IMG/VR virus record: IMGVR_UViG_3300042731_006671
Span: 1 to 62,895 of that record
Direction: 5' to 3' (one strand)
DNA from: a virus
DNA length: 62,895 nt
Part shown: positions 1-62,895 of the stretch, piece by piece
How the letters are laid out: each line of letters starts with the position of its first letter
Position numbering within the stretch: position 1 is the first letter of the stretch
Program-made: the position numbers and the translations under genes
The notes under the pieces: model-generated
Databases searched by the model: none
What the model was told of the DNA's origin: nothing
The model's input: the letters and a program-made list of their open reading frames with translations, nothing else

Positions 1-69
1 CTAATGGACGTGTAGGAACTTTTAACAAAGGGGAAACAAAATCAGTTTCTTCTACATGGGGTAAAGATG
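1..69 (+). repeat. Terminal direct repeat, copy 1 (identical to 62827-62895)
   Basis: Bases 1-69 match the last 69 bases of the window exactly. Both copies fall inside the capsid coding sequence and keep one continuous reading frame, which is what an assembler leaves when it linearises a circular or circularly permuted genome. Confidence 0.97.
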
Positions 70-266
70 CATTAATTGGATATGTACCCCCTTCTCCTGG
101 TATAGATGATATGTTTGGAATTTTAACAATGGAATATGATACTTTAAAAGTTCAAACAGGTAGAGAAACGGACCCAGAGGGGACTAAGATTTTAACATCT
201 TGGGATTACGATATTCTACAAGCTAAAATGGAATGTTGGTATCTCTTAAAAAATGTTATTGCATAA
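1..266 (+). CDS. Major capsid protein, C-terminal part (gene continues from 62142)
   Basis: The reading frame entering at base 1 ends with TAA at 264-266. It joins in frame to the ORF starting at 62142 once the 69-bp terminal overlap is removed, giving a 316-aa protein. Its size and its position after a gpI-like protease/scaffold and a DUF2190 decoration protein fit a major capsid protein of the HK97 fold, as in Mu-like heads. The split is an assembly artefact, not a truncation. Confidence 0.85.
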   Translation, partial: NGRVGTFNKGETKSVSSTWGKDALIGYVPPSPGIDDMFGILTMEYDTLKVQTGRETDPEGTKILTSWDYDILQAKMECWYLLKNVIA

Positions 267-277
267 AATAGGTATTA

Positions 278-316
278 AAGGGGGAAGGTTACTCCTTTCC
301 TCCCCCTTCTTTTTTT
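278..316 (+). terminator. Intrinsic terminator after the capsid gene
   Basis: A G-rich arm (AAGGGGGAAGG, 278-288) can pair with CCTTTCC and CCCCCTT (up to 308), and a run of T follows (310-316). It lies 12 bp after the capsid stop and before the Gp36 gene. It probably sets high capsid expression against lower read-through to the connector genes. Confidence 0.75.
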
Positions 317-332
317 AATAACGGGGGTACAT

Positions 333-821
333 ATGGCTTATTGTACAAATGATCAAGTAAGAAATGTAGATGAGAAACTTAAAGATCCCTTAGAAGTTAT
401 TGAGGATGTTATAACAGAGAGAATAGAAATGGCTGAGAGTATTATACAAGTTGATTTATCTTCTATAATATCTGGTCAAGAATTAGATAACATAGGGGGT
501 TCATCTAAGGTCATTAATTTAATGGCCATTTATAAATCTACAGAACTTATTTTAGTAAAGTACTATGGAGCCAGTAGGAAAGTAGATGAATTAGATGATG
601 TACAGTATTTTCAAAAACAGTATAATAATTTATTAAAAAAATTATTATCAGGAGATATTGAACTAGTGTCTACGGACGGTAATTATGCCCCTAAAGATTA
701 TCCATCAATAGATAAAGGAAGAAATAAAAAGTTTTATGTTAGGAAAGGAATTGACGGTTTATTACCAGAAGGGGAACAAAGTTTTGGAAATACATATGTA
801 GATGATACAGTGAAAAACTAA
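333..821 (+). CDS. Head-tail adaptor, Mu Gp36-like (DUF1320)
   Basis: 162 aa. Recognised by its helical N-terminus (MAYCTNDQVRNVDEKL...) and overall pattern, typical of the Gp36/DUF1320 family that sits directly after the capsid gene in Mu-like heads and forms the connector ring under the portal. The start has a GGGGG site 7 bases upstream. Its stop overlaps the next ATG (TAATG), so the two are translationally coupled. Family assignment is from pattern and position. Confidence 0.7.
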   Translation: MAYCTNDQVRNVDEKLKDPLEVIEDVITERIEMAESIIQVDLSSIISGQELDNIGGSSKVINLMAIYKSTELILVKYYGASRKVDELDDVQYFQKQYNNLLKKLLSGDIELVSTDGNYAPKDYPSIDKGRNKKFYVRKGIDGLLPEGEQSFGNTYVDDTVKN

Positions 822-1372
822 TGATAGAAAATTTTAAATTAGATATTAAAAATAAAGAAGCTGTAATTGCATGGTTAAATAAGATAAGGAAAAGATCAGG
901 GGATGCAACCCCTTTATGGAAAGCGGTTACACCAAAAATTGAAGAGTTTGTGAATTATGAATTTCATAAAACGGCAGATGGACATAAATTATGGCCAAGA
1001 TTAAGAGTAGATTATTTAATATGGAAAATACATACAAAGGGGGTTTCTGGTATAGGGTTTTTAAATGGAGATTTACGGGATGCTGCTGGGGTATCAGCTA
1101 AAAAAGAATATAAGCCATTAAGTCTTAGGTGGGAATTAAATACAGGTATTGGAAAAGTAAATGATTATGTTTGGAGATTTAATTATGGTTTTATGGGAAC
1201 TGATGCTATAGGAAGGAATATTAATCAAAAAGCAAGACCTATATATAAATATACTGCATTACGTGTCAATAATTTTCTTAAATTAGATGCAAAGAAATTC
1301 AAGGATGGAAAAATTCATGCTAGTTTTACTTATAAATGGTTTAGGAATGTTTTAGAGGAGGGTTATAAATGA
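821..1372 (+). CDS. Head completion / tail-joining protein (gpG-like)
   Basis: 183 aa, basic and rich in Trp and Tyr. It lies between the Gp36-like adaptor and the tail-terminator candidate, where Mu-like and HK97-like phages encode the virion-morphogenesis (gpG/HK97 gp10-type) protein. No catalytic motif is visible. It overlaps both neighbours by a few bases, so it belongs to one structural operon. The assignment rests mainly on gene order. Confidence 0.5.
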   Translation: MIENFKLDIKNKEAVIAWLNKIRKRSGDATPLWKAVTPKIEEFVNYEFHKTADGHKLWPRLRVDYLIWKIHTKGVSGIGFLNGDLRDAAGVSAKKEYKPLSLRWELNTGIGKVNDYVWRFNYGFMGTDAIGRNINQKARPIYKYTALRVNNFLKLDAKKFKDGKIHASFTYKWFRNVLEEGYK

Positions 1373-1827
1373 AAACTATTTTATTGTCATTATCAAATCA
1401 ATTAAATAATTACCCGACTTTAGAATACGCTAAAAAATCAAATTATATAGCTGAAGACCCTTACGAATTAATGGGGAGAAATTTGTATCCATTTTTTAAT
1501 CTAATGCCTGGAGATGAAAGAATTGAGCCCCTAGAAGAAATGTCAGAAAATGAGTTTGAAAGACATATTTTCCCTGTATCTATACAATTTGCTACAAGGT
1601 CTTTAAAAATTAATATAGCTCTATTGGGAGACGATAATCATATTGGTCTATTGGATTTTTCAAGAGATATCCAGGAGGCCATTAAATTTGATAAAACATT
1701 AAATTACACTGTAGATGGAATTTTACCCGGGTCATCTATTCCCAAAGACACTTTAAAAGATAATAATTTATTCATCGCAAGGGGTGAAATAACAATTGAG
1801 TTTTATAGAGATATTGTAAATCAATGA
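1369..1827 (+). CDS. Putative tail terminator / minor tail protein
   Basis: 152 aa, alpha/beta. Its size and position fit a tail terminator (lambda gpU-like) that caps the finished tail and joins it to the head. It is the last virion gene before the inserted glycan cassette; the next virion gene, the tail tube, is 6.2 kb downstream. ATGA overlaps at both ends. I recognise no sequence motif, so the role is inferred from order. Confidence 0.45.
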   Translation: MKTILLSLSNQLNNYPTLEYAKKSNYIAEDPYELMGRNLYPFFNLMPGDERIEPLEEMSENEFERHIFPVSIQFATRSLKINIALLGDDNHIGLLDFSRDIQEAIKFDKTLNYTVDGILPGSSIPKDTLKDNNLFIARGEITIEFYRDIVNQ

Positions 1828-2648
1828 TCGTAGGAAATGTACAATACAGAGGGAAAGATTTAACTAAACAAGTGGTCTTTCCTGATAGAATCAAACAAGT
1901 GAAACAAAAGGAATGGCTAATTGTACCCCTAAATCAAGCAAAGAATTTAATAGAGACAGGTGATTTTATACCCGATGAAGAAACACAAAAGTTATTCATA
2001 AAATTTGATGGATCTTTTGACAATAGGAAATATGTAGACGGTATGTTATTGGGAAAAAAATGTTTTTTGATAGGAGGAGGATATAGTTTAAAAGATTTTG
2101 ACTTTTCTATTTTAGACCCATTTTATACAATAGCTATTAATCATTCAGTTATATATTATAAGAATGCAAAATCCTGTTTATTTTTAGATGGAAGTTTCTT
2201 AGATAAAAATAATAATGAAGCAAGGAAATTTTTAAAAACATTTACTGGTTTAATCTTTTGTTCTTTTAGAACTGAGTATCAAAAAGAGAATAAGAAAGCT
2301 ATACCTTTTTATGTTAATAAGGACCGGGTAGAAATGAATTTTACAAAAGGTTTATATGGATCAAGACTCTCTGGGATGGCTGCTTTAAGTTTAGCTTTAA
2401 TTATGGGATCATCTGAAATATATTTATTAGGTTATGATTTAAATGATCAATTTAAAATAAAACATTTTTATAATAATGAAAAATTTTCCTATAAAAATGA
2501 GGGTGGTTATGTAAAAGAAAGGATAAGAAATCATATAAGGGCTTTTAAAGTATATATACCGTTTAAAGATAGAATATTTAATTTGAGTCAAAGTAGTAAA
2601 ATTCCTTTTTTTGAATTTAAAACTATAGGACAGGCAATAAAAGAATGA
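1824..2648 (+). CDS. DUF115/Maf-like putative glycosyltransferase
   Basis: 274 aa. A Rossmann-type segment begins about residue 75 (GKKCFLIGGGYSLKDFDF). Later come an LFLDGSF element, GSRLSGMAALSLA and SEIYLLGYDLN. This G-G-x-S-L ... G-x-D-L layout is that of the DUF115/MptE-like fold. It includes the Maf proteins, which are linked to nonulosonic-acid transfer onto flagellin, and resembles GT42-type sialyltransferases. Residues 1-70 form a separate N-terminal region of unknown role. First gene of the glycan cassette, so it could transfer the sugar that NeuA/NeuB-like enzymes activate. Acceptor unknown. Confidence 0.55.
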   Translation: MIVGNVQYRGKDLTKQVVFPDRIKQVKQKEWLIVPLNQAKNLIETGDFIPDEETQKLFIKFDGSFDNRKYVDGMLLGKKCFLIGGGYSLKDFDFSILDPFYTIAINHSVIYYKNAKSCLFLDGSFLDKNNNEARKFLKTFTGLIFCSFRTEYQKENKKAIPFYVNKDRVEMNFTKGLYGSRLSGMAALSLALIMGSSEIYLLGYDLNDQFKIKHFYNNEKFSYKNEGGYVKERIRNHIRAFKVYIPFKDRIFNLSQSSKIPFFEFKTIGQAIKE

Positions 2649-3304
2649 ATTGGATAATTATACCGGCTAGAAAAAATAGTAAAGGTTTTCCTAATAAGAA
2701 TAGATATTTATTTGATTTTACCGCTGAGACTATACCTGTATCATTAAAAAGAAAAACTATAGTTACAACCGATGATGAAGAGGTCTTAAAAAAAAGTGAG
2801 TATTATGGGTTTAATTCTTATAGGAGGCCAACTATTTTTTGTAGAGACCATACTTCAATGAAAGAAGTTTTAGAAGATGTATTAAAAAATTATAGGAATA
2901 CCTTCTTTGATGAAGATATTATAACAGTACTGTATTTGACCTACCCCGAAAGAAAATGGTCAGATATAGAAAAAGCTTATAGTTTTTTTCAAGCTTTCAA
3001 ATTAAAATCTTTACTATGTAAAGTGGACATTGGTAAAAATAATCACCCTTTCCTATGGTTATTAGAAAAGGATAACGGGACAGGGGAACAACTTGTTGAA
3101 CATGATTTATACAGAAGACAGGATTATCCTAAAATGTTCAGAATATGTCATTATATATTTATGAGCTATAAAAAGGAAATATATAATTTAAATAATAATT
3201 TATATAATAAAGAAACGAAATTTTTTCCTATTAAAGAAAAAATAGACGTAGACACTAAGGAAGATTTTTTAACTTTTAAAAGGAGTATATCCTATGAAAA
3301 ATAA
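2645..3304 (+). CDS. NeuA-like cytidylyltransferase (CMP-nonulosonate synthetase)
   Basis: 219 aa. The N-terminus carries the nucleotide-binding signature of acylneuraminate cytidylyltransferases (IIPARKNSKGFPNKN, residues 4-18). VTTDDEEVL and a YLTYPERKWSDIEKA stretch follow, matching the family's LLQPTSPLR..DI..A block with Gln replaced by Tyr. The expected reaction is CTP + sialic-type acid to CMP-sugar. A NeuB-like gene lies 3.6 kb downstream in the same operon. The exact sugar cannot be read from the sequence. Confidence 0.7.
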   Translation: MNWIIIPARKNSKGFPNKNRYLFDFTAETIPVSLKRKTIVTTDDEEVLKKSEYYGFNSYRRPTIFCRDHTSMKEVLEDVLKNYRNTFFDEDIITVLYLTYPERKWSDIEKAYSFFQAFKLKSLLCKVDIGKNNHPFLWLLEKDNGTGEQLVEHDLYRRQDYPKMFRICHYIFMSYKKEIYNLNNNLYNKETKFFPIKEKIDVDTKEDFLTFKRSISYEK

Positions 3305-4031
3305 AAATATAGGTATGGTTACATTATTAAATGAATTATTCGTAATAGGATTTAAAACTATGTTAAACTCTTTATTGATTAATAATACATGGTTTAATCT
3401 ACCCATTGTTATTCTAGATGAAAATCTAAAAAAGGAAACTAAAAAAGATTTATTTAAAATGTATAATAATATATACTTTGAACCTGTTAAAAAAAGTTAC
3501 TATAACAATGTTAATTTTAGTATAACTTCAAGAAGATTAAGAGACACTTATTATAAATTAGATATATTTAGATTGGAGGGTTTTGATAGATTGATTTTCA
3601 TTGATTCTGATGTAATAATTTTAAAGAGTATTAAAAAACTTTTTGAAACCTCGGAACCCTTTGCAGCGGTGAGGGCCTATGATGCATCAAGGGACATTTT
3701 AAGAAAAGATATTAACTCAGGTATTTTTGTAATTAATAAACAATATTTAAACCCAGAAACTTATACAGGTGTTTTAAAGATTGCTATGTCTGGACATAAG
3801 ATGCCAGATCAAGCAACTATAAATATGTTCTTTAAAAATAAAATAACTTTTTTGGATAAAACATATAACGTAGAAAAAAGAATGTTATTTTCTAAAAACT
3901 ATAGGCAAGTTTTTTTAAATGCCCATATTATCCATTTCGTAGGGGAAAAACCTTGGGATGAAAAAATAAGAGAAGCAGAAAAGCAATATTCATCGGTAGA
4001 ACAAAAATGGTGGGAGTATCATTATGAATAA
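3294..4031 (+). CDS. Glycosyltransferase family 8-like
   Basis: 245 aa. It shows GT8 hallmarks in order: an N-terminal GMVTLLNE strand, the metal-binding DxD in LIFIDSDVIILK (about residues 98-109), DINSGIFVINK (about 141-151), DQATINMFF and a late HIIHFVGEKPW histidine motif. GT8 enzymes are retaining glucosyl- or galactosyltransferases using UDP-sugars. It overlaps both neighbours, so it is co-translated with the sialic-type genes. Role in virion or host glycan building is inferred. Confidence 0.75.
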   Translation: MKNKNIGMVTLLNELFVIGFKTMLNSLLINNTWFNLPIVILDENLKKETKKDLFKMYNNIYFEPVKKSYYNNVNFSITSRRLRDTYYKLDIFRLEGFDRLIFIDSDVIILKSIKKLFETSEPFAAVRAYDASRDILRKDINSGIFVINKQYLNPETYTGVLKIAMSGHKMPDQATINMFFKNKITFLDKTYNVEKRMLFSKNYRQVFLNAHIIHFVGEKPWDEKIREAEKQYSSVEQKWWEYHYE

Positions 4032-4581
4032 TTTAATTTCAATTAGAAACGCTAAATTTGCAAAGTTGGGTTTAATTGATCTAATAAATTATATAAACCT
4101 TAACTCTGAAATATCTACTAAAGAACAAATTATGCTAGAGGTAGGATGTTATGTGGGAGATTCTACTAAAATCTTTAGGGGTTATTTTAAAGAAGTTACT
4201 TCCGTTGATCCTTTTGTTAATGGTTATGATGATAATGATGCTTCATCTTTTACTCATCCTATGTCTGTGATTGAAAAACAATTTAGAGAAACTATTCTAG
4301 AACCTTTTGGTAATGTTCATTTATTAAAGATGTCAAGTTCAGAAGCATCTAAATTATATACCGATAACCAGTTTCATTTTATTTATTTGGATGGGAACCA
4401 TATGAAAGAATTTCTTACTGAAGATATAAAAAACTGGTTGCCTAAAGTTAAAGGGGGTTTTTGGTTAGGAGGACATGACTATAATAATAAAAACGCCCCT
4501 GAAGTTAAAGGGGTGATTGATTCAATGTTCGGAAAACCAGACCAAATTTTTAAAGATACTTCTTGGATAAAAAGAATATGA
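4024..4581 (+). CDS. Class I SAM methyltransferase (Methyltransf_24-like)
   Basis: 185 aa. Motif I is MLEVGCYVGDSTK, the acidic motif II is TSVDPF, and FHFIYLDGNH then GGFWLGGHDY match the D-G-x-H ... G-G-D-Y pattern of sugar and cephalosporin-hydroxylase-like methyltransferases. It probably methylates a glycan or nucleotide sugar in this cassette. Overlaps the GT8 stop and the next start. Confidence 0.65.
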   Translation: MNNLISIRNAKFAKLGLIDLINYINLNSEISTKEQIMLEVGCYVGDSTKIFRGYFKEVTSVDPFVNGYDDNDASSFTHPMSVIEKQFRETILEPFGNVHLLKMSSSEASKLYTDNQFHFIYLDGNHMKEFLTEDIKNWLPKVKGGFWLGGHDYNNKNAPEVKGVIDSMFGKPDQIFKDTSWIKRI

Positions 4582-5633
4582 ATTTTGTAGAAGAAAACAT
4601 TGTTTATACTTCTAATATGCGAGAAGCTATATATTATTCTATTATAAATGTAAATAAAAAATATTACTTATATAGTAACCAATGGAAAGAGATTTATCAA
4701 ACTATTGTATTAAATAGTAGGGACGGTATAAATTTCAGTACTTCCCCAGAAAGGATTTTTAAGAACACCGGATCATCACATAATTTTTGTCCTTTCTATG
4801 GTAAAGATAACCAACTGTATGGAATAGGGGGAGTTGATAATTGGAAGTTTGATCAAAAATTTCATGAGATAAGAGACTATGAAAGTTTTGTAAAAACTTA
4901 TGAAGAAAAATTTAAAAAGAGCAGCAAGAATGAAGTTTTTAATTTAATAGAACATAAGCGTCTATTGTCAGATAAAATTCCTTTGAAAAATACAAGGGGT
5001 CTATATTTATTTAAGAGTGATGATGGAAAAAATTGGAAACAATTATCAGAGCTTCCTATTATTACTATTTTCAATGAAGGTTTCTTAAATGCAATAAACT
5101 TATTTGGAAAAAGTTCAGAATTTGATGGACATATAAATTGTATATATGAACCAGAGCTAGATGAGTATATTATTTATTTAAGGGCTAATGTTTCAAAAGG
5201 TAAAAGGTTTATCCAATATTCAAAGTCAAAAGATCTAATTAAATGGTCCAGATTTAATTTGATTAAATTAGATGTTTATAATAAAGAGGATAATTATTAT
5301 ACTCCTTGTTTTATGAAGTATAAAGAAATGTATATTGGATTTATACCTTACTTTAATATAAACAATGTTTGTACTATTCGTTTCATGGTAAGTATAGACG
5401 GGGTATATTGGACTTTTGTAAAAGACCTTTATAAAGATAAAACAGCTTTTTTTAGAGGAGAAAAACCAAAGAACACAAAACACATGGTAAACGGTTATAT
5501 TGAGAAAGGGGATAAATTATATTTTTATATACACAATAATTTTTCTGGGCTTACTCATCATGAATCTGTAACAATTCAAAGATTAAATATTGATAAACAG
5601 GAGTTTGAAAAATTTTTACATTATGAATTATAA
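4578..5633 (+). CDS. Beta-propeller glycosidase-like protein (GH32/GH43-type)
   Basis: About 351 aa from the ATG at 4578, which overlaps the previous TGA; a TTG at 4563 would add 5 aa but lacks a ribosome site. It repeats the pattern SxDGxxW (SDDGKNWK, SIDGVYWT) and SKSKDLIKW, as in five-bladed GH32/43/68 propellers, with acidic residues in several blades (DGHINCIYEPELDEY). Hydrolysis or modification of a glycan is likely. A plus-strand partner role in virion sugar building is inferred from the cassette. Confidence 0.55.
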   Translation: MNFVEENIVYTSNMREAIYYSIINVNKKYYLYSNQWKEIYQTIVLNSRDGINFSTSPERIFKNTGSSHNFCPFYGKDNQLYGIGGVDNWKFDQKFHEIRDYESFVKTYEEKFKKSSKNEVFNLIEHKRLLSDKIPLKNTRGLYLFKSDDGKNWKQLSELPIITIFNEGFLNAINLFGKSSEFDGHINCIYEPELDEYIIYLRANVSKGKRFIQYSKSKDLIKWSRFNLIKLDVYNKEDNYYTPCFMKYKEMYIGFIPYFNINNVCTIRFMVSIDGVYWTFVKDLYKDKTAFFRGEKPKNTKHMVNGYIEKGDKLYFYIHNNFSGLTHHESVTIQRLNIDKQEFEKFLHYEL

Positions 5634-6327
5634 TAGATACATATCTAATAAGAGAGTTGTTTTTATTGGGGCTTGTCCAAATTTAAAAGGAAAAAGTTTG
5701 GGTAATAAAATAGACTCTTATGATATTGTTATAAGGTCTAATCATTCTTGGAGGTTTAGTTCAGAAGATTATAAAAAAGATTATGGTACTAGGTGTGATG
5801 TACTATATACTAATAGACAATATTATAGAGAGATGAGTCCTTTCCCTATTGAAACAATGAAGGAGAGGGGAATTAAATGGTTATGTATGAAAGGTTATTC
5901 ACCTTCAGATTATAAGATATTTAGTAAACATCTTTCTGTTAGACATATTAAAGAAGTTATAAGTATTGTTAATAAAGAAGTCAAAGGGGCAACAATGGGA
6001 TCTTACATTTTATTAGATCTGTTAAATTGCAATCCTAAAGAAATATATTTTACAGGGATAGACTTTTTTGCCAGTAAGTTCTCTAAATTTGTACATAATA
6101 ATTATAGGGAGTATATAGAAGGTTATTTACCCCCTAAGATTGTTAAACAAGGGAACAGAATAAATGCCAATAAAGTAGAAGACGGACATAATTTTAAAGA
6201 TAATGCAAGGTTTTTTAAAAAGTTATTTAATGAGAATAGACATTTAAAAACTGATAATTTTATAATGGAAGTTTTAAACAACATTATAACAGGTAAAATC
6301 AAACAAGGGCAGATTACATGGACATAA
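5623..6327 (+). CDS. GT29-like (sialyltransferase-type) glycosyltransferase
   Basis: About 234 aa. VVFIGACPNLKGKSLG ... YDIVIRSNHS matches the L-motif of GT29 sialyltransferases, and GATMGSYILLDLL ... EIYFTGIDFF the S-motif. A late DGHNF fits the VS-like His region. These enzymes move sialic acid from CMP-sialate to a sugar acceptor, so the gene fits the NeuA/NeuB-like pair. I prefer ATG 5623, which overlaps the previous stop by 11 bases, over TTG 5590, but the ribosome site is weak for both. Confidence 0.6.
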   Translation: MNYNRYISNKRVVFIGACPNLKGKSLGNKIDSYDIVIRSNHSWRFSSEDYKKDYGTRCDVLYTNRQYYREMSPFPIETMKERGIKWLCMKGYSPSDYKIFSKHLSVRHIKEVISIVNKEVKGATMGSYILLDLLNCNPKEIYFTGIDFFASKFSKFVHNNYREYIEGYLPPKIVKQGNRINANKVEDGHNFKDNARFFKKLFNENRHLKTDNFIMEVLNNIITGKIKQGQITWT

Positions 6328-6947
6328 GAAAAATTGTAGATAGAGAACAAACCAAATACAATAGAGTTTATAAACAAGATCTTGAATATGGTAATAGACA
6401 AGATAAAGCTATTACTGATATACGAGGGAACAAGAAAGTAAGAAAGGTAATGAAGAAAACTTTTTCTAAAATAGAAACTGTATTGGATGTTGGGTGTGGA
6501 AGAGGATATTATTCAAAATATTTAACAGAAACTTATCCCCATTTAAAATTGACCGGGATAGATATAGCTGGAAAAATAATTATGCAGATTGATCATAAGG
6601 TTGATGTTATAATTTGTTCTTGTCATAAGACACCTTTTAAAGAAAGATCTTTTGATATGGTATTACATTTAGACGGGTTAGAACATATACCTGTTGAATT
6701 AGAAGAAAGGACTTTAGAAGAACAGTATAGAATTTCTAAAAGGTATATTTATCACCAAATATCTACTAACCCAGTTTTTCAAGATAGATATTGGGAAGAA
6801 CAAGGTTTGGGAGCTTTACATATAAATATAAAAACAAGTCAACAATGGGAAAAAATATTCAATAGGTTCGTAAGAAAGCATTGTATGAAAAAAGTATTTT
6901 TCATATCATATAAAAATTGGGTTCATGTTTTATTGGAGAAAAGATAG
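6318..6947 (+). CDS. Class I SAM methyltransferase
   Basis: 209 aa. VLDVGCGRGYYSKYL is a textbook SAM-binding motif I; TGIDIA is motif II and FDMVLHLDGLEHI motif IV (Methyltransf_11 type). It belongs to the glycan cassette and overlaps its upstream neighbour. Its TAG stop shares a base with the GTG start of the NeuB-like gene. Substrate unknown, probably a sugar. Confidence 0.7.
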   Translation: MDIRKIVDREQTKYNRVYKQDLEYGNRQDKAITDIRGNKKVRKVMKKTFSKIETVLDVGCGRGYYSKYLTETYPHLKLTGIDIAGKIIMQIDHKVDVIICSCHKTPFKERSFDMVLHLDGLEHIPVELEERTLEEQYRISKRYIYHQISTNPVFQDRYWEEQGLGALHINIKTSQQWEKIFNRFVRKHCMKKVFFISYKNWVHVLLEKR

Positions 6948-7768
6948 TGATAAATTTAATAGCTGAGATAGGTTTAAATCATATTGCAGATATGAAGATA
7001 ATTGAAGACCTAATTAAATTGGCTGCATTATCTGGATTTAGTTATGTAAAATTTCAAAAAAGAAATCCTGATAAATCAACCCCTAGACATATGAGAAATA
7101 TAATCAGGGATACTCCATGGGGAAGAATGAGTTATATTGATTATAGGAAAAAAATTGAATTAGGTAAATCTGCATATAGTAAAATAGATATGATGTGTTG
7201 GGAACATGGGGTTTCTTGGTTTTCTTCTGTTTGGGATATTGATTCAGCTAAATTCTTTTCAGAGAAAGGAAAAAACGATCTTGTAAAAATACCCTCTGCG
7301 AAGATAACTGATAAAAAATTGTTGGTTTTTTGTAGGAATAACTTTGAAAAAATAATTATTAGTACAGGGATGTCAACGGAAAAAGAAATAGAACAGGCCG
7401 TTGAACTTTGTAATCCTTCCGTTATATTTCATTCTGTTGCTAGTTATCCAACAGAGCCAGAGGATCTACATTTAGAATATATAAATAATTTAAGACTAAA
7501 ATATCCTGGAAAAGAATTAGGTTATTCAGGCCATGAATTAGGGATAGATTTATCTTTATTAAGTATACCTTTAGGTGTTAGATGGATAGAAAAACATATA
7601 ACTCTAAACAAAAATATGTGGGGTTCTGATCAAAAAATGTCTATCGAACCCAAAGAACTTTTTGAATTATCAGAAAAAGTAAAAATAGTTGAAAAATGTT
7701 TTTCTAATATGAAAAATAGAAAAATTTTAAATTGTGAAAAAGACAAGAGGAAACAATTAAGGGGATGA
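6947..7768 (+). CDS. neuB: NeuB-like N-acylneuraminate (sialic acid) synthase
   Basis: 273 aa from GTG 6947, chosen because GGAG lies 8 bases upstream and TAGTG couples it to the previous stop. Family motifs run in order: IAEIGLNH, YVKFQKR, KIPSAKITD, IISTGMSTEKEI, HSVASYPTEP, GYSGHELGID and WIEKHITLNKNMWGSD. NeuB condenses PEP with N-acetylmannosamine (or a related hexosamine) to make sialic or other nonulosonic acids. Typical NeuB is about 340 aa with a C-terminal SAF/antifreeze domain; this one stops after the barrel, so that domain is missing. No epimerase (NeuC) is seen, so the hexosamine must come from the host. Confidence 0.8.
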   Translation: MINLIAEIGLNHIADMKIIEDLIKLAALSGFSYVKFQKRNPDKSTPRHMRNIIRDTPWGRMSYIDYRKKIELGKSAYSKIDMMCWEHGVSWFSSVWDIDSAKFFSEKGKNDLVKIPSAKITDKKLLVFCRNNFEKIIISTGMSTEKEIEQAVELCNPSVIFHSVASYPTEPEDLHLEYINNLRLKYPGKELGYSGHELGIDLSLLSIPLGVRWIEKHITLNKNMWGSDQKMSIEPKELFELSEKVKIVEKCFSNMKNRKILNCEKDKRKQLRG

Positions 7769-8088
7769 CTTTTTGTTTCGATATTGATAATACTATATTA
7801 ATAACTGAATATAAGAATGGAACTTATCTAATTAAACATGTTAATTCTTATATATTGAGGGTTATAAAAAAATTAAGAGAAGAAGGTCATCAAATAATTT
7901 TATATACAGGAAGACATTGGAATCATTTAAAATTAACTAAAGATCAAATTAAGGAAACAGGTATTGAATATGATACCTTGATTTTGGGGAAACCCGTAGC
8001 TGATTTTTATATTGATGATTTATCTGTCCGTCCGGAAGAAGTACACAAATTTTTAAAAAATGTTTTGGAGGAAAAAGATGGCAAATGA
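7765..8088 (+). CDS. HAD-family phosphatase (capsule/nonulosonate type)
   Basis: 107 aa. FDIDNTI carries the nucleophile Asp of HAD motif I, YTGRHW is motif II, and ADFYIDD near the C-terminus gives the motif IV acidic pair. The small cap-less form resembles HAD phosphatases in capsule and LPS clusters. Next to NeuB it may remove phosphate from a sugar-9-phosphate, as in the phosphorylated sialic acid route. Overlaps NeuB (ATGA). Confidence 0.7.
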   Translation: MTFCFDIDNTILITEYKNGTYLIKHVNSYILRVIKKLREEGHQIILYTGRHWNHLKLTKDQIKETGIEYDTLILGKPVADFYIDDLSVRPEEVHKFLKNVLEEKDGK

Positions 8089-8692
8089 TTTAAATATTGA
8101 AACCAATAATTTTGGTAATAATGTTAATTACATGTTTCTCCATGACCCTGCTTTATTTTTAGATTTTCACGATGGAAATGGGTTGTTGGGAATAGGTTAT
8201 TTAGAAGCTGAGAAAATTTGGAGACAGAAGGTCACCTATGCAGTTTTTAAATCGGGTATCCCAAAGACGGAAATAGCAAGAGATATTATTGATCAAGAAT
8301 TTACATTGGAAGCTACACTAAAACAATTACAAGCTGAAACGATAGCCTTAGTGTCTCAAAGGAGATACGATGATTCTGACGATAATTGGAATAGGGTTAT
8401 TTTTGGTCATGAAGCCCCTCCGGCTGTTTACCCCTCTGCTGTTCTTATCGGTAAAAATAAAAATGGACGAGAAATGAGGTTATGGATTAGAAGGTTACAA
8501 ATTACGGCTGAAGATTTAGAATTGACTTTTGGGGGGGATAATTATGCTTCCGTTCCTTTTAATGGTATGGCACAAAAGGACGAAGATCCTCAAACAACTA
8601 ACCCAGATTGGCCTTATAATCCTACGTATGGGGATCAGGATTCAATTGCATTTTTTAGTTGGCCTAAAACAGGATATACACCTAATACATAA
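8078..8692 (+). CDS. Major tail tube protein
   Basis: 204 aa from ATG 8078, which has GGAGG 6-7 bases upstream; the longer frame from 8060 lacks a site. It contains ordered beta-rich segments (FGGDNYASVPFNGMAQKD) like tail-tube proteins. It comes just before a frameshifted chaperone and the tape measure, the invariant order in siphophages. Its terminal PKTGYTPNT is a free Gly/Pro-rich tail. Assignment is mainly by order and size. Confidence 0.6.
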   Translation: MANDLNIETNNFGNNVNYMFLHDPALFLDFHDGNGLLGIGYLEAEKIWRQKVTYAVFKSGIPKTEIARDIIDQEFTLEATLKQLQAETIALVSQRRYDDSDDNWNRVIFGHEAPPAVYPSAVLIGKNKNGREMRLWIRRLQITAEDLELTFGGDNYASVPFNGMAQKDEDPQTTNPDWPYNPTYGDQDSIAFFSWPKTGYTPNT

Positions 8693-8696
8693 GATC

Positions 8697-9353
8697 ATGT
8701 TGAATAAGGATAAAAGAATAAAATTAACAGAGCTTCTTCAAGATCAATTTTTAGATTTAGATATTGTAAGAGATAAGCCCCTGATATTAGAGAATAGACA
8801 GGGGTTATTTTTAATTATCAAATCCGTCTTATATATTGAACATGATAAATTCTTAAAAGAGATGTCTCAATTGATCCTAAAATATTACGATATTTTTGGT
8901 ACCGTTGAATTTTTAGATAGCGATAATTATAGAGATTTAGATACCATACAAAAAATGTCATCGAAAATATCTATATTTACTGCTAATAAAAAATACTCTA
9001 ATTTTAAAAAAGACTCTATTAAATTTGTTTGTAAATGGGCTTTTGTTTCAAAGAAAAAGAATGTTATTAAAATAAAACATAAACCCTCCCTTTGTAAGAA
9101 GTATTTGAAATGGTTGGATCCATCAGAATTTATTTATATATTATTCTTATTGTTTATTATGAATTTTGATATTGTAAAAAAAAACTTGATAGAGTTCATG
9201 AAAACAATGGGGATAATGATAAAGGGTTCCAATACTCAGAAGGACACGTCATTTCCTGGTACCTTGAAAGGGGTTGTAACTATGCCGAAATATTCAAAAA
9301 AACCTTACCCCAGGTCAATCTTGAACTTATTAGAGCAACAGAGCAAAATGTAA
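8697..9353 (+). CDS. Tail assembly chaperone, frame-0 product (gpG-type)
   Basis: About 218 aa from ATG 8697, just after the tube stop. The section to about 9175 is coherent (helical, NRQGLFLIIKSVLYIEHD...). After the A9 run at 9176-9184, frame 0 becomes a less protein-like, basic stretch. This is the position of lambda gpG: chaperone proteins that coat the tape measure before tube polymerisation, made as a short form and a -1 frameshifted long form. Confidence 0.6.
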   Translation: MLNKDKRIKLTELLQDQFLDLDIVRDKPLILENRQGLFLIIKSVLYIEHDKFLKEMSQLILKYYDIFGTVEFLDSDNYRDLDTIQKMSSKISIFTANKKYSNFKKDSIKFVCKWAFVSKKKNVIKIKHKPSLCKKYLKWLDPSEFIYILFLLFIMNFDIVKKNLIEFMKTMGIMIKGSNTQKDTSFPGTLKGVVTMPKYSKKPYPRSILNLLEQQSKM

Positions 9354-9388
9354 TACGGTGTGAAAATCTAAAAGAAGGTAAAGAATAA
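8697..9388 (+). CDS. Tail assembly chaperone, -1 frameshift product (gpGT-type)
   Basis: Shifting -1 at A-AAA-AAC (within 9176-9185) continues as KKKLDRVHENNGDNDKGF..., then YLERGCNYAEIFKKTLPQ, and stops at TAA 9386-9388, 4 bp before the tape-measure ATG. The -1 frame is open from 9175 to 9388 and looks more protein-like than frame 0. Long-form chaperones made this way are general in siphophages. A one-base deletion in the A run would look the same. Confidence 0.75.
9176..9185 (+). promoter_or_regulatory. -1 ribosomal frameshift slippery site
   Basis: Nine A then C, read in frame 0 as GTA AAA AAA AAC. This contains the heptamer A-AAA-AAC in the frame needed for simultaneous tRNA slippage. 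It connects the two tail-chaperone frames. I see no strong downstream stem within 15 bases. Confidence 0.75.
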
Positions 9389-9392
9389 AATT

Positions 9393-11369
9393 ATGGCAAA
9401 AAAAAGTGCTAATGAAATCTTATTAGAGTTAAAGGCTGAAAATAAAGAACTAAAAGCAAAGTTAAAAGATTCTGAAAAAATCATTGGTAAATTGGAAAAA
9501 AAAGTTAAGAGTTCTGGTGGATCTATGAACAATGTTTTTAAAAAAGTTAAACAATATGCTTTAGCATATTTGGGGGTAGAAGCTGTTACACAATTAGTAA
9601 ATTTAGCGGGAGAAATTGAGTCAGTCGAAGGTTCTTTTCATAATCTTGCTAATACTGCAGAAATGAGTTCCGACGGATTATTAGAGGCTATGAAAACAGC
9701 CTCTAAGGGAACTGTATCTAATATGGATATTATGAGGTCCTCTAACTTAGCTTTTCAATTGATGGGAGAAGAGGTTGCGGGTCATTTACCAAAAATGATG
9801 GAAATAGCTATGGCTTCGGCAAGGTCTCAGGGGAAAAGGACGGCGGATATGTTTAATGATATTGTTGTAGCCTCTGGTCGTAGGTCTATCCAGATCTTAG
9901 ACAACCTTGGTATTAGTTCGGCAACGGCAGCAAAATATCAAGAGGAATTTGCAACCCAACTCGGTAAGACTAGAAATCAACTAAATGAATCTGAAAAATC
10001 TCAAGCTTTCTTTTATGCAACTATGAAAGCGGGAGGGGAATTGGTTAATAAGATTGGTAATGAAACTTTGACACTAGGGGAAAAATTACAAGTTGCTAAG
10101 GCTCGTATGGATGATATGGCTTATACCGCTGGTAAAATTTTAACCCCCGCTATAGATAACCTTGTTAATATATTTTTAGAGTGGACTGATACTTCTAAGG
10201 AGGGAAGGGAAGAATTTTCACTTTGGGAAACTGTTATAAAAGGGGTGGGGTATGTTCTAAATCATTTAGCTGCTGGGATTGAAGGAGCAAAACTTATAAT
10301 AGAATCATTAATTCAAAGAGTTAAAGATATCGTAGATGCTTTTAAACTTTTACAAGATACTGGTGATTTTACATTATTCAGAAAAAAATTGATGGATGAT
10401 TATACAAGATCTTTAAAACAAAATGAAGAAGCCTCTTGGGCATTATATAAAAAATATTTAGCATTAGATAAGGAAATTGAATCGGGAGGAAGGGAATCAA
10501 AAAGAAGTAATATAATCAGAGGTTTAAAAAGTGAAGAAGATAAAGTTGAGGATCTAAGGAAAGCATATGAACAAGAAATGAATAACCGTATAACTTATTA
10601 TGAATATATAAACAAATTTCATGAGGCTTCTTTAATCAGGGAACAGTTACAATATGAAAAAATAAACGCTCTAAATACTAGTTTATATAAGGATAAAACT
10701 GAGTTAATGCAAGCGTATGAAGATAAAAAGATCCTAGCTGCTCAGGAATCAGATAATAAAATAATGCAATCCAATATTGCTGTTAGTAGAGCAAGATTAA
10801 AACTAGATAGTGTTCAAATACAATCTACTAAAGAAGTTTTTGGACAAGCATCCACTTTAATGCAGTCAAGGAATAAATTATTGTTTTCTTTGGGTAAAGC
10901 TCTTGCTTATGCCAACGCTATTATGAATGCTGCAGAATCAATAACGAAAATTTGGGCTGTCTATGGATGGAACCCTGTATTAGCTGGGGTATTTACAGGG
11001 ATCTCCGCTGCTGCCACGGGGGTACAAATAGCCAAAATACAACAAACTAAATTACCATCTTATCAAAAAGGAAGGACCCCTGAATATACCTCCATGACAG
11101 GTTTTACTCCTTCCGATCATTTCCCTGCTTTGGTAGGATCTAAAGAAGCAGTGATAAATGAACGATCTACATTGGCAAATTTGGATTTAATTAAAAGTAT
11201 GAACGATAACCCCGGTGAAAAAGTAACTCCGCAACAACCCGTTATTGTTAATCAAAATATAACAGGGAATGTTTTAAGTAAGGATTTTGTATTAAGTAGT
11301 GTTCTTCCTGAATTAAAAATACAAGCCAGATATGCAGGGAAAAATTTATTTTCCCAAAAGGAACGATAG
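9393..11369 (+). CDS. Tape measure protein
   Basis: 658 aa. An N-terminal coiled coil (residues 1-48, AKKSANEILLELKAENKELK) is followed by a helical body (MSSDGLLEAMKTASKG, MMEIAMASARSQGKRTADMF). A hydrophobic stretch near 505-565 (AVYGWNPVLAGVFTGISAAA) is flanked by long coiled coils, as in tape measures. At about 1.5 angstrom per residue it predicts a tail near 100 nm. The C-terminus (GFTPSDHFPALVGSKEAVINE) matches tape-measure ends. Start has AAAG/GAA upstream only, but the reading frame leaves no better choice. Confidence 0.85.
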   Translation: MAKKSANEILLELKAENKELKAKLKDSEKIIGKLEKKVKSSGGSMNNVFKKVKQYALAYLGVEAVTQLVNLAGEIESVEGSFHNLANTAEMSSDGLLEAMKTASKGTVSNMDIMRSSNLAFQLMGEEVAGHLPKMMEIAMASARSQGKRTADMFNDIVVASGRRSIQILDNLGISSATAAKYQEEFATQLGKTRNQLNESEKSQAFFYATMKAGGELVNKIGNETLTLGEKLQVAKARMDDMAYTAGKILTPAIDNLVNIFLEWTDTSKEGREEFSLWETVIKGVGYVLNHLAAGIEGAKLIIESLIQRVKDIVDAFKLLQDTGDFTLFRKKLMDDYTRSLKQNEEASWALYKKYLALDKEIESGGRESKRSNIIRGLKSEEDKVEDLRKAYEQEMNNRITYYEYINKFHEASLIREQLQYEKINALNTSLYKDKTELMQAYEDKKILAAQESDNKIMQSNIAVSRARLKLDSVQIQSTKEVFGQASTLMQSRNKLLFSLGKALAYANAIMNAAESITKIWAVYGWNPVLAGVFTGISAAATGVQIAKIQQTKLPSYQKGRTPEYTSMTGFTPSDHFPALVGSKEAVINERSTLANLDLIKSMNDNPGEKVTPQQPVIVNQNITGNVLSKDFVLSSVLPELKIQARYAGKNLFSQKER

Positions 11370-11372
11370 AAT

Positions 11373-12791
11373 ATGGCAGAGTATAAATATTATTTTAGAT
11401 ATGGTTTTTTAGAGTCTTGGGATGAAACACCTCTTTATATTTTAGGGGCATCAAGTTCTTTAGAATTTGAGGATATTGAAGAACATTCAGAAATAAATAG
11501 TGTTTATGTGTCATGGGAGGGTTCCGATGACACATTGGCTGATGGTACAGAGAATCACCCTTATAGGACAATCCAATATGCTAAAGATATGTTATTTTCT
11601 GATCAATATATCATAACAATTTTAGATTCTAATTACTATTATACTGGGGATTATTTAGATTTATTCTTTGACCTTGATGGGATTGTTTTACAAGGGGTTG
11701 AGGGTCAAAAACCAGTTTTAAGAATTGATACTAATTTATCTAATCAAATATTAATGACAAGAATCCAAAATGGGGGGAAACTAATAAATGTAGAAATACA
11801 AATTGATAGTTCTTATACTGGACAGGTTACTGGGATAGATGCTATAGATGGAACAATAAAAAATGTTATTATAGATGCTTCAAATAGATACGGGTTACAA
11901 AAGAATTCATCAGGTACCGTGAATGTATATAATACAATTATAAAGAATAGTATAAATGATGGGGAAATAGATGGAAATGGTATATATATGTCAGAAGGAG
12001 AACTCAATCTAGATCATTGTTTAATATATGGAAATGATCATAGTGGGATATTTTGTACTGGATCAGAAAATAAAACAGTCTCATTGGATCATTGTACGAT
12101 ATCTAATAATCAGTATGGAATCCATACAATTAATTCTAGTAATTTATCATTAACAATATTAAATAGTATTATATATAGGAATAATATTTATGATCTTTAT
12201 GGAAGTGACGGAGATATATCATATACATGTATAGGAAAAATACAGGGGTCCCCTACGTTACAAACAGAAAACGTTGTATTACGTATAAACCCCCTTTTTA
12301 TATCTTATGAAGATTTTAGATTACGTTCCAAATATAATGGTTTTGGGGATGATTTACTTTTAAGTCCTTGTCTTAATGTGTCAGATGTAGGGGGAGATCT
12401 AGGTGCCTATGAATATTCTAGAGTATTAGTAAATCAAAGTTATATAGAATTTGATATTAGTGTACCGATAAGTTTATCTTATGATAAAGTACCAGTAGAT
12501 TCTACTTTTTTAACCACTAATACTTTAAAATGTAAAATGATTGTAAAAGGATTTTTAAATAAGTTATCTTTATCATGGAGTGGGGAAGATAACGCTTTAA
12601 CAAACCTCGAAAAACTTAGTTTAGAGGATATGTTTGAATCTGAAGGGGATATTTATTTATCTACTGATAATCAAATATCCTATAAGCAATATATCATTGA
12701 TAAATCTAAGGGACTTCATTTTGAAAAAGCCTTAAACACTTTAGGTAATACCCTAAAATTAAATTGTTCTTTAGAACTGTATGAGGTTTAA
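11373..12791 (+). CDS. Right-handed beta-helix tail protein (DUF1565-like)
   Basis: 472 aa. SVYVSWEGSDDTLADGTENH then PYRTIQYA is the DUF1565 signature leading into a parallel beta-helix. Rungs repeat as V-x-N-x-I-I/GIYM...GELNLDHC, and Asn/Ser/Ile-rich turns are visible at about residues 130-330. Residues 360-472 form a separate beta-rich C-terminal domain. Such proteins are tail-tip or depolymerase components that bind or cut surface polysaccharide. No catalytic residues can be assigned by eye. Confidence 0.65.
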   Translation: MAEYKYYFRYGFLESWDETPLYILGASSSLEFEDIEEHSEINSVYVSWEGSDDTLADGTENHPYRTIQYAKDMLFSDQYIITILDSNYYYTGDYLDLFFDLDGIVLQGVEGQKPVLRIDTNLSNQILMTRIQNGGKLINVEIQIDSSYTGQVTGIDAIDGTIKNVIIDASNRYGLQKNSSGTVNVYNTIIKNSINDGEIDGNGIYMSEGELNLDHCLIYGNDHSGIFCTGSENKTVSLDHCTISNNQYGIHTINSSNLSLTILNSIIYRNNIYDLYGSDGDISYTCIGKIQGSPTLQTENVVLRINPLFISYEDFRLRSKYNGFGDDLLLSPCLNVSDVGGDLGAYEYSRVLVNQSYIEFDISVPISLSYDKVPVDSTFLTTNTLKCKMIVKGFLNKLSLSWSGEDNALTNLEKLSLEDMFESEGDIYLSTDNQISYKQYIIDKSKGLHFEKALNTLGNTLKLNCSLELYEV

Positions 12792-12792
12792 A

Positions 12793-15700
12793 ATGTTAAA
12801 CTATTATATAAATGATATAAATATAACCCCTTTGGTTTATGTTGAAACTAAAATTTCTAAAACCGTTGGTAGAGGGTCAAATTTATTAACTAATAGTGTT
12901 ACTCTAAATGTATTTAATGAAGAAAAGATATTCTCATTAGAATTAGAAAATTCTTTGATTTATGAATTTAGGGAAGACTATTCAAAAATTCCTATAAAAA
13001 TTACCTACGATGATTTAATAATTTGGGAGGGGGTCGTTGATAACATTGTACGGAAAGAAAATTGTATGTTAGAGGTATCATGTGTTGAGTCTATTATACA
13101 ATTATTATCCTCTGATGACCTTGTATATCATTATCAAGACGGTTATGTTGGTGAATTAGTGTATGCAGGGGATGAAGCTACTCCGGCAGAACATCAATTA
13201 AATATTTTAAAACGTTTTTTAAAACCAGGAAATATAGATATAGGTTCATTCAAAGTATTAAAAGAGTTTTGGGAAGGAAATTCTGTACAGTGTTCTTGTG
13301 AGGTTATAAGAGAAACCAAAATTACCCCCTTAAATTTTATACAAGATTTATTATTAGAGTGTGGTTATATAACGATTAAAAATAATAAAGTATTTGTAAA
13401 ATACTATGAAAATTTTCTAGGTGATTATGGTTACGATATTATTGATGATTATATATTAAATTATACAATTGATAAAGAAGTATCTGATACTCCATACTAT
13501 TCTTTTAGTATTAACTATGATAATGATGGGGAAGTTTCTACGATTGAGAATTCCATAGGGGAATCTGGGATATCAACTGATACTTCTAGCACTGTTTTAG
13601 AAGATTCATCAAAAGATTGGGAAATAAATTATTGGAGAGAGAAATTTGTTTTTATTGGGGACCCTAACAATAAAATAGTCCTTAAAATATTAGGTAATAA
13701 TAAGACGAAGATATATTTTTCTGGGTGTACAAAGGCAGGACAACAAAGTTATGTTATAGTAGAAAATGATAAAATATATTACGCTGATTACTCAGATTAT
13801 CCTATTAAAATATCCTCAGGGGTGGGGGCAATAGGGATAAAAGTAATTTCTAAGGCTACACAGTTTAAACTATCATTAGAATTAGAACTATTAGATTATC
13901 ATGATATAGATGTAGGAGATACTATAACTATATCTTTGAAAGAAGAAGGATTAATATTACAACCATTTGAAGTTATAGAATTAACAAAACAATTAAAAAG
14001 TTCCACTATAGAAATTATCTGTATTGATAAAATATTATATCCTATACTAAAAGATTATCAAGTAGAAGTTTTAAATCCTCCAATCAATTTGAGGGGGTTT
14101 CGTTTAGAAAGCGACGGGAGTGCTTATTTATCTTGGGATCAAGTTATAGGGGCTGCGTATTATATTGTGAGTTATGGAAAATATTCCCCCCTACATACTT
14201 TCCAAACTTCAGATACAACAGATGTTCATATTACACAAAATCTTGAAAAATGGACAGGGTATCATTTTTGGGTTGCTTCCGTAAACTTTATAGGTGTGAA
14301 AAGTGAAAATTCTGACCCTTTATTTTTAGATAAAATAACTCAATCCGAAGGGTATATAGACGGATCATTGGGATATTTCTATGAGGATTATAACAGTTGG
14401 GGGATATTAGAAGATTACTTTTATAGTTTGGTTTATAAACAATTATCTCAAGGAGATATCCAATTTCTATTAAAATCTTCTTTCATAGGATTAGAGGGTT
14501 TTCAAAAAAGATATAATCAAGAATATTTACAAGACTACAATGACTCTCAATCTTTTTTAAACTGGGGGGTAGAATCTAAAAAACTTGGTCGTATAGATTT
14601 TCAAGGAATTAGTTTAGATTCAATAGAGTTTTATAATGATTCAGGTGTTTATAAATTAATAAATCCTATGTTAAAGAAATTATCTTTAATTATTAATGAA
14701 ACTACTACCATAATTGACTCAAATTCAATTATACCAGATTCTGAAAATTGGTTTATCAAAGATTATGATGGTTCTTATTGTTATTATGAAAATGGAGAAA
14801 AGGTAATTTTTGATATCAATAATAATAACTTTAGAAATTGGTTTAATATATATATATTAAATAGATTAATGGGAATTTGGGATTTTGGTACCGGAGATAT
14901 TTCTGTAGACGATGATACAAAGATTGCTACCCTAATAGATAATGATAAAGTTTGGACATTAAATCAATGGAGTGATTATTATATAGGTATAGTAGAAAGT
15001 GTAGTACCATTGACAATAAACTGGTATAAAATAATTAATAATGAAGAACTAGATAGTAATACAACCTGTGACAATATTACTACTGTGCAATTAATTGATA
15101 GCTCAAAAAATTGGATCGTAGATGAATGGGTAGGATACTACGTAAGAATAAATGGACTTATCCCTATATTAATAACTAGTAATACCTCTAATACATTGTA
15201 TTTTTCTTATAATAGTCAAATAGGGGTATTCGGTTATGAGATAGTAGATAATTACCCGGGATCATATTATTCTTTTTCTTTTGATTATGGCGAAGATAGT
15301 TTAACTAGTCAAAAATATATAATTAATAATGAACCCTCCTTAGGATTTGACGGGGTTATTTTAGATAATTTATATACCTCTATATTTAATTTAGGGACTA
15401 ATTTATCGAATACAGATTCTAATGATACTAGTGATAGTACGGAGGAAGGATTTCTTTTAGATTCATCTAAAAGTTGGGTTTATGATGAATGGACGGGATA
15501 TTGTATTTCTATTAACGAGGGTCCTTTATTAGTCATAACAGGGAATGAAGAAAATATAATTTATTTTTCTGGGAATACAACTATTGGTTCTGGTTATTCT
15601 TATATTATTTATGAGAAATATTATTATGATAATGGGATATATTTTTGGGAAGCTGTTGAAAGTTTTCTTGAGAATATAGTAGATATAGTTGAATACAATT

Positions 15701-18700
15701 CTTATTATCTTTTAGACTCATGGTATAAAGCTGAAAAAGGATTAATAAATATAAATGCAAATATTGATAAAGAAGAATCTTACCCTTATTTTATACAAAA
15801 GATTAATAAAAGATACCGGAATTATGTTTCTTTTAATTTACAATGTTATTTAGATACTACAAATATTGTTACAAAACAATTTAATATTCTAGATTGGTAT
15901 TATCTAGTTGAACAAAAAAATTTAAGAAAAATATCAATCGGTTCTGGTATGGTTAAATTATTATTTTTAGGTTTCCCATATACCTCTAAATCTATTATAT
16001 CAAATATTGTTAATGGATTATTATTAACAAGATTTTCGGATGGTATAGAAGATAAGATTACCTCAACTAATATGAAAAAAGACCAGTTATTTTATGATAT
16101 GATCATGGCGGGTAATTATTATAATAATAAAACTATAGGTTTACCAGATACTGGATATGAAGATAGTTTTTCACAAAGTTCTTACGATAGATATGGAATT
16201 ATATTAAGAAAATTTGAAGGGGCCTATATATTTTATAATCCTTCAAATGAAATTAGATCTTTAGATTATACATTTAATGAAAATGTTGTAGATTACTATA
16301 CAGGTGAAATACTTTATTACGGGAGTACTTATACTTTAATGTTTTCACCTCGTGATTCTAGTATTTTTTATAAAAATTCAGGTATAAGCGAGGATGCTTA
16401 TAATTTCCTTACTGATTATCTACCTTATTCCTATTTAGATTTTAATTGTGCGTGGATAATTTTTACAGATATAGGAGCGACTAAAATTAATACTAATTCC
16501 GTTTGGTTAGAAAACGGTTATACGCATAACAAAAGATATATGGCTGAGGACTTTGTTAAATTAGAAGATACTTCTAAAGACCGGTTATTTCATGCAGGTA
16601 ATGGGGTAAATACTTTTGTAAAATCTCAAAACCCCATAAATGAAAATATAATAGGAGGTAATGAGGGGGATTCTATTCAACTATCTTCATTGACATTATT
16701 AGATGTAGTAAAAATTATTGAGGGTACAGGATGGACAACAGAATACGAAGGGACAGGAGATTATTATGCAGGCTATTATTTACAAGTCAATTACCAATTC
16801 CCTGAAAATATTATAGGGTACTATATTACTATTGATAATCAAGTTACTACATATCAGATAACTAATCAAATTTATTATGCCTCCTATGGTTATACACGAT
16901 TATATTGGACTGACCCTAATTCTCCTAACCCAACCCCTGTTTCTAAAGATTATCAAATTAGTCAAGACCCTACAACAAACGATTTAACGGCAGGGGAAGA
17001 TTATTTAGTAGAACAAAAAGAATGGGATGTAACAAGTATCGGTAAAGGGAAGTGGAAAACTTATATTTATTTTTTAACAGATCAATCAGGAAAAAGTTTA
17101 AATGTTTATTATTATGAAAAAGGGGTAGATACCTATGGTTGGCCTAAAACTTTAAATCCTGAAGATTCTTATATACATGGTTTATTGTATAGAAGAAATG
17201 AAAATTTTGTATTAAAAACGGGGAGTATTTCAGAACTTGGTTGTAATTATACCCTTGTAAAAAAATTAGATTATTATATAATCCCTGAGTGTACCCGGTG
17301 GAGATGGGACTATAGGATAAAACCATTTGGAACATTTTTAGAAGACAAGATATTTTCCCCTACTATAAATCTAAATATGATATATGAGGTAGGGGGGAAC
17401 ACTTCTATAAAAGCTATTAATGGTTTTATTGATCCTGACAATACTATATTGATTAATTCAGACGAAAATACTTATAATAGTATAAATGGTAAAAAAGCTC
17501 TATATAGTTCACTAGATATATCTAAACCGAAAATTTTAATTTATGGGTTTCGTAAAACTGTTAGGGACAATGACTTGAACCCTATTGAACCTAATTCAAG
17601 GATTTTAGACGAAGATTCTATTGAATATGAACTAAAAACCCTTGAGGATATATATTATGATAATGTTATAATTACAGGGGATTGGGATGGGGTTATTGAG
17701 ACTGGAAGTTCCCTAGGGTCATATGGGTCAATAGAGGGTATCTTAAATGATACATACTCAGGTTTTTCTACTTGGGAAGATATAGCTGATTTTTTTGATG
17801 TAATAATTATAAATGATACTTTTAAAGAATATTCTTCAGAGTCCATCTCAGGTTGTTCACAAGATTCTTCTTGGTTAAAATTAAATGATTATAATTTAAT
17901 AAAGAACTTTAAGAAAAGAGCTAACAATAACGAAAGGGATGTACTACTAATAGATAGAAAATATGGAGCTACTGCTTTTGTTTGGTATGGAGGTATTAAA
18001 CCAATTAGAAATTTATTATTAAATAAGGGGAGTTCATTAACAGGGGGATCTACGAAATATTCTGATTTGACGGATGTATTTGGTGTATATGCATATAAAG
18101 AGGTAAATTTTTCAGATCTGAGAAATAGTTTTTCTAACCTTTATATAAAATCTTTAGGGGAAGAGTATATTAAATTTTCAAGTTCATATAAAACGGATTT
18201 TAGAATTGGACATATTATTAAAGAGATTGACCATTATAGTTTCGATGAGGAAGAATCTCAAAACCATCCAAAATACAACCCCTTTAAAAATGGTGAAGAT
18301 TCATTTTTTTATATACCTAAGAGTAATGATGGTAGAGGGTATTTCAATTCTTCAGAAATCCTTTTTGAAGAATCAAAACTTTTTTTACAATGGAAGGATC
18401 TTACATCATTAGTCTCAGGGGAAGATAATTTTGATAAATATGAACAAATTTATTTAAACAATATTATATTAAAAAGGATCCCCTTATTAATCTATCACAA
18501 AATGATCCCCGCTTTTTTAGCTTATGATACTAAAACTTTTGGACTACAAACAACCTCAATGAGCTCTTCAAAAACTTCATCCCAGGGGAATTATTATAGG
18601 GGTTGTCAAATTATTAAAGAAGACAGTGGGGATTTTTTAGTTGGTAAATATATATATCTTAAAGAATCTAAAGAAACTGATTATAAGGAAACTTTTACTC

Positions 18701-20148
18701 TTTCTTCAATTCGTTGGGAGGGTTTTATAGGATTTTTAATAACAAGTGTAGAAGAGAACTATCAAAGTATATTACCATATGAGGATTATGTAGATTATGG
18801 GTGGATTATTAAAGATAAGCATACTGACTTCGGGATCTTTACTTATCCAGGATTTATTTTTGCTGGAGGTATAGGAACCGGTGAAGAATTATATAAACCT
18901 AGAGTTGAATGGGGAGACACAATAAATTTTAGATCTTATGATAGTATTTTAGGTGAATATTATAATATTTCTAAATCACAAACTTCTAAAGGTTGCATTC
19001 CATATATTAGAGAATCTCCTCCAACATTGGAAGGGTCCATCCTTCAAATTGATGATAATGGGGATAATACTTTAACTATACATGTTAATTTCGATGTTAA
19101 TAATATTGATATAGGATTAGCAGTAAATTCTGGTACTATTACATCCGGTAAATGGTGGACATATGGGGTGGGAAAAGATGTTATTGTAAAAACTAATTTA
19201 GACCTTAGACCTTATAGGGACAAAGGATACTATGCTCATATAGAAACATCTACTGGGACCCTTATCAAAAAAATATCATTAGATACTTCACGAGGAGTTG
19301 ATGCAGATTCTTATGGGGTCTCCATCAAAAACAATGAGTTCTGTATAAAGAAAGGTGATCGTCATCCTAGTAATTATGATGGGTTAAATTTTGAAGTTAG
19401 AGAAAGTGAAAATTCTTATAAGATTTGTATGGTTAGAACGGATTCTGAAAATAATATTGTATTTAATGCCAGTATAATTGAAAAAAATAATTCTAACAAC
19501 ACTTTAAAAATTTATTTACCCAGAGGGGAAGAACAATTAAGTACCGGTGGTTATTTATTGGCCTATGGTGCAGAGGAAGATACAGAAATAACTATTGATA
19601 ATTTTATAACTACTGATTTATCTAATAGGGATGTTTTTGGAGGTAGGATATCAGGGACTACCGATACAGTAGGATCAGATATATATAAGGATTATTTACC
19701 AGAAGGATCCATAAACCCCCTTTATCCACGTAGTACATTAGAAAGTTTACCTATTAAGAATAAACCTTCTTCAATGATACATTATGAATGGGTCTACGGG
19801 TCATTAATAAAAGAATTTGGTTATGAGTTTAACACGGGTTTAATAACTTGTCAATGTTTTTATCCCTATGGAGTAATGTATAGGCCCCCCGTGTTTATTT
19901 TTCCTGAAATTTCATGTAATGATATACAACAGATAATTAATAAACAAATTGGGACCAAATTGACCTTTAATAATTTACAGGTTTCAGAAGGAGATATATT
20001 ATATCTATATTATAATACATTTAACGATATTATACGAATAAAAACACAAGACGTTGAAAACCCCTTAACAAGTTTTTATAAATTTGAGGGTTTAAAATCA
20101 ACAGATGAAACTCTATTATCTTCTTTAGTAAAAAATAAAATATCATAA
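12793..20148 (+). CDS. Giant tail-tip / hub protein (2452 aa)
   Basis: Start at ATG 12793, with GAGG 6 bases upstream, rather than 12781. Residues about 1-210 resemble tail-hub N-termini. Residues about 427-506 are a fibronectin type III-like domain (PPINLRGFRLESDGSAYLSW, then a Trp-rich G strand). A repeated module SSKxWxxDEWxGYY...I-x-F-S occurs near residues 267, 719 (degenerate), 767 and 887. The rest is Tyr/Asp/Asn-rich beta structure. It probably forms the baseplate hub and host-contact part. At 7.4 kb it takes nearly 12% of the genome. Function of the C-terminal 1400 residues is unknown. Confidence 0.65.
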   Translation: MLNYYINDINITPLVYVETKISKTVGRGSNLLTNSVTLNVFNEEKIFSLELENSLIYEFREDYSKIPIKITYDDLIIWEGVVDNIVRKENCMLEVSCVESIIQLLSSDDLVYHYQDGYVGELVYAGDEATPAEHQLNILKRFLKPGNIDIGSFKVLKEFWEGNSVQCSCEVIRETKITPLNFIQDLLLECGYITIKNNKVFVKYYENFLGDYGYDIIDDYILNYTIDKEVSDTPYYSFSINYDNDGEVSTIENSIGESGISTDTSSTVLEDSSKDWEINYWREKFVFIGDPNNKIVLKILGNNKTKIYFSGCTKAGQQSYVIVENDKIYYADYSDYPIKISSGVGAIGIKVISKATQFKLSLELELLDYHDIDVGDTITISLKEEGLILQPFEVIELTKQLKSSTIEIICIDKILYPILKDYQVEVLNPPINLRGFRLESDGSAYLSWDQVIGAAYYIVSYGKYSPLHTFQTSDTTDVHITQNLEKWTGYHFWVASVNFIGVKSENSDPLFLDKITQSEGYIDGSLGYFYEDYNSWGILEDYFYSLVYKQLSQGDIQFLLKSSFIGLEGFQKRYNQEYLQDYNDSQSFLNWGVESKKLGRIDFQGISLDSIEFYNDSGVYKLINPMLKKLSLIINETTTIIDSNSIIPDSENWFIKDYDGSYCYYENGEKVIFDINNNNFRNWFNIYILNRLMGIWDFGTGDISVDDDTKIATLIDNDKVWTLNQWSDYYIGIVESVVPLTINWYKIINNEELDSNTTCDNITTVQLIDSSKNWIVDEWVGYYVRINGLIPILITSNTSNTLYFSYNSQIGVFGYEIVDNYPGSYYSFSFDYGEDSLTSQKYIINNEPSLGFDGVILDNLYTSIFNLGTNLSNTDSNDTSDSTEEGFLLDSSKSWVYDEWTGYCISINEGPLLVITGNEENIIYFSGNTTIGSGYSYIIYEKYYYDNGIYFWEAVESFLENIVDIVEYNSYYLLDSWYKAEKGLININANIDKEESYPYFIQKINKRYRNYVSFNLQCYLDTTNIVTKQFNILDWYYLVEQKNLRKISIGSGMVKLLFLGFPYTSKSIISNIVNGLLLTRFSDGIEDKITSTNMKKDQLFYDMIMAGNYYNNKTIGLPDTGYEDSFSQSSYDRYGIILRKFEGAYIFYNPSNEIRSLDYTFNENVVDYYTGEILYYGSTYTLMFSPRDSSIFYKNSGISEDAYNFLTDYLPYSYLDFNCAWIIFTDIGATKINTNSVWLENGYTHNKRYMAEDFVKLEDTSKDRLFHAGNGVNTFVKSQNPINENIIGGNEGDSIQLSSLTLLDVVKIIEGTGWTTEYEGTGDYYAGYYLQVNYQFPENIIGYYITIDNQVTTYQITNQIYYASYGYTRLYWTDPNSPNPTPVSKDYQISQDPTTNDLTAGEDYLVEQKEWDVTSIGKGKWKTYIYFLTDQSGKSLNVYYYEKGVDTYGWPKTLNPEDSYIHGLLYRRNENFVLKTGSISELGCNYTLVKKLDYYIIPECTRWRWDYRIKPFGTFLEDKIFSPTINLNMIYEVGGNTSIKAINGFIDPDNTILINSDENTYNSINGKKALYSSLDISKPKILIYGFRKTVRDNDLNPIEPNSRILDEDSIEYELKTLEDIYYDNVIITGDWDGVIETGSSLGSYGSIEGILNDTYSGFSTWEDIADFFDVIIINDTFKEYSSESISGCSQDSSWLKLNDYNLIKNFKKRANNNERDVLLIDRKYGATAFVWYGGIKPIRNLLLNKGSSLTGGSTKYSDLTDVFGVYAYKEVNFSDLRNSFSNLYIKSLGEEYIKFSSSYKTDFRIGHIIKEIDHYSFDEEESQNHPKYNPFKNGEDSFFYIPKSNDGRGYFNSSEILFEESKLFLQWKDLTSLVSGEDNFDKYEQIYLNNIILKRIPLLIYHKMIPAFLAYDTKTFGLQTTSMSSSKTSSQGNYYRGCQIIKEDSGDFLVGKYIYLKESKETDYKETFTLSSIRWEGFIGFLITSVEENYQSILPYEDYVDYGWIIKDKHTDFGIFTYPGFIFAGGIGTGEELYKPRVEWGDTINFRSYDSILGEYYNISKSQTSKGCIPYIRESPPTLEGSILQIDDNGDNTLTIHVNFDVNNIDIGLAVNSGTITSGKWWTYGVGKDVIVKTNLDLRPYRDKGYYAHIETSTGTLIKKISLDTSRGVDADSYGVSIKNNEFCIKKGDRHPSNYDGLNFEVRESENSYKICMVRTDSENNIVFNASIIEKNNSNNTLKIYLPRGEEQLSTGGYLLAYGAEEDTEITIDNFITTDLSNRDVFGGRISGTTDTVGSDIYKDYLPEGSINPLYPRSTLESLPIKNKPSSMIHYEWVYGSLIKEFGYEFNTGLITCQCFYPYGVMYRPPVFIFPEISCNDIQQIINKQIGTKLTFNNLQVSEGDILYLYYNTFNDIIRIKTQDVENPLTSFYKFEGLKSTDETLLSSLVKNKIS

Positions 20149-20158
20149 GGATAAAGAA

Positions 20159-20449
20159 ATGACTGAAAGTATTATAAAACTAGTTATTCAATTTATTATC
20201 TCCCCCTTAGTATTGGCTGTTATAGGGGTACTAACAAGTCTTTATAGAAGGGATTTAAAATACTTAAAAGATGCAGGTGAACAGGAGAGGATTGGTAGAA
20301 AAGAAGAAACAGAAAAACTTTTTACAAAAATAGATGATATAAATAAAAAAATGAGTGATATAAATAAAACTTTGGGCAATATTAAAGGAAGAATTATTGC
20401 CCAAGAAAAAATTTGTAACATAAGACATAAAGATAAAGAAATGGTTTAA
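20159..20449 (+). CDS. Holin-like small membrane protein
   Basis: 96 aa. One or two hydrophobic segments (residues 5-28, IIKLVIQFIISPLVLAVIGV) precede a charged coiled coil (ETEKLFTKIDDINKKM...). This resembles XhlA/holin-type proteins with a cytoplasmic helix. It is the last gene of the plus-strand late block. Start has AAGGA 7 bases upstream. A tail-associated membrane protein is the alternative. Confidence 0.45.
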   Translation: MTESIIKLVIQFIISPLVLAVIGVLTSLYRRDLKYLKDAGEQERIGRKEETEKLFTKIDDINKKMSDINKTLGNIKGRIIAQEKICNIRHKDKEMV

Positions 20450-20455
20450 TGAAGT

Positions 20456-20713
20456 TTACTTTTTTTTACCCTTGTTCATCCTATATAAAGTATCTACATA
20501 ATGAAAATCACTTTTAGTTTTATATTGATTTAATAACTTATGTAAAATAGTATTAGAAACTAATAACCAAATTAAAAATATTTTAATCCAAATATCTGGG
20601 TGATTATTTTTTAATGAGTTTGTTTGAAAGATACTTATTATAAATAAAATATTTATTGAGAATACTATTATAAACATTATTAATCTTAAGATACTAAGTT
20701 GTCTTTTTTTCAT
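20456..20713 (-). CDS. Small two-helix membrane protein
   Basis: 85 aa with two transmembrane segments (residues about 9-29 and 43-59) and a basic C-terminus (MNKGKKK). Not recognised. Last gene of the minus block, meeting the late block tail to tail with 6 bp between stops; it overlaps its upstream neighbour by 20 bp. Confidence 0.5.
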   Translation of the reverse strand: MKKRQLSILRLIMFIIVFSINILFIISIFQTNSLKNNHPDIWIKIFLIWLLVSNTILHKLLNQYKTKSDFHYVDTLYRMNKGKKK

Positions 20714-20990
20714 TGTTTAAACTCCTTACTTTAAATAAAATTTTATAATCTTTTTCTATAAAACCTTTTTGAATAGTAATAGACAAGGTTATATAAAACA
20801 AAACTTCTTTACCTTGTCTTAAAGATTGTAGTTCTACCTTTTTTATTAATTCTTTTTTTAATGCTTTATAAACCTGTTTAATCCCCATTTTATTTTCAAT
20901 ATAGTAATTCTTATCTAAATGAAATAACTCAATTGCAGCACACCAAAGGATTATTTTATTAGGTAAGTTTATTGTAATCTTAATATCCAT
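20694..20990 (-). CDS. Hypothetical protein
   Basis: 98 aa, basic, beta-strand rich (IKITINLPNKIILW, EVLFYITLSITI). No motif recognised. Overlaps the DNA ligase stop by 11 bp and the next membrane gene by 20 bp, so it is co-transcribed with the ligase. Confidence 0.5.
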   Translation of the reverse strand: MDIKITINLPNKIILWCAAIELFHLDKNYYIENKMGIKQVYKALKKELIKKVELQSLRQGKEVLFYITLSITIQKGFIEKDYKILFKVRSLNNEKKTT

Positions 20991-22227
20991 CTCTAATACC
21001 TTTTAACCTTGGGAAAATTAAACTACTTTCTCCTTTTTTGTTTTCAGAAGTTGTTGTATACCTTACTGTAATTATTTTTCCAATAATATCTTCAGGATTT
21101 TGAAACCAATTAATTCTCTGATCTTGAGTTAAACCGCTACCAACCCCAACATAGATCCCCTTATATTTTATAATTAAAGATCCACAAGAATTTATTCTTT
21201 CACCCTCAACCATTATAGTAGAAGTTTCAATATCTAGTACTTTAAATTCTTCTTCTTCAAAATTTTTCACTTTCAATAGATTATCTGTTCTTTTGAATAA
21301 TGAAGATTCATTTTTTCTTAAAACAAGTCCTTCCCATTCAATGGGGAATTCTAATTGTTTACCTGAGATTAATTCCCTTTGCTCTAGGGGTTTTATATAA
21401 ATATAATTTTTAAATAAATTTTGTATTATTCTATATTTTGTTTTATAATTTAAAAAAGAATCTTTCCCTTTTTTAAAATCATTCATTGTATACATATCAA
21501 AAACATAATACAAAGGATGACTAATTGTATGATTCTTTTTCCTAAATTCTCTGATTATTAATTGAAAGTATTCAATCCCATTTTTAAATATACACATTTC
21601 CCCATCTAAAACAAGACCTTCTTTAGGTATATCAAATTTCTCTTTTAACTCTTTCTCAATAATGCCAAAGGTCCAAAACTCTTTCCCTTTTTTTGATAAG
21701 AAGGTTATTTTATTTGGTTCTAAAAAACATAAACATCTAAGACCATTTAATTTTCTACTAACTAAATATTCCTTATTGAAAATATTATGTTTTTTAGGGT
21801 TGTAATCATTTGCAAGGGGAATATTAAATTCCGGTATAAGCTTAGAAAAAACGGAATTAATAGTTTTAACAGAAATACCGCATCTTAAATCTTTATTGAA
21901 TATTAAAAAAAGGATATCTTTATATTGTATATATTTTTTAATAAAAGATAGACAATATGAGATTGCTAAGTTACCTGTTACCTCTCTTTTACTTATCAGG
22001 TCAAACAATTGATAAATATTAAGATTCGTTTCATTTGATTCAAACATATAAAAATTATCTTGTAGCTGCTTTCCCGTTATATAAAATTTTTTTCCCGGGT
22101 CATAAACCCATTTTAAAACTCCTTTTAAATGAGGGTATTTTTTTAAGATAGCTTTCTTATCTAAAATACTGGGGTATTCCCTTAACCTATAAACTAATTC
22201 TGTTAATTCCTTTAGTAATTCTTCCAT
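20980..22227 (-). CDS. ATP-dependent DNA ligase
   Basis: 415 aa. Motif I is SRKLNGLR (adenylated Lys; KLNG in place of the usual KxDG), motif III is VLDGEM, IIIa is LYYVFDMYT, IV is WEGLVLRK and V is LLKVKNF. A C-terminal OB-fold region follows (FKVLDIE, IGKIITVRYT). It seals nicks during phage replication and Okazaki joining. An additional N-terminal helical DNA-binding region (residues 1-130) is present as in archaeal and T4-type ligases. Confidence 0.9.
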   Translation of the reverse strand: MEELLKELTELVYRLREYPSILDKKAILKKYPHLKGVLKWVYDPGKKFYITGKQLQDNFYMFESNETNLNIYQLFDLISKREVTGNLAISYCLSFIKKYIQYKDILFLIFNKDLRCGISVKTINSVFSKLIPEFNIPLANDYNPKKHNIFNKEYLVSRKLNGLRCLCFLEPNKITFLSKKGKEFWTFGIIEKELKEKFDIPKEGLVLDGEMCIFKNGIEYFQLIIREFRKKNHTISHPLYYVFDMYTMNDFKKGKDSFLNYKTKYRIIQNLFKNYIYIKPLEQRELISGKQLEFPIEWEGLVLRKNESSLFKRTDNLLKVKNFEEEEFKVLDIETSTIMVEGERINSCGSLIIKYKGIYVGVGSGLTQDQRINWFQNPEDIIGKIITVRYTTTSENKKGESSLIFPRLKGIRDGY

Positions 22228-22297
22228 TATGTCTTCCTTGGTGTTTTTACATTTAAAAATACATTAAAATATCATAAATTACATTTTTACTATATAG

Positions 22298-22375
22298 TTT
22301 AAACGTGACAAAGGTGTTACCCCTTTATGAGGGTAACACCCCCTATGGATTAATTAAATCCTCGTCACGTTTAAA
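22298..22375 (-). promoter_or_regulatory. Nested inverted-repeat element, copy A
   Basis: TTTAAACGTGAC (22298-22309) and GTCACGTTTAAA (22364-22375) form a perfect 12-bp outer inverted repeat. Inside, GGTGTTACCC and GGGTAACACC make a 10-bp hairpin (22313-22340). It begins next to the SSB-like stop and precedes the ligase. The same outer repeat with a different inner hairpin lies at 34057-34133. No T run follows the outer arm, so it is not a plain terminator. Confidence 0.75.
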
Positions 22376-23137
22376 TTAAAAGGTTTCATCTTCATCCCCT
22401 AATTCATTAGACTCTCCTTCAACCATAGAATAGTCAATTTCTGCTGATTCAAGTATTTTCCTTGCTGGAGTGATATATTGTTCTTTTTCTTCCTTAGATA
22501 TAAACCTTTGAAATTTTGGGGTTGACCCTATTGTAAACCAGGACCCTTCCTCATTAGATTCTTTTACAAGAGATATCTCCCAAATCCCTGCCCAAGAAGC
22601 ATCTATCCGTTTTCCGTTAGCTTTTAAATTTCTAAGCCTTGTTGCAAAAGTTCTACCATGTTTAAAAGAAGTTCTTGATAGACTCAATATAAACAAATCC
22701 AAAGGGTCTTTTATATTCATACAAAATAATTCAATTGTATCGTCAACCTCATTTCCTTCTGTGTCCCATTTTTTAACCCCTTGTCTTTTAGAAACAATTT
22801 CATCCTCTTTACTTTTATTGTATCGACCGGCAAAACCTCCTCTCTTTGGTTTCCAAACAATTAGAGAATGTTCCACTTTTAGTATTACAACTTCTATTTT
22901 ATTATAAAGTTGTTGAGTTGCAGAATTACAAAACATTCCAATCTTTGCCCCCGGAATATATTTAGAATTACCTTCATCTATTTCTGGGCTTAATGCTTGT
23001 AATATTTTTAGAAAAGGTGTTTTAAATGTTTCACTGGAAGTCCCTTCAAATCCTGAGGACTCTCCCTCAAACATAGTTGTATCTACGAGTTCTAATTCAT
23101 TTTGATTAATTGTAAAAGTTGTTATTTCTTCTGACAT
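22376..23137 (-). CDS. Putative single-stranded DNA-binding protein
   Basis: 253 aa. TPFLKILQALSPEIDEGN, a GAKIGMFCN block and a long beta region resemble a phage ssDNA-binding family; the acidic C-terminus ending DEDETF fits the SSB-type protein-interaction tail. It sits among ligase, nuclease, helicase and polymerase genes, as an SSB should. Homology is from pattern, so moderate certainty. Confidence 0.55.
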   Translation of the reverse strand: MSEEITTFTINQNELELVDTTMFEGESSGFEGTSSETFKTPFLKILQALSPEIDEGNSKYIPGAKIGMFCNSATQQLYNKIEVVILKVEHSLIVWKPKRGGFAGRYNKSKEDEIVSKRQGVKKWDTEGNEVDDTIELFCMNIKDPLDLFILSLSRTSFKHGRTFATRLRNLKANGKRIDASWAGIWEISLVKESNEEGSWFTIGSTPKFQRFISKEEKEQYITPARKILESAEIDYSMVEGESNELGDEDETF

Positions 23138-23189
23138 TTCTTTTCTCCTAATTATTTATTGAATCTAAATTTATACTATTTTCCCTCCT

Positions 23190-23738
23190 TTATTTAATTT
23201 TCGTTTCTTGATATTGAAATACTGAGATCCCCTGTGGGATTGCTTTACCTGATTCTAAAAGTTCCTTACAGTATTTTTTTAATGTCTGGGGATGTATGGT
23301 TCTTTTTAAATCATAACCAATACCCTCTTCAATTAATATACTTAAAGTTTCTTCGTCAGAATCATTTAAAACAGCTTGAGTTTTAAAAAGTGTGTTAATT
23401 TTTTCCTTGGCAGATTCGTCCCCTCCTTCATTTAATATCATATTTTGATACGCTTCAAAATAATTTTTATTTGATATACTGGCTTGTAATTTGTCTTCTA
23501 CCTCTATTTTTTCCCCCGTTGATAATTTTATTTCTGAGACTAAAAGCTCATTTAATATAGAAGGAATATTTTCCCTCGACACTCGTAATAATTGATCTTT
23601 TTTACTTTTTAATTTTTCCTCTATTTCTGAAATTTCTTTTTCAAGAGATTTATAAAGTAAACATAAATCTGTTAGTAAAACTAATTTATCCTCTTTTACC
23701 GGATTTACTTCATTACTCAAGTGATCTAAATTATCCAT
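23190..23738 (-). CDS. Phage replication-associated coiled-coil protein
   Basis: 182 aa. A coiled coil at residues 25-55 (LYKSLEKEISEIEEKLKSKK) is followed by a beta segment (SEIKLSTGEKIEVEDK) and a C-terminal RTIHPQTLKKYCKELL. I have the impression of a phage family that neighbours SSB-like genes, but cannot name it. Functionally unassigned; context says replication or recombination. Confidence 0.5.
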   Translation of the reverse strand: MDNLDHLSNEVNPVKEDKLVLLTDLCLLYKSLEKEISEIEEKLKSKKDQLLRVSRENIPSILNELLVSEIKLSTGEKIEVEDKLQASISNKNYFEAYQNMILNEGGDESAKEKINTLFKTQAVLNDSDEETLSILIEEGIGYDLKRTIHPQTLKKYCKELLESGKAIPQGISVFQYQETKIK

Positions 23739-23765
23739 TTATATACTCCTTTTTTAAAATTTATT

Positions 23766-24134
23766 TTATGAAAGTCTTTTTATCAACTCATACTTTATAT
23801 TATCTGAATGAGTTAATTCTTCAGACTTATAAAATTCTTTAGGCCTTAAAAAATATATGTCATTTATATACCATAAACAAAGAAAAAACATATCAGAGTT
23901 ATTCCCCCCTAATAAGGTATGTTCTTGTATCCATGATAATTGACCCGGTCTCCAATCAGGTTTAATAATATTTTTTCTATATTTATCTATAGTTTTTAAT
24001 TCAATCCAGGTTATTTGATTATCTTTACAACAATAAATATCCGGAATTTTAAAATGTTCCATTCTATAAAAATAAATATTATATTTACATAAAAAACCTT
24101 TTATATAATCTTGATAGAGTCTACTCTCCGTCAT
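23766..24134 (-). CDS. PD-(D/E)XK nuclease (VRR-NUC-like)
   Basis: 122 aa. KIPDIYCCKDN...ITWIELKT gives the D..ExK catalytic core and RPGQLSWIQEH the C-terminal conserved helix of VRR-NUC/Hjc-type nucleases. It overlaps the SNF2 helicase by 14 bp; such pairs occur together in phages and are thought to process branched replication intermediates. Size fits a minimal nuclease domain. Confidence 0.7.
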   Translation of the reverse strand: MTESRLYQDYIKGFLCKYNIYFYRMEHFKIPDIYCCKDNQITWIELKTIDKYRKNIIKPDWRPGQLSWIQEHTLLGGNNSDMFFLCLWYINDIYFLRPKEFYKSEELTHSDNIKYELIKRLS

Positions 24135-25824
24135 TTATTTCTCCAAATATATTTTCTGTTGGTTTTCTCCTAAAATAATCAATTAAATTTTCTTGTCTTT
24201 TTAAAACCATAAGGATCCTTTCATCAACTGTATTTGTACAAACTAGATCCTTATATAAAACAGGGTTTTCTTGACCGTACCTATGAGATCGGTCTTCACA
24301 TTGAAGACGCTCATCTGATTTAAAACGGTTACTATAAAAATATTGTATCGTTGCAATTTGAAGATTTAAAGCTTCTGCCCCTTTTTGAGAACTAGCAATT
24401 AACCATTGAAACTCCCCGTTTTTGAACTGATCTATAACAATATCCTCAGACCCCCCATAAAATTTTTTGCAAGTGTAATTATTTTTTAATAATTCATTTT
24501 CAATTAGATCAATTTCTGCCCTAAATCTGGTCCAAATTATTCCATAGGAGTAATCAGGAACCTCTTCTAAATCGTCTAGTAATACTTTTAATTTTGCATT
24601 AGGGTTTATATATTTAAATTTAGGCACCCTCTCAAAAGATTCTTCCCCTAATAGATTTTCTTTAATATCAAATTCTACGTATGGGAATATACCCCCTGTT
24701 ATAGCCTGTAATCTTAAATAGAGGGTTACTTTATTAGGTATAGTTAATTCCTCCCCTGCATATTCTGAATACAACTTATTTTTTAAATCGTTATATATCC
24801 TCCTTTGTTCTTTAGACATTTCCACATGTAATGTCTCATAAATTTTAGGGGGTAAATCTAAACATTCTTCTTTCCTTTTAAAAAAAGTAACTTTAGACAT
24901 TGCATTTTTTAATTCTTTTAAATTTTTATAAGCGTAATATTTTGTCATTGAATTAATTTTAATAATGTTTTCTACGCTCATTGAAAACTTATCAGAAAGA
25001 ATCTCTAGTAACATAGGAGTTATGATTGATTCTTTTTTTAAACACCCTTTTATTTTATAAAAAGTTTTTTCATCCAATACAGTATTGTAATATTTATTAT
25101 TATTAGTCTTTCTTTTTATTTGAATCCCATACCTATGAGTAAAAAAGAAATAATCCATCTTAAAAAAATCTTTTTTTAAGAATTCATATTGGCTCCATAA
25201 ATCAAAAGGCGACCTCGGTGTGGGGGTACCTGTTAAAATAGATTTATAAAAATTCTTATGACTAAAAAAATCTAAAATTCTATTTGTCCTTTGTGCTCCT
25301 CCTCTCTTACCCCTTTTTGGTTTTCTCCTACCATTTTTAATTTTTGTGGATTCATCAACGACAACAAAAATCTTATTTAAGAATTTTTCCATGAGGTATT
25401 TAACATAAGGTTCTATTGAATCAAAAGTATACGCTTCTATATTAAAAATAAAAACCTTCAATTTATTCCCTTTATTAACTATATCAAAAAAATTCTGTCT
25501 ATCACTTTTTGTATTACCCCCTTTCCAAATATAAATTTTAAAAGGTCTTTTTAATTTCGGTATAACTTTAAAGTCCTCTCTATTTAAAAAATGTTTCGGG
25601 AATTCCTCCATACCCCATTGTTTCTTTGAGGCATTTGTAGAAATAATTATAACACAATTTATAAGATCCTGATTGTATAAATATTTTGAAATATTAACTA
25701 TGATTCTAGATTTACCTGTACCTTGTTCCATTAACAATGCGAAATAATTAATATTCTGATTAAATAAGCTTGTAATAAATTCAAATGCTTCTTTCTGATG
25801 TTCCCTATCTTCAATTAATAACAT
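24121..25824 (-). CDS. SNF2-family DNA helicase/translocase
   Basis: 567 aa. Walker A is in LLMEQGTGKSRI, the DEAH-box position reads VVVDESTKIKN, motif III LTGTPTPRSP and motif VI EDRSHRYGQENPV. The Q-x-x-R arginine-finger segment and EALNLQ are typical SNF2/SF2. It acts at forks or branched DNA, probably with the adjacent VRR-NUC-like nuclease. Single full-length reading frame; the start has GAGG 7 bases upstream. Confidence 0.85.
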   Translation of the reverse strand: MLLIEDREHQKEAFEFITSLFNQNINYFALLMEQGTGKSRIIVNISKYLYNQDLINCVIIISTNASKKQWGMEEFPKHFLNREDFKVIPKLKRPFKIYIWKGGNTKSDRQNFFDIVNKGNKLKVFIFNIEAYTFDSIEPYVKYLMEKFLNKIFVVVDESTKIKNGRRKPKRGKRGGAQRTNRILDFFSHKNFYKSILTGTPTPRSPFDLWSQYEFLKKDFFKMDYFFFTHRYGIQIKRKTNNNKYYNTVLDEKTFYKIKGCLKKESIITPMLLEILSDKFSMSVENIIKINSMTKYYAYKNLKELKNAMSKVTFFKRKEECLDLPPKIYETLHVEMSKEQRRIYNDLKNKLYSEYAGEELTIPNKVTLYLRLQAITGGIFPYVEFDIKENLLGEESFERVPKFKYINPNAKLKVLLDDLEEVPDYSYGIIWTRFRAEIDLIENELLKNNYTCKKFYGGSEDIVIDQFKNGEFQWLIASSQKGAEALNLQIATIQYFYSNRFKSDERLQCEDRSHRYGQENPVLYKDLVCTNTVDERILMVLKRQENLIDYFRRKPTENIFGEINDGE

Positions 25825-25837
25825 TTATAACCTCATT

Positions 25838-26509
25838 TTAATACAAACAAAATTTTTCTTTATAGAGGTCCCATAACTGGTAGTCTTTTAAAAAATTAAT
25901 ACTCTCAGTCAATAAATTTATTATTTCGTCTTCTAATTCTTTCCAGTCATTTACCATATATATTTCTTTATAAATATTTTTAATTTCAGGGTATTCTTTC
26001 CACTCAACAATAATATATTCAAAATAATTTATCTTCGTAATATAACAATAAATCAAATGTTGCGAAGTATTTAAGTATTTATTTTGTTTATATTCTTTTG
26101 TTGTTTTAATATCCTTTAAACAATTTAATTTATAGGCATCATATTTCCCATATAAATAACATATATCATTATTTACTTTAATTTTTAAACCCCCTTTTTT
26201 GAAGAACTGGAAACCTTCTACTTCTTTACATACGTTTATAAAATTTTCTGAATATGTTTTAGGGATATTATTTATATTATTTGCCCATTTATAAACTTGT
26301 TTTTCAAATTTTACCCCTCGTTGAGCCTCAATTGGGAATGAATCTTTCTCCCTCGATAATAATTTTTTTAAATCCAATTCAGCTTTTTCTTTCCAGGTAG
26401 TTTTTCCATCCCCACCCCTTTCTTCTGAAATAACTATATTAGGAGCCGTTAAAAACCAACTAATAGAACTTAATAAACTTGTCGTAATTAAACAATTTTT
26501 TTCTTTCAT
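25838..26509 (-). CDS. PD-(D/E)XK exonuclease (RecB/Cas4-like)
   Basis: 223 aa. YGKYDAYKLNCLKDIKTT (about residues 125-142) holds the G-x-x-D ... D-x-K catalytic pattern and the following QHLIYCY the Gln/Tyr motif of RecB-type nucleases. Lies beside the SNF2 and polymerase genes, so a recombination or end-processing exonuclease is likely. An E for the first metal ligand is present upstream (KFEKQVYKW). Confidence 0.65.
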   Translation of the reverse strand: MKEKNCLITTSLLSSISWFLTAPNIVISEERGGDGKTTWKEKAELDLKKLLSREKDSFPIEAQRGVKFEKQVYKWANNINNIPKTYSENFINVCKEVEGFQFFKKGGLKIKVNNDICYLYGKYDAYKLNCLKDIKTTKEYKQNKYLNTSQHLIYCYITKINYFEYIIVEWKEYPEIKNIYKEIYMVNDWKELEDEIINLLTESINFLKDYQLWDLYKEKFCLY

Positions 26510-26772
26510 TTTTTACCTGCCTTATTTTTGATTTTATTTTTTATATATGAAAATTTTAAAGAGAAAATTAAAAGATTTATTAATAGAGTACATCCTCCTA
26601 ACTGAAAACCTAATTCCCAATTCCAACCTCCTCCGAACCTACCCCAAAAATTATTCGATGATCTATAATCAAACACCACTTCTATAAAAAATATCCTAAA
26701 CCTAAAATTAATCTTTTCAGGGGGATGTAATTTATTTAATTTGATAAGACTAAGAATACCCTTATTATTCAT
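26506..26772 (-). CDS. Hypothetical protein, possible C-terminal membrane segment
   Basis: 88 aa. A Trp/Gly-rich centre (NNFWGRFGGGWNWELGF) precedes a hydrophobic stretch (TLLINLLIFSL) and a basic tail. Not recognised. It lies in the replication operon and overlaps the next gene's start by 4 bp. Confidence 0.45.
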   Translation of the reverse strand: MNNKGILSLIKLNKLHPPEKINFRFRIFFIEVVFDYRSSNNFWGRFGGGWNWELGFQLGGCTLLINLLIFSLKFSYIKNKIKNKAGKK

Positions 26773-26783
26773 AAATTTGTCTC

Positions 26784-28637
26784 CTAAATATTATCCAATG
26801 TTAATTTTTTTACTTCCTTTAATTCACCCCAATTATCCCCAATCTCCATTTCTGCTATGATAGGAACTTTTAATTTTACACATGTCTCCATAATATATTT
26901 TAATTCATTCCCGGCATCGATACCCTCTTTATTAATAGGGAAAGAACAGGCCATTTCATCATGCACAGTTAAATGAGGAAATAATATATTAAATATCCCG
27001 GCCTTATGAGAATCCACCATGGCTTTTTTCATCAAGTCTGCACAGGATCCTTGGATTAATCTATTAAACATTACATACCCTTTCTTGGGATCTAAGAGAC
27101 GAGCCCGCCTATTTAACAATGTCTTAATGTATCCTCTCTTTTTTGCTTTATTAGAAACTTTATAACTAGTCTCTTTTATAAAAGGTACTTTCTTATGATA
27201 CATTTTGTAAATTGTTTCGGCCTCTTCTAAATTCCATCCATATACCTTTGCCGTTTTTTTAATCCCCATTCCATAAGCAGCCCCAAAATTTAATTTTTTT
27301 ACAAGTTCTCTTTTATCAATACCCGTCATTTTACCTAATTCTGTATGATAATCAGTATTCGGATCAGAAATATATCTTTCCCTAATAAAATTAGATCCTT
27401 GTCCAATTGCATAATGGGCAATCAATCTATACTCAATTTGACTCCAATCTAATCTTAACCATTTACAATCGGGTTCAGGTATAAATAATTTTCTTATAAT
27501 CTTACCCCTTAATAATTCATGATTTGATTCTTCTTGTATTTTACTAACTTGTTGTAGATTTGGTTTAGTAGAAGAGAATCTTCCACTAACTGTTCCATAC
27601 TCATCACTTTTAAGTTGATGAAATCTACAATGAAGTCTGTCTCCTACCAATAGATCTGGATATGGTATGATAAACAAGGATAATAATGTTAAAATGTGTC
27701 TTAATTCTAAAATCTTATTAGATAAAAAATTATTTAACTTTTTTAGTGTAGCTTGATCAAATTTAGGGTTCCCTCTAAAAATACCTCGTTCTAACATTTT
27801 CTCAGTGGGTTCCCCATAATGAACTGGGTAACCCAGTTGAATAAATAATTTTTCTAAGTCCTTGTTAGAATTTATATTAACTTCAAAACCTGCAAGATCA
27901 TTAATTTCTTCCTGCATATCATATTTTAAATCAGCCATTTCGTATTTTAATTGATCTAATTTTTTTATATCTAATCGAACTCCTTGTTTTCTCATTTGAA
28001 GCAATAGAGGAATAAGGTCTATTTCTAAATTATAAATATCCTCTAATTCTTCATTTATCAACCTTTGTTTTTGTTCTTGAAAAACATCAAAGGTTAATCT
28101 TGTATCTTCTTTACCATATTTCCTAACAGCATAAGCAGGGAATTTCCATAAATTACTCACTGCTTTATCTTTTTTAGATATTTTTAAACCTGACTCTTCA
28201 AAGTATCGTTCCATTTCAGAATCATCTTTGTGCTTTTTTAAATATTTATAAGCTAGACTATCTAATGAATATGAATAACTATATTCATTTAAAAGAGGTT
28301 CAGCAATTAAGATATCATGTATTCTACCATTGACTTTAATACCAGAAAAATTTTCTAACCAATCAAGATCATAAATAGCATTTGCGAACACTTTTTCGTT
28401 TAACCCTCCTAATTGGTCATCAATATATTTTAAATTCTTTTCCTTCATTTCTGGGGTAGTGTCCGGATGATTAATATCGTAATATTCTGTAAAATCCTTA
28501 TTTGAAAATGAGACCCCTGTAATATAACCATCTTTTCTATAAACTCCCGGCCCTTTATCTTTTAAAAATGGATCTTTTGTCTCTATATCTACTGAAATGA
28601 GTGGATCCTTTTTAAGATTAGGATAACTTAAATTCAT
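26784..28637 (-). CDS. DNA polymerase I-type (family A) with 3'-5' exonuclease
   Basis: 617 aa. Exonuclease: LISVDIETKD (Exo I, near residue 18), NAIYDLDWL (Exo II), YGKEDTRLTFD (Exo III). Polymerase: RLDWSQIEYRLIAHY (motif A, about 400), KKLNFGAAYGMG (motif B, about 447), TVHDEMACSFP (motif C, about 557). All catalytic Asp and Glu residues are present. No 5' nuclease domain. This is the replicative polymerase. In motif B the residue after Gly447-Ala is aromatic, as is usual in phage enzymes. Confidence 0.92.
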   Translation of the reverse strand: MNLSYPNLKKDPLISVDIETKDPFLKDKGPGVYRKDGYITGVSFSNKDFTEYYDINHPDTTPEMKEKNLKYIDDQLGGLNEKVFANAIYDLDWLENFSGIKVNGRIHDILIAEPLLNEYSYSYSLDSLAYKYLKKHKDDSEMERYFEESGLKISKKDKAVSNLWKFPAYAVRKYGKEDTRLTFDVFQEQKQRLINEELEDIYNLEIDLIPLLLQMRKQGVRLDIKKLDQLKYEMADLKYDMQEEINDLAGFEVNINSNKDLEKLFIQLGYPVHYGEPTEKMLERGIFRGNPKFDQATLKKLNNFLSNKILELRHILTLLSLFIIPYPDLLVGDRLHCRFHQLKSDEYGTVSGRFSSTKPNLQQVSKIQEESNHELLRGKIIRKLFIPEPDCKWLRLDWSQIEYRLIAHYAIGQGSNFIRERYISDPNTDYHTELGKMTGIDKRELVKKLNFGAAYGMGIKKTAKVYGWNLEEAETIYKMYHKKVPFIKETSYKVSNKAKKRGYIKTLLNRRARLLDPKKGYVMFNRLIQGSCADLMKKAMVDSHKAGIFNILFPHLTVHDEMACSFPINKEGIDAGNELKYIMETCVKLKVPIIAEMEIGDNWGELKEVKKLTLDNI

Positions 28638-28653
28638 TTAAAACCTCCTTTTT

Positions 28654-29118
28654 TTAGGAATAAGTATGATATACTTCTTTATAATGTTTTATATTATTTT
28701 CTTCTAATAATTGAATCCCTTCAGGTTCTCTATCGTAGTATTCTAAATAAACAACTTTCTTTATACCTGAAGCGATAATAATTTTTGAACAATCTTTACA
28801 AGGACTAATAGTCACATATAGATTAGACCCTTCTGTTTTTATACCATGTTTAGCAGCATAGGCAATACAATTTTGTTCTGCATGAACTTCGTTTAATCTA
28901 CTAAATTCATTGTGTTGATTATAGAATTGTTTATCCATAACGCGAGATTTAAATAAGTCTTCACAATGTTTCTTCCCCGGTAATACCCCATTATAACCAA
29001 TACTAATTATTCTATTTTCTTTAACTAATATTGCCCCTACTTTTTTTCTTATACAAGTACTGTGTCTGGATATTAGTTCCGCTATCTTTAAAAAAGTTTC
29101 ATCCCAATTTCTTTCCAT
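28654..29118 (-). CDS. dCMP deaminase
   Basis: 154 aa. Zinc motif VHAEQNCIAYAAK (His-Ala-Glu) and SPCKDCSKII (PCxxC) are complete, with SRHSTCIRKKVGAIL at the N-terminus. It converts dCMP to dUMP, feeding thymidylate synthesis. In a phage that appears to channel dCMP to a modified base, it would balance C and T pools. Starts 9 bp upstream of the methyltransferase homologue's end. Confidence 0.85.
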   Translation of the reverse strand: MERNWDETFLKIAELISRHSTCIRKKVGAILVKENRIISIGYNGVLPGKKHCEDLFKSRVMDKQFYNQHNEFSRLNEVHAEQNCIAYAAKHGIKTEGSNLYVTISPCKDCSKIIIASGIKKVVYLEYYDREPEGIQLLEENNIKHYKEVYHTYS

Positions 29119-29126
29119 ATTAACTC

Positions 29127-30317
29127 CTATCTTTTATTACAACAAGAAATATTACAATAATTACAAGATTCTTTATTAGAATAATTATGTAATTGACAAT
29201 ATCTCCATTTTGTAAAATTTATTAATTCATGTGAAACAATTAATCTTTTTTTTGTATATTTCGTAAGATCCCTATTTCCCTCCAAAAAATCTTTAATCTG
29301 TTTCGTTAAAAAACTAGTAAATTGAACAGGCATAAATTTTCCCGTTTGAGTTATAAGATATTTATAAATCTTTTCATCATTGATATATTCGTATGGTTGA
29401 AATATATAATCATCTGGGGCTCCTTGAATTCTAGCTCGTTCTCGTATCGTTAAAGGTAGTAAAGTGTCTGGCCTATATAAATGATCTACGGTCCCCATCA
29501 TACCACCAGTTAAAACAAAAGATGTATAATCCATATCCATGATATAACTACCAAATTTATATTTTATTTTTCTTTTCGTAGTGTAATAGTTTAAAGTTTT
29601 CCTTTTTGGATAATCTTTCAAAAACTCCCTATATTGTTTTAATATGATTTTATCTTTACATGTTATAGGTATAGTTGGATCAATATTATAATGCCATAAA
29701 TTTACTTTATGATTATCATTTTTATGTACATGATTTATTTTTAAAATATCATCTAATGGGGGTAAACCTGAAATGATATCTTTAAATTTCAAATTATTTT
29801 CTTTTTCGTTTGGTACAAAAAAGAACCCAAATTCTTTTTTGGCCCCTATAACGAAAAGTCTATTTCTACCTTTTTGTGTATTACCATAATTAAAATTAGA
29901 AATCCATTCAAAAAATATATCGTAATTAGGAAAATTTTCTTCCCACTCTTTTGCATTTACTGCTTGTAAAGAATCTGGTAAATTATCCATTACAAAAAAT
30001 TTCGGTTGAAGATCCTTAACTATACCCATATAGATTGGAATATCCCCCTTATTTAAAACTACTTGATCCTTATTTTGATTTAATCTAGAATAAAAACCAC
30101 ATTCGGTATGACCGATAATCAAATCTAAATCTTTCGGTACCACTATTTCTTTTTTTAAATCTTCATAATTATTAAATAACGGAGTCCCAAAATTAAATTC
30201 AAACGTACCAGTATGATAGTATTTCCTCCAATCAAAACCCCCCAGTATTTCATACCCTTGTTCTTTAGCTCCAATCAACATAGAGCCAGTTCCCCCAATA
30301 ATACTCAATGCTCTCAT
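29127..30317 (-). CDS. Cytosine-C5 DNA methyltransferase homologue with altered catalytic motif
   Basis: 396 aa. Motif I is IIGGTGSMLIGAKEQGYEI and motif IV is GHTECGFYS, with Cys73 at the nucleophile position but Glu instead of Pro before it. The motif VI position reads MDNLPDS instead of ENV, motif VIII is TQKGRNRLFVIG and IX-X is RERARIQGAPDDYIF. The C-terminus has eight Cys/His-rich residues (YCQLHNYSNKESCNYCNISC), a probable zinc knot. It may act on a modified cytosine or another position instead of making plain 5mC. Start has GGAGG 5 bases upstream. Confidence 0.7.
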   Translation of the reverse strand: MRALSIIGGTGSMLIGAKEQGYEILGGFDWRKYYHTGTFEFNFGTPLFNNYEDLKKEIVVPKDLDLIIGHTECGFYSRLNQNKDQVVLNKGDIPIYMGIVKDLQPKFFVMDNLPDSLQAVNAKEWEENFPNYDIFFEWISNFNYGNTQKGRNRLFVIGAKKEFGFFFVPNEKENNLKFKDIISGLPPLDDILKINHVHKNDNHKVNLWHYNIDPTIPITCKDKIILKQYREFLKDYPKRKTLNYYTTKRKIKYKFGSYIMDMDYTSFVLTGGMMGTVDHLYRPDTLLPLTIRERARIQGAPDDYIFQPYEYINDEKIYKYLITQTGKFMPVQFTSFLTKQIKDFLEGNRDLTKYTKKRLIVSHELINFTKWRYCQLHNYSNKESCNYCNISCCNKR

Positions 30318-30329
30318 ATATCCTCCATT

Positions 30330-31058
30330 TTAAAAAATAACTTGTTTTTTCAAATCCCATTGATATGCATGCAAAGAATTACAAAAATATATTAATGAAC
30401 CTGTTTTTAATTCTGTATAACTCCTTTTTAATTTTTTGACTAAGAACTTAATAGCTTCTGCAGCTAGGTATATATCTATAGGGAAATGAGCAAAATAATC
30501 ATTAGATCTCATATGATAAATTAAATACAATCTATCATTTCTTATTAAAAAACTATAATCTACTGAACATGGGATTCTTGTGTCACCCCCTGTTCTTTCT
30601 ATATCTCCCGTATTAAATATTTGCATTACGGCTTGACGAGTATGTTTATCTTCTTTTAATGTATTTATAATACTCTCCCATTGCCAAGAGATTCTTTCCG
30701 AATAGGTATAATCAAATTTAGTTTCATTATTAACCATAAATTTTTGCCAAAGATCTTTTCTGATCTTATAACTATTGCCAGGGTTTAAAGGTTCTTTTGA
30801 AATTCTATCCTTAAATTCTTGATGACAATAACTAATAATTTTATTACTCTCGTCTTTAAAAATAAATTCAATCATTTTATTCCTTTTTTCTAAAGGTTTC
30901 GATACAATAAATGAGACTCCCATTAGTTCTTTTGTTAATTGGTCATTACCAGAAAGTCTTTTGTTCTGGTAATGTTTAATTGGAACCGTAATACCCTGTA
31001 TTAATAGTTCTCTATCCATCTCCTTTATCATGTCTTCACAATTTTTAAATATCCTCAT
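30330..31058 (-). CDS. Thymidylate-synthase-fold enzyme, likely dCMP hydroxymethylase
   Basis: About 242 aa from ATG 31058 (GGAG 6 bases upstream; 31070 is less likely). TRIPCSVDYSF holds the nucleophile Cys; MRSNDYFAHFPIDIYLAAEA aligns with the RS.D...LPFNI block of ThyA, with Asp (about residue 195) where ThyA has the Asn that reads dUMP. That Asn-to-Asp change is the known mark of dCMP hydroxymethylases (T4 gp42 type). The expected reaction is dCMP + methylene-THF to hm-dCMP. It overlaps the amidotransferase gene. Confidence 0.75.
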   Translation of the reverse strand: MRIFKNCEDMIKEMDRELLIQGITVPIKHYQNKRLSGNDQLTKELMGVSFIVSKPLEKRNKMIEFIFKDESNKIISYCHQEFKDRISKEPLNPGNSYKIRKDLWQKFMVNNETKFDYTYSERISWQWESIINTLKEDKHTRQAVMQIFNTGDIERTGGDTRIPCSVDYSFLIRNDRLYLIYHMRSNDYFAHFPIDIYLAAEAIKFLVKKLKRSYTELKTGSLIYFCNSLHAYQWDLKKQVIF

Positions 31059-32409
31059 ATTTATCTCCATAAAAAATTTTTGAAATATCGTACCAGTATT
31101 CTTTTTTATTTTTTCTTATCCTATTATTCTTTAATGCTTCTTTCTTTCGTTCAATTATTTCTAAAGGGATCAAATTTTTATAAATTTCTTTTAAAATTTT
31201 TTTATTCTTCCTTTCTTCATAGGGTAAATTTAATGCATATCTTACAATAAGATGATTTAAAAAAGGATTTCTCAATTCAATAGTATATCTCATAGAAGCC
31301 CTATCTAATCTTGGTAAATGGTAAAAAGATAATTCATGGAATATATCAGATTTTTGAGAATCATATTCATTAATTCTATGATAACCTCCAAATAACTCAT
31401 CTGCTCCATCCCCGGATAAAACGATCTTATCTTTAATTTGTTTAAATAAATTATATTGTGGTATAACACTACCTAAATCGATGGGAGTTTCATTAAATTC
31501 TTTAAAAATGATACCTAATTCTGACTCGTTAATTTCATAATTAATTAATTTAACCTTAATATCAAAAAATTTTTCACAGATTTTAATATATTTAAAATCT
31601 TCTTCATTTTCAATTGAATAAATATTTATATCATCCACTTTGCATTTTAAAGAAACTAAATGATATAATATAATCGTACTATCTAATCCTCCACTTAATA
31701 ATAAACTAATAGGATATTTTTTAGACAATAATCTATTCTTTACTGAGTTATGTATTAATTTTATTAGATCTAACTTGTTAAGATTGAATCCAAAATTCCA
31801 GCCCCAATATTTCTTTGTAATGATCTCTTTTTCAATTAAATCAAATTTATAAATTCTTCCTGGTAACACCCTTTTGATATTTCTATATGGTGTCCTATTG
31901 TCTAAATTGTATCCAAATTTCAAAACAGTGGATTTAAATAAAGGATCGTATTCACTTTTTTCTTTTACCAATGGATTAATCTCTGAACAAAGATTAAATT
32001 CTTCGTCATAATACAATTGTTTTTTTCCTAAAGGATCTGTAAAAGCCATCATAAGATTTTTTTCTAAATCTAATATCACAATGGCCCAAAAACCATCCCA
32101 TTGATTCATTGTATATAATTGATTCGTAGTAAAATAAAATTGAAAACATTTAAAAAAATCTATTAGGTATTCTACGTCATTTTCATATGAGTCTCTTTCA
32201 TAATTAAAAAGTTCTCCATTATAAAGCAAAAATCTATTTTTGCATATTTTAATTGGTTGTTTATAATCATCTCCTAATTCCGTTTGAATTGGTAATCTTG
32301 TATGACAAATAAATAAATCATCTTTTTTAATAGTATTCATTGAAATACCCCTATGGGAAATTTTAGAAAATCCCCGCATGTTACTTCTATTAATATATAT
32401 CCCACACAT
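31045..32409 (-). CDS. Asparagine-synthetase-like glutamine amidotransferase
   Basis: 454 aa. Cys2 is exposed after initiator Met removal (MCGIYINRS), then class II glutaminase segments (FICHTRLPIQ, FLLYNGELFN). The synthetase half has the PP-loop LLLSGGLDSTII (about residue 240), SGDGADELFGGYHR and LDRASMRYTIELRNPFL. It would adenylate a carboxylate and transfer ammonia from glutamine. Shorter than AsnB (about 554). Between a dCMP hydroxymethylase and a dCTPase-like gene, so a nucleotide or base acceptor is suspected rather than aspartate. Confidence 0.8.
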   Translation of the reverse strand: MCGIYINRSNMRGFSKISHRGISMNTIKKDDLFICHTRLPIQTELGDDYKQPIKICKNRFLLYNGELFNYERDSYENDVEYLIDFFKCFQFYFTTNQLYTMNQWDGFWAIVILDLEKNLMMAFTDPLGKKQLYYDEEFNLCSEINPLVKEKSEYDPLFKSTVLKFGYNLDNRTPYRNIKRVLPGRIYKFDLIEKEIITKKYWGWNFGFNLNKLDLIKLIHNSVKNRLLSKKYPISLLLSGGLDSTIILYHLVSLKCKVDDINIYSIENEEDFKYIKICEKFFDIKVKLINYEINESELGIIFKEFNETPIDLGSVIPQYNLFKQIKDKIVLSGDGADELFGGYHRINEYDSQKSDIFHELSFYHLPRLDRASMRYTIELRNPFLNHLIVRYALNLPYEERKNKKILKEIYKNLIPLEIIERKKEALKNNRIRKNKKEYWYDISKIFYGDKYEDI

Positions 32410-32414
32410 AGTTT

Positions 32415-33032
32415 TTAATACCCCGTTTTTAATCTAAAAATATTCACTTGATATTTTAAACTCCATACTTCAAATAACTCTTTTTCATTCAAATCTATCA
32501 TATTACATAACTCATTAAATTTAATCCAAATATCCTTTAGGTTTTTTTCAAATAAATATAAATCCGTTAGGTAGTGTGAAGATCTCCATGGCCTATTTTT
32601 TAAAAGATTACATGTTTTTCCTACGGATTCAACAACTCTATAAAATGAAGAATGTATATACGTTATAGGACATCTATTTAAATCTACATCTTTATGATTA
32701 ATCTTTTTCCAATTTCGTAAATCTTCATAATCATATCCGTAGAGGATATAAGATTCAATTAAAAAATTAAAAGCATCAATCATCTCTTCAACAAAATGAT
32801 CCTTGTTATTTATATCCAATGTTGCTTCTGTTAATTCTTCAATAAATCTTATTTGTAAGAAATCTTTTATTAATTGTTGATCTTCATAACAATTAATATC
32901 AAAATTATAATCAGGTATATTTATACCTTCTAATTTCATAAAACTAATAAAAATACCCTTTTGTTTTTCAAAAATAAAATTGAATGCTTCCCCTTTATTA
33001 TATTTAAAAGGTATAAAATCTTTAGTGTTCAC
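32415..33032 (-). CDS. All-alpha NTP pyrophosphatase (dCTPase/dUTPase-like)
   Basis: 205 aa. RFIEELTEATLD ... HFVEEMIDAFNFL gives the paired ExxE...ExxD metal motif of the MazG/dimeric dUTPase superfamily, the fold of T4 gp56. As a separate trimeric dUTPase is encoded next door, this one may instead destroy dCTP to keep cytosine out of phage DNA. Assignment of dCTP is inference. Confidence 0.65.
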   Translation of the reverse strand: MNTKDFIPFKYNKGEAFNFIFEKQKGIFISFMKLEGINIPDYNFDINCYEDQQLIKDFLQIRFIEELTEATLDINNKDHFVEEMIDAFNFLIESYILYGYDYEDLRNWKKINHKDVDLNRCPITYIHSSFYRVVESVGKTCNLLKNRPWRSSHYLTDLYLFEKNLKDIWIKFNELCNMIDLNEKELFEVWSLKYQVNIFRLKTGY

Positions 33033-33606
33033 TAATAATCCCCTTTATAGTTAATTTAAAATCTTCAATTGTTCTTTTATCAAAATAATTAGTAAATGTT
33101 ATAATATTCTTGAATAAAAATTTTATAATATATTTTCGATATAAAATTAATTGTTCTGAATAGTTAGCTATAGAATCATATCCATCCCCCCTTTTTCTAA
33201 AAAATTTTTGATTTTGACCAGTTATTAGTACTAAATAAATATTTAAATTTTTACTAGTAATAAGATCATTAATTAAGTTTATCAATGTTTTTAAATAATC
33301 AGAACTAATTCTTTTTTCTAAATCCCCCCAAACAAAATGGGATAAAAAACTTCGTTCAATGATTATATAAGGTAATTCTATAGAATTTAATAATTTCATA
33401 ACAGCTAAATCTTTACCTAAACTTAAACCATCTTTAAAGGACAAATCATTTTGTTTATTTAATAAATTAATCCACTTTGAAAATTCAAATTTAAAATGAA
33501 CAATTGAAATATCCTTTAATAGGTAATTTATTAAAAAACTTTTTCCTACCCCTTGAGGGCCTTCAACTAAAATGATTTTTTTATTCCCCTGTTGACCCAA
33601 AACCAT
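33022..33606 (-). CDS. P-loop deoxynucleotide kinase
   Basis: 194 aa. Walker A ILVEGPQGVGKSFL (residues about 11-24), then IIERSFLSHFVWG, the E/D-R-S motif of deoxynucleoside/dTMP-type kinases, and an R-rich lid (KFFRKRGDGYD). In this cluster it could phosphorylate hm-dCMP (T4 gp1 role) or act on DNA like phage 5-hmU kinases. Overlaps dUTPase by 26 bp; the exact start is uncertain. Confidence 0.65.
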   Translation of the reverse strand: MVLGQQGNKKIILVEGPQGVGKSFLINYLLKDISIVHFKFEFSKWINLLNKQNDLSFKDGLSLGKDLAVMKLLNSIELPYIIIERSFLSHFVWGDLEKRISSDYLKTLINLINDLITSKNLNIYLVLITGQNQKFFRKRGDGYDSIANYSEQLILYRKYIIKFLFKNIITFTNYFDKRTIEDFKLTIKGIISEH

Positions 33607-34015
33607 CCTCCCCCCTTCCCGTATTTATTTTAATACATTCCTTTAAGATAGGGGTACCCGTCCATACATATGTAATAATACCCTGACATACTTTTTCTCC
33701 CTTTTTAAAAGAAACTATTTGATCAGAATTATTAAACAGGTGTACATGAGGTTCCCCCCTATAATCACTATCAATTACACATGCTCCAATATGAATTTTC
33801 TTTTTAACAGCCAAACCAGATTTTTCTTTCATAATTAAGACATAACCCTCAGGAAACTCTACCCTAATACCTAGTGGTACTAAAGAATCTCCCCTTGGAG
33901 GTATAGTAAAACTAACAGGGGTATAAAAATCTAATCCAGCTGATCCTTTAGTTCCTCGTGTTGGTATTTTAGCATTCTTACTCATTAACTCTATATTAAG
34001 GTAAAAATTTTTCAT
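33581..34015 (-). CDS. dut: dUTPase (trimeric)
   Basis: 144 aa. All five motifs: GSAGLDFY, MKEKSGLAVKK, GACVIDSDYRGE, EKVCQGIITY, GRGEDGFGSTG. It hydrolyses dUTP to dUMP and PPi. Presence of a canonical dUTPase implies that thymine is retained in the phage DNA. RBS AGGAG about 8 bases upstream of ATG 34015. Confidence 0.92.
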   Translation of the reverse strand: MKNFYLNIELMSKNAKIPTRGTKGSAGLDFYTPVSFTIPPRGDSLVPLGIRVEFPEGYVLIMKEKSGLAVKKKIHIGACVIDSDYRGEPHVHLFNNSDQIVSFKKGEKVCQGIITYVWTGTPILKECIKINTGRGEDGFGSTGE

Positions 34016-34056
34016 AAAAACTCCTTTTAAGTGTAATATAATAAAATAAACTTTTA

Positions 34057-34133
34057 TTTAAACGTGACTTAAGAAATATACCCTTGGAAGGGTTTTATAC
34101 ATTATTGAAAATTAAACCCCCGTCACGTTTAAA
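34057..34133 (-). promoter_or_regulatory. Nested inverted-repeat element, copy B
   Basis: The same 12-bp arms as at 22298-22375 (TTTAAACGTGAC 34057-34068, GTCACGTTTAAA 34122-34133), spaced almost identically (77 vs 78 bp). The inner hairpin differs (ACCCTT..AAGGGT, 34080-34093). It lies between the UvrD-like helicase and dUTPase genes. Confidence 0.75.
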
Positions 34134-34147
34134 TTATATGGGGTAAA

Positions 34148-35554
34148 TCACCGAAAAGATAACTGGTCTTCATACCCAAGACGAGAACCTGAATGAATTA
34201 TATGTAAATTCTTTTTTGTCCTAGTAATTGCTACATATAAACACCGTAATTCGGATTCTAGATTCAATCTTAAAGATTCTGATACATTCTTAGTTATATT
34301 TAATAACAAAATAACATTATCCGCTTCTCCTCCTTTTACTCCATGGATCGTACTAATATTAATCTTATTTTCTTCAGGATTAATTTTATTTTTAAATAAG
34401 GTCCTATAATAAGAGAGATCTTTTAATTCCATATTAAATGCTTCATACCAAACTGGGTATCTTATAAGATCTTGTTTTAAAAAATTTCTTAATTCTAAAC
34501 TATTCCTGATCTCATCTATGGAATTATTTTGTCTTAGAGTTTCATATTTTTTAATAGCCTTATAAATGGATGATTTTATATAGGGGGTATTTTTATAACT
34601 AAAAGCTATTCCTTTTTCCATAATAAAATCTTTAAAAACAGGTAAGAAATAGTTATTCCTAGATAAAAAATAATAAGTTTCCTCGTTATTAATGACAATA
34701 TCATTTATAGAATTATAAAAAAATATATTCGATTTTCCTTCACTATAACCAAAATTTTTAATAACACGATTAATAATTTTATCTGAAAATCTTTTAGAAT
34801 AATTTAATATGACCTTTTTTAATCTATAAGATTTTTCTAAAATTTTTATAGGATTATTTTTCGTTAAACTAAGAAATTTATATACATCCGCTCCACTCCA
34901 TTCATAAATAGCCTGATCATCGTCTCCAGCGATGAAGATCTTTTCACAATTATGAAAGGCTACTTGACAAAAATTCCATTGAAGACTAGTTAGATCTTGA
35001 GCTTCATCTATAATTGCAACATCTACAGGTAATGAATACCCTCTATTAATAAAATTAATTAATAAATCATCAAAATCTATAACCCCAACCTCCTTTTTAT
35101 ACCTTTCATAATTTTTTTCTATAAAATTAAATTTTGGTAAATCTAGATCATTTTTATACCTATTAAATAATTTAATATTATTCTTTTTCAAAGATACATT
35201 AAATAAATATTTATCATCATTATTAATAAGGTCTTCTGTATAGTAACCCAAAAAACTCATCCCCATAGATTTTGAGAATTCTTTATAGTTTTTTTTACTA
35301 ATCATATCATAGATTGTGGTTTCTAATTCCCTGAAGGCTATAGAATGAATAGTACGAAAATAAGGAAAATCTTCCTTTTTAAAGTTAAATATCTTAATAG
35401 CCCTGTCCCTTCCTTCATAACTTCCTTTTTTAGTGAATGAAACAAAGGCTATTTTATTAGGATCATATTGATCTAATAATTTTTCTAATAAATTTATTAG
35501 ATATGTTGTTTTCCCACACCCAGGAGCTCCAAAGATCATCTGTATATTCTTCAT
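34148..35554 (-). CDS. UvrD/Rep-family SF1 helicase
   Basis: 468 aa. Walker A FGAPGCGKTTYLINL, motif Ia FVSFTKKG, Walker B VAIIDEAQDLTSLQW, motif III GDDDQAIYEWSGA, motif IV LEKSYRL, motif V STIHGVKGGEADNV and motif VI LYVAITRTKK. A 3'-5' DNA helicase for replication or recombination; with no DnaB-like gene in view, it may be the fork helicase. Ends at the inverted-repeat element. Confidence 0.88.
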   Translation of the reverse strand: MKNIQMIFGAPGCGKTTYLINLLEKLLDQYDPNKIAFVSFTKKGSYEGRDRAIKIFNFKKEDFPYFRTIHSIAFRELETTIYDMISKKNYKEFSKSMGMSFLGYYTEDLINNDDKYLFNVSLKKNNIKLFNRYKNDLDLPKFNFIEKNYERYKKEVGVIDFDDLLINFINRGYSLPVDVAIIDEAQDLTSLQWNFCQVAFHNCEKIFIAGDDDQAIYEWSGADVYKFLSLTKNNPIKILEKSYRLKKVILNYSKRFSDKIINRVIKNFGYSEGKSNIFFYNSINDIVINNEETYYFLSRNNYFLPVFKDFIMEKGIAFSYKNTPYIKSSIYKAIKKYETLRQNNSIDEIRNSLELRNFLKQDLIRYPVWYEAFNMELKDLSYYRTLFKNKINPEENKINISTIHGVKGGEADNVILLLNITKNVSESLRLNLESELRCLYVAITRTKKNLHIIHSGSRLGYEDQLSFR

Positions 35555-35760
35555 AGTTTTATTATCCCCCTAGGAAAATAATTTATTACAGAATTTATCT
35601 CTTCATGGGTAGTGAAAAACTTATCCCCAAAAATTCCAAATGCTTTTTCTCTTCCTTCTTTATGATTCTTTACTTCAAATTCAACTATACAATCTTTATC
35701 TATAACTATACCATTTATTTTATGAATATGTGATTGTCCAAACGTTACATAAATTTTCAT
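35551..35760 (-). CDS. Hypothetical protein
   Basis: 69 aa, small beta-rich protein (MKIYVTFGQSHIHKINGIVI). Overlaps the next gene's ATG. I recognise no family. Coupled to the UvrD-like helicase. Confidence 0.5.
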   Translation of the reverse strand: MKIYVTFGQSHIHKINGIVIDKDCIVEFEVKNHKEGREKAFGIFGDKFFTTHEEINSVINYFPRGIIKL

Positions 35761-35957
35761 TTATTCCTCCTTTTAAAGTCTTTCCAATCATTAATAAGTT
35801 TAAAATACCACTTAAAAAAGGTACCAACTAGAAGTATTATTATACAAATAGGGTACATAAAAAATTGTAATACGAATCTTTCTTTATCTTCTTTATAATA
35901 ATAATCTATACTACCTATAATAAAACCTACTATAAAATATATTATTGTATAAATCAT
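35757..35957 (-). CDS. Small membrane protein
   Basis: About 66 aa from ATG 35957, one base past the exonuclease stop. Two hydrophobic helices (IIYFIVGFIIGSI; FFMYPICIIILLVGTFF) with a basic tail. Not recognised. Confidence 0.45.
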   Translation of the reverse strand: MIYTIIYFIVGFIIGSIDYYYKEDKERFVLQFFMYPICIIILLVGTFFKWYFKLINDWKDFKRRNK

Positions 35958-35958
35958 T

Positions 35959-36525
35959 TTAGAACTCATTAATTTTAACATGTTCTTTTAAAACTTTAAT
36001 TATTTGTATAAGATATTTTGCTTCCCATTTTGCGTCATCTAAAGCATTATGGAGAATAAGATCCGTATCTTCATCATCTATGTTTTTTAAATGAGCAAAT
36101 AAAGCCCTCATTGTCCTAAAATCTCTAAATTGTAGATAATTAAAGGGACAAGTTAAATTAACTATTTTGTATGCATTTTCCAAAATAGTACAATCGAAAG
36201 AATCACTATTTCCCCATATTACCCACGGTCCATTTATATTTTTACACCAATTATGAAAATGAGTTAACACCTCTAAAACTGAAAATCTATTCCTCGTAGT
36301 AAGGAATGTACTTCCAATAGCTTCCTTACTCTGATTAAACCACCATTCTAAAGTACTTGAACTAATATGGAATGGAAATTCCATAGAAGATTTTAGATCA
36401 ATAGTTTCATAGAAATGTTCTACAATACATAGGCTATCTGAATCTATTAATACCGCCCCTATCGACAAGATTAAAGCATTATTTTCTGTACTGAGTGTTT
36501 CTAAATCTAAAATAATATGTTTCAT
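35959..36525 (-). CDS. DEDDh 3'-5' exonuclease (DexA/RNase T-like)
   Basis: 188 aa. Exo I IILDLETLST, Exo II WGNSDSFDCTILENAY, and Exo III HNALDDAKWEAKYL, with the His four before the Asp. The layout resembles T4 DexA. Degrades DNA ends, possibly host DNA or displaced flaps. Co-transcribed with the UvrD-like helicase and KH-domain genes. Confidence 0.8.
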   Translation of the reverse strand: MKHIILDLETLSTENNALILSIGAVLIDSDSLCIVEHFYETIDLKSSMEFPFHISSSTLEWWFNQSKEAIGSTFLTTRNRFSVLEVLTHFHNWCKNINGPWVIWGNSDSFDCTILENAYKIVNLTCPFNYLQFRDFRTMRALFAHLKNIDDEDTDLILHNALDDAKWEAKYLIQIIKVLKEHVKINEF

Positions 36526-36535
36526 ATTTTTCCTC

Positions 36536-36880
36536 TTATATATTTTTAATATTATACGGGTACAAATAAAAAATCCAAAGCCCTGTTTCTTTTAAATGAA
36601 TATGGATTTTTTTTAAATCATTTGTTTCATTTATATATCTCTCTATATGATTAATAATCTGACCTTTTTTTCCAATAAACATCCCAGGTCTATCTAATAC
36701 GATAATTATTTCAATACTCTTTTTCTTTTCTTGTACTATTAAATTACTTATTTTTAACCTATCTATAAATTCATAAGTTTTATCAAGGTCATCTTTAAAA
36801 TAATTTAATAAAGAGTGCCCTAATTCAAAAGCGATTTTATTTTTTAAACGTTCATTTTTTGATTTCTTAAAAAATATCAT
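36536..36880 (-). CDS. KH-domain RNA-binding protein
   Basis: 114 aa from ATG 36880, chosen for the GGAG 7 bases upstream (36901 would extend it without one). Residues about 65-105 hold a type II KH motif: IIIVLDRPGMFIGKKGQIINHIERYI, with the GxxG loop GKKG as in ribosomal S3. Phage-encoded KH proteins are rare. It could bind the structured phage RNAs of the early region. Confidence 0.65.
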   Translation of the reverse strand: MIFFKKSKNERLKNKIAFELGHSLLNYFKDDLDKTYEFIDRLKISNLIVQEKKKSIEIIIVLDRPGMFIGKKGQIINHIERYINETNDLKKIHIHLKETGLWIFYLYPYNIKNI

Positions 36881-36882
36881 TT

Positions 36883-37104
36883 TTATTCTCCTATAAAACA
36901 AATTATTGATAGGTCCTTCTTTTCTGATGAATTTAAATTTTTATTTATTTCTGCCAATTGAGATTGTCCTTGATAATAAGTTCCAAAAGAATTAATCTCC
37001 TTTATGAATGATTTAAAAAATTCTGTTTGTGTTTTATCATCTTGACAGGCCAATTCGGCCCCTATATATTTCCAATCTATATCAATAAGGATCCCTTTTT
37101 TCAT
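36883..37104 (-). CDS. Hypothetical protein
   Basis: 73 aa, hydrophilic. MKKGILIDIDWKYIGAEL start and acidic body. Overlaps the KH gene's ribosome site. No family recognised. Confidence 0.5.
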   Translation of the reverse strand: MKKGILIDIDWKYIGAELACQDDKTQTEFFKSFIKEINSFGTYYQGQSQLAEINKNLNSSEKKDLSIICFIGE

Positions 37105-37172
37105 ATATTACCCCTTATACTATTTTTTAACCATAATAATCAAAAACGATTAACCCCATTTATATATATAAA

Positions 37173-37730
37173 TTATTCTTTCATCCCCTTTAATAATTTA
37201 GGTCTTTGCTTCTCAATTTGTGTTTGAGTAAATTCAATTTTCCCCTTACCAGTTTCGATTAATTGTATAGCTTCAGAATATGCTTTTTCTGCATTAGTAA
37301 TATAGTTAAGGAATTGTGTAATCTTCATCTTAGCTCTTTGAAAAATATCCATAGTTTGGTTACTATTATCCTCAAGCATAAGTCCATAATTTAGAATATC
37401 GTCATAATATTTTTTATTCTCGATTTTATCCATTTGAAGATTTGTTATTTCATTATTTTTTTCTTTTAAGAGAGGTTCATAATAATCTTTTTCCTGTTTA
37501 CGTATTTCTAAAATATCTTTTTTATGTTCACTTTGTAAACGTGAAACCTCATTTTGATAATAAGATATTTTTTCATTTAATTCTTTTAAAAATTTTTCTT
37601 CTAAGTTTTTTAATTCTAAATTATGAGATTCTTTTAACTGATCAATATATTTATCATCAAGTATTTTTTGTTCTTCTTTACCCTTTAATTTTGCTTTTCT
37701 CTTAATATGAATTAATTTAAATGGTTCCAT
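37173..37730 (-). CDS. Long coiled-coil protein
   Basis: 185 aa, almost entirely charged heptads (LKESHNLELKNLEEKFLKEL...). It looks like a structural or scaffolding coiled coil or a host-takeover factor. No enzyme motif. A 68-bp intergenic stretch (37105-37172) after it holds nothing I can identify. Confidence 0.5.
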   Translation of the reverse strand: MEPFKLIHIKRKAKLKGKEEQKILDDKYIDQLKESHNLELKNLEEKFLKELNEKISYYQNEVSRLQSEHKKDILEIRKQEKDYYEPLLKEKNNEITNLQMDKIENKKYYDDILNYGLMLEDNSNQTMDIFQRAKMKITQFLNYITNAEKAYSEAIQLIETGKGKIEFTQTQIEKQRPKLLKGMKE

Positions 37731-37770
37731 ATTTTAAACCTCGTTTAATTAAAATGGAAGATTAGATTCT

Positions 37771-38061
37771 TTATGATTTTAACGGGAATTCTTCTTTATT
37801 ATTTGAATTAGTGTTCTCCAAATTTTTAGATTCTACCAAGAAACTTTTTAAATTTTGTACCTTTTCTTGTAGATTCGTTATGATATCATTTAATTCTGAC
37901 CCTAAACCTATGAGTTTATCAATCACATGATCTTTCATACGCTCTGGGTCTTTTGAATAAGTTACTAGAGGACTTTGTATTTCTTCAGAAATTTTTTCCA
38001 TTTTATCAAGTTTTGATTCTACCTCATTTAAAATGGTCATGGTATGTAAATCTTTATCCAT
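37771..38061 (-). CDS. Hypothetical coiled-coil protein
   Basis: 96 aa, acidic, heptads (LNEVESKLDKMEKISEEI). No homologue recognised. Ribosome site AAGGAG about 8 bases upstream of ATG 38061. Confidence 0.45.
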   Translation of the reverse strand: MDKDLHTMTILNEVESKLDKMEKISEEIQSPLVTYSKDPERMKDHVIDKLIGLGSELNDIITNLQEKVQNLKSFLVESKNLENTNSNNKEEFPLKS

Positions 38062-38074
38062 AATTTTTCTCCTT

Positions 38075-38253
38075 TTAATTATGTTTCCTATATTTTTTAT
38101 TCATTTTAAGAATACAGGATTTCTCTTTTTCACTAAAACCATAAGGTCCATTATTATACATATCACAAATAAACTTTAATTCCCAATCATTAAAACGATC
38201 ACTTATTTCATAAAGTTCTTTTACTATTTCATAATAATTTATCTCTGACATTT
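38075..38253 (-). pseudogene. Small protein gene needing a -1 shift at A-AAA-AAG
   Basis: ATG 38253 with a GGAG site opens a 16-aa frame (MSEINYYEIVKKNFMK, stop). Slipping -1 on the in-frame heptamer A-AAA-AAG (A run at 38219-38224) continues as ELYEISDRFNDWELKF, then a basic C-terminus, ending at 38075. The joined 58-aa product looks like the common phage N-D-W-E-L small-protein type. One A extra restores a plain ORF, so it is either programmed frameshifting, an assembly homopolymer error, or a real broken gene. Confidence 0.55.
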
Positions 38254-38478
38254 ATTTTTCTCCTTCAAAAAATTAATCTTCTCAGATTTTTTTGAAAAAG
38301 ATCCCCTTCTACTTTGAATATCCTTAGGGATTGAATTATTGTTAAGATTTTTTAGACAAGCTTTACAAGTAACTTTCGTAACATCATTTGTTTTATTTAA
38401 AGGACTTAACAATAGATTACAATTACATGCGCTTCTAGGATAATTGATGTGTTCTTTACTGACATAATGTATAACCAT
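38239..38478 (-). CDS. Putative zinc-finger small protein
   Basis: 79 aa. CNCNLL ... CKACLKN gives CxC and CxxC pairs suited to bind zinc; the tail is Lys/Ser rich (RRGSFSKKSEKINF). Precedes the frameshifted gene on the same strand. No named family. Confidence 0.45.
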   Translation of the reverse strand: MVIHYVSKEHINYPRSACNCNLLLSPLNKTNDVTKVTCKACLKNLNNNSIPKDIQSRRGSFSKKSEKINFLKEKNKCQR

Positions 38479-38531
38479 TTTATTTCTCCTTTTAAAACTA
38501 GGTTTTAAATTCTTTAATTGGTTTATATAAG

Positions 38532-40136
38532 TTAAAAGTCCCCTTCTTGATACTCTGAAAAATCTGGTATAAAAACGCTGGGGTCTTCATCTGGTATCTC
38601 CATTACCGTTTTATTAAAATATGCCACCCGTACAGTTTTACCGGATTCTGTTTTTAAAACTTTATATTGACAACCCCATTCCTTTAGAATACCATGTAAT
38701 TCCCTTGGACTAAAATATCTAAATCCTTTTTGTAGAAATAAATATTCACTTAGATCTTTAACACGAAAGAAATAATCATTACTTAATTGGTCAAAAAAAA
38801 CTCGCTTTGCAAAAATACCGTCTTTTTTTAGAGCCATAGCTCTAGTCGTTAAAAAATCTATAACCATATTTTTAAGAATCGTATATTCAGAAACATCATC
38901 TTCCTTAGAAACTTCAATAATTTTAATTTCTTTTAACGCTTGATTAACTTGATAAAACCATTCACTTTGTTTTAATTTACTTGGTAACTCATGTAATTCT
39001 CTCATACATAATTTTAAAAAAACATCTTGTTTAATAATTTCTTCTTCTGATCTAAAGCGTAATTTAATGAACTCCTCTTGACCTTGCAATTTTACCTCCC
39101 ATTCATAATAAGGTCTACTCAATTTATATTGATATAGACGCCCTTTTTCTACTGAAGAAAAATAACCCCCATCTTTACCAATACCAAATTCCCTTTCTCT
39201 ACATTTTTTTTTATTACAAAAATCACACAAAGGGGATTCTTTACATTTATATAAATAATCTTTCTTCTTCAAAGAAGAAATAATGGTTCCTTCTAATTCT
39301 TTTTCTGGTAATGGTTCTAACAAACTTTGATTTACTTCCCTTATATTATGTTCAAAATACTCTTCATCTTTTTTCTTAAGATAAACCCCAAAGGAAAATA
39401 AATAAGTATTTCTCCCTGCATTTTCATCCAATGGGTTTAAAATATTAATACATTGTAAACAAGGAGGTGCATCATTAAAAGATAATTCATTTAAAAACTC
39501 TTCTACTTTTTCTAAAGTTGTTTGTTTTTCCTTGATATATAATAATGCATCATTTAAACTTAATTTTTTACCCCCTCTAATGGCATGTGTTCTTGTTTCT
39601 TTACAGTTAAAATAAGGGAGATTGATCCATGTTCCTATGTCATTAGGTTTAAGTTTATTTTGTTTTGGGAAAATTTCTACAATACGATTTGTCTCCCGTT
39701 TAACTAAAAAATCAATAGATAACAAAAAAGACATTCTTTTTAAAAACAATTTTACATTATAGGGTGAATCTTCATCCTTTAAAAATAGGTATAAATGTAA
39801 TCCGCCACTTTTACTTTTAAAAGGAACTAATGGAAAATTAAATTTTTCTATTGCATTTATATAAATTGAAAGATCCCTTTTATATATATCTATATCTATA
39901 ACAGCAAATTTACATTTAGATCTTTCATTAATTGGTATTATACCTAATCCTTTTTTCCCTTCTAAATGACTTCTATATTGCTCAATCGTAATTAATTTAT
40001 TCGTTATAGTAAATGATTCACCTTTTTCTTTCTCTTTAGAATTACTATTTGTTTCGTAAATATGTTCTCCATAGTTATGAGTAGAACCTGTGAAGAGATT
40101 CATATATTCTTGTATCTGTAGTTGATTTATTGTCAT
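38532..40136 (-). CDS. Archaeo-eukaryotic-type primase (PrimPol/TOTE-like)
   Basis: 534 aa. KFAVIDIDIYK (about residue 78) carries the paired catalytic Asp, SKSGGLHLYLF (about 112) the S-x-H motif, and the FPKQNKL...GTWINLPYF block (about 165-190) completes the AEP core. A CxxCx4C-like zinc segment (CDFCNKKKC) lies near 305. It should prime replication for the family A polymerase. The layout resembles the primase of TOTE conflict systems. No helicase domain is visible in the C-terminal third. Confidence 0.8.
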   Translation of the reverse strand: MTINQLQIQEYMNLFTGSTHNYGEHIYETNSNSKEKEKGESFTITNKLITIEQYRSHLEGKKGLGIIPINERSKCKFAVIDIDIYKRDLSIYINAIEKFNFPLVPFKSKSGGLHLYLFLKDEDSPYNVKLFLKRMSFLLSIDFLVKRETNRIVEIFPKQNKLKPNDIGTWINLPYFNCKETRTHAIRGGKKLSLNDALLYIKEKQTTLEKVEEFLNELSFNDAPPCLQCINILNPLDENAGRNTYLFSFGVYLKKKDEEYFEHNIREVNQSLLEPLPEKELEGTIISSLKKKDYLYKCKESPLCDFCNKKKCREREFGIGKDGGYFSSVEKGRLYQYKLSRPYYEWEVKLQGQEEFIKLRFRSEEEIIKQDVFLKLCMRELHELPSKLKQSEWFYQVNQALKEIKIIEVSKEDDVSEYTILKNMVIDFLTTRAMALKKDGIFAKRVFFDQLSNDYFFRVKDLSEYLFLQKGFRYFSPRELHGILKEWGCQYKVLKTESGKTVRVAYFNKTVMEIPDEDPSVFIPDFSEYQEGDF

Positions 40137-40447
40137 CTTTCAATTAATTCCTCTCTCGAACTTAACTTCTCTTCATCATTCAGGTAAAACCGTTTAACTT
40201 TTATTTTGTTTTTATGTTCTTTTAAAGGTCTACCTGAAAAAACGAAAGGAAATTCAAATAGTTCTTCTGCATATATCAAGGGCTTATTAGACCCAAAATA
40301 AAAAGATTTTAACTTCCTGATACAATTCCCATAATAAATTAAGGAGCGAATGTTTGGTTCTGAGTAACCTGTTAAATTTGAGAATTGTCTTACTGTCCAA
40401 TATAATGATTTATCTATCCTAATAGCTTTCAGTCCATTAACTACCAT
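40133..40447 (-). CDS. MerR/excisionase-like HTH protein
   Basis: 104 aa. YWTVRQFSNLTGYSEPNIRS is a MerR-like winged helix-turn-helix with the usual Y-G-N follow-up (LIYYGN). C-terminus basic and Glu-rich. Overlaps the primase start (ATGA), so is translationally coupled to it. It may regulate or load the primase on an origin. Confidence 0.55.
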   Translation of the reverse strand: MVVNGLKAIRIDKSLYWTVRQFSNLTGYSEPNIRSLIYYGNCIRKLKSFYFGSNKPLIYAEELFEFPFVFSGRPLKEHKNKIKVKRFYLNDEEKLSSREELIER

Positions 40448-40480
40448 TTAATACCCCACGTTTATATTATATAGTACCTA

Positions 40481-40576
40481 TTAGTTTTTATTTCTATTTA
40501 TCCTTATTAGTATAAAGCTATTTTTTGTTAGTTCAATATATTCTATAATTTCTTTAGTTCGTTTTACTACTATCAT
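40481..40576 (-). CDS. 31-aa microprotein
   Basis: ATG 40576 overlaps the previous gene's TGA (ATGA), and GAGG lies 4 bases upstream. It encodes a basic peptide, MIVVKRTKEIIEYIELTKNS..., ending at 40481. Short, but the coupling and ribosome site support translation. Function unknown. Confidence 0.5.
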   Translation of the reverse strand: MIVVKRTKEIIEYIELTKNSFILIRINRNKN

Positions 40577-40875
40577 AAATCCTCATTCCTATGAATAAGG
40601 TTTTCAGGATTAAAAAGATTATTTTCTATTTTAATATGTACAGGGGCACAAAATTGTCTTTCCCCATATTGATTATAATCGTATATCTTTGTTTTTATTA
40701 ATACTCTTACCTGTTTAGAACCATCTTTTAAAGATATATAAATTGCAACTATATCAGAAACCTCAAATAAAAATCTACCTTTTTCTAAAGAATAAACGTC
40801 CTTTAAGAAGATATCATTATTAGTGTGTAATCGTTTAATAGTCTTTTTGTGAAATTTTTTTATTGTACTTCTCAT
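40573..40875 (-). CDS. Hypothetical protein
   Basis: About 100 aa, basic N-terminus (MRSTIKKFHKKTIKRLH), beta-rich middle. ATG 40875 is preferred to a GTG at 40884 because AAGG lies upstream at the usual distance. Unrecognised. Confidence 0.5.
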   Translation of the reverse strand: MRSTIKKFHKKTIKRLHTNNDIFLKDVYSLEKGRFLFEVSDIVAIYISLKDGSKQVRVLIKTKIYDYNQYGERQFCAPVHIKIENNLFNPENLIHRNEDL

Positions 40876-40897
40876 TTTATACACCTTTTTAAAAATA

Positions 40898-40928
40898 CCC
40901 CCTCACCCCTATCCCAAAGGTGAGGGGG
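40898..40928 (-). terminator. Hairpin terminator or attenuator
   Basis: CCCCCTCACC (40898-40907) and GGTGAGGGGG (40919-40928) form a perfect 10-bp stem, and on the minus strand TATTTTT follows. It separates the genes 40969-41298 and 40573-40875, so part of the transcripts probably ends here. Confidence 0.75.
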
Positions 40929-40968
40929 TTCCGAAAATGTTTTTAAATATACTCTGTCCTATAAGACC

Positions 40969-41298
40969 TTATTCAGTTGTAGGAATATCTTCGTTAAACA
41001 TCTCTTTATATTCCGTTGCAATAAAAACCATTTGATCCCTTAAGTTTTTAATCCTACAATGACAATTATACTTTTCCTTTAAGTCATAAACTTCTAACGA
41101 AGCATCAAACTCCTTGATATGAAATTCTTCTTCAATTATAGCAGCTTGGTGTTCCCTGTAATTGTTTTCTAAAATTGATTTCATCTTCTTTTTCTCTAAA
41201 GGCTTTTTTTGATCTTTCAAGAGTTCACTAATTTCTTCTGAACTCCTGTCATACATTTTATCAAATTTACATTCGATTGAACCTTTTTTATTTTCCAT
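40969..41298 (-). CDS. Hypothetical protein
   Basis: 109 aa, charged, acidic N-terminal half (DKMYDRSSEEISELL) and one CHC cluster (KYNCHCRIKNLRDQ). Function unknown. Its transcript ends at the hairpin 40898-40928. Ribosome site GAGGAG lies 7 bases upstream of ATG. Confidence 0.5.
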   Translation of the reverse strand: MENKKGSIECKFDKMYDRSSEEISELLKDQKKPLEKKKMKSILENNYREHQAAIIEEEFHIKEFDASLEVYDLKEKYNCHCRIKNLRDQMVFIATEYKEMFNEDIPTTE

Positions 41299-41311
41299 AA
41301 AGTCTCCTCTT

Positions 41312-41875
41312 TTAATTTAAATTTAAGACACAATGGTCTCTTTTTATTTTAGAATGGTTGTCAATTTCTTCCCATTCTTTTTCTGTTAGTCTTATGATGT
41401 CCCCGGCAGATAATTTAATTCTTTCAATATCCTGTTTTATTGGGGGTTCTTTTAATAAATTCAATGTCTTTGTATCTATAGATTTTATATTTAGATGACT
41501 TTCACAATCAATAAGTTTTGGAAAAAGAGTATCACGGAAAAAAGTTTTAACGTAAGATTTTTTATAATCATTTTTTATAAGATGTGAAATTGATCGTAAA
41601 CAGTCCTCTTTACTTTTCCAATGATCGTTTTGTATACGTATAATGATCTTTTTTAATTCATATGCGTCTATAGTAGGATCCAATAAAACATATTCATTAT
41701 TCTTATTAGAGAACCAATACGAATCTCCTCTAAAAACTATAAAACGTTTTGTTCCACATATATTCAGATCTAATGACCCTAATGATTCACAATTAACCTG
41801 TTCCAACACATCTTTTACCCATATGAAATTTAAAAAATCACTTTCTAAATCGAAGGCAAATTTAATTTTTATCAT
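41312..41875 (-). CDS. Hypothetical protein
   Basis: About 187 aa from ATG 41875, preceded by GGGG 6 bases upstream (an N-terminal extension to 41893 lacks one). MIKIKFAFDLESDFL begins a mixed fold; FRGDSYWF and RLTEKEWEEI stand out. I recognise nothing. Confidence 0.5.
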   Translation of the reverse strand: MIKIKFAFDLESDFLNFIWVKDVLEQVNCESLGSLDLNICGTKRFIVFRGDSYWFSNKNNEYVLLDPTIDAYELKKIIIRIQNDHWKSKEDCLRSISHLIKNDYKKSYVKTFFRDTLFPKLIDCESHLNIKSIDTKTLNLLKEPPIKQDIERIKLSAGDIIRLTEKEWEEIDNHSKIKRDHCVLNLN

Positions 41876-41923
41876 AATTAACCCCATACACAAATTTTAA
41901 GTATTGTAATAATTATTCCTTTG

Positions 41924-42157
41924 TTAGATATAACTTTGTCCAATATAATCAATATATAAAATAATCTTGTCAGTATTAACAAGATCCCTGGAAAGTGAAG
42001 TAGAAAAACCCATTTCACGGCAACAGCGTCGGAAATAAGAAAGACTCCAAGTTTTTACAGAAATTCCATTTACATAAGTAAACTTACCATACCAAAAAAC
42101 AACAGTATTAGTAGTTTGCCTCGAAAAAGTAGAATCAATCAAATATTGTAATTTCAA
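41924..42157 (-). CDS. Tandem-duplicated small protein, copy 2
   Basis: 77 aa. Shares with the next upstream gene MKL-YLIDSTFSRQTTNTVVF, TWSLSYFRRCCREMGF and DKIILY-DYIG. It begins with an ATG overlapping the TAA of copy 1 (42154-42157). The middle differs (shorter linker, VNGISVK). Function unknown; two adjacent cysteines (RRCCRE) might be functional. Confidence 0.65.
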   Translation of the reverse strand: MKLQYLIDSTFSRQTTNTVVFWYGKFTYVNGISVKTWSLSYFRRCCREMGFSTSLSRDLVNTDKIILYIDYIGQSYI

Positions 42158-42411
42158 TATTTACCTCGTCCAATATAATCAACATATAAAATAATCTTGT
42201 CAGAATATTTAGTAGTATTCAAAGCAGTAGCAAAACCCATTTCACGGCAACAGCGTCGGAAATAAGAAAGACTCCAACTTTCCCGAAAAGTACCACTTCC
42301 ATATTGAAAATCCTCCCCCCAAAACATATAAACAAACCTATCATACCAAAAAACAACAGTATTAGTAGTTTGCCTCGAAAAGGTAGAATCAATCAAATAT
42401 TTTAATTTCAA
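42154..42411 (-). CDS. Tandem-duplicated small protein, copy 1
   Basis: 85 aa. Paralogue of 41924-42157, with an insertion in the centre (MFWGEDFQYGSGTFRE). About 40 bp around the CCRE-coding segment and the 5' end are nearly identical in both genes, so the duplication is recent. Good GGAGATAAATATTG site upstream. Confidence 0.65.
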   Translation of the reverse strand: MKLKYLIDSTFSRQTTNTVVFWYDRFVYMFWGEDFQYGSGTFRESWSLSYFRRCCREMGFATALNTTKYSDKIILYVDYIGRGKY

Positions 42412-42439
42412 TATTTATCTCCTATAAAAAATTGTAAAT

Positions 42440-42832
42440 TTAGTTAAGTTCCTTTTTCATTTTAAGTAAAATTTTTTTGATTTCTTTTAAAGCCTCATTA
42501 CTATTTTTTAATTTATCTAATAACATATGTATTATTTTATGTTTTAAAACCTCATTATATGTTATATCTAGAGTATAAATATCGGTTTCACAAAATTCTA
42601 ACCCAGCTTCTGAAATATACTTTATTGATTTTTCAATTAATAAGTCATCATCCCATAAGGGCATCAATAAATTTTGTTCAAAACTATTCATTCCTTCAGG
42701 TAAATCTTTTAAAGATAATTTGTTTCCATTTTCAATTAGATCTAAAACTTCTTTACTACAATGATTTTTAAATGACTTCTCTTTTTCTAATTGTTTATTT
42801 GTAAAAAGATCCTTATTTAATTTTTTAGTCAT
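42440..42832 (-). CDS. Hypothetical protein
   Basis: 130 aa, Lys/Glu-rich, helical throughout. EKSIKYISEAGLEFCETDIY in the middle. No family recognised. Part of the tightly packed early operon. Confidence 0.45.
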   Translation of the reverse strand: MTKKLNKDLFTNKQLEKEKSFKNHCSKEVLDLIENGNKLSLKDLPEGMNSFEQNLLMPLWDDDLLIEKSIKYISEAGLEFCETDIYTLDITYNEVLKHKIIHMLLDKLKNSNEALKEIKKILLKMKKELN

Positions 42833-43178
42833 AAATTTTATTTACTTCCTTATAAATATTTAAATATACCGCTTTTTTTGTAACTTTTCTTTCTTCTTTC
42901 GTTACTTTATCAATAGGTTTATTAAGAATTTTTGCAGTTACTTTCTTATAGACATCTTGATTATGAGTTCTACTAAACTCTTCAAATTTAATCATTGAAA
43001 TTATCTTTATAGCTATTTCAAAATTACTTCTAATTCTTGTGTTTAACTCCCAACACCTGTCACAAAGTCCTGTTCCTAGTGCCGTGGTGCCTTCTCCACA
43101 AATTTTACAAGGGATAATCTCCTGATTGTACTGGTTATATTTTTTACCCTTTATTTCTTTAATTACTATTGTATCCAT
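42825..43178 (-). CDS. Zinc-ribbon protein
   Basis: 117 aa. PCKICGEGTTALGTGLCDRC gives two CxxC pairs, spaced as in a zinc ribbon. The second half is helical. Related in motif to the C-terminal ribbon of the gene at 43991-44341 (CRFCGVETTLFNTVICQEC), hinting at a paralogous family. Confidence 0.5.
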   Translation of the reverse strand: MDTIVIKEIKGKKYNQYNQEIIPCKICGEGTTALGTGLCDRCWELNTRIRSNFEIAIKIISMIKFEEFSRTHNQDVYKKVTAKILNKPIDKVTKEERKVTKKAVYLNIYKEVNKIYD

Positions 43179-43179
43179 A

Positions 43180-43485
43180 TTAATGGTCCTCTCCTATAAA
43201 TTTTCCTTGTATCTCCTTAAATTTATTTTTTACAATTTCAAGATGCTCTTTAAAGAAATACCTTAGTTCTTTTCTTTTTGATATAATCGTAATACCATCA
43301 TATTCTCTATCTTCAGAATCATAAAACATAATACATAATTTTATAACGCTTTTTATTTCCATTTCTATAATCCAACTTAAAGGGTAATTAAGATTTTTAT
43401 AAAGTTGAATTGTTCTGTCGTGAAAATATTCTAAATCTTTATTAGTATAAGGTAATGAATAATTTTTTAGATCTTGTAAAGTCAT
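43180..43485 (-). CDS. Hypothetical protein
   Basis: 101 aa. LSWIIEMEIKSVIKLCIMFYDSE core, then a charged helix. No homologue recognised. Ribosome site AAGGA 7-8 bases upstream of ATG 43485. Confidence 0.45.
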   Translation of the reverse strand: MTLQDLKNYSLPYTNKDLEYFHDRTIQLYKNLNYPLSWIIEMEIKSVIKLCIMFYDSEDREYDGITIISKRKELRYFFKEHLEIVKNKFKEIQGKFIGEDH

Positions 43486-43493
43486 AAGTCCTT

Positions 43494-43934
43494 TTAATAA
43501 TAAAAAATTGAATTTTCATCATACAATAAATTTTCTATTTTTATTATTGTTTCAGGGTGTAAAGTCATAAGTATACGATTTTTATTATACCATTGTCTTA
43601 GATCATTTTGCATTTGTATTGACATGGCTAACCAATCACAAAGCATTTGTTTAACATATTTTAAAGGCATTTCTTCAACTTGTCCATCTCCATGAACCCA
43701 AAAATTCCAATGATGTTTATTCTTATGTTGATGGTGCAACCATGCAAGATTAAATTTGTTATGGTTCGTTTTTAAACCATAAAAATATTTTGCATATGGG
43801 ATAAATTCTACAGGATTAAATTTACTAAGATCGTGCGTAAATGCATGTAAGAACATTTTCTTTTTAAAACATATTACAAAAACTATTCTTTTATGGTTCA
43901 AAAGATAAAGTAAATATTTAAAATATTTTTTCAA
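43494..43934 (-). CDS. DUF5662-family protein
   Basis: 146 aa. HDLSKFNPVEFIPYAKYFYG and WLHHQHKNKHHWNFWV, then MPLKYVKQMLCDWLAMS, match a conserved phage and bacterial family I know as DUF5662. The multiple His and Asp residues suggest an HD-like metal-binding helical fold. Biochemical role unknown. Confidence 0.65.
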   Translation of the reverse strand: MKKYFKYLLYLLNHKRIVFVICFKKKMFLHAFTHDLSKFNPVEFIPYAKYFYGLKTNHNKFNLAWLHHQHKNKHHWNFWVHGDGQVEEMPLKYVKQMLCDWLAMSIQMQNDLRQWYNKNRILMTLHPETIIKIENLLYDENSIFYY

Positions 43935-43990
43935 AATTTTTCTCCTTATTTATTTTTAAGTTCCCTTATGATTGTTTCAAAAGTATTTTC

Positions 43991-44341
43991 TTAAGTTGTT
44001 TCATCATAAATCTCTTTTATCTCTTTTATCATTTTTATGACCGTTCCAGAGTTATCTCTAATCTTTCTATATAAAGATAAACATTCCTGACAAATAACAG
44101 TATTAAATAAAGTAGTTTCTACCCCACAAAATCTACAAAATAGTTCCTTTTCACTAAGACTATCTTTTTTATTTTTTAAGTATTTAAATAATTTCCTAGA
44201 ACAGGTAATACATAGTTCAAAATGTTTTTCTTCAGGGGTATCGTTAATATCACTTTTTAAATCCCTTTTATATTCTAAATTAGAAAATGGTCTCCCTATT
44301 ATATATTCTCCGCATATATCGCATTTATAAGCCTCACTCAT
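43991..44341 (-). CDS. Double zinc-ribbon protein
   Basis: 116 aa with three CxxC elements: KCDICGEY, CITCSRK and CRFCGVE, and CQECLSLYRKI. The last pair resembles the gene 42825-43178. Likely small nucleic-acid or protein-binding factor of the early phase. Confidence 0.5.
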   Translation of the reverse strand: MSEAYKCDICGEYIIGRPFSNLEYKRDLKSDINDTPEEKHFELCITCSRKLFKYLKNKKDSLSEKELFCRFCGVETTLFNTVICQECLSLYRKIRDNSGTVIKMIKEIKEIYDETT

Positions 44342-44613
44342 TTGTTCTCCTCCTTATTATAAAAAATTTTTTCTTCGTCTTCATTTTCTAAAATGATTTT
44401 TGCAATCTGTTCAGAATAGGGTTCATCTTGATTACAGACAATATATTTTTGATCTAATTTCTTACCAATATAAAATTCATAAATAGATTTAAAACGTTCT
44501 AAACTGTTTAAAAAATCCTGTACTACTGAATTGAGGTTTTTATCACTTAGTTCTTGAAACCTTTTTTCATTGATTACTATAAACTTATTTTCTAATTTAT
44601 CTATATACTTCAT
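44338..44613 (-). CDS. Hypothetical protein
   Basis: 91 aa, charged, helical (MKYIDKLENKFIVINEKRF). No motif. Overlaps the ATG of its downstream neighbour, so it is coupled to the zinc-ribbon gene. Confidence 0.45.
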   Translation of the reverse strand: MKYIDKLENKFIVINEKRFQELSDKNLNSVVQDFLNSLERFKSIYEFYIGKKLDQKYIVCNQDEPYSEQIAKIILENEDEEKIFYNKEENK

Positions 44614-44626
44614 AATATAATACCTT

Positions 44627-45181
44627 TTAAAGTTCTTTTATTTTTGGGTATACTATTTCACAGTTTAAAATCCAACCTAAAATTTTTTCTTTTAAGGTTT
44701 TTTCAGCGTAATTTAAAGAACTATAGGATTCTTCATATTCATCCGTTGATTCTAATCCTGGTAAAAAGTAATTTATAATATAACTGGATTCATTAATTAA
44801 ACTAGAATTAATTTGTGCGATCAACCATTTTCCACAATAATAGTTTTCATAAAAAGGCCCTATAGGGTTTTTTATTTGTTTATGTGTTATAACAAAATTT
44901 CCAATCGTAAACTTTTCATCTTTTTCCAAAGCTTCTTCCCCTATTTGTTCAATTTGTTTAACCATATGACTTTCTTCTAATCTTCCTATTTGACCTTGTT
45001 TTTCCCATTCTTCGATTTGTTTTGCTATTTCGAAACCTCTGTTTCCATTACAACAATAATCACAATAACTAGGACAAGACCTTGAGTGCATATAAACGGG
45101 GTCACCTTCTTCACTCCTTTCAAGTAAAAAAGATCTAATGTATTTTTTTATAGTACTAGGTTTTAGTTTTTTATTTTTCAT
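44627..45181 (-). CDS. Hypothetical protein with Cys-rich motif
   Basis: 184 aa. SRSCPSYCDYCCNGN (about residues 33-47) is a tight Cys cluster that could bind zinc or an Fe-S cluster. The rest is helical with a Tyr-rich end. Unrecognised. Confidence 0.45.
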   Translation of the reverse strand: MKNKKLKPSTIKKYIRSFLLERSEEGDPVYMHSRSCPSYCDYCCNGNRGFEIAKQIEEWEKQGQIGRLEESHMVKQIEQIGEEALEKDEKFTIGNFVITHKQIKNPIGPFYENYYCGKWLIAQINSSLINESSYIINYFLPGLESTDEYEESYSSLNYAEKTLKEKILGWILNCEIVYPKIKEL

Positions 45182-45413
45182 TTGAATAATAAATCTCCTT
45201 TAAAGAAAGTACTTTTATAAAACTATATTTTTTTCTTGAAGCATTAAAAAAGAAAATAATACAGTTAACCTTATAGTTTACTTCACTATACATAATACGA
45301 TAAGATTTTGTTAAATCATGTAATAAATTATATAATTCATTTAATTTTTCTATACTTTGATATAATTCAAAAGGGACTAAAATTTTTCCTATCATATTTA
45401 TTAATTTTTTCAT
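45171..45413 (-). CDS. Hypothetical protein
   Basis: 80 aa, basic, hydrophobic N-terminus. IEKLNELYNLLHDLTKSYRIMY centre. No family. Overlaps the next gene's start. Confidence 0.4.
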   Translation of the reverse strand: MKKLINMIGKILVPFELYQSIEKLNELYNLLHDLTKSYRIMYSEVNYKVNCIIFFFNASRKKYSFIKVLSLKEIYYSNEK

Positions 45414-45481
45414 CTACTTTGAAAATTTCATAAGAAAAGAACATATAAATTTATTATTTTTTAATTTCTCATTAATATTCA

Positions 45482-45820
45482 TTATATTAAATTTCCTTTC
45501 CAAAAATCATCACTTAATTTTTTTCCTACTTTAGAACAAATAAAATACAGATCCCCGGTTATAGTATCTATATCGTATCTACTATAACCATGTAATAATT
45601 CAAAGAATTCTGGTTCCCCATATTGAGTGACCCTCCAGTATACCTTGTACATTTTTGACCCGATTATAGATAACCTTACCTTTTTAACTAAATTGCAAGA
45701 TATAAACCCTAATTTATCCTCTGAGTCATAATCAAACTTTAAATTAATCAATTTACCATTTTTTACTAAATTAGTTATTTTATCTATTTGTTCTTGATTA
45801 CATTTTATTACATTCAACAT
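45482..45820 (-). CDS. Hypothetical protein
   Basis: 112 aa, beta-rich (LINLKFDYDSEDKLGFISC...). No motif recognised. Stop/start overlap with its upstream neighbour. The 68 bp below it (45414-45481) hold no gene. Confidence 0.45.
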   Translation of the reverse strand: MLNVIKCNQEQIDKITNLVKNGKLINLKFDYDSEDKLGFISCNLVKKVRLSIIGSKMYKVYWRVTQYGEPEFFELLHGYSRYDIDTITGDLYFICSKVGKKLSDDFWKGNLI

Positions 45821-46044
45821 TAACGTAAAACTCCTTTTATTTTTTTGGTTTTTCTATCATTTAATATATATGTTAATTCTTGAATAATATTTTTCCATTC
45901 TAATTTTGATGTATAAAGTATATCATTATTATGTACATAAAAATCTTTATTTATTTCTTCTTTACCTACAAAACTTTGAAGTTTAAAATCAAACTTCATT
46001 TGTAATTTTTCTAGTTGTTTTACTCTCTCAGTTACATCTATCAT
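45820..46044 (-). CDS. Hypothetical protein
   Basis: 74 aa, helical, basic C-terminus (TKKIKGVLR). MIDVTERVKQLEKLQMKF suggests a coiled coil. Shares a base with its neighbour's start. Confidence 0.4.
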   Translation of the reverse strand: MIDVTERVKQLEKLQMKFDFKLQSFVGKEEINKDFYVHNNDILYTSKLEWKNIIQELTYILNDRKTKKIKGVLR

Positions 46045-46055
46045 AAGTTTACTCC

Positions 46056-46219
46056 TTATTTAAGATCTGTTATTAATACAATTGCGTTATCTTTTTCATG
46101 AGGATCTATATTATTAACATTGAGGTAATTTACATTTATTTCTTCTCTATCTATAAATATCATGATATCATAATCTTGATTATATTTTTTAATTCTTCTC
46201 TCAATGTCCTTATTTTCAT
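46056..46219 (-). pseudogene. Small conserved phage protein needing a -1 shift at A-AAA-AAT
   Basis: ATG 46219 overlaps the previous TGA (ATGA), with GGAG upstream, and opens a 19-aa frame (MKIRTLREELKNIIKIMIS). Slipping -1 at A-AAA-AAT (six A, 46185-46190) continues YNQDYDIMIFIDREEINVN and ends at 46056. The fused 54 aa look like the widespread phage type 'M-x-V-x-E-L-I-E-E-L-K-K-Y-x-x-D-x-x-V'. A run of seven A would give an intact ORF, so homopolymer error is an alternative. Confidence 0.6.
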
Positions 46220-46527
46220 CTAAAGACTCCTTTCTTTAATTTACATTTTTTATTAGTTCTTTTGAAATAAAAACCTCCTTTTGTATAACCTTCCTCAATA
46301 CATGTTTCGCAACATTCTTCATTTATTTTAACTCCATTTCCACTATACACCTCATATATTATACCCGTTGGGGTATGATCTATAACAATTATAAAATATA
46401 TAAATAGAACCGTTAAAATAATTGAAAGTATAACACCTATTAATTTTGAATAATCTTTTTGGATATCAACAAGTTTTCCTCTTGTATTATAAATTTCTGT
46501 AGTTTCAATCAGGTTAAAGGATTTCAT
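46216..46527 (-). CDS. Small protein with one membrane segment and Cys cluster
   Basis: 103 aa. One clear TM (residues about 29-49, LIGVILSIILTVLFIYFIIV), then EECCETCIEEGYTKGGF. Membrane-anchored with an outside or inside Cys-rich domain. Could affect the host envelope. Unnamed. Confidence 0.5.
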   Translation of the reverse strand: MKSFNLIETTEIYNTRGKLVDIQKDYSKLIGVILSIILTVLFIYFIIVIDHTPTGIIYEVYSGNGVKINEECCETCIEEGYTKGGFYFKRTNKKCKLKKGVFR

Positions 46528-46528
46528 A

Positions 46529-46801
46529 TTAAGATACCTTTTTCATTAAGATTAAAGTTGTCATAATTATTATAAAACATATCATCAAAATTATAGAGAA
46601 AATTGTTATAGTTAAAAATATTTTTCTTAAAATTTTTGTATAGATAGGTTGATATTCATTCTTATAATAAATATATTCTATACCTAAACTTTTTAAAACC
46701 TCTTTTTTGGTCATTATATTTTTACAAATAGGACAAGTAAAATCTCTAGGTATAAAATCAATTATTTCTTCTTTGCATTTGACGCAGATAAATGAAAACA
46801 T
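46529..46801 (-). CDS. Zinc-ribbon membrane protein
   Basis: About 90 aa from ATG 46801, just after the preceding TGA. FICVKCKEEIIDF...FTCPICKNIM forms a CxxC-x-CxxC ribbon, and the C-terminus is a long TM (FLTITIFSIILMICFIIIMTTLIL). Function unknown. Confidence 0.5.
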   Translation of the reverse strand: MFSFICVKCKEEIIDFIPRDFTCPICKNIMTKKEVLKSLGIEYIYYKNEYQPIYTKILRKIFLTITIFSIILMICFIIIMTTLILMKKVS

Positions 46802-46802
46802 T

Positions 46803-47051
46803 TCAACACCAATAAGTTCTATAACTTTCACCACACTTTTTACAGGTGATTTCTGATATACCATTTTCTACTGAAATACATTCTTCTTGATATAGATGTC
46901 CTTTATAATGACAAATTTTCTTTTTAATATAAAATATTATTTCATGATATAAAAAGGATACCTCAAAGAAAAAAGGTATATATCTATGTTCTTTAAAAGT
47001 TTTTGCATATCCTTTATGCCATCTATAGTCTTCTAATAAATTATTAATCAT
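46803..47051 (-). CDS. Small zinc-ribbon protein
   Basis: 82 aa. Its C-terminus has ITCKKCGESYRTYWC plus CHYKGHLYQEEC, two possible zinc pairs. Aromatic-rich N-terminus. Ends one base before the next start. Confidence 0.45.
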   Translation of the reverse strand: MINNLLEDYRWHKGYAKTFKEHRYIPFFFEVSFLYHEIIFYIKKKICHYKGHLYQEECISVENGISEITCKKCGESYRTYWC

Positions 47052-47060
47052 AATGACTCC

Positions 47061-47576
47061 TTAAATTACAATAAGAGTTTTTTTACTATGTAAAGAATGT
47101 GTTGTCCTTGTATGTCCAAAAATAGCATATGATTCTATCTTAAAGGTGTTTCTATGATTTGATGTGTTATAAATACAATATTGATATGCGTGTATCAATT
47201 CATGTTCTAAAGTTATCATTACTGCCTCTAAACATGAATCTATTATTATTCCATTCACTTGTTTTTCGTAATTATAATCATTTTCTAATAGAACTGGTAT
47301 TGAAAGCTTTATCTTAAAAATACGTTTCATTCTTTTTCTTTGAATAGACCCGGCACTACTTCTTAATTGTCTTGATAAGTATGTAAACCAATTAACATTT
47401 TTAGAAAAGAAAAAATCATCAAAAAATATATTGTCATATAAGTCTATTAAATCTTTGATATGGTGGTCTGAGAAATTTATTAAATCATCATTTAAACCAG
47501 TTGAATTTAAAAATATATTTTTTACCTTACTTCTTTTTTCTATAACTTCATCATAAGAGTTTTCTATATAATGCAT
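47061..47576 (-). CDS. SprT-like zinc metallopeptidase
   Basis: 171 aa. ITLEHELIHAYQY gives the HExxH active site, and IFGHTRTTH later the third ligand region typical of SprT. SprT/Spartan proteases digest DNA-protein crosslinks. Overlaps the Pyr_excise-like gene by 26 bp; both would deal with damaged DNA. Confidence 0.7.
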   Translation of the reverse strand: MHYIENSYDEVIEKRSKVKNIFLNSTGLNDDLINFSDHHIKDLIDLYDNIFFDDFFFSKNVNWFTYLSRQLRSSAGSIQRKRMKRIFKIKLSIPVLLENDYNYEKQVNGIIIDSCLEAVMITLEHELIHAYQYCIYNTSNHRNTFKIESYAIFGHTRTTHSLHSKKTLIVI

Positions 47577-48042
47577 AATAACCCTCGTTAGTAAAATAAA
47601 TTTTAAATTCTTTAATAGCCCTTTTTAAATTTTTTCTATCAGCTTCATTATATTGATCTGGTTTTTCTTGAATCCTCGATAATAGCAATAAAACACATAC
47701 ATAAAGATAATGGTTATCATGTTCAGGATATACGATACTTCTTTTTTGTAAAGCTATGACATAAGATGCATCTTTTCCATCATATATATCTGGTTCACAA
47801 TTTTTTCCTCTATATGTATACTCAGACCATTTTTTATCGTAATTATAACCACGTTCGACCCTTAATTTTAAATACCTCTTATGGTACTCAACTAGAAAAG
47901 GTCTAGGGTAATCAAAAACATAATTTACAGTGGAATGTTTTTTGCCCCAAGAATTTCCTCTTAATGCACAGCATTCTTCATGCTGCCCATTAAATTGGAA
48001 TGTAGGTAAATAGGGTAATATTTGCTCATGCCATAATCTCAT
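47551..48042 (-). CDS. Pyrimidine-dimer DNA glycosylase-like (Pyr_excise family)
   Basis: 163 aa. MRLWHEQILPYLP, then QHEECCALRGNSWGKKHSTVNY and YHKRYLKLRVERGYNYD..W, match the MRLWH...QHRECCALRG family that includes T4 endonuclease V relatives. The catalytic amine would be near the N-terminus. It likely repairs UV dimers in phage DNA. First gene after the tRNA-like region. Confidence 0.7.
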   Translation of the reverse strand: MRLWHEQILPYLPTFQFNGQHEECCALRGNSWGKKHSTVNYVFDYPRPFLVEYHKRYLKLRVERGYNYDKKWSEYTYRGKNCEPDIYDGKDASYVIALQKRSIVYPEHDNHYLYVCVLLLLSRIQEKPDQYNEADRKNLKRAIKEFKIYFTNEGYYALYRKLL

Positions 48043-48179
48043 AGTTGTACAAAGAAGGCCGGTGAGGTGTAAACCAAAAACATATTAATTTTAATTTTGT
48101 TTTTGGGTCCCATTCTCCGTTTTCTTTTCTTACCTCCTCTGTAATATATGGTTATAGGGATTCTATGCGCTAAGCGCAT

Positions 48180-48252
48180 TTGCAATCCTTGGAATCGAAC
48201 CAAGAAGATAATAACACCTGTTAGTTATTACCCCGTAAGACCTACAATTGCA
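48180..48252 (-). tRNA. tRNA-like element B (degenerate)
   Basis: A 7-bp acceptor (TGCAATT / GATTGCA) and a perfect T-arm (CTTGG TTCGATT CCAAG) are clear. The anticodon region is a 7-bp stem TAATAAC/GTTATTA with an 8-nt loop (TAACAGGT), and no canonical D-stem forms. No CCA is encoded. It is either a decayed tRNA, one with a four-base anticodon, or a tRNA mimic. Confidence 0.45.
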
Positions 48253-48267
48253 ACACTGGTTTAAATC

Positions 48268-48300
48268 GAAAATAAAAAACGGGTCTAGGTTTTTATTTTC
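48268..48300. terminator. A/T-rich 12-bp hairpin
   Basis: GAAAATAAAAA..C (48268 on) pairs with GTTTTTATTTTC (to 48300) around a GGGTCTA loop. It stands between the two tRNA-like elements and would stop or process transcripts on either strand. Confidence 0.55.
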
Positions 48301-48378
48301 TTACTAGCAACTTGTTCCGGACAAGTACCGGTACTAATAGCCATATCCGCAATGACCAGCTACGGTTGGACTTTTCTT

Positions 48379-48517
48379 TGCCGGAGCAGGATTCGAACCT
48401 GCACTAAGTTTAAGTATATGGCAGTGTAGGATTTACAATTAAAGACCTTATCTGCTGTATTGGTAATTCTTAGCCTTCCAACAATTACTTAGGCGTCTAC
48501 CAATTCCGCCACCCGGC
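48379..48517 (-). tRNA. tRNA-like element A with about 60-nt insertion
   Basis: 5' GCCGGGTGGCGGAATTGG and TAGACGC are a classic tRNA-Leu type D-arm; 3' GCAGGTTCGAATCCTGC is a perfect T-arm followed by TCCGGCA. Acceptor pairs GCCGGG/TCCGGC (6 bp). Between D- and T-arms lie about 88 nt, where 30-35 are expected. Either an intron-like insertion or a folded extra arm; TAAGT and ACTTA could form the anticodon stem. The span between elements A and B (48253-48378) holds nested short inverted repeats but no gene. Confidence 0.5.
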
Positions 48518-48523
48518 TATTCT

Positions 48524-49003
48524 TTAAACAATTAAATTAAATTCTTTTTCTACACCTGTTTTTAAATCACGTAGGGTAGAATAAATTTTAACGTTTTTTG
48601 TAATAGGTATTTTATTTTTAAACTGATAGAATACAACGTCTTTAAAATTATCATCGGTTGTAATTAAAAGGTCCAAATCTTTAATACCAATCGCCAATAA
48701 TTTTTTTCCTGATTTAAAACATTGATGTGAAGCGATAAAAGATTTTGTAGGTAATTCTTGAGATTCATGTAAAGATTGCTCAATGGCATCTAGGAAAAGG
48801 TCAATTTTTTTCTTTGTAAAAATTAAAACATGACCTGATTGATAAATAACTCTAACTCCTAGTTCTTTACACTTGTTTAATAAGTAAACTCCCTGTCCTC
48901 GTAAAATAGTTTTGTATGAGACCTTTGGTTCATTATCTAAACCGTTACAATCCAAAAGGTTTAAAACGATACCGTCCCTATGTACTTCTTGTCCTATAAC
49001 CAT
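48524..49003 (-). CDS. Hypothetical protein
   Basis: 159 aa, mixed alpha/beta (IVLNLLDCNGLDNEP, GVRVIYQSGHVLIF). No motif recognised. Its stop lies 7 bp before the tRNA-like element A. Ribosome site AGGAG lies 7-8 bases before ATG. Confidence 0.45.
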   Translation of the reverse strand: MVIGQEVHRDGIVLNLLDCNGLDNEPKVSYKTILRGQGVYLLNKCKELGVRVIYQSGHVLIFTKKKIDLFLDAIEQSLHESQELPTKSFIASHQCFKSGKKLLAIGIKDLDLLITTDDNFKDVVFYQFKNKIPITKNVKIYSTLRDLKTGVEKEFNLIV

Positions 49004-49084
49004 ATTAACTCCTTTTTTAGTATCAACCAGAGATAAAGTTTTACACTTAATTTGATCATATGTAATTTGAAAGTAGAAAGTAGA

Positions 49085-49139
49085 ACGGTGGCCAGTTGGC
49101 CGAAAGCCCCGGCCATAAATTTAAATTACTGACCACCGT
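49085..49139 (-). ncRNA. Structured RNA candidate with 11-bp closing stem
   Basis: ACGGTGGCCAG (49085-49095) and CTGACCACCGT (49129-49139) pair in RNA of the minus strand over 11 bases with one G-U. An inner hairpin (GGCCG ... CGGCC) and a small AT-rich arm lie inside, giving a three-way shape. No coding capacity. It lies in a 665-bp gene-free tract (49004-49668). Confidence 0.55.
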
Positions 49140-49289
49140 CATAACAACATTAATATAGGTAAACTAAACAGCCGGGTACGAACATAAAATATTATTGTAT
49201 AAATGTAAACTATTTTTTTAAAAAAATAATATTTTTTTAAAATATTTGGGATCTATACAAAAAAATATGAACAAAATAAACTCAGTGTT

Positions 49290-49560
49290 GATAAAGTTAC
49301 ATGATATAGACGTAAAAATGTAACTAAGTGTAACCTGCTAAATACTGATTATACGAGGGGTTATTGAAAAGGTTACACAAGTTACACAAGTTACACATAA
49401 TTTAGAAAAGTATTTCAGAGATCTCTGAAATAGAAAAATAAAAAGATGAGTAACTAAATGTAACCTGTAACTTTTTAAGAAGAAAATTTTATAACCCCTC
49501 ATATTATTAGGCCTTATAAGTTATATATATGGTTACACTTAGTTACATTGGTTACGTGAA
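49290..49560. repeat. Iteron-like GTTACA repeats (possible origin or operator)
   Basis: About ten copies of GTTACA(C/T) or its complement TGTAAC occur: near 49296, 49320, 49330, three in tandem as GTTACACAA (49372-49396), 49450-49470 and 49531-49555. Spacing is uneven and both orientations occur. The tract holds no gene, lies in the early region and includes a 22-bp palindrome at 49411-49432. This combination fits a replication origin or a regulator's operator cluster. Confidence 0.6.
49411..49432. promoter_or_regulatory. 22-bp perfect palindrome
   Basis: TATTTCAGAGA and its exact complement TCTCTGAAATA meet with no loop. A perfect dyad without spacer fits a dimeric DNA-binding protein site, and it lies centrally among the iteron-like repeats. 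Confidence 0.7.
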
Positions 49561-49620
49561 CATTGTATATATAAAAAAAATAATTTGTACATATATCCTT
49601 GTGTAGTAAGAGGTCATAAA

Positions 49621-49650
49621 AAACCCCCGTAGTTAATCCTACGGGGGTTT
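49621..49650 (-). terminator. Strong intrinsic terminator
   Basis: AAACCCCCGTAG and CTACGGGGGTTT form a perfect 12-bp stem with a 6-nt loop; on the minus strand T residues follow. It lies 19 bp after the 49669-50172 stop and would end that transcript before the iteron region. Confidence 0.85.
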
Positions 49651-49668
49651 TATTAAAATTTATACTGA

Positions 49669-50172
49669 TTATTTAGAAACTTCAACAGTTTCATCAATTG
49701 GTATGTAACCAGTATAATTGGCCGGAGCTACAGGTCCTTTTCCAATTACTTTGTATTTACCATCAGACGGGGTAAAATTAATCCAAACACGGTCTTGAGG
49801 TTCAGAAGATTTTAAGGATCGTTTAATCATCCCAGCAGTTTCTTTCCTACCAATTTTAAAGTCACGAAAGAGGGTCATTTCTTCAAGTCCATTTCCACCG
49901 GCTTCAACAATCTTGTCAATTACCTTTTTGTAAATAGGGGTTCCACCAGAGGCCCTTCCGCCTCCACCAGTGTAAATTCCGTATAAACTAGGTCGGAGGG
50001 TCTTTAGAGATTCAATACATTCTTTGTTCGGGTTTTTGTCAAAAAATTCTTTTAATTGTACTAAGGCTTTTTTACGAGCTTCGTTTCGAATATTCATGGC
50101 CTCGTTTTTTTTACGTTTTTCTTCTTCAATTTTTGAAACTTCCTCTTTAGTGTTTTCTTTTACGTCATTCAT
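49669..50172 (-). CDS. Hypothetical protein, possibly DNA-binding
   Basis: 167 aa. A highly charged N-terminal coiled coil (EEEKRKKNEAMNIRNEARKK) is followed by GIYTGGGGRASGGTPIYKKV and RKETAGMIKRSL, helical-turn-like. I see no family. It adjoins the iteron-like tract, so a role in origin binding is possible but unproven. Confidence 0.5.
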   Translation of the reverse strand: MNDVKENTKEEVSKIEEEKRKKNEAMNIRNEARKKALVQLKEFFDKNPNKECIESLKTLRPSLYGIYTGGGGRASGGTPIYKKVIDKIVEAGGNGLEEMTLFRDFKIGRKETAGMIKRSLKSSEPQDRVWINFTPSDGKYKVIGKGPVAPANYTGYIPIDETVEVSK

Positions 50173-50288
50173 ATGTGTCTCCTTTTTAAATTTAATTTTA
50201 TATTGTATAATATATTAATTATACCATATAGGTCCTTTATAGTTTTAGATTAATTTTTGTAAAGCTTTTTTTATTTTATCTGAAAAAT

Positions 50289-50332
50289 GTTTATATTTGC
50301 CCTTTATAATTTTATAAAGGGCAAATATAAAC
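50289..50332 (-). terminator. 20-bp perfect hairpin after gene 50334
   Basis: Arms 50289-50308 and 50313-50332 are perfectly complementary with a 4-base loop (ATTT), beginning GTTTATATTTGCCC. It begins 1 bp after the stop of 50334-50558. No long T run follows. It probably ends or protects the mRNA 3' end. Confidence 0.75.
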
Positions 50333-50333
50333 A

Positions 50334-50558
50334 CTACTCTGTTGTGAAGTTGTAGGATCCTAAAAATTGAACCAGTTCAGCATGTTTAATTTCAATTTTA
50401 TACAAATTTGCATATGAGTATTTTACGTTTCCATACGAACCAGTTTTTCTTATAGATTCTTCAACGATGATAATGTCATCAATAGCTCTTGTAAAATCAT
50501 AAGCCATCTCAGTTTTTTTACAATGGTGATCAGAATTGTAATATTTAATAATCATCAT
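50334..50558 (-). CDS. Hypothetical small protein
   Basis: 74 aa. MMIIKYYNSDHHCKKTEMAY start, helical. No family. The following hairpin (50289-50332) nearly touches its stop. Preceded by repeat R1 at 50589. Confidence 0.45.
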   Translation of the reverse strand: MMIIKYYNSDHHCKKTEMAYDFTRAIDDIIIVEESIRKTGSYGNVKYSYANLYKIEIKHAELVQFLGSYNFTTE

Positions 50559-50588
50559 AATTGGACTCCTTTATAATTTTATTGTAAA

Positions 50589-50632
50589 ACTTGCTCAAAA
50601 CCTACTATATAATACAGTAGGTTAAGAGTAAA
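50589..50632 (-). repeat. 44-bp hairpin repeat R1
   Basis: ACTTGCTCAAAACCTACTAT..., a 10-bp hairpin centred on CCTACTATAT. Nearly identical to R2 (52125) and R3 (52464). One base differs (T to C), changing an A-U to a G-U pair in minus-strand RNA, so the fold is kept. It lies 3 bp after the stop of the gene 50635-50862. Confidence 0.8.
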
Positions 50633-50634
50633 TT

Positions 50635-50862
50635 TTATAAACCACTTGATAACCATTCAGCAATACATAATATTGCTTGTTGCTCGTTGTTTGTTTCTTC
50701 TTTAACCGTTTCAACAGCTTTCCGGGTTGAGGCATCAATAATTATTTCTGTTTCGAAAAAGTTTTGAGCTATGGCATAGAACCTATGCGGGTCTATAAAA
50801 CCTTTTAATTGTAATTCGTGTCCTAATTGTTCAAAAAAGTTTTGAGCGTCTTTTAAATCCAT
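50635..50862 (-). CDS. Hypothetical acidic protein
   Basis: 75 aa. MDLKDAQNFFEQLGHELQLK, acidic and helical. Two short helices plus ASTRKAVETVKEETN. Family unknown. Followed by repeat R1. Confidence 0.45.
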   Translation of the reverse strand: MDLKDAQNFFEQLGHELQLKGFIDPHRFYAIAQNFFETEIIIDASTRKAVETVKEETNNEQQAILCIAEWLSSGL

Positions 50863-50885
50863 ATAACCTCCTTATTTTAATTTTA

Positions 50886-50946
50886 CAACCGACACTGGCT
50901 ATTATACCAGTGTTTCGTCTTAATTTTCAAAGACTCGTCAGGGCTG
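50886..50946 (-). ncRNA. Hammerhead ribozyme 1 (type I)
   Basis: Minus-strand RNA folds as: stem I CAGCC/GGTTG (50942-50946 with 50886-50890); core CUGACGA (50941 to 50935); stem II GTCTT/AAGAC with 8-nt loop (50917-50934); GAAA (50913-50916); stem III ACACTGG/CCAGTGT; cleavage triplet GUC, so cutting between 50891 and 50890. Every invariant core base is present. The TGA stop of gene 50938-51195 is bases U4-G5-A6 of the core. Confidence 0.9.
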
Positions 50947-51195
50947 CTTATTTTTAAAAGCATGGATCCCATCAACTTTATCATCTAAGACATCTTGGTC
51001 ATAAATGAATAAAACGTTTTTATTCTGATTCATCATTTCTCTGACGCAACCAAGAATTGAAATATGCGGTTCCATACCGCATACATCTATAACAATATAG
51101 TTGTAATCTTCTAAATGACATAAATGCATTAATAAATCTATGTCATCTAAACTATGTGCAACAATAAATATTTTATTGTCAATGACATGTAACAT
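50938..51195 (-). CDS. Hypothetical protein ending inside hammerhead 1
   Basis: 85 aa. MLHVIDNKIFIVAHSLDDID, a Rossmann-like beta-alpha pattern with VLFIYDQDVLDD. Its final codons AAG CAG CCC TGA belong to stem I and core of the ribozyme. No family recognised. The overlap means that the mRNA's 3' end would be set by self-cleavage. Confidence 0.6.
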   Translation of the reverse strand: MLHVIDNKIFIVAHSLDDIDLLMHLCHLEDYNYIVIDVCGMEPHISILGCVREMMNQNKNVLFIYDQDVLDDKVDGIHAFKNKQP

Positions 51196-51232
51196 TTTCT
51201 ACCTCCCTATTTAAAATTTAATGCTTGTAAAA

Positions 51233-51251
51233 GCCCCCGTGTAAAAGGGGC
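51233..51251 (-). terminator. Small GC hairpin after the 52-aa gene
   Basis: GCCCCC (51233-51238) and GGGGC (51247-51251) pair. Minus-strand TTTTAC follows. It lies 17 bp after the stop at 51269. Confidence 0.55.
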
Positions 51252-51268
51252 AATTATAAGGACTAAAC

Positions 51269-51427
51269 TTAGTAACTTTCTTCAATGTCCTTAATTTCCT
51301 GTTGAATTTTTTTAAATTCAACATAAATTTTGCAAAACTTTTTATTTTTTTCTTTTTTCAGGGCCTTTCTCATTTTGTTTTTTAATGCATTTCTTTTTTG
51401 AAGTAACCGGCTATAATAAGTATCCAT
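51269..51427 (-). CDS. 52-aa basic coiled-coil microprotein
   Basis: Starts at ATG 51427 with GGAGG 6 bases upstream. MDTYYSRLLQKRNALKNKMR and a Lys-rich helix end in IQQEIKDIEESY. Likely RNA- or DNA-binding given its charge, but the function is unknown. Confidence 0.6.
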   Translation of the reverse strand: MDTYYSRLLQKRNALKNKMRKALKKEKNKKFCKIYVEFKKIQQEIKDIEESY

Positions 51428-51438
51428 GTTAACCTCCT

Positions 51439-51470
51439 TTTACCCCCGCATAAAACTATGCGGGGGTAAA
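51439..51470 (-). terminator. 14-bp perfect hairpin before the 52-aa gene
   Basis: TTTACCCCCGCATA and TATGCGGGGGTAAA pair perfectly around AAAC. It lies 5 bp after the 51476 stop and 12 bp before the 52-aa gene start; it may both end the upstream message and shape the next leader. Confidence 0.75.
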
Positions 51471-51475
51471 ATCAA

Positions 51476-51706
51476 TTACTTTTGATAGCCATCGGAAATT
51501 TTTCGATGTACTTTCCATTTGTGGTGGGCTTCTTCCCGTTTGTAGATCAATTGTTTGATACGTTCAATTAACCTGTTATACGCATCAGAATCCCATTTGT
51601 GTTCAGGTAATTGTTTTGCTAAAGAATTGATTTCATTACTGGTTGCGATTACTTCTGTTTTGAAATAATCCTCCCAGAAATCAACCTGTTCTTTTGTTAG
51701 ATGCAT
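51476..51706 (-). CDS. Hypothetical small protein
   Basis: About 76 aa from ATG 51706, chosen for GGAG 6 bases upstream. MHLTKEQVDFWEDYFKTEVI, helical and acidic, then a basic tail (RKISDGYQK). After hammerhead 2 self-cleavage, its mRNA would begin about 110 nt upstream with a 5'-OH. Confidence 0.5.
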   Translation of the reverse strand: MHLTKEQVDFWEDYFKTEVIATSNEINSLAKQLPEHKWDSDAYNRLIERIKQLIYKREEAHHKWKVHRKISDGYQK

Positions 51707-51810
51707 AAAAAACTCCTTTTTAGTTTTTAGATTGTAAATAGCGGTTAAGTTTTTCACCGACTTTCACGATCTTTGGTACTTCACTCTTCCCCCGGCTTGC
51801 ACGGGTATTT

Positions 51811-51873
51811 ACAACCGACATTGACGTAAAGGTCAGTGTTTCGTCTTAATTTTCAAAGACTCTTCAGGGTTGT
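51811..51873 (-). ncRNA. Hammerhead ribozyme 2 (type I)
   Basis: Same plan as ribozyme 1: stem I ACAACC/GGTTGT (6 bp perfect); core CUGAAGA (51867 to 51861); stem II GTCTT/AAGAC, identical loop; GAAA; stem III ACACTGAC/GTCAATGT with one C-A mismatch; cleavage after GUC between 51817 and 51816. The loop II sequence is identical to copy 1, and stem III covaries. No CDS overlaps it. Confidence 0.88.
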
Positions 51874-51879
51874 TTTAAA

Positions 51880-51903
51880 GTACCGGGGCATATGCCCCGG
51901 TAC
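51880..51903 (-). promoter_or_regulatory. 24-bp perfect palindrome
   Basis: GTACCGGGGCAT and ATGCCCCGGTAC meet without a loop, 6 bases upstream of hammerhead 2 in minus-strand RNA. A very GC-rich cruciform in AT-rich DNA; it may insulate the ribozyme or serve as a protein site. Confidence 0.7.
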
Positions 51904-51973
51904 AATCACACTTAAAAACATTTATAGATATTTTTAATCCCTCCAGTTTTATCGGTTTCTGGAGGTCCAACCG

Positions 51974-52096
51974 TTAGCAAGATAATTTACTTAGAGCCAT
52001 TACAGTTGTAACAACTACGAATGTTATCAAGGCTGTTATAACTATTGCAGCGATAAAAATTTTAATGTCAACCTTTTGTTTATCGCCTTTTTTCAT
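51974..52096 (-). CDS. 40-aa single-membrane-span microprotein
   Basis: ATG 52096, GGGGG 6 bases upstream. MKKGDKQKVD then a TM helix (IKIFIAAIVITALITFVVVT) and a short tail. It is a good toxin- or holin-like envelope peptide candidate. The 70 bp after it hold a CCTCCAG/CTGGAGG hairpin (about 51941-51967) before the palindrome. Confidence 0.65.
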   Translation of the reverse strand: MKKGDKQKVDIKIFIAAIVITALITFVVVTTVMALSKLSC

Positions 52097-52124
52097 TTTA
52101 TACCCCCTTAAATTAAATTTTAAG

Positions 52125-52168
52125 ACTTGCTCAAAACCTACTATATAATATAGTAGGTTAAGAGTAAA
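52125..52168 (-). repeat. 44-bp hairpin repeat R2
   Basis: Copy of R1/R3 (ACTTGCTCAAAACCTACTAT...). It lies 9 bp after the stop of 52178-52429. Same hairpin, with perfect A-U pairs. The flank ATTTTAAG is shared with R3. Confidence 0.8.
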
Positions 52169-52177
52169 TTTTAAATA

Positions 52178-52429
52178 TTAGAAATAAACGACTAGATCTT
52201 TAGTTTGTAACCATTTGTCGTCTATTAAACAGGTAGATTTCCTGACTTTAACTTCACAGTTAAATTTTTCATCCATCTCTTTTTTTAATTGAGTTATGTT
52301 TTTGATTTTATTACGGATGTAATAAAACCTGATAGAAGCTTTACCAATGTAAAATTTTACAAAACTGATACCGGCTTCTTCTTTTACATAATTTTTAATT
52401 TTTTGGATGTTTTTTTTACTTGTTGTCAT
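52178..52429 (-). CDS. Hypothetical protein, first gene of minus block
   Basis: 83 aa, basic. MTTSKKNIQKIKNYVKEE then beta-rich AGISFVKFYIGKASIRFYYI. First CDS after the minus promoter and leader. No family. A GGAG site lies upstream of ATG. Confidence 0.5.
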   Translation of the reverse strand: MTTSKKNIQKIKNYVKEEAGISFVKFYIGKASIRFYYIRNKIKNITQLKKEMDEKFNCEVKVRKSTCLIDDKWLQTKDLVVYF

Positions 52430-52463
52430 GATTAATCTCCTTTTATATGAATCAAATTTTAAG

Positions 52464-52507
52464 ACTTGCTCAAAACCTACTATATAATATAGTAGGTTAA
52501 GAGTAAA
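52464..52507 (-). repeat. 44-bp hairpin repeat R3
   Basis: Copy of R1/R2, 35 bp upstream of ATG 52429. Its location at the end of the gene-free leader suggests that it closes the leader RNA. Confidence 0.8.
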
Positions 52508-52509
52508 AC

Positions 52510-52769
52510 TTAAAGGAGATAAAAGGAGTATTTTAATTGGGAACTGGTTATTCCTGTAACCCTTGTTTATCGAACGTATTCGGATAATAAAGGTTTAGGA
52601 GCCAAACTCATAAAGAGTTTGTTTTGTGTGTTCCGGGTGTTTTAAAAGTACGCGTTTTATTCATACTAACCTTAAGACAACTAAGGGGTTCTGATCCGAC
52701 CTTCTTTGAGGCCGTTTCCTGTGTTAATGAGTATTAAAAAGAATTGTTGATTAACTAACTTATAATAAC
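52510..52769 (-). other. Gene-free leader RNA
   Basis: About 260 bp from the promoter to repeat R3. No ORF longer than 17 codons. It holds an AAACTC/GAGTTT hairpin near 52604 and GC-richer segments (near 52688-52715). It is likely an untranslated, structured leader or small RNA. Confidence 0.5.
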
Positions 52770-52798
52770 AATATACTAAATCTAATTAGATTTGACAA
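52770..52798 (-). promoter_or_regulatory. Sigma70-type promoter, minus strand
   Basis: TTGTCA (52798 to 52793) and TATATT (52775 to 52770) are separated by exactly 17 bases. Transcription would run left through the leader into the early genes. The spacer holds the palindrome AAATCTAATTAGATTT. Confidence 0.7.
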
Positions 52799-52814
52799 TC
52801 TTTTTTTCGGATTT

Positions 52815-52878
52815 TTTTCATTTTTTAGGAATTTTTTTCCATTTTCCTAATTCATAAAAAACACCTAAAAAATGAAAA
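52815..52878. promoter_or_regulatory. 15-bp inverted repeat in the divergent intergenic region
   Basis: TTTTCATTTTTTAGG (52815-52829) and CCTAAAAAATGAAAA (52864-52878) are exact complements 34 bp apart, just between the two promoter-like sequences. It could be an operator for both blocks. Confidence 0.65.
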
Positions 52879-52879
52879 T

Positions 52880-52908
52880 TTGATATACAAATTTTATTAT
52901 TATATTAT
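52880..52908 (+). promoter_or_regulatory. Sigma70-like promoter, plus strand
   Basis: TTGATA (52880-52885) and TATTAT (52903-52908), spacing 17; a TATAAT overlaps at 52906-52911. It would drive the NUMOD4-like gene and late block. Weaker than the minus promoter. Bases 52912-53059 hold no gene. Confidence 0.5.
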
Positions 52909-53059
52909 AATGTCTAATGAATCATAATTACAGAGTTTTATAATTTTAGTAAATAGTAAAATAGTCTTAATTAAATTATTGATTTATAAAATAACTATTT
53001 TATAAAATAATTAAATAGTTGCTGGTGGAATATGTTTTATAAAAAAGAAGGAGATAAAA

Positions 53060-53416
53060 ATGGAAACATGGTTTGATATTCCTAATTGGGAAGGTGTTTA
53101 TCAAATAACCCGTTTAGGACAGATTAAGAGGATTAAATTAAATATTGTACAATTTAGAAATAAAAAAGATGGTACCGTATTACCCGTCCATAAAAAATTA
53201 AAAAAAGAAAGACTTAAAAAATGGAATTTTCATAGGGGTCATTATCGGGTTCATTTAACGGATCAAGAACATGATGAGGTTTATAAAATTTCAGAGCTCT
53301 TAATTTTAACTTTTCATCCTGAGATCGATTTATCTAAAATCGATTATTTTATTTATAAAGATAATGATCCTTTAAATGTTCAAGTATCTAATTTAGAAAT
53401 TTTTTATAAAAGTTAG
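53060..53416 (+). CDS. NUMOD4-type HNH-like protein (incomplete)
   Basis: 118 aa. METWFDIPNWEGVYQITRLG and QIKRI match the NUMOD4 N-terminus of HNH homing endonucleases. The C-terminus DNDPLNVQVSNLEIFY resembles the end of the HNH motif, but the catalytic His-Asn pair is not clear (YFIYKDN). It may be a degraded homing endonuclease, or an HNH nuclease aiding packaging, since it precedes the terminase. AAGGAG lies 7 bases upstream. Confidence 0.6.
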   Translation: METWFDIPNWEGVYQITRLGQIKRIKLNIVQFRNKKDGTVLPVHKKLKKERLKKWNFHRGHYRVHLTDQEHDEVYKISELLILTFHPEIDLSKIDYFIYKDNDPLNVQVSNLEIFYKS

Positions 53417-53493
53417 ATACGTATCTTTTAAAAACTTTTTTATAAAAACAATATTTTAAAATAATTACAAAAATTAAAATTTACTTTATTTCT

Positions 53494-53532
53494 CCATAGT
53501 ATACCTATATTATTGTTATAGGTATACTATGG
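53494..53532 (+). promoter_or_regulatory. 16-bp inverted repeat over the TerS start codon
   Basis: CCATAGTATACCTATA (53494-53509) and TATAGGTATACTATGG (53517-53532) are perfect complements with a 7-base loop. The right arm holds the TerS ATG (53529). No ribosome site is visible. It could hide the start or be a packaging-initiation (pac) sequence. Confidence 0.75.
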
Positions 53533-53975
53533 AAAATCTAAATGAAAAAAAAGAATTAATCATTCAATCTTATCAGAAATCTTTCGATAAAAATGTAGCC
53601 TATATGAAAGTTGGTCTTACAGATCAAGAAATACAATTGCTTGATCAGGATAAAGATTTCCAAGCCCGTTTAGGTTATGTACTGGCTGATCAGAAAGAAA
53701 AAATAATTACTAGATTAATTGACCTTAGAAATTTAGCAGATAAAGATGAGGTTTCCTTAAAGGCTACCATTAAATTAGGGGAAATTCTTTATTCAGAAGT
53801 TTTTGGTTCTGAAGACGACAAATCAACAAAACTTATTCTTCCATTAGAAACTCAGAAGAAACTCAAAGATGTTTTTACCTCTGGAACTTTAGACGATTGG
53901 AAACAAAAAATTAAAGAACGATTATTAAATGATAATGATGATCCAAATAAGATTATTGATCAAATTGTAAATTAA
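53529..53975 (+). CDS. Terminase small subunit (putative)
   Basis: 148 aa. A helical N-terminus with VGLTDQEIQLLDQDKDFQAR, like HTH-type TerS, and an acidic C-terminal oligomerisation region. Ends sharing a TAATG with TerL. It recognises the packaging site and positions TerL. No RBS is seen because the start lies in a hairpin. Confidence 0.65.
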   Translation: MENLNEKKELIIQSYQKSFDKNVAYMKVGLTDQEIQLLDQDKDFQARLGYVLADQKEKIITRLIDLRNLADKDEVSLKATIKLGEILYSEVFGSEDDKSTKLILPLETQKKLKDVFTSGTLDDWKQKIKERLLNDNDDPNKIIDQIVN

Positions 53976-55363
53976 TGAATGTTAGTAATATAGAATCATT
54001 TAGAACTTTACCGAAAGAAGAAAAAAAAGATCTTTTAAATAATCTAGATGATAATGAATATCTATTATTAAAATATGATTGGTCCTTTTGGGCTAGACCT
54101 AATCAATTACCCCCAGAAGAATTAGGAAAATTAGGTCAATTTATTTGGTTCATATTAGCAGGAAGGGGATACGGAAAAACAAGAACATTATCTCAATGGG
54201 TAATTGATAGTGTTCAAAATAAGGGTTATAGACATATTTCTTTAGTGGGGGCAGCGTCTGACGAAGTTCGTATGATTATGATTGAAGGAGAGTCAGGTAT
54301 TCTTGAATGTTCTTCGCCATGGTTTTATCCAAAATATGAACCATCGAAAAAAAGAATAACATGGCCAAATGGAGCAATAGCAAATATTTTTTATGGTACT
54401 GAACCAGAAAAATCTAGGGGTGCTCAAAGTGATCTAATTTGGGCAGATGAAATAGCCAAATGGAGATATCCTCAGGAAACATTGGACAATTTATTAATGG
54501 GTTTACGATTAGGAACTAATCCTCTTTGTGGTGTTAGCTCTACCCCTAAACCTACTAAATTTATAAAGGAATTAACTAGTCGGAAAGAATGTATAGTTGT
54601 TAAGGGGAATACGTATGAGAATATTTCTAATTTAGCAAAACCCTTTATACAAACCATTATACAAAAATATAAAGGAACTAGACTAGGTAGACAAGAGATA
54701 AATGCTGAGATTCTTGATGATAACCCAAACGCACTTTGGAACAGAATTGTCATTGATGAAAATAGAGTTATAAATAGAGTCGATTGTATTAGATTAGTAG
54801 TAGGGGTAGACCCCCCTGGTACTGAACCGGATAAAGAGAAACCTGATAAAGAAGTTACAGAATGTGGGATTGTTGTTGTTGGAGAAGGAAAAGCTTTACC
54901 AGGAATGGAATGGCAAAAACAAAAACATTTTTATATCTTTGATGATTTATCTCTAATAGGGTCTCCTAATAAATGGGCCAGAGAAGCAATAGGAGGATAT
55001 AATAAATATAGAGCTGACTCCATTATACCCGAAAAAAACTTTGGAGGTGCTATGGTAAAATCTACATTGAGGAATGTAGATTCAAATATTCCTATACATG
55101 ACGTGTATGCCAGTAGAGGAAAATATATTCGGGCTGAACCTGTCTCCTTATTATATGAACAAGGTAGAGTGCATCATATTGGAACGTTTCCTGAGCTTGA
55201 AGACGAATTATGTGAGTGGGAACCAGGAAAAAAATCTCCTAACCGATTAGATGCTCTAGTTTGGGCTATTTCCTGGTTAGCAGGAAATGAAGTTAATGTT
55301 CCAGGTCCTAATATAAATAAACATAGAAGGAAAGAATTTAGATCAAAAATTAAAATTAGTTAA
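53975..55363 (+). CDS. terL: Terminase large subunit
   Basis: 462 aa. Walker A ILAGRGYGKTRTLSQWV (about 58-74); Walker B DLIWADEIAKW (about 152-162); coupling motif SSTPKP; RNase H-like nuclease VVGVDPPG (about 275) and NRLDALVWAISWLAG (about 421-435). All ATPase and nuclease residues are present. Motor and headful or site-specific nuclease for DNA packaging. Confidence 0.92.
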   Translation: MNVSNIESFRTLPKEEKKDLLNNLDDNEYLLLKYDWSFWARPNQLPPEELGKLGQFIWFILAGRGYGKTRTLSQWVIDSVQNKGYRHISLVGAASDEVRMIMIEGESGILECSSPWFYPKYEPSKKRITWPNGAIANIFYGTEPEKSRGAQSDLIWADEIAKWRYPQETLDNLLMGLRLGTNPLCGVSSTPKPTKFIKELTSRKECIVVKGNTYENISNLAKPFIQTIIQKYKGTRLGRQEINAEILDDNPNALWNRIVIDENRVINRVDCIRLVVGVDPPGTEPDKEKPDKEVTECGIVVVGEGKALPGMEWQKQKHFYIFDDLSLIGSPNKWAREAIGGYNKYRADSIIPEKNFGGAMVKSTLRNVDSNIPIHDVYASRGKYIRAEPVSLLYEQGRVHHIGTFPELEDELCEWEPGKKSPNRLDALVWAISWLAGNEVNVPGPNINKHRRKEFRSKIKIS

Positions 55364-55372
55364 GGGGTTATT

Positions 55373-55687
55373 ATGAATTTAAAGATTAAAAAATATATTA
55401 AGAATCTATGGAAAAACATTATAAAAAAATCTAGTATGTTTCTTAAAACATTCATCCAACCTTTTTTGTTTAGTGAGGATAGATTTAGTCCGCCTTATTT
55501 TTGGATTTCTTTATTTTTATATTATGCGATTAAATTATTAAATATAAGAACTGACCCTATTAAATCTAAACAAATTCCTGTTAGTGACGGTCTTATACTA
55601 GGAGTTTTAGGTTTTGTTTTTACGTGGTTAAGTGTATATAGTACATATAAATATTTGAAAAATAAAAATAAAAATAAAAATAAATAA
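55373..55687 (+). CDS. Small membrane protein, holin-like
   Basis: 104 aa. Two hydrophobic stretches (PPYFWISLFLYYAIKLL; DGLILGVLGFVFTWLSVYSTY) and a (KN)n basic C-terminus made by an AATAAA-rich tract. It fits a class II-like holin, but it lies between TerL and portal. Its ending is a low-complexity repeat. Confidence 0.45.
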   Translation: MNLKIKKYIKNLWKNIIKKSSMFLKTFIQPFLFSEDRFSPPYFWISLFLYYAIKLLNIRTDPIKSKQIPVSDGLILGVLGFVFTWLSVYSTYKYLKNKNKNKNK

Positions 55688-55692
55688 TAAAT

Positions 55693-57924
55693 ATGGTAGA
55701 TAAAGAAAAAATACGGGTACAAAACCAAGAAGTTTTATTAAAGGAATTAACTTACCTAGGGTTGTATCATTCTCTAGGTAATATATTACCATATACTTCG
55801 GAAAGGACCCCAGCACAATATAAACGAATACGTATGTACCCTATGTGCTGGCTAGGACTAAATTTCATAAAACTAGGGCTTGCTTCTGTCCCTCCAGTTT
55901 TTGAGAGTGAAGATGAAGAAGCTAAATGTATTACAGAGGCGGTTTTTAAACCCTTGTGGAATAAATTAATTAGGGAGTCATTAGAGGCTCTTGACTATGG
56001 TTGGAAACCATTTGAAATCTTATGGAAGTCAGATAAAATTTATTATAAGAAAAAAGACATTGTTAAACATTATGAGGGGATTATTTTAGATTCACCAAAA
56101 GGATTAGACCCTGAAACGATCTACCTGTTAACTGATCCAAATACAGGGAGGTTATCAGGTTTTGAACAATATGGAATACAGGAAAAAATTCTTTGTGAGG
56201 ATCATAAAGCAATGGTTTTTACACATATGTTAGAGTCTGGACAATATTATGGTATATCTGCATTGGAGCCCGGATATCCTTATTGGTTTGATGCAAATTT
56301 AAACCGACAATTTCATATGAGGTGGTTAGAAAGAAAAGGGGTCGGAATATTAAAAGGTATTTATCCTCCCGGGGAAACTCTCATTAATAATAAGAGCGTA
56401 GATAATCAAGATATTATGTTGGATTTATTGTCATCTATTATAGAAGGGAGAGTGGTTTCTTTACCTTCTAAAAGAGATGAATCTGGAAACCTTGTATGGG
56501 ACATATCTTTTTTAAGCGATGATGATAAAACGGATCCTTTTATTAACCGGGCTAAATACCTAGATGAATCTATATTACGTTCTTTGATTATACCTGAAAA
56601 GGCATTAACTCAAGGAGAGATTGGAGCAAGAGCAACCGTAGAAGCATATCAAAATTTATTTTTAGAAAGAAAAGAAACTCTTCTTGATGATATAGTGGAA
56701 AATATTAATGAACGTCTAGTTAAACCTTTTGTTAATTATAACTTTGGGAGTGAGACAAGGGTAAATGTTTATGCAGGGGAATTCTCTGATAGAAGTAAAG
56801 AAGTTGCTGGAAGATTAGTTGAAAAATTAGTTGATAAAGATAAGATTAAAATTAATAATCAGTGGCTTATTGATAAAACTTCAATCCCTTTGGAAGAAAC
56901 TACTGAACTAAAAATTAAAGAGAATCCTACTATTGATATATTAAATAAGGATAAACAAAATAATAAAGAAGAAAGTGTTGAGAGTGGTACTAAAGAAAAT
57001 ATTGAAATAGACCTTAAAGAAAATGACAAAAGGAAAAATTTATCAGATAATAGGTGGAGATTATTAAATCGTTTAGAACAAAAATATAATCTTACTAAGA
57101 TGGAGGATTATCTAAACGATAGATCACAAGAATTTAAAGATGATTTACAAAAAGAGATTTTAAATCAACAAGAAAGAATAATATCTTATATAAATAAAAA
57201 TTATATAAATGATGAAAAGTTTATAAAAGTTGTAAATGAGATTGAAATTAGAAAAGCCCCTATTAGAAGATTATTTAAAAATTTCATGTTTGATATTAAC
57301 ACTTATATATATAACAATTTAAAGGAAGTTATAGAAAATAGAAGATATTTTTCTGATAATTCGAGTTCCTTCATTTCTTTTCGTATGGATGTAACTGCAG
57401 ATAAATATATAACAGAATTAGAAAGTGCTATTAAATATCAGTTAAGTTCTGATATGTCTTCAAAATTATCTAAGGTTCAAATAATAGACCGATTAAAAAA
57501 TTCCATTAATAATATAGCTTCTGAGTATAGGTTAAAAAACATTATTAATACAGAAACAGGTTTTGTTTTAGGTAGAACATTTGAAGATTATTTAAAAGAT
57601 AATGATAAGGCTATTAAAAAAGGGTTACTTAATAAAAATAAAAAAGTTGAAAGGGTTAAATATTCGGCAATTATGGATTCAGATGTTTGTCCTATTTGTA
57701 AGGAGTTAGATGGTACAGTTGTACCAGTAGAATCACCTATAAGATATAAATATGACCCTCCTATACATTATCATTGTCGGTGTGTTTGGTTACCCGTAAC
57801 ATTAGAAGATATCGATGACCCTGATATTATAGAAACGGAATTGACTCAAGGAGAAAAGGGGTCAATAACATTAGATGAAATGATCGTAAAAATTGGTAAC
57901 AAATCTAAATATAAAACATTTTAA
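55693..57924 (+). CDS. Portal protein (DUF935) fused to MuF domain
   Basis: 743 aa. Residues 1-400 are Mu gp29-like portal: LEALDYGWKPFEILW, LTQGEIGARATVEAYQNLFL. Residues 400-510 are a charged linker. Residues 510-743 include the Mu gpF-like MuF motif: DSDVCPICKELDG (about 664) and PPIHYHCRCVW (about 689). In Mu these are two genes (gp29 and gp30). The fused form places the MuF domain on every portal subunit. The reading frame is continuous, so fusion is direct. Confidence 0.85.
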   Translation: MVDKEKIRVQNQEVLLKELTYLGLYHSLGNILPYTSERTPAQYKRIRMYPMCWLGLNFIKLGLASVPPVFESEDEEAKCITEAVFKPLWNKLIRESLEALDYGWKPFEILWKSDKIYYKKKDIVKHYEGIILDSPKGLDPETIYLLTDPNTGRLSGFEQYGIQEKILCEDHKAMVFTHMLESGQYYGISALEPGYPYWFDANLNRQFHMRWLERKGVGILKGIYPPGETLINNKSVDNQDIMLDLLSSIIEGRVVSLPSKRDESGNLVWDISFLSDDDKTDPFINRAKYLDESILRSLIIPEKALTQGEIGARATVEAYQNLFLERKETLLDDIVENINERLVKPFVNYNFGSETRVNVYAGEFSDRSKEVAGRLVEKLVDKDKIKINNQWLIDKTSIPLEETTELKIKENPTIDILNKDKQNNKEESVESGTKENIEIDLKENDKRKNLSDNRWRLLNRLEQKYNLTKMEDYLNDRSQEFKDDLQKEILNQQERIISYINKNYINDEKFIKVVNEIEIRKAPIRRLFKNFMFDINTYIYNNLKEVIENRRYFSDNSSSFISFRMDVTADKYITELESAIKYQLSSDMSSKLSKVQIIDRLKNSINNIASEYRLKNIINTETGFVLGRTFEDYLKDNDKAIKKGLLNKNKKVERVKYSAIMDSDVCPICKELDGTVVPVESPIRYKYDPPIHYHCRCVWLPVTLEDIDDPDIIETELTQGEKGSITLDEMIVKIGNKSKYKTF

Positions 57925-57938
57925 TGTAGGAGTATATT

Positions 57939-58364
57939 ATGAAAGTACAGTTTAAATATATCTTTATTCTTTGGTTAATAACAATTCTTATTTCATCGGG
58001 GAGTACAGGTTATTTGGTATATAACTATATAGATAAACCGGTTGAGAAAGAAAAAATCTATGTTGATAAAATCATAACTAAGACAATAACTCGGACAAAA
58101 TATATAACTTTGAAAGAAGCTAAGGAACATTTAAATCATTATGACAATGACCCTTTTTTAATTAATTGGAAAATTTTAAGTCAGAGGAATGATACATTGA
58201 ATGTTAATATTAAGGGGAGCTTATACCAAAGAGAATTCTCTCAAGATGCCCATTTACCTATATATACAAAAGAAAGTGGAAATTGGAAATTCGCTTTTGG
58301 TATGGGTACGACCGTTGTTGCTATTGGAGCCGGGGCATATTTATATTATAAATTAAAAAAATGA
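57939..58364 (+). CDS. Bitopic small membrane protein, spanin-like
   Basis: 141 aa. N-terminal TM (FKYIFILWLITILISS), a charged ectodomain (KPVEKEKIYVDKIITKTITR) and a second C-terminal TM (GTTVVAIGAGAYLYY). The repeat of I-T-x-T resembles i-spanin-type proteins of siphophages. Lysis function is a hypothesis. Confidence 0.4.
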   Translation: MKVQFKYIFILWLITILISSGSTGYLVYNYIDKPVEKEKIYVDKIITKTITRTKYITLKEAKEHLNHYDNDPFLINWKILSQRNDTLNVNIKGSLYQREFSQDAHLPIYTKESGNWKFAFGMGTTVVAIGAGAYLYYKLKK

Positions 58365-58381
58365 ACGAGTAGGAATTAAAA

Positions 58382-59263
58382 ATGCCTTGGACTGATTTAG
58401 TACCAGTAACAAAAACAAGAGCAAAGATATGGGAATATATAAATTCTCTTATTGGGAATACTGAGTATAATAAAACGGGTGGAGGAGTAGGATACTCTAT
58501 AAAAGTAGTTACTTATTCCGATAGCCCTTATACTATTTCTGATAGTGAAACTTACTCCTTGTATTTATTCGATACAACTAGTGGAAATATAATTTTTAAT
58601 TTTCCGACTCTTGATGATAATTATGGTAAGAATTTTAAATGTAAACATTTAATACAAGGAAGTTCAAATTATGTTTCTTTAGTTCCAGAGGGAGTTGATG
58701 ATTTTACAAGAGATCAATTAAGTAGTTTACAATTAGCAAAAGAAGGTGATAGAATAAATTTATTTGGTTGCGAAGAGTCTGATACTTGGGAAATATTAGA
58801 TGAATCTATAAGTTGCGTAGTCGCTTTTGATACCCATTTAGGTTTTGGATCAGTTGATACAGCAATAGAGAGGTTTACTAACATTACATATAATTATGGG
58901 AATTTACTTTCTGAAAACCATTCTTCTGGGTATAACGGTAATACAGAAGGATTAGAAGTAACTGTTTTAAAATCGGGTAAATATAATATAACTTATTTAA
59001 CAGCTACTTCTACAAGTGGAGGGGGTGATGGACAACAAGCTATATGTGTAAATTCTACTTCTTTAACAACGTCTCCTTCTGGGCAAACTAATTCAGTAAG
59101 AAAGGCTCTTAAGGTTACTAATGATATAGAGGGAAATGTTGGGACTATTTCTTGGTGTGGTAGATTAGAAAAAGATGACATAATAAGAGCTCATATGTTT
59201 CCATATTCTCCTTATGTACCTATAGCTCAATTTTTAGTAGATTATATTGGGAAAGGAAAATAA
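58382..59263 (+). CDS. Fibre or decoration protein with C1q-like jelly roll
   Basis: 293 aa. Residues about 140-293 (VVAFDTHLGFGSVD... GKYNITYLTATSTS ... KDDIIRAHMFP) match a C1q/TNF-like trimeric head. The N-terminal half is a Gly/Asp/Ser-rich fibre-like part. It overlaps the next gene by one base (TAATG). Likely receptor-binding or capsid fibre. Confidence 0.6.
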   Translation: MPWTDLVPVTKTRAKIWEYINSLIGNTEYNKTGGGVGYSIKVVTYSDSPYTISDSETYSLYLFDTTSGNIIFNFPTLDDNYGKNFKCKHLIQGSSNYVSLVPEGVDDFTRDQLSSLQLAKEGDRINLFGCEESDTWEILDESISCVVAFDTHLGFGSVDTAIERFTNITYNYGNLLSENHSSGYNGNTEGLEVTVLKSGKYNITYLTATSTSGGGDGQQAICVNSTSLTTSPSGQTNSVRKALKVTNDIEGNVGTISWCGRLEKDDIIRAHMFPYSPYVPIAQFLVDYIGKGK

Positions 59264-59694
59264 TGAACAAATATATTAAGATAAATGAAGATAATGAAAT
59301 AATAGAATGTTTTTATGAATATCAGAAAAATATGTTTGATGGTACTGAGATACTATTAGGTGATTTTCCTAAAAAATCTAGTCTAAATGGTAAGGGGATT
59401 TTTGATCAATGGGGTTATCCGATATTTATATGGGATGGAAATAACATTATAGAAAAAACACAAAATGAGATAGATTCTAATCCTAAATTTATTCAATGGT
59501 ATAAACAAAAAAAGAAAGTTGAATTGAATAAATATATAGGAAATAATTTATTAGATATTATTAAACCAGGAATAAGAGAACTATCTGATATTATTGTTTA
59601 TTGGAACAATTTTAAAACTAATTCTTCAAGTTGGATAACTAAGCAACAAGTTGATAATGCTTTCGATACAGCGATTAACTGGTTAAACAGTTAA
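59263..59694 (+). CDS. Possible tail-fibre assembly / chaperone protein
   Basis: 143 aa. MNKYIKINEDNEIIECFYEY with a helical second half. It follows the fibre gene as fibre-assembly chaperones often do. Similarity is from position and general pattern only. Confidence 0.4.
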   Translation: MNKYIKINEDNEIIECFYEYQKNMFDGTEILLGDFPKKSSLNGKGIFDQWGYPIFIWDGNNIIEKTQNEIDSNPKFIQWYKQKKKVELNKYIGNNLLDIIKPGIRELSDIIVYWNNFKTNSSSWITKQQVDNAFDTAINWLNS

Positions 59695-59706
59695 AGGAGA
59701 AACATT

Positions 59707-60288
59707 ATGATTCAAGAAGGAATTATGTTAAAAGAATTCACAATTGAACATTATAAACAAAATAATTTACCCATAGATGATATGATTATTTGTGGAATAA
59801 GAAACGAAATTAATTTTGAGTTAGATCGTTTTAATGATTGGGGATTTTTTATTTACAAAAATGAAATGCATATAGGTAAATTAACAACTGATCCAGGTGT
59901 GTATTACACTAAATATCCAATGAATCCGAAAGGGGCTATTCACATGGATAATGGTTTTCATAATGAGATATGGAGACTTAGAAAACATAGAAATAAATAC
60001 CTTGCTTTATGTAATGATTCAAAATGTAAAAAAATAAGGGGTTGGAGAGATTCTAACCCTGATAAAATTATATATGGTTGGTTTTGTACTAATTGGCATA
60101 CAACGAAACAAGATGAATTTATTAAAATGGCCAGTGCCGGTTGTCAGGTAACACCGGATAAAGAATTTTTTGATTTATCTATTAAGATAGCCCAAGAATG
60201 TGGACAAAAAAGATTCAGTTATAATATTTTTAAAATTGAAGATATACCAACAGAAATAATTTATTCAGAATTGGCTTTAGTATCTTAA
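59707..60288 (+). CDS. YkuD-like (L,D-transpeptidase-fold) putative endolysin
   Basis: 193 aa. TTDPGVYYTKYPMNPKG, then a NWHTT ... MASAGCQV ending (residues about 138-157): His and Ser-Ala-Gly-Cys match the YkuD H...SxGC active site. This family occurs in phages as a lysis or peptidoglycan-trimming enzyme. No transmembrane signal. GGAG lies 7 bases upstream of ATG 59707. Confidence 0.65.
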   Translation: MIQEGIMLKEFTIEHYKQNNLPIDDMIICGIRNEINFELDRFNDWGFFIYKNEMHIGKLTTDPGVYYTKYPMNPKGAIHMDNGFHNEIWRLRKHRNKYLALCNDSKCKKIRGWRDSNPDKIIYGWFCTNWHTTKQDEFIKMASAGCQVTPDKEFFDLSIKIAQECGQKRFSYNIFKIEDIPTEIIYSELALVS

Positions 60289-60307
60289 TAATTTGAGGGG
60301 ACTATAA

Positions 60308-61669
60308 ATGATTAGGAAAACTAAAAACGGTTATCAAGTTGTTAGTGAGAAAGGAAAACCTTTAAGCAAGGATAATCTATCAAAAAAAGAAGCTGAAGAA
60401 CGTTTAAAACAGGTTGAAAAATTTAAACATATGGGGAATTTAAAAATTAGTTCTATTCTTTCTGGTGAATATGAAACGATGGAGAATGTAGAGATACTAA
60501 ATAATTTTCCTAATACTTATGGGCTATCGTTTACAGAAGAAGAATTAAAACAATTTGTTGATGATACAAACGAGGTTATAAAAAAGGGTTGGTTAAAACC
60601 TAATATAAAGGTTAGCCATTCTAATCAACAGCTATTACTAAAAGAAATGTTTAATTTAAAGAACGTAGATATATGGGAAGAATTACCTAATTTAGGTTTT
60701 TTATCAAATTTAAAATTTGATAAAAACCAAAAAGGAATGAGAATATTGGCTGATTTAAAAAATGTTCCTAAAGATATGAAGGAATTAATTTTTGGGGGTA
60801 AACTATTTACCTCCTTATCGCCAGAATTGGTCAAGAATTGGAGAAATACGGGTAGAAAAATTATTCGTGCAATTGCTTTGACAAACATCCCTTCTATGAA
60901 GCATGTAATGGACGTGCCTATGAGTCAGGGACTTAGTTATAGGGGGAGTTTTAATATAAAAACAGATGGAGGTTTAGACATGAACGGAGAAAATAATACT
61001 CAAGAAAGTCTAACACAAGAAACAGTTGAAAATTTATTGGATGATAAACTTAATAAGAATAATGAAAGTTTATTAACAAAGTTTTCTGAATCTGTTAAGG
61101 ATCTTTTTTCTAAAAGATCTCAAGTTTCCCCAAATAAACAAGAAACAAATAATGAAGAACAAACGGTTTCTTTATCTGAAGTTAGGTCTTTACAGGAAAA
61201 TTTTAATCAGCAAATTAATGATTTAAAATTACAACTGATAGAGAAAGATAAAGGTGTAACACAATTGAGTGAAGATGTTAAGAAACAAAAAAAGGAATCT
61301 AAAAAAGCTCAAGCCGACGCTATATGCAAACAGGCAAAAATGGAAGGTGTTCCTCCTTATGTTATATCTTTATTTAAACCTATCTTAATGTCAGATCAGG
61401 GAGAAGAAGTTATTGAATTTTCTGAAGAAGTTACGAATTCTGAAGGAACTAAAGAAACCTTTGAGGTTAAAAAACCTATTTCTTCTTTTATTGAAGACTT
61501 GTTTAAAAATTATCCTGATAAGGTAAATATGAGTGAAGTTTCAAAAACTTTTCTGTCATCTGATTCAATGGAAAAAGACAAAAGAGTTAATGCCCTTGTT
61601 AAAGAATATATGGGTGAGGGTATGAGTAAACATGAGGCTCTTATGAAAGCAGGGGCAGAAGTACTTTAA
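60308..61669 (+). CDS. Mu gpI-like capsid protease/scaffold fusion
   Basis: 453 aa. Residues 1-40 (TKNGYQVVSEKGKPLSKDN, then L-S-K-K-E-A-E-E-R-L) and GLSFTEEELKQFVD, WLKPNIKVSH, FGGKLFTSLSPELVKNW form the Mu I-type protease; residues 220-350 are coiled-coil scaffold (LRSLQENFNQQINDLK). The C-terminus would bind capsid. One gene does both protease and scaffold as in Mu I/Z. A GGGG site lies 6 bases upstream. Confidence 0.75.
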   Translation: MIRKTKNGYQVVSEKGKPLSKDNLSKKEAEERLKQVEKFKHMGNLKISSILSGEYETMENVEILNNFPNTYGLSFTEEELKQFVDDTNEVIKKGWLKPNIKVSHSNQQLLLKEMFNLKNVDIWEELPNLGFLSNLKFDKNQKGMRILADLKNVPKDMKELIFGGKLFTSLSPELVKNWRNTGRKIIRAIALTNIPSMKHVMDVPMSQGLSYRGSFNIKTDGGLDMNGENNTQESLTQETVENLLDDKLNKNNESLLTKFSESVKDLFSKRSQVSPNKQETNNEEQTVSLSEVRSLQENFNQQINDLKLQLIEKDKGVTQLSEDVKKQKKESKKAQADAICKQAKMEGVPPYVISLFKPILMSDQGEEVIEFSEEVTNSEGTKETFEVKKPISSFIEDLFKNYPDKVNMSEVSKTFLSSDSMEKDKRVNALVKEYMGEGMSKHEALMKAGAEVL

Positions 61670-61702
61670 TAATTCATATTAAAATCATAGGAGGTTAAAA
61701 CT

Positions 61703-62122
61703 ATGTCATATGAAAGTGGAATTACAGAGGAACGAGACGTAAAAAAAATGCCGGGTAGGTGTGGGGCAGCTGTCAGTCCTTATAGGATTTTAAAAGCCGG
61801 GACGGATGCCGATGAAGTTATTCACGCAACGAATCAGAATTCTTTTCTTATAGGGGTTTCTGGTAATGCAAGTGAAAATGGGGCTTCTACATATTTGGAG
61901 AATGACCCGGTCGCTATAAAATATCAGGGTATTGTTTATGTTGAAATGACAGGAACAGGTTCTAGAGGTGATAGGGTTACTTCTGGAGCTGATGGCAAGG
62001 GTGCAAAGCATACAACGTTACCTGGATCTTGGATTCTTGGGGTTGCTACTCAGGATTGGACAGATGGTCAAATTATACCAGTAGAAATTCAAAAATTCTA
62101 TCTTGGTACATATGCCACATAA
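61703..62122 (+). CDS. Capsid decoration/cement protein (DUF2190-like)
   Basis: 139 aa. GSRGDRVTSGADGKGAK and GSWILGVATQDWTDGQIIPV match DUF2190 head-decoration proteins. Gly/Thr-rich beta fold. AGGAGG 7 bases upstream of its start; sits between scaffold and capsid genes as in Mu-like heads. Confidence 0.75.
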   Translation: MSYESGITEERDVKKMPGRCGAAVSPYRILKAGTDADEVIHATNQNSFLIGVSGNASENGASTYLENDPVAIKYQGIVYVEMTGTGSRGDRVTSGADGKGAKHTTLPGSWILGVATQDWTDGQIIPVEIQKFYLGTYAT

Positions 62123-62141
62123 GAAGTAGAGGAGGAAAATA

Positions 62142-62895
62142 ATGGCAACAAAAGGAACGGTCAGGTATGACCAGTATTTAACTAATTTAGCTCTGAGTTA
62201 TCCCACTGGGAATCTCATAGCGAATATGATTGCTCCTCCAGTTTCTGTAGAAAATTATTCAGATAAAATATTTGTTGATGAAGACGACGCTATTTTACAG
62301 ACTAATGATGAAGCTGAGGGAGTTCCGTCTCAAAAAGTAGATTTCTCTATTGGAGAACCTTATTCATTTAGGACTAAAAGGAGGGCTTTATCCTCAGTTG
62401 TAACCGATAAAGAAGCTAAGAACGCAAAATCTCCTATTAAACTTCAACAAAGGGAAACGAATAAACTTACACACCGTTTACGGTTAAAACATGAAATGAG
62501 GGTTTCTGCTATATTAAGAGATACCACTATTGTAACTCAGTATACAGATTTAGATGCTATAACGGATGGACGATTTGATGAATCTTCTCCCGACTTAGAA
62601 TCCACAATTATTACGGCCGTTAAAAGTATTTATGATTCTACAGGGGCAATCGCAAATACAATTGTGTTACCCTTTGCTGCTGGCTTACATGTTGCGAATA
62701 TGTCGTTCGTAAAAGATACATTGAAATATCAATACGGGAAAGAAATTGTTACCTCTCAGTTTCAAAATCAAGTTATGAAACTGGTAGGATTACCCCCTGT
62801 GATTAAAGGATTAAAAGTTGTTATTTCTAATGGACGTGTAGGAACTTTTAACAAAGGGGAAACAAAATCAGTTTCTTCTACATGGGGTAAAGATG
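62142..62895 (+). CDS. Major capsid protein, N-terminal part (continues at 1)
   Basis: Starts at ATG 62142 with GGAGG 7 bases upstream (MATKGTVRYDQYL). It stays open to the window end and joins bases 70-266 of this window through the terminal repeat, giving 316 aa. HK97-fold capsid by context and size. The last 69 bases are identical to bases 1-69. Confidence 0.85.
   Translation, partial: MATKGTVRYDQYLTNLALSYPTGNLIANMIAPPVSVENYSDKIFVDEDDAILQTNDEAEGVPSQKVDFSIGEPYSFRTKRRALSSVVTDKEAKNAKSPIKLQQRETNKLTHRLRLKHEMRVSAILRDTTIVTQYTDLDAITDGRFDESSPDLESTIITAVKSIYDSTGAIANTIVLPFAAGLHVANMSFVKDTLKYQYGKEIVTSQFQNQVMKLVGLPPVIKGLKVVISNGRVGTFNKGETKSVSSTWGKD
62827..62895 (+). repeat. Terminal direct repeat, copy 2
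   Basis: Exact match to bases 1-69. It is within the capsid gene and keeps frame. Removing one copy gives a 62,826-bp circle. Confidence 0.97.

Follow-up and report, generated by a model that had tools for sequence, protein, structure and literature searches.

A type I hammerhead ribozyme at a phage gene junction with the stop codon of the upstream gene in its core

Here, we describe a hammerhead ribozyme encoded on the minus strand of a phage genome at the junction of two small genes. Sequence comparison and folding confirm it as a real hammerhead, a new instance of a kind known from phages, and it probably acts as an intercistronic processing ribozyme of the phage that would cut a polycistronic transcript at 50891/50890. 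The window is the whole stretch of 62,895 nucleotides of IMG/VR record IMGVR_UViG_3300042731_006671, and all coordinates refer to it (Table 1). As proposed in the initial annotation, the TGA at 50940-50938 that ends the upstream gene is exactly the core triplet U4-G5-A6.

Structure and identification of the two copies

Read 5' to 3', the minus-strand RNA of copy 1 (50947-50885) is GCAGCC-CUGACGA-GUCUU(UGAAAAUU)AAGAC-GAA-ACACUGGU(AUAAUA)GCCAGUGU-C/GGUUGU. Stem I pairs GCAGCC (50947-50942) with GGUUGU (50890-50885) in 6 bp, two G-U pairs included, and is followed by the core sequence CUGACGA (50941-50935). Stem II comprises 5 bp (GUCUU/AAGAC, 50934-50930 with 50921-50917) under an 8-nt loop, and the GAA at 50916-50914 leads into stem III (50913-50906 with 50899-50892), whose 8 bp are seven Watson-Crick pairs and one G-U pair. 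Stem I is open and loops close stems II and III, which is the type I topology. The element had earlier been described as a complete type I hammerhead, which all core bases, the minimum free energy (MFE) fold and a covariance model score of 70 bits bear out. The extent first given, 50886-50946, was right to one base pair, the true span being one base longer on each side. The cut had been placed between 50891 and 50890, and the alignment to the covariance model likewise predicts H17 at this position.

Table 1. Features on the minus strand of the window and the basis of each assignment
Feature	Position	Strand	Basis
Type I hammerhead ribozyme, copy 1 (stem I to stem I)	50885..50947	minus	sequence, fold, covariance model, descriptor
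Predicted cleavage site, C17 (50891) / G1.1 (50890)	50890..50891	minus	H17 position in alignment to covariance model
UGA, stop of ORF 51195-50938 and core U4-G5-A6	50938..50940	minus	sequence
Upstream ORF, 85 codons; last codons AAG CAG CCC contain the stem I 5' strand	50938..51195	minus	ORF, codon usage
Downstream ORF, 75 codons, Shine-Dalgarno AAGGAGG; 28-nt leader (50890-50863) after the predicted cut	50635..50862	minus	ORF
Promoter-like TTGAAA-N18-TATAAT, TG before the -10	50901..50930	minus	consensus match only
Type I hammerhead, copy 2; predicted cut 51817/51816	51811..51873	minus	sequence, descriptor, covariance model (66.8 bits, E 7.9e-21)
Segment between predicted cuts, 926 nt, three small ORFs (51706-51476, 51427-51311, 51195-50938)	50891..51816	minus	ORFs, model alignment

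A second copy, overlooked in the initial annotation, sits 926 nt upstream of the first. The invariant core is complete in both (C3 U4 G5 A6 N7 G8 A9, G12 A13 A14, A15.1-U16.1 and H17), and three helices of 6, 5 and 8 bp surround it in each case. Copy 2 shares with copy 1 the core except for N7, loop II and the stem I 3' strand GGUUGU; its stem III is different and contains one C-A mismatch. It is located away from gene ends, the previous ORF stopping 110 nt before it and the next gene starting 110 nt after its cut. Since the MFE structure of a long RNA comprising copy 2 and its downstream leader lacks stem I as drawn, copy 2 is the weaker of the two. The first 10 nt of this leader (51730-51816), GGUUGUAAAU, can pair with AUUUACAAUC, which directly precedes the next gene's ribosome-binding site. 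Such a predicted helix could sequester the 5' end left by the cut, in competition with stem I; the overall fold of the leader is not clearly better than that of shuffled sequences (z -1.58), and therefore no claim is made on it. Directly 5' of copy 2, a long GC-rich hairpin, TACCGGGGCATATGCCCCGGTA, occupies 51879-51902 in a phage of 28% GC.

The unconstrained MFE structure of a 71-nt RNA carrying copy 1 is exactly the hammerhead (-22.2 kcal/mol, z -4.66, 0 of 200 shuffles). A type I structural descriptor matches the window at copies 1 and 2 and nowhere else; with stems of at least 5/6/5 pairs, it has no match in 60 Markov-simulated windows. A covariance model was built from 26 other phage hammerheads with the window left out; it assigns 70.0 bits (E 5.5e-22) to copy 1, 66.8 bits (E 7.9e-21) to copy 2 and 8.9 bits to the next match. 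This score includes an exactly shared 30-nt stretch of core and stem II, and the structure was therefore also tested apart from the sequence. Of 120 sites picked out solely by their core and stem II letters, 103 have stems I and III both in register, compared to 9% after exchange of the flanks among sites and 0.3% after shuffling of the flanks. The pairing in the 26 model sequences concurs, with 99.5% of cells paired and changes on either side of each of the five stem I pairs. As these sequences had been pre-selected by a pairing descriptor, the flank test on 120 sites is the fairer test of covariation.

The comparison with the Rfam hammerhead models on the minus strand, which had been suggested as a check, detects neither copy at the gathering threshold. 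Core and three-way junction of Hammerhead_1 (RF00163), Hammerhead_3 (RF00008) and RAGATH-1-hammerhead (RF03152) do align with the window copies, but peripheral stems and loops mismatch and the scores of 20-25 bits stay below the gathering values of 34-56. The best such match of copy 1 is to RAGATH-1-hammerhead with 24.5 bits, and copy 2 reaches 20.9 bits in the Rfam type I model. At the same threshold, Rfam is also silent on eight related phage loci holding dozens of good hammerheads found by the descriptor. A negative Rfam scan is thus uninformative here and points to a gap in the models.

These sub-threshold scores are all that counts for chance hairpins which happen to fit the hammerhead consensus. 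The probability of this reading is practically negligible, given that no equally strong descriptor match occurs in the 60 simulated windows, that copy 1 has an E-value of 5.5e-22, that one phage carries two copies and that 91 viral contigs share the 30-mer. The simulated windows, the flank-swap and shuffle controls and the covariance model together rule it out.

The exact 30-mer of core and stem II occurs in 91 IMG/VR stretches and in 38 stretches of bacterial genomes, mostly Clostridia with a few others, e.g., Anaeroplasma, Elusimicrobia and Bacteroidales. Near matches are found in crAss-like phages and Agathobaculum phages, and two broader patterns yielded at least 120 matches each. By annotation, the gene upstream of the hammerhead in Agathobaculum phage AB434P2 stops at a UAA that directly precedes stem I, and the following gene starts 39 nt past the cut. 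Sequence comparison across the subfamily of the window copies finds loop II, UGAAAAUU, and the AA directly 5' of stem I to be near-invariant, a pattern that would fit a putative contact of loop II with the stem I region. An unusual stem III, which starts with ACCUAG and ends with CGAUGGU, recurs at seven loci whose hammerheads are otherwise different.

Stop codons and gene junctions in phage hammerheads

We surveyed 411 distinct phage hammerheads from 286 contigs and scored the longest upstream ORF of each. Its stop falls on the core UGA in 53 cases (12.9%, from 46 contigs) and at most 13 nt before it in another 205, and the ORF reads past in 42. Taken together, 258 of 411 (63%) have the stop between -13 and 0 of the core UGA, i.e., inside the stem I region or the core. 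At CTGANGA sites of the same loci that are not part of a hammerhead, an ORF's stop is found in 4.0%.

Any gene running into the core in the frame of its UGA has to terminate at this codon, and a random reading frame is therefore the right null. Applied to the 300 ORFs that reach position -13, it predicts 62.7 core stops where 53 are observed (p 0.18), 102 earlier stops against 205 observed, and 135 later ones against 42. Specific selection for the core stop had at first seemed supported, both by the comparison with other CTGANGA sites (53/411 versus 4%) and by a count by frame (53 versus 42); randomisation of the reading frame removed this support. The stop at the core is not specifically favoured; instead, genes tend to end before the core, and read-through of the ribozyme is avoided. 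The overlap, which had looked new in the initial annotation, thus occurs in 53 of 411 distinct phage hammerheads at the random-frame rate, and it arises from the UGA within the invariant CUGA and from the tight packing of genes. We found no report of a stop codon in a hammerhead core in the open-access literature; the term 'stop codon' occurs 0 times in PMC3088659 and in PMC6155905.

The more usual stop also shares letters with the ribozyme, since the two A directly 5' of stem I are near-invariant in the window subfamily and form part of a UAA there. In copy 1 this UAA (50950-50948) is present but out of frame. Downstream of the cut, a start codon with a Shine-Dalgarno sequence follows at 15-60 nt in 217 of 386 cases, compared to 39 of 386 random positions. 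The median distance is 34 nt, and copy 1 has 28 nt.

It is conceivable that the core stop is placed deliberately, such that a terminating ribosome delays cleavage and ties the separation of the cistrons to translation of the upstream gene. By the established ribosome footprint, a ribosome at the UGA would cover stem I and the core. In line with such gating, 63% of phage hammerheads have a stop at most 13 nt from the core, and both members keep the core stop in 7 of 18 pairs of hammerheads with homologous flanks, although stems II and III change in several of these 7. In the other pairs, however, one member has its stop elsewhere, at -9, -10 or -14 (often -9 or -10), core stops are no commoner than in random frames (53 versus 62.7, p 0.18), and copy 2 has no gene end nearby. 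Gating by the ribosome is thus possible but unlikely, and these figures do not favour it specifically.

Genomic context, promoter-like match and shared stem I

The upstream ORF has the Shine-Dalgarno sequence AGGGAGG and shows coding-like codon usage in its own frame only. For the ORFs flanking copy 1 no relatives were found in viral contigs, and none in phages for the upstream gene, so that the junction cannot be traced in close kin. Nor can it be traced through the terminase, as the descriptor finds no hammerhead at the 80 loci of its relatives (at most 58% identical). The genes around are phage genes (terminase, DNA polymerase, ligase, helicases and primase). A 65-bp intergenic repeat is present in three copies that are 91-95% alike (50575-50639, 52111-52175 and 52450-52514), all placed ahead of a minus-strand gene's ribosome-binding site. 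It contains a perfect-looking AT-rich palindrome, CCTACTATATTATATAGTAGG, and may be a promoter, an RNA hairpin or a site for a regulator. The noncoding region 52560-52745, which lies upstream of the block of minus-strand genes, is unusually GC-rich for the phage and looks structured; it has no convincing Rfam match.

The promoter-like match listed in Table 1 had been overlooked before. It lies wholly within copy 1, its -35 falling in loop II and its -10 in loop III. With an extended -10, it is the strongest promoter-like match of the region (11/12 plus TG) and the only such site in the window, where 0.18 are expected per simulated window. This would suit an element that is mainly the promoter of the downstream gene, the ribozyme being a decayed relic. 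Against this stand the intact catalytic bases of both copies and the preservation of stems I and III at sister sites, and the exact -10 in loop III occurs in just 2 of 107 sister ribozymes, the window copy included. We consider the relic most improbable, and take the candidate promoter inside copy 1, a consensus match, as a lead.

Within a single phage, stem I is more alike among the hammerheads than stems II and III are, as seen at five of the loci inspected and at others. Cross-pairing of stem I over at least 5 bp is possible for 46% within contigs versus 3% between contigs, and the stem I 3' strand is identical in both window copies. Two hammerheads might accordingly release the 926-nt segment, whose 5' GGUUGU could anneal to copy 1 at the 5' strand of stem I, and religation would give a circular mRNA or joined flanks. 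However, stem I is also better kept than stem III among orthologous hammerheads of different phages, and this slower change explains the sharing, which then needs no circularisation. As evidence for circular or spliced RNA, the sharing within phages is weakened by this control. Moreover, some phages have several incompatible stem I sequences, and Perreault et al. sought circular or spliced products and found none (PMC3088659). Circularisation or splicing is therefore highly improbable.

Proposed role and relation to known phage hammerheads

We prefer intercistronic processing as the role of copy 1. From the sequence, the fold, the covariation in relatives and the position at gene junctions across phages, we infer cleavage, the fate of the mRNAs and an effect on expression as follows. 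The polycistronic minus-strand transcript would fold into the type I hammerhead at the junction of the two small genes and cleave itself co-transcriptionally between C50891 and G50890. The upstream mRNA would retain its stop codon and end in the ribozyme, with the stem III hairpin and a 2',3'-cyclic phosphate; the ribozyme-capped 3' end put forward in the initial annotation is thus plausible. The downstream gene would gain a 28-nt leader with a 5'-OH that carries its Shine-Dalgarno sequence.

Phage hammerheads in gene-flanking arrays cleave in vitro and in E. coli, and it was proposed that they cut long phage transcripts into gene-sized mRNAs (PMC3088659). The spacing between cut and start in the survey (median 34 nt, here 28 nt) fits this proposal. 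The placement at gene junctions in the survey and the occurrence of the core stop at the random-frame rate speak for processing; the flanking genes without relatives, the position of copy 2 away from a gene end and the sub-threshold Rfam scores of both copies speak against it.

A more elaborate arrangement would put three uses on about 60 nt, namely the last codons and stop of one gene, the cutting ribozyme, and a promoter of the next gene with its start a few bases from the cut. A ribosome terminating in the core would gate cleavage, and translation of the upstream gene would decide whether the downstream gene is supplied through cleavage or from a promoter of its own. We regard this combination as very unlikely.

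That hammerheads exist in some phages was correctly stated in the initial annotation. In phages and prophages, they flank single genes (Perreault et al. 2011, PMC3088659; review PMC6155905), with the type I core also seen here, multiple copies on the same strand and small non-conserved ORFs. The window likewise has two same-strand copies 926 nt apart with three ORFs between them and phage genes around. There is no difference in kind from the gene-flanking hammerheads of these two papers; the overlap of core and stop codon is unmentioned there and recurrent here. HHphage of the haloviruses HF1 and HF2 (PMC3088659) lies 13 nt upstream of a phage start codon, compared to 28 nt here, and its cleavage makes the 5' end of the mRNA. 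It is a core variant from an archaeal virus, whereas copy 1 has the consensus core.

The role of phage hammerheads has yet to be settled (PMC6155905), and the survey sharpens this question by placing the ribozymes at gene ends, where 63% of 411 have the upstream stop within the stem I region or the core and a start follows about 34 nt past the cut. The proposed novelty, namely that a stop codon lies in the core, recurs as a by-product of this geometry and needs no special selection. The useful result is the wider survey, beyond the single site: its 411 distinct sites, missed by Rfam at threshold in the loci checked, provide material for a better model and for tests of competition between ribosome and ribozyme.
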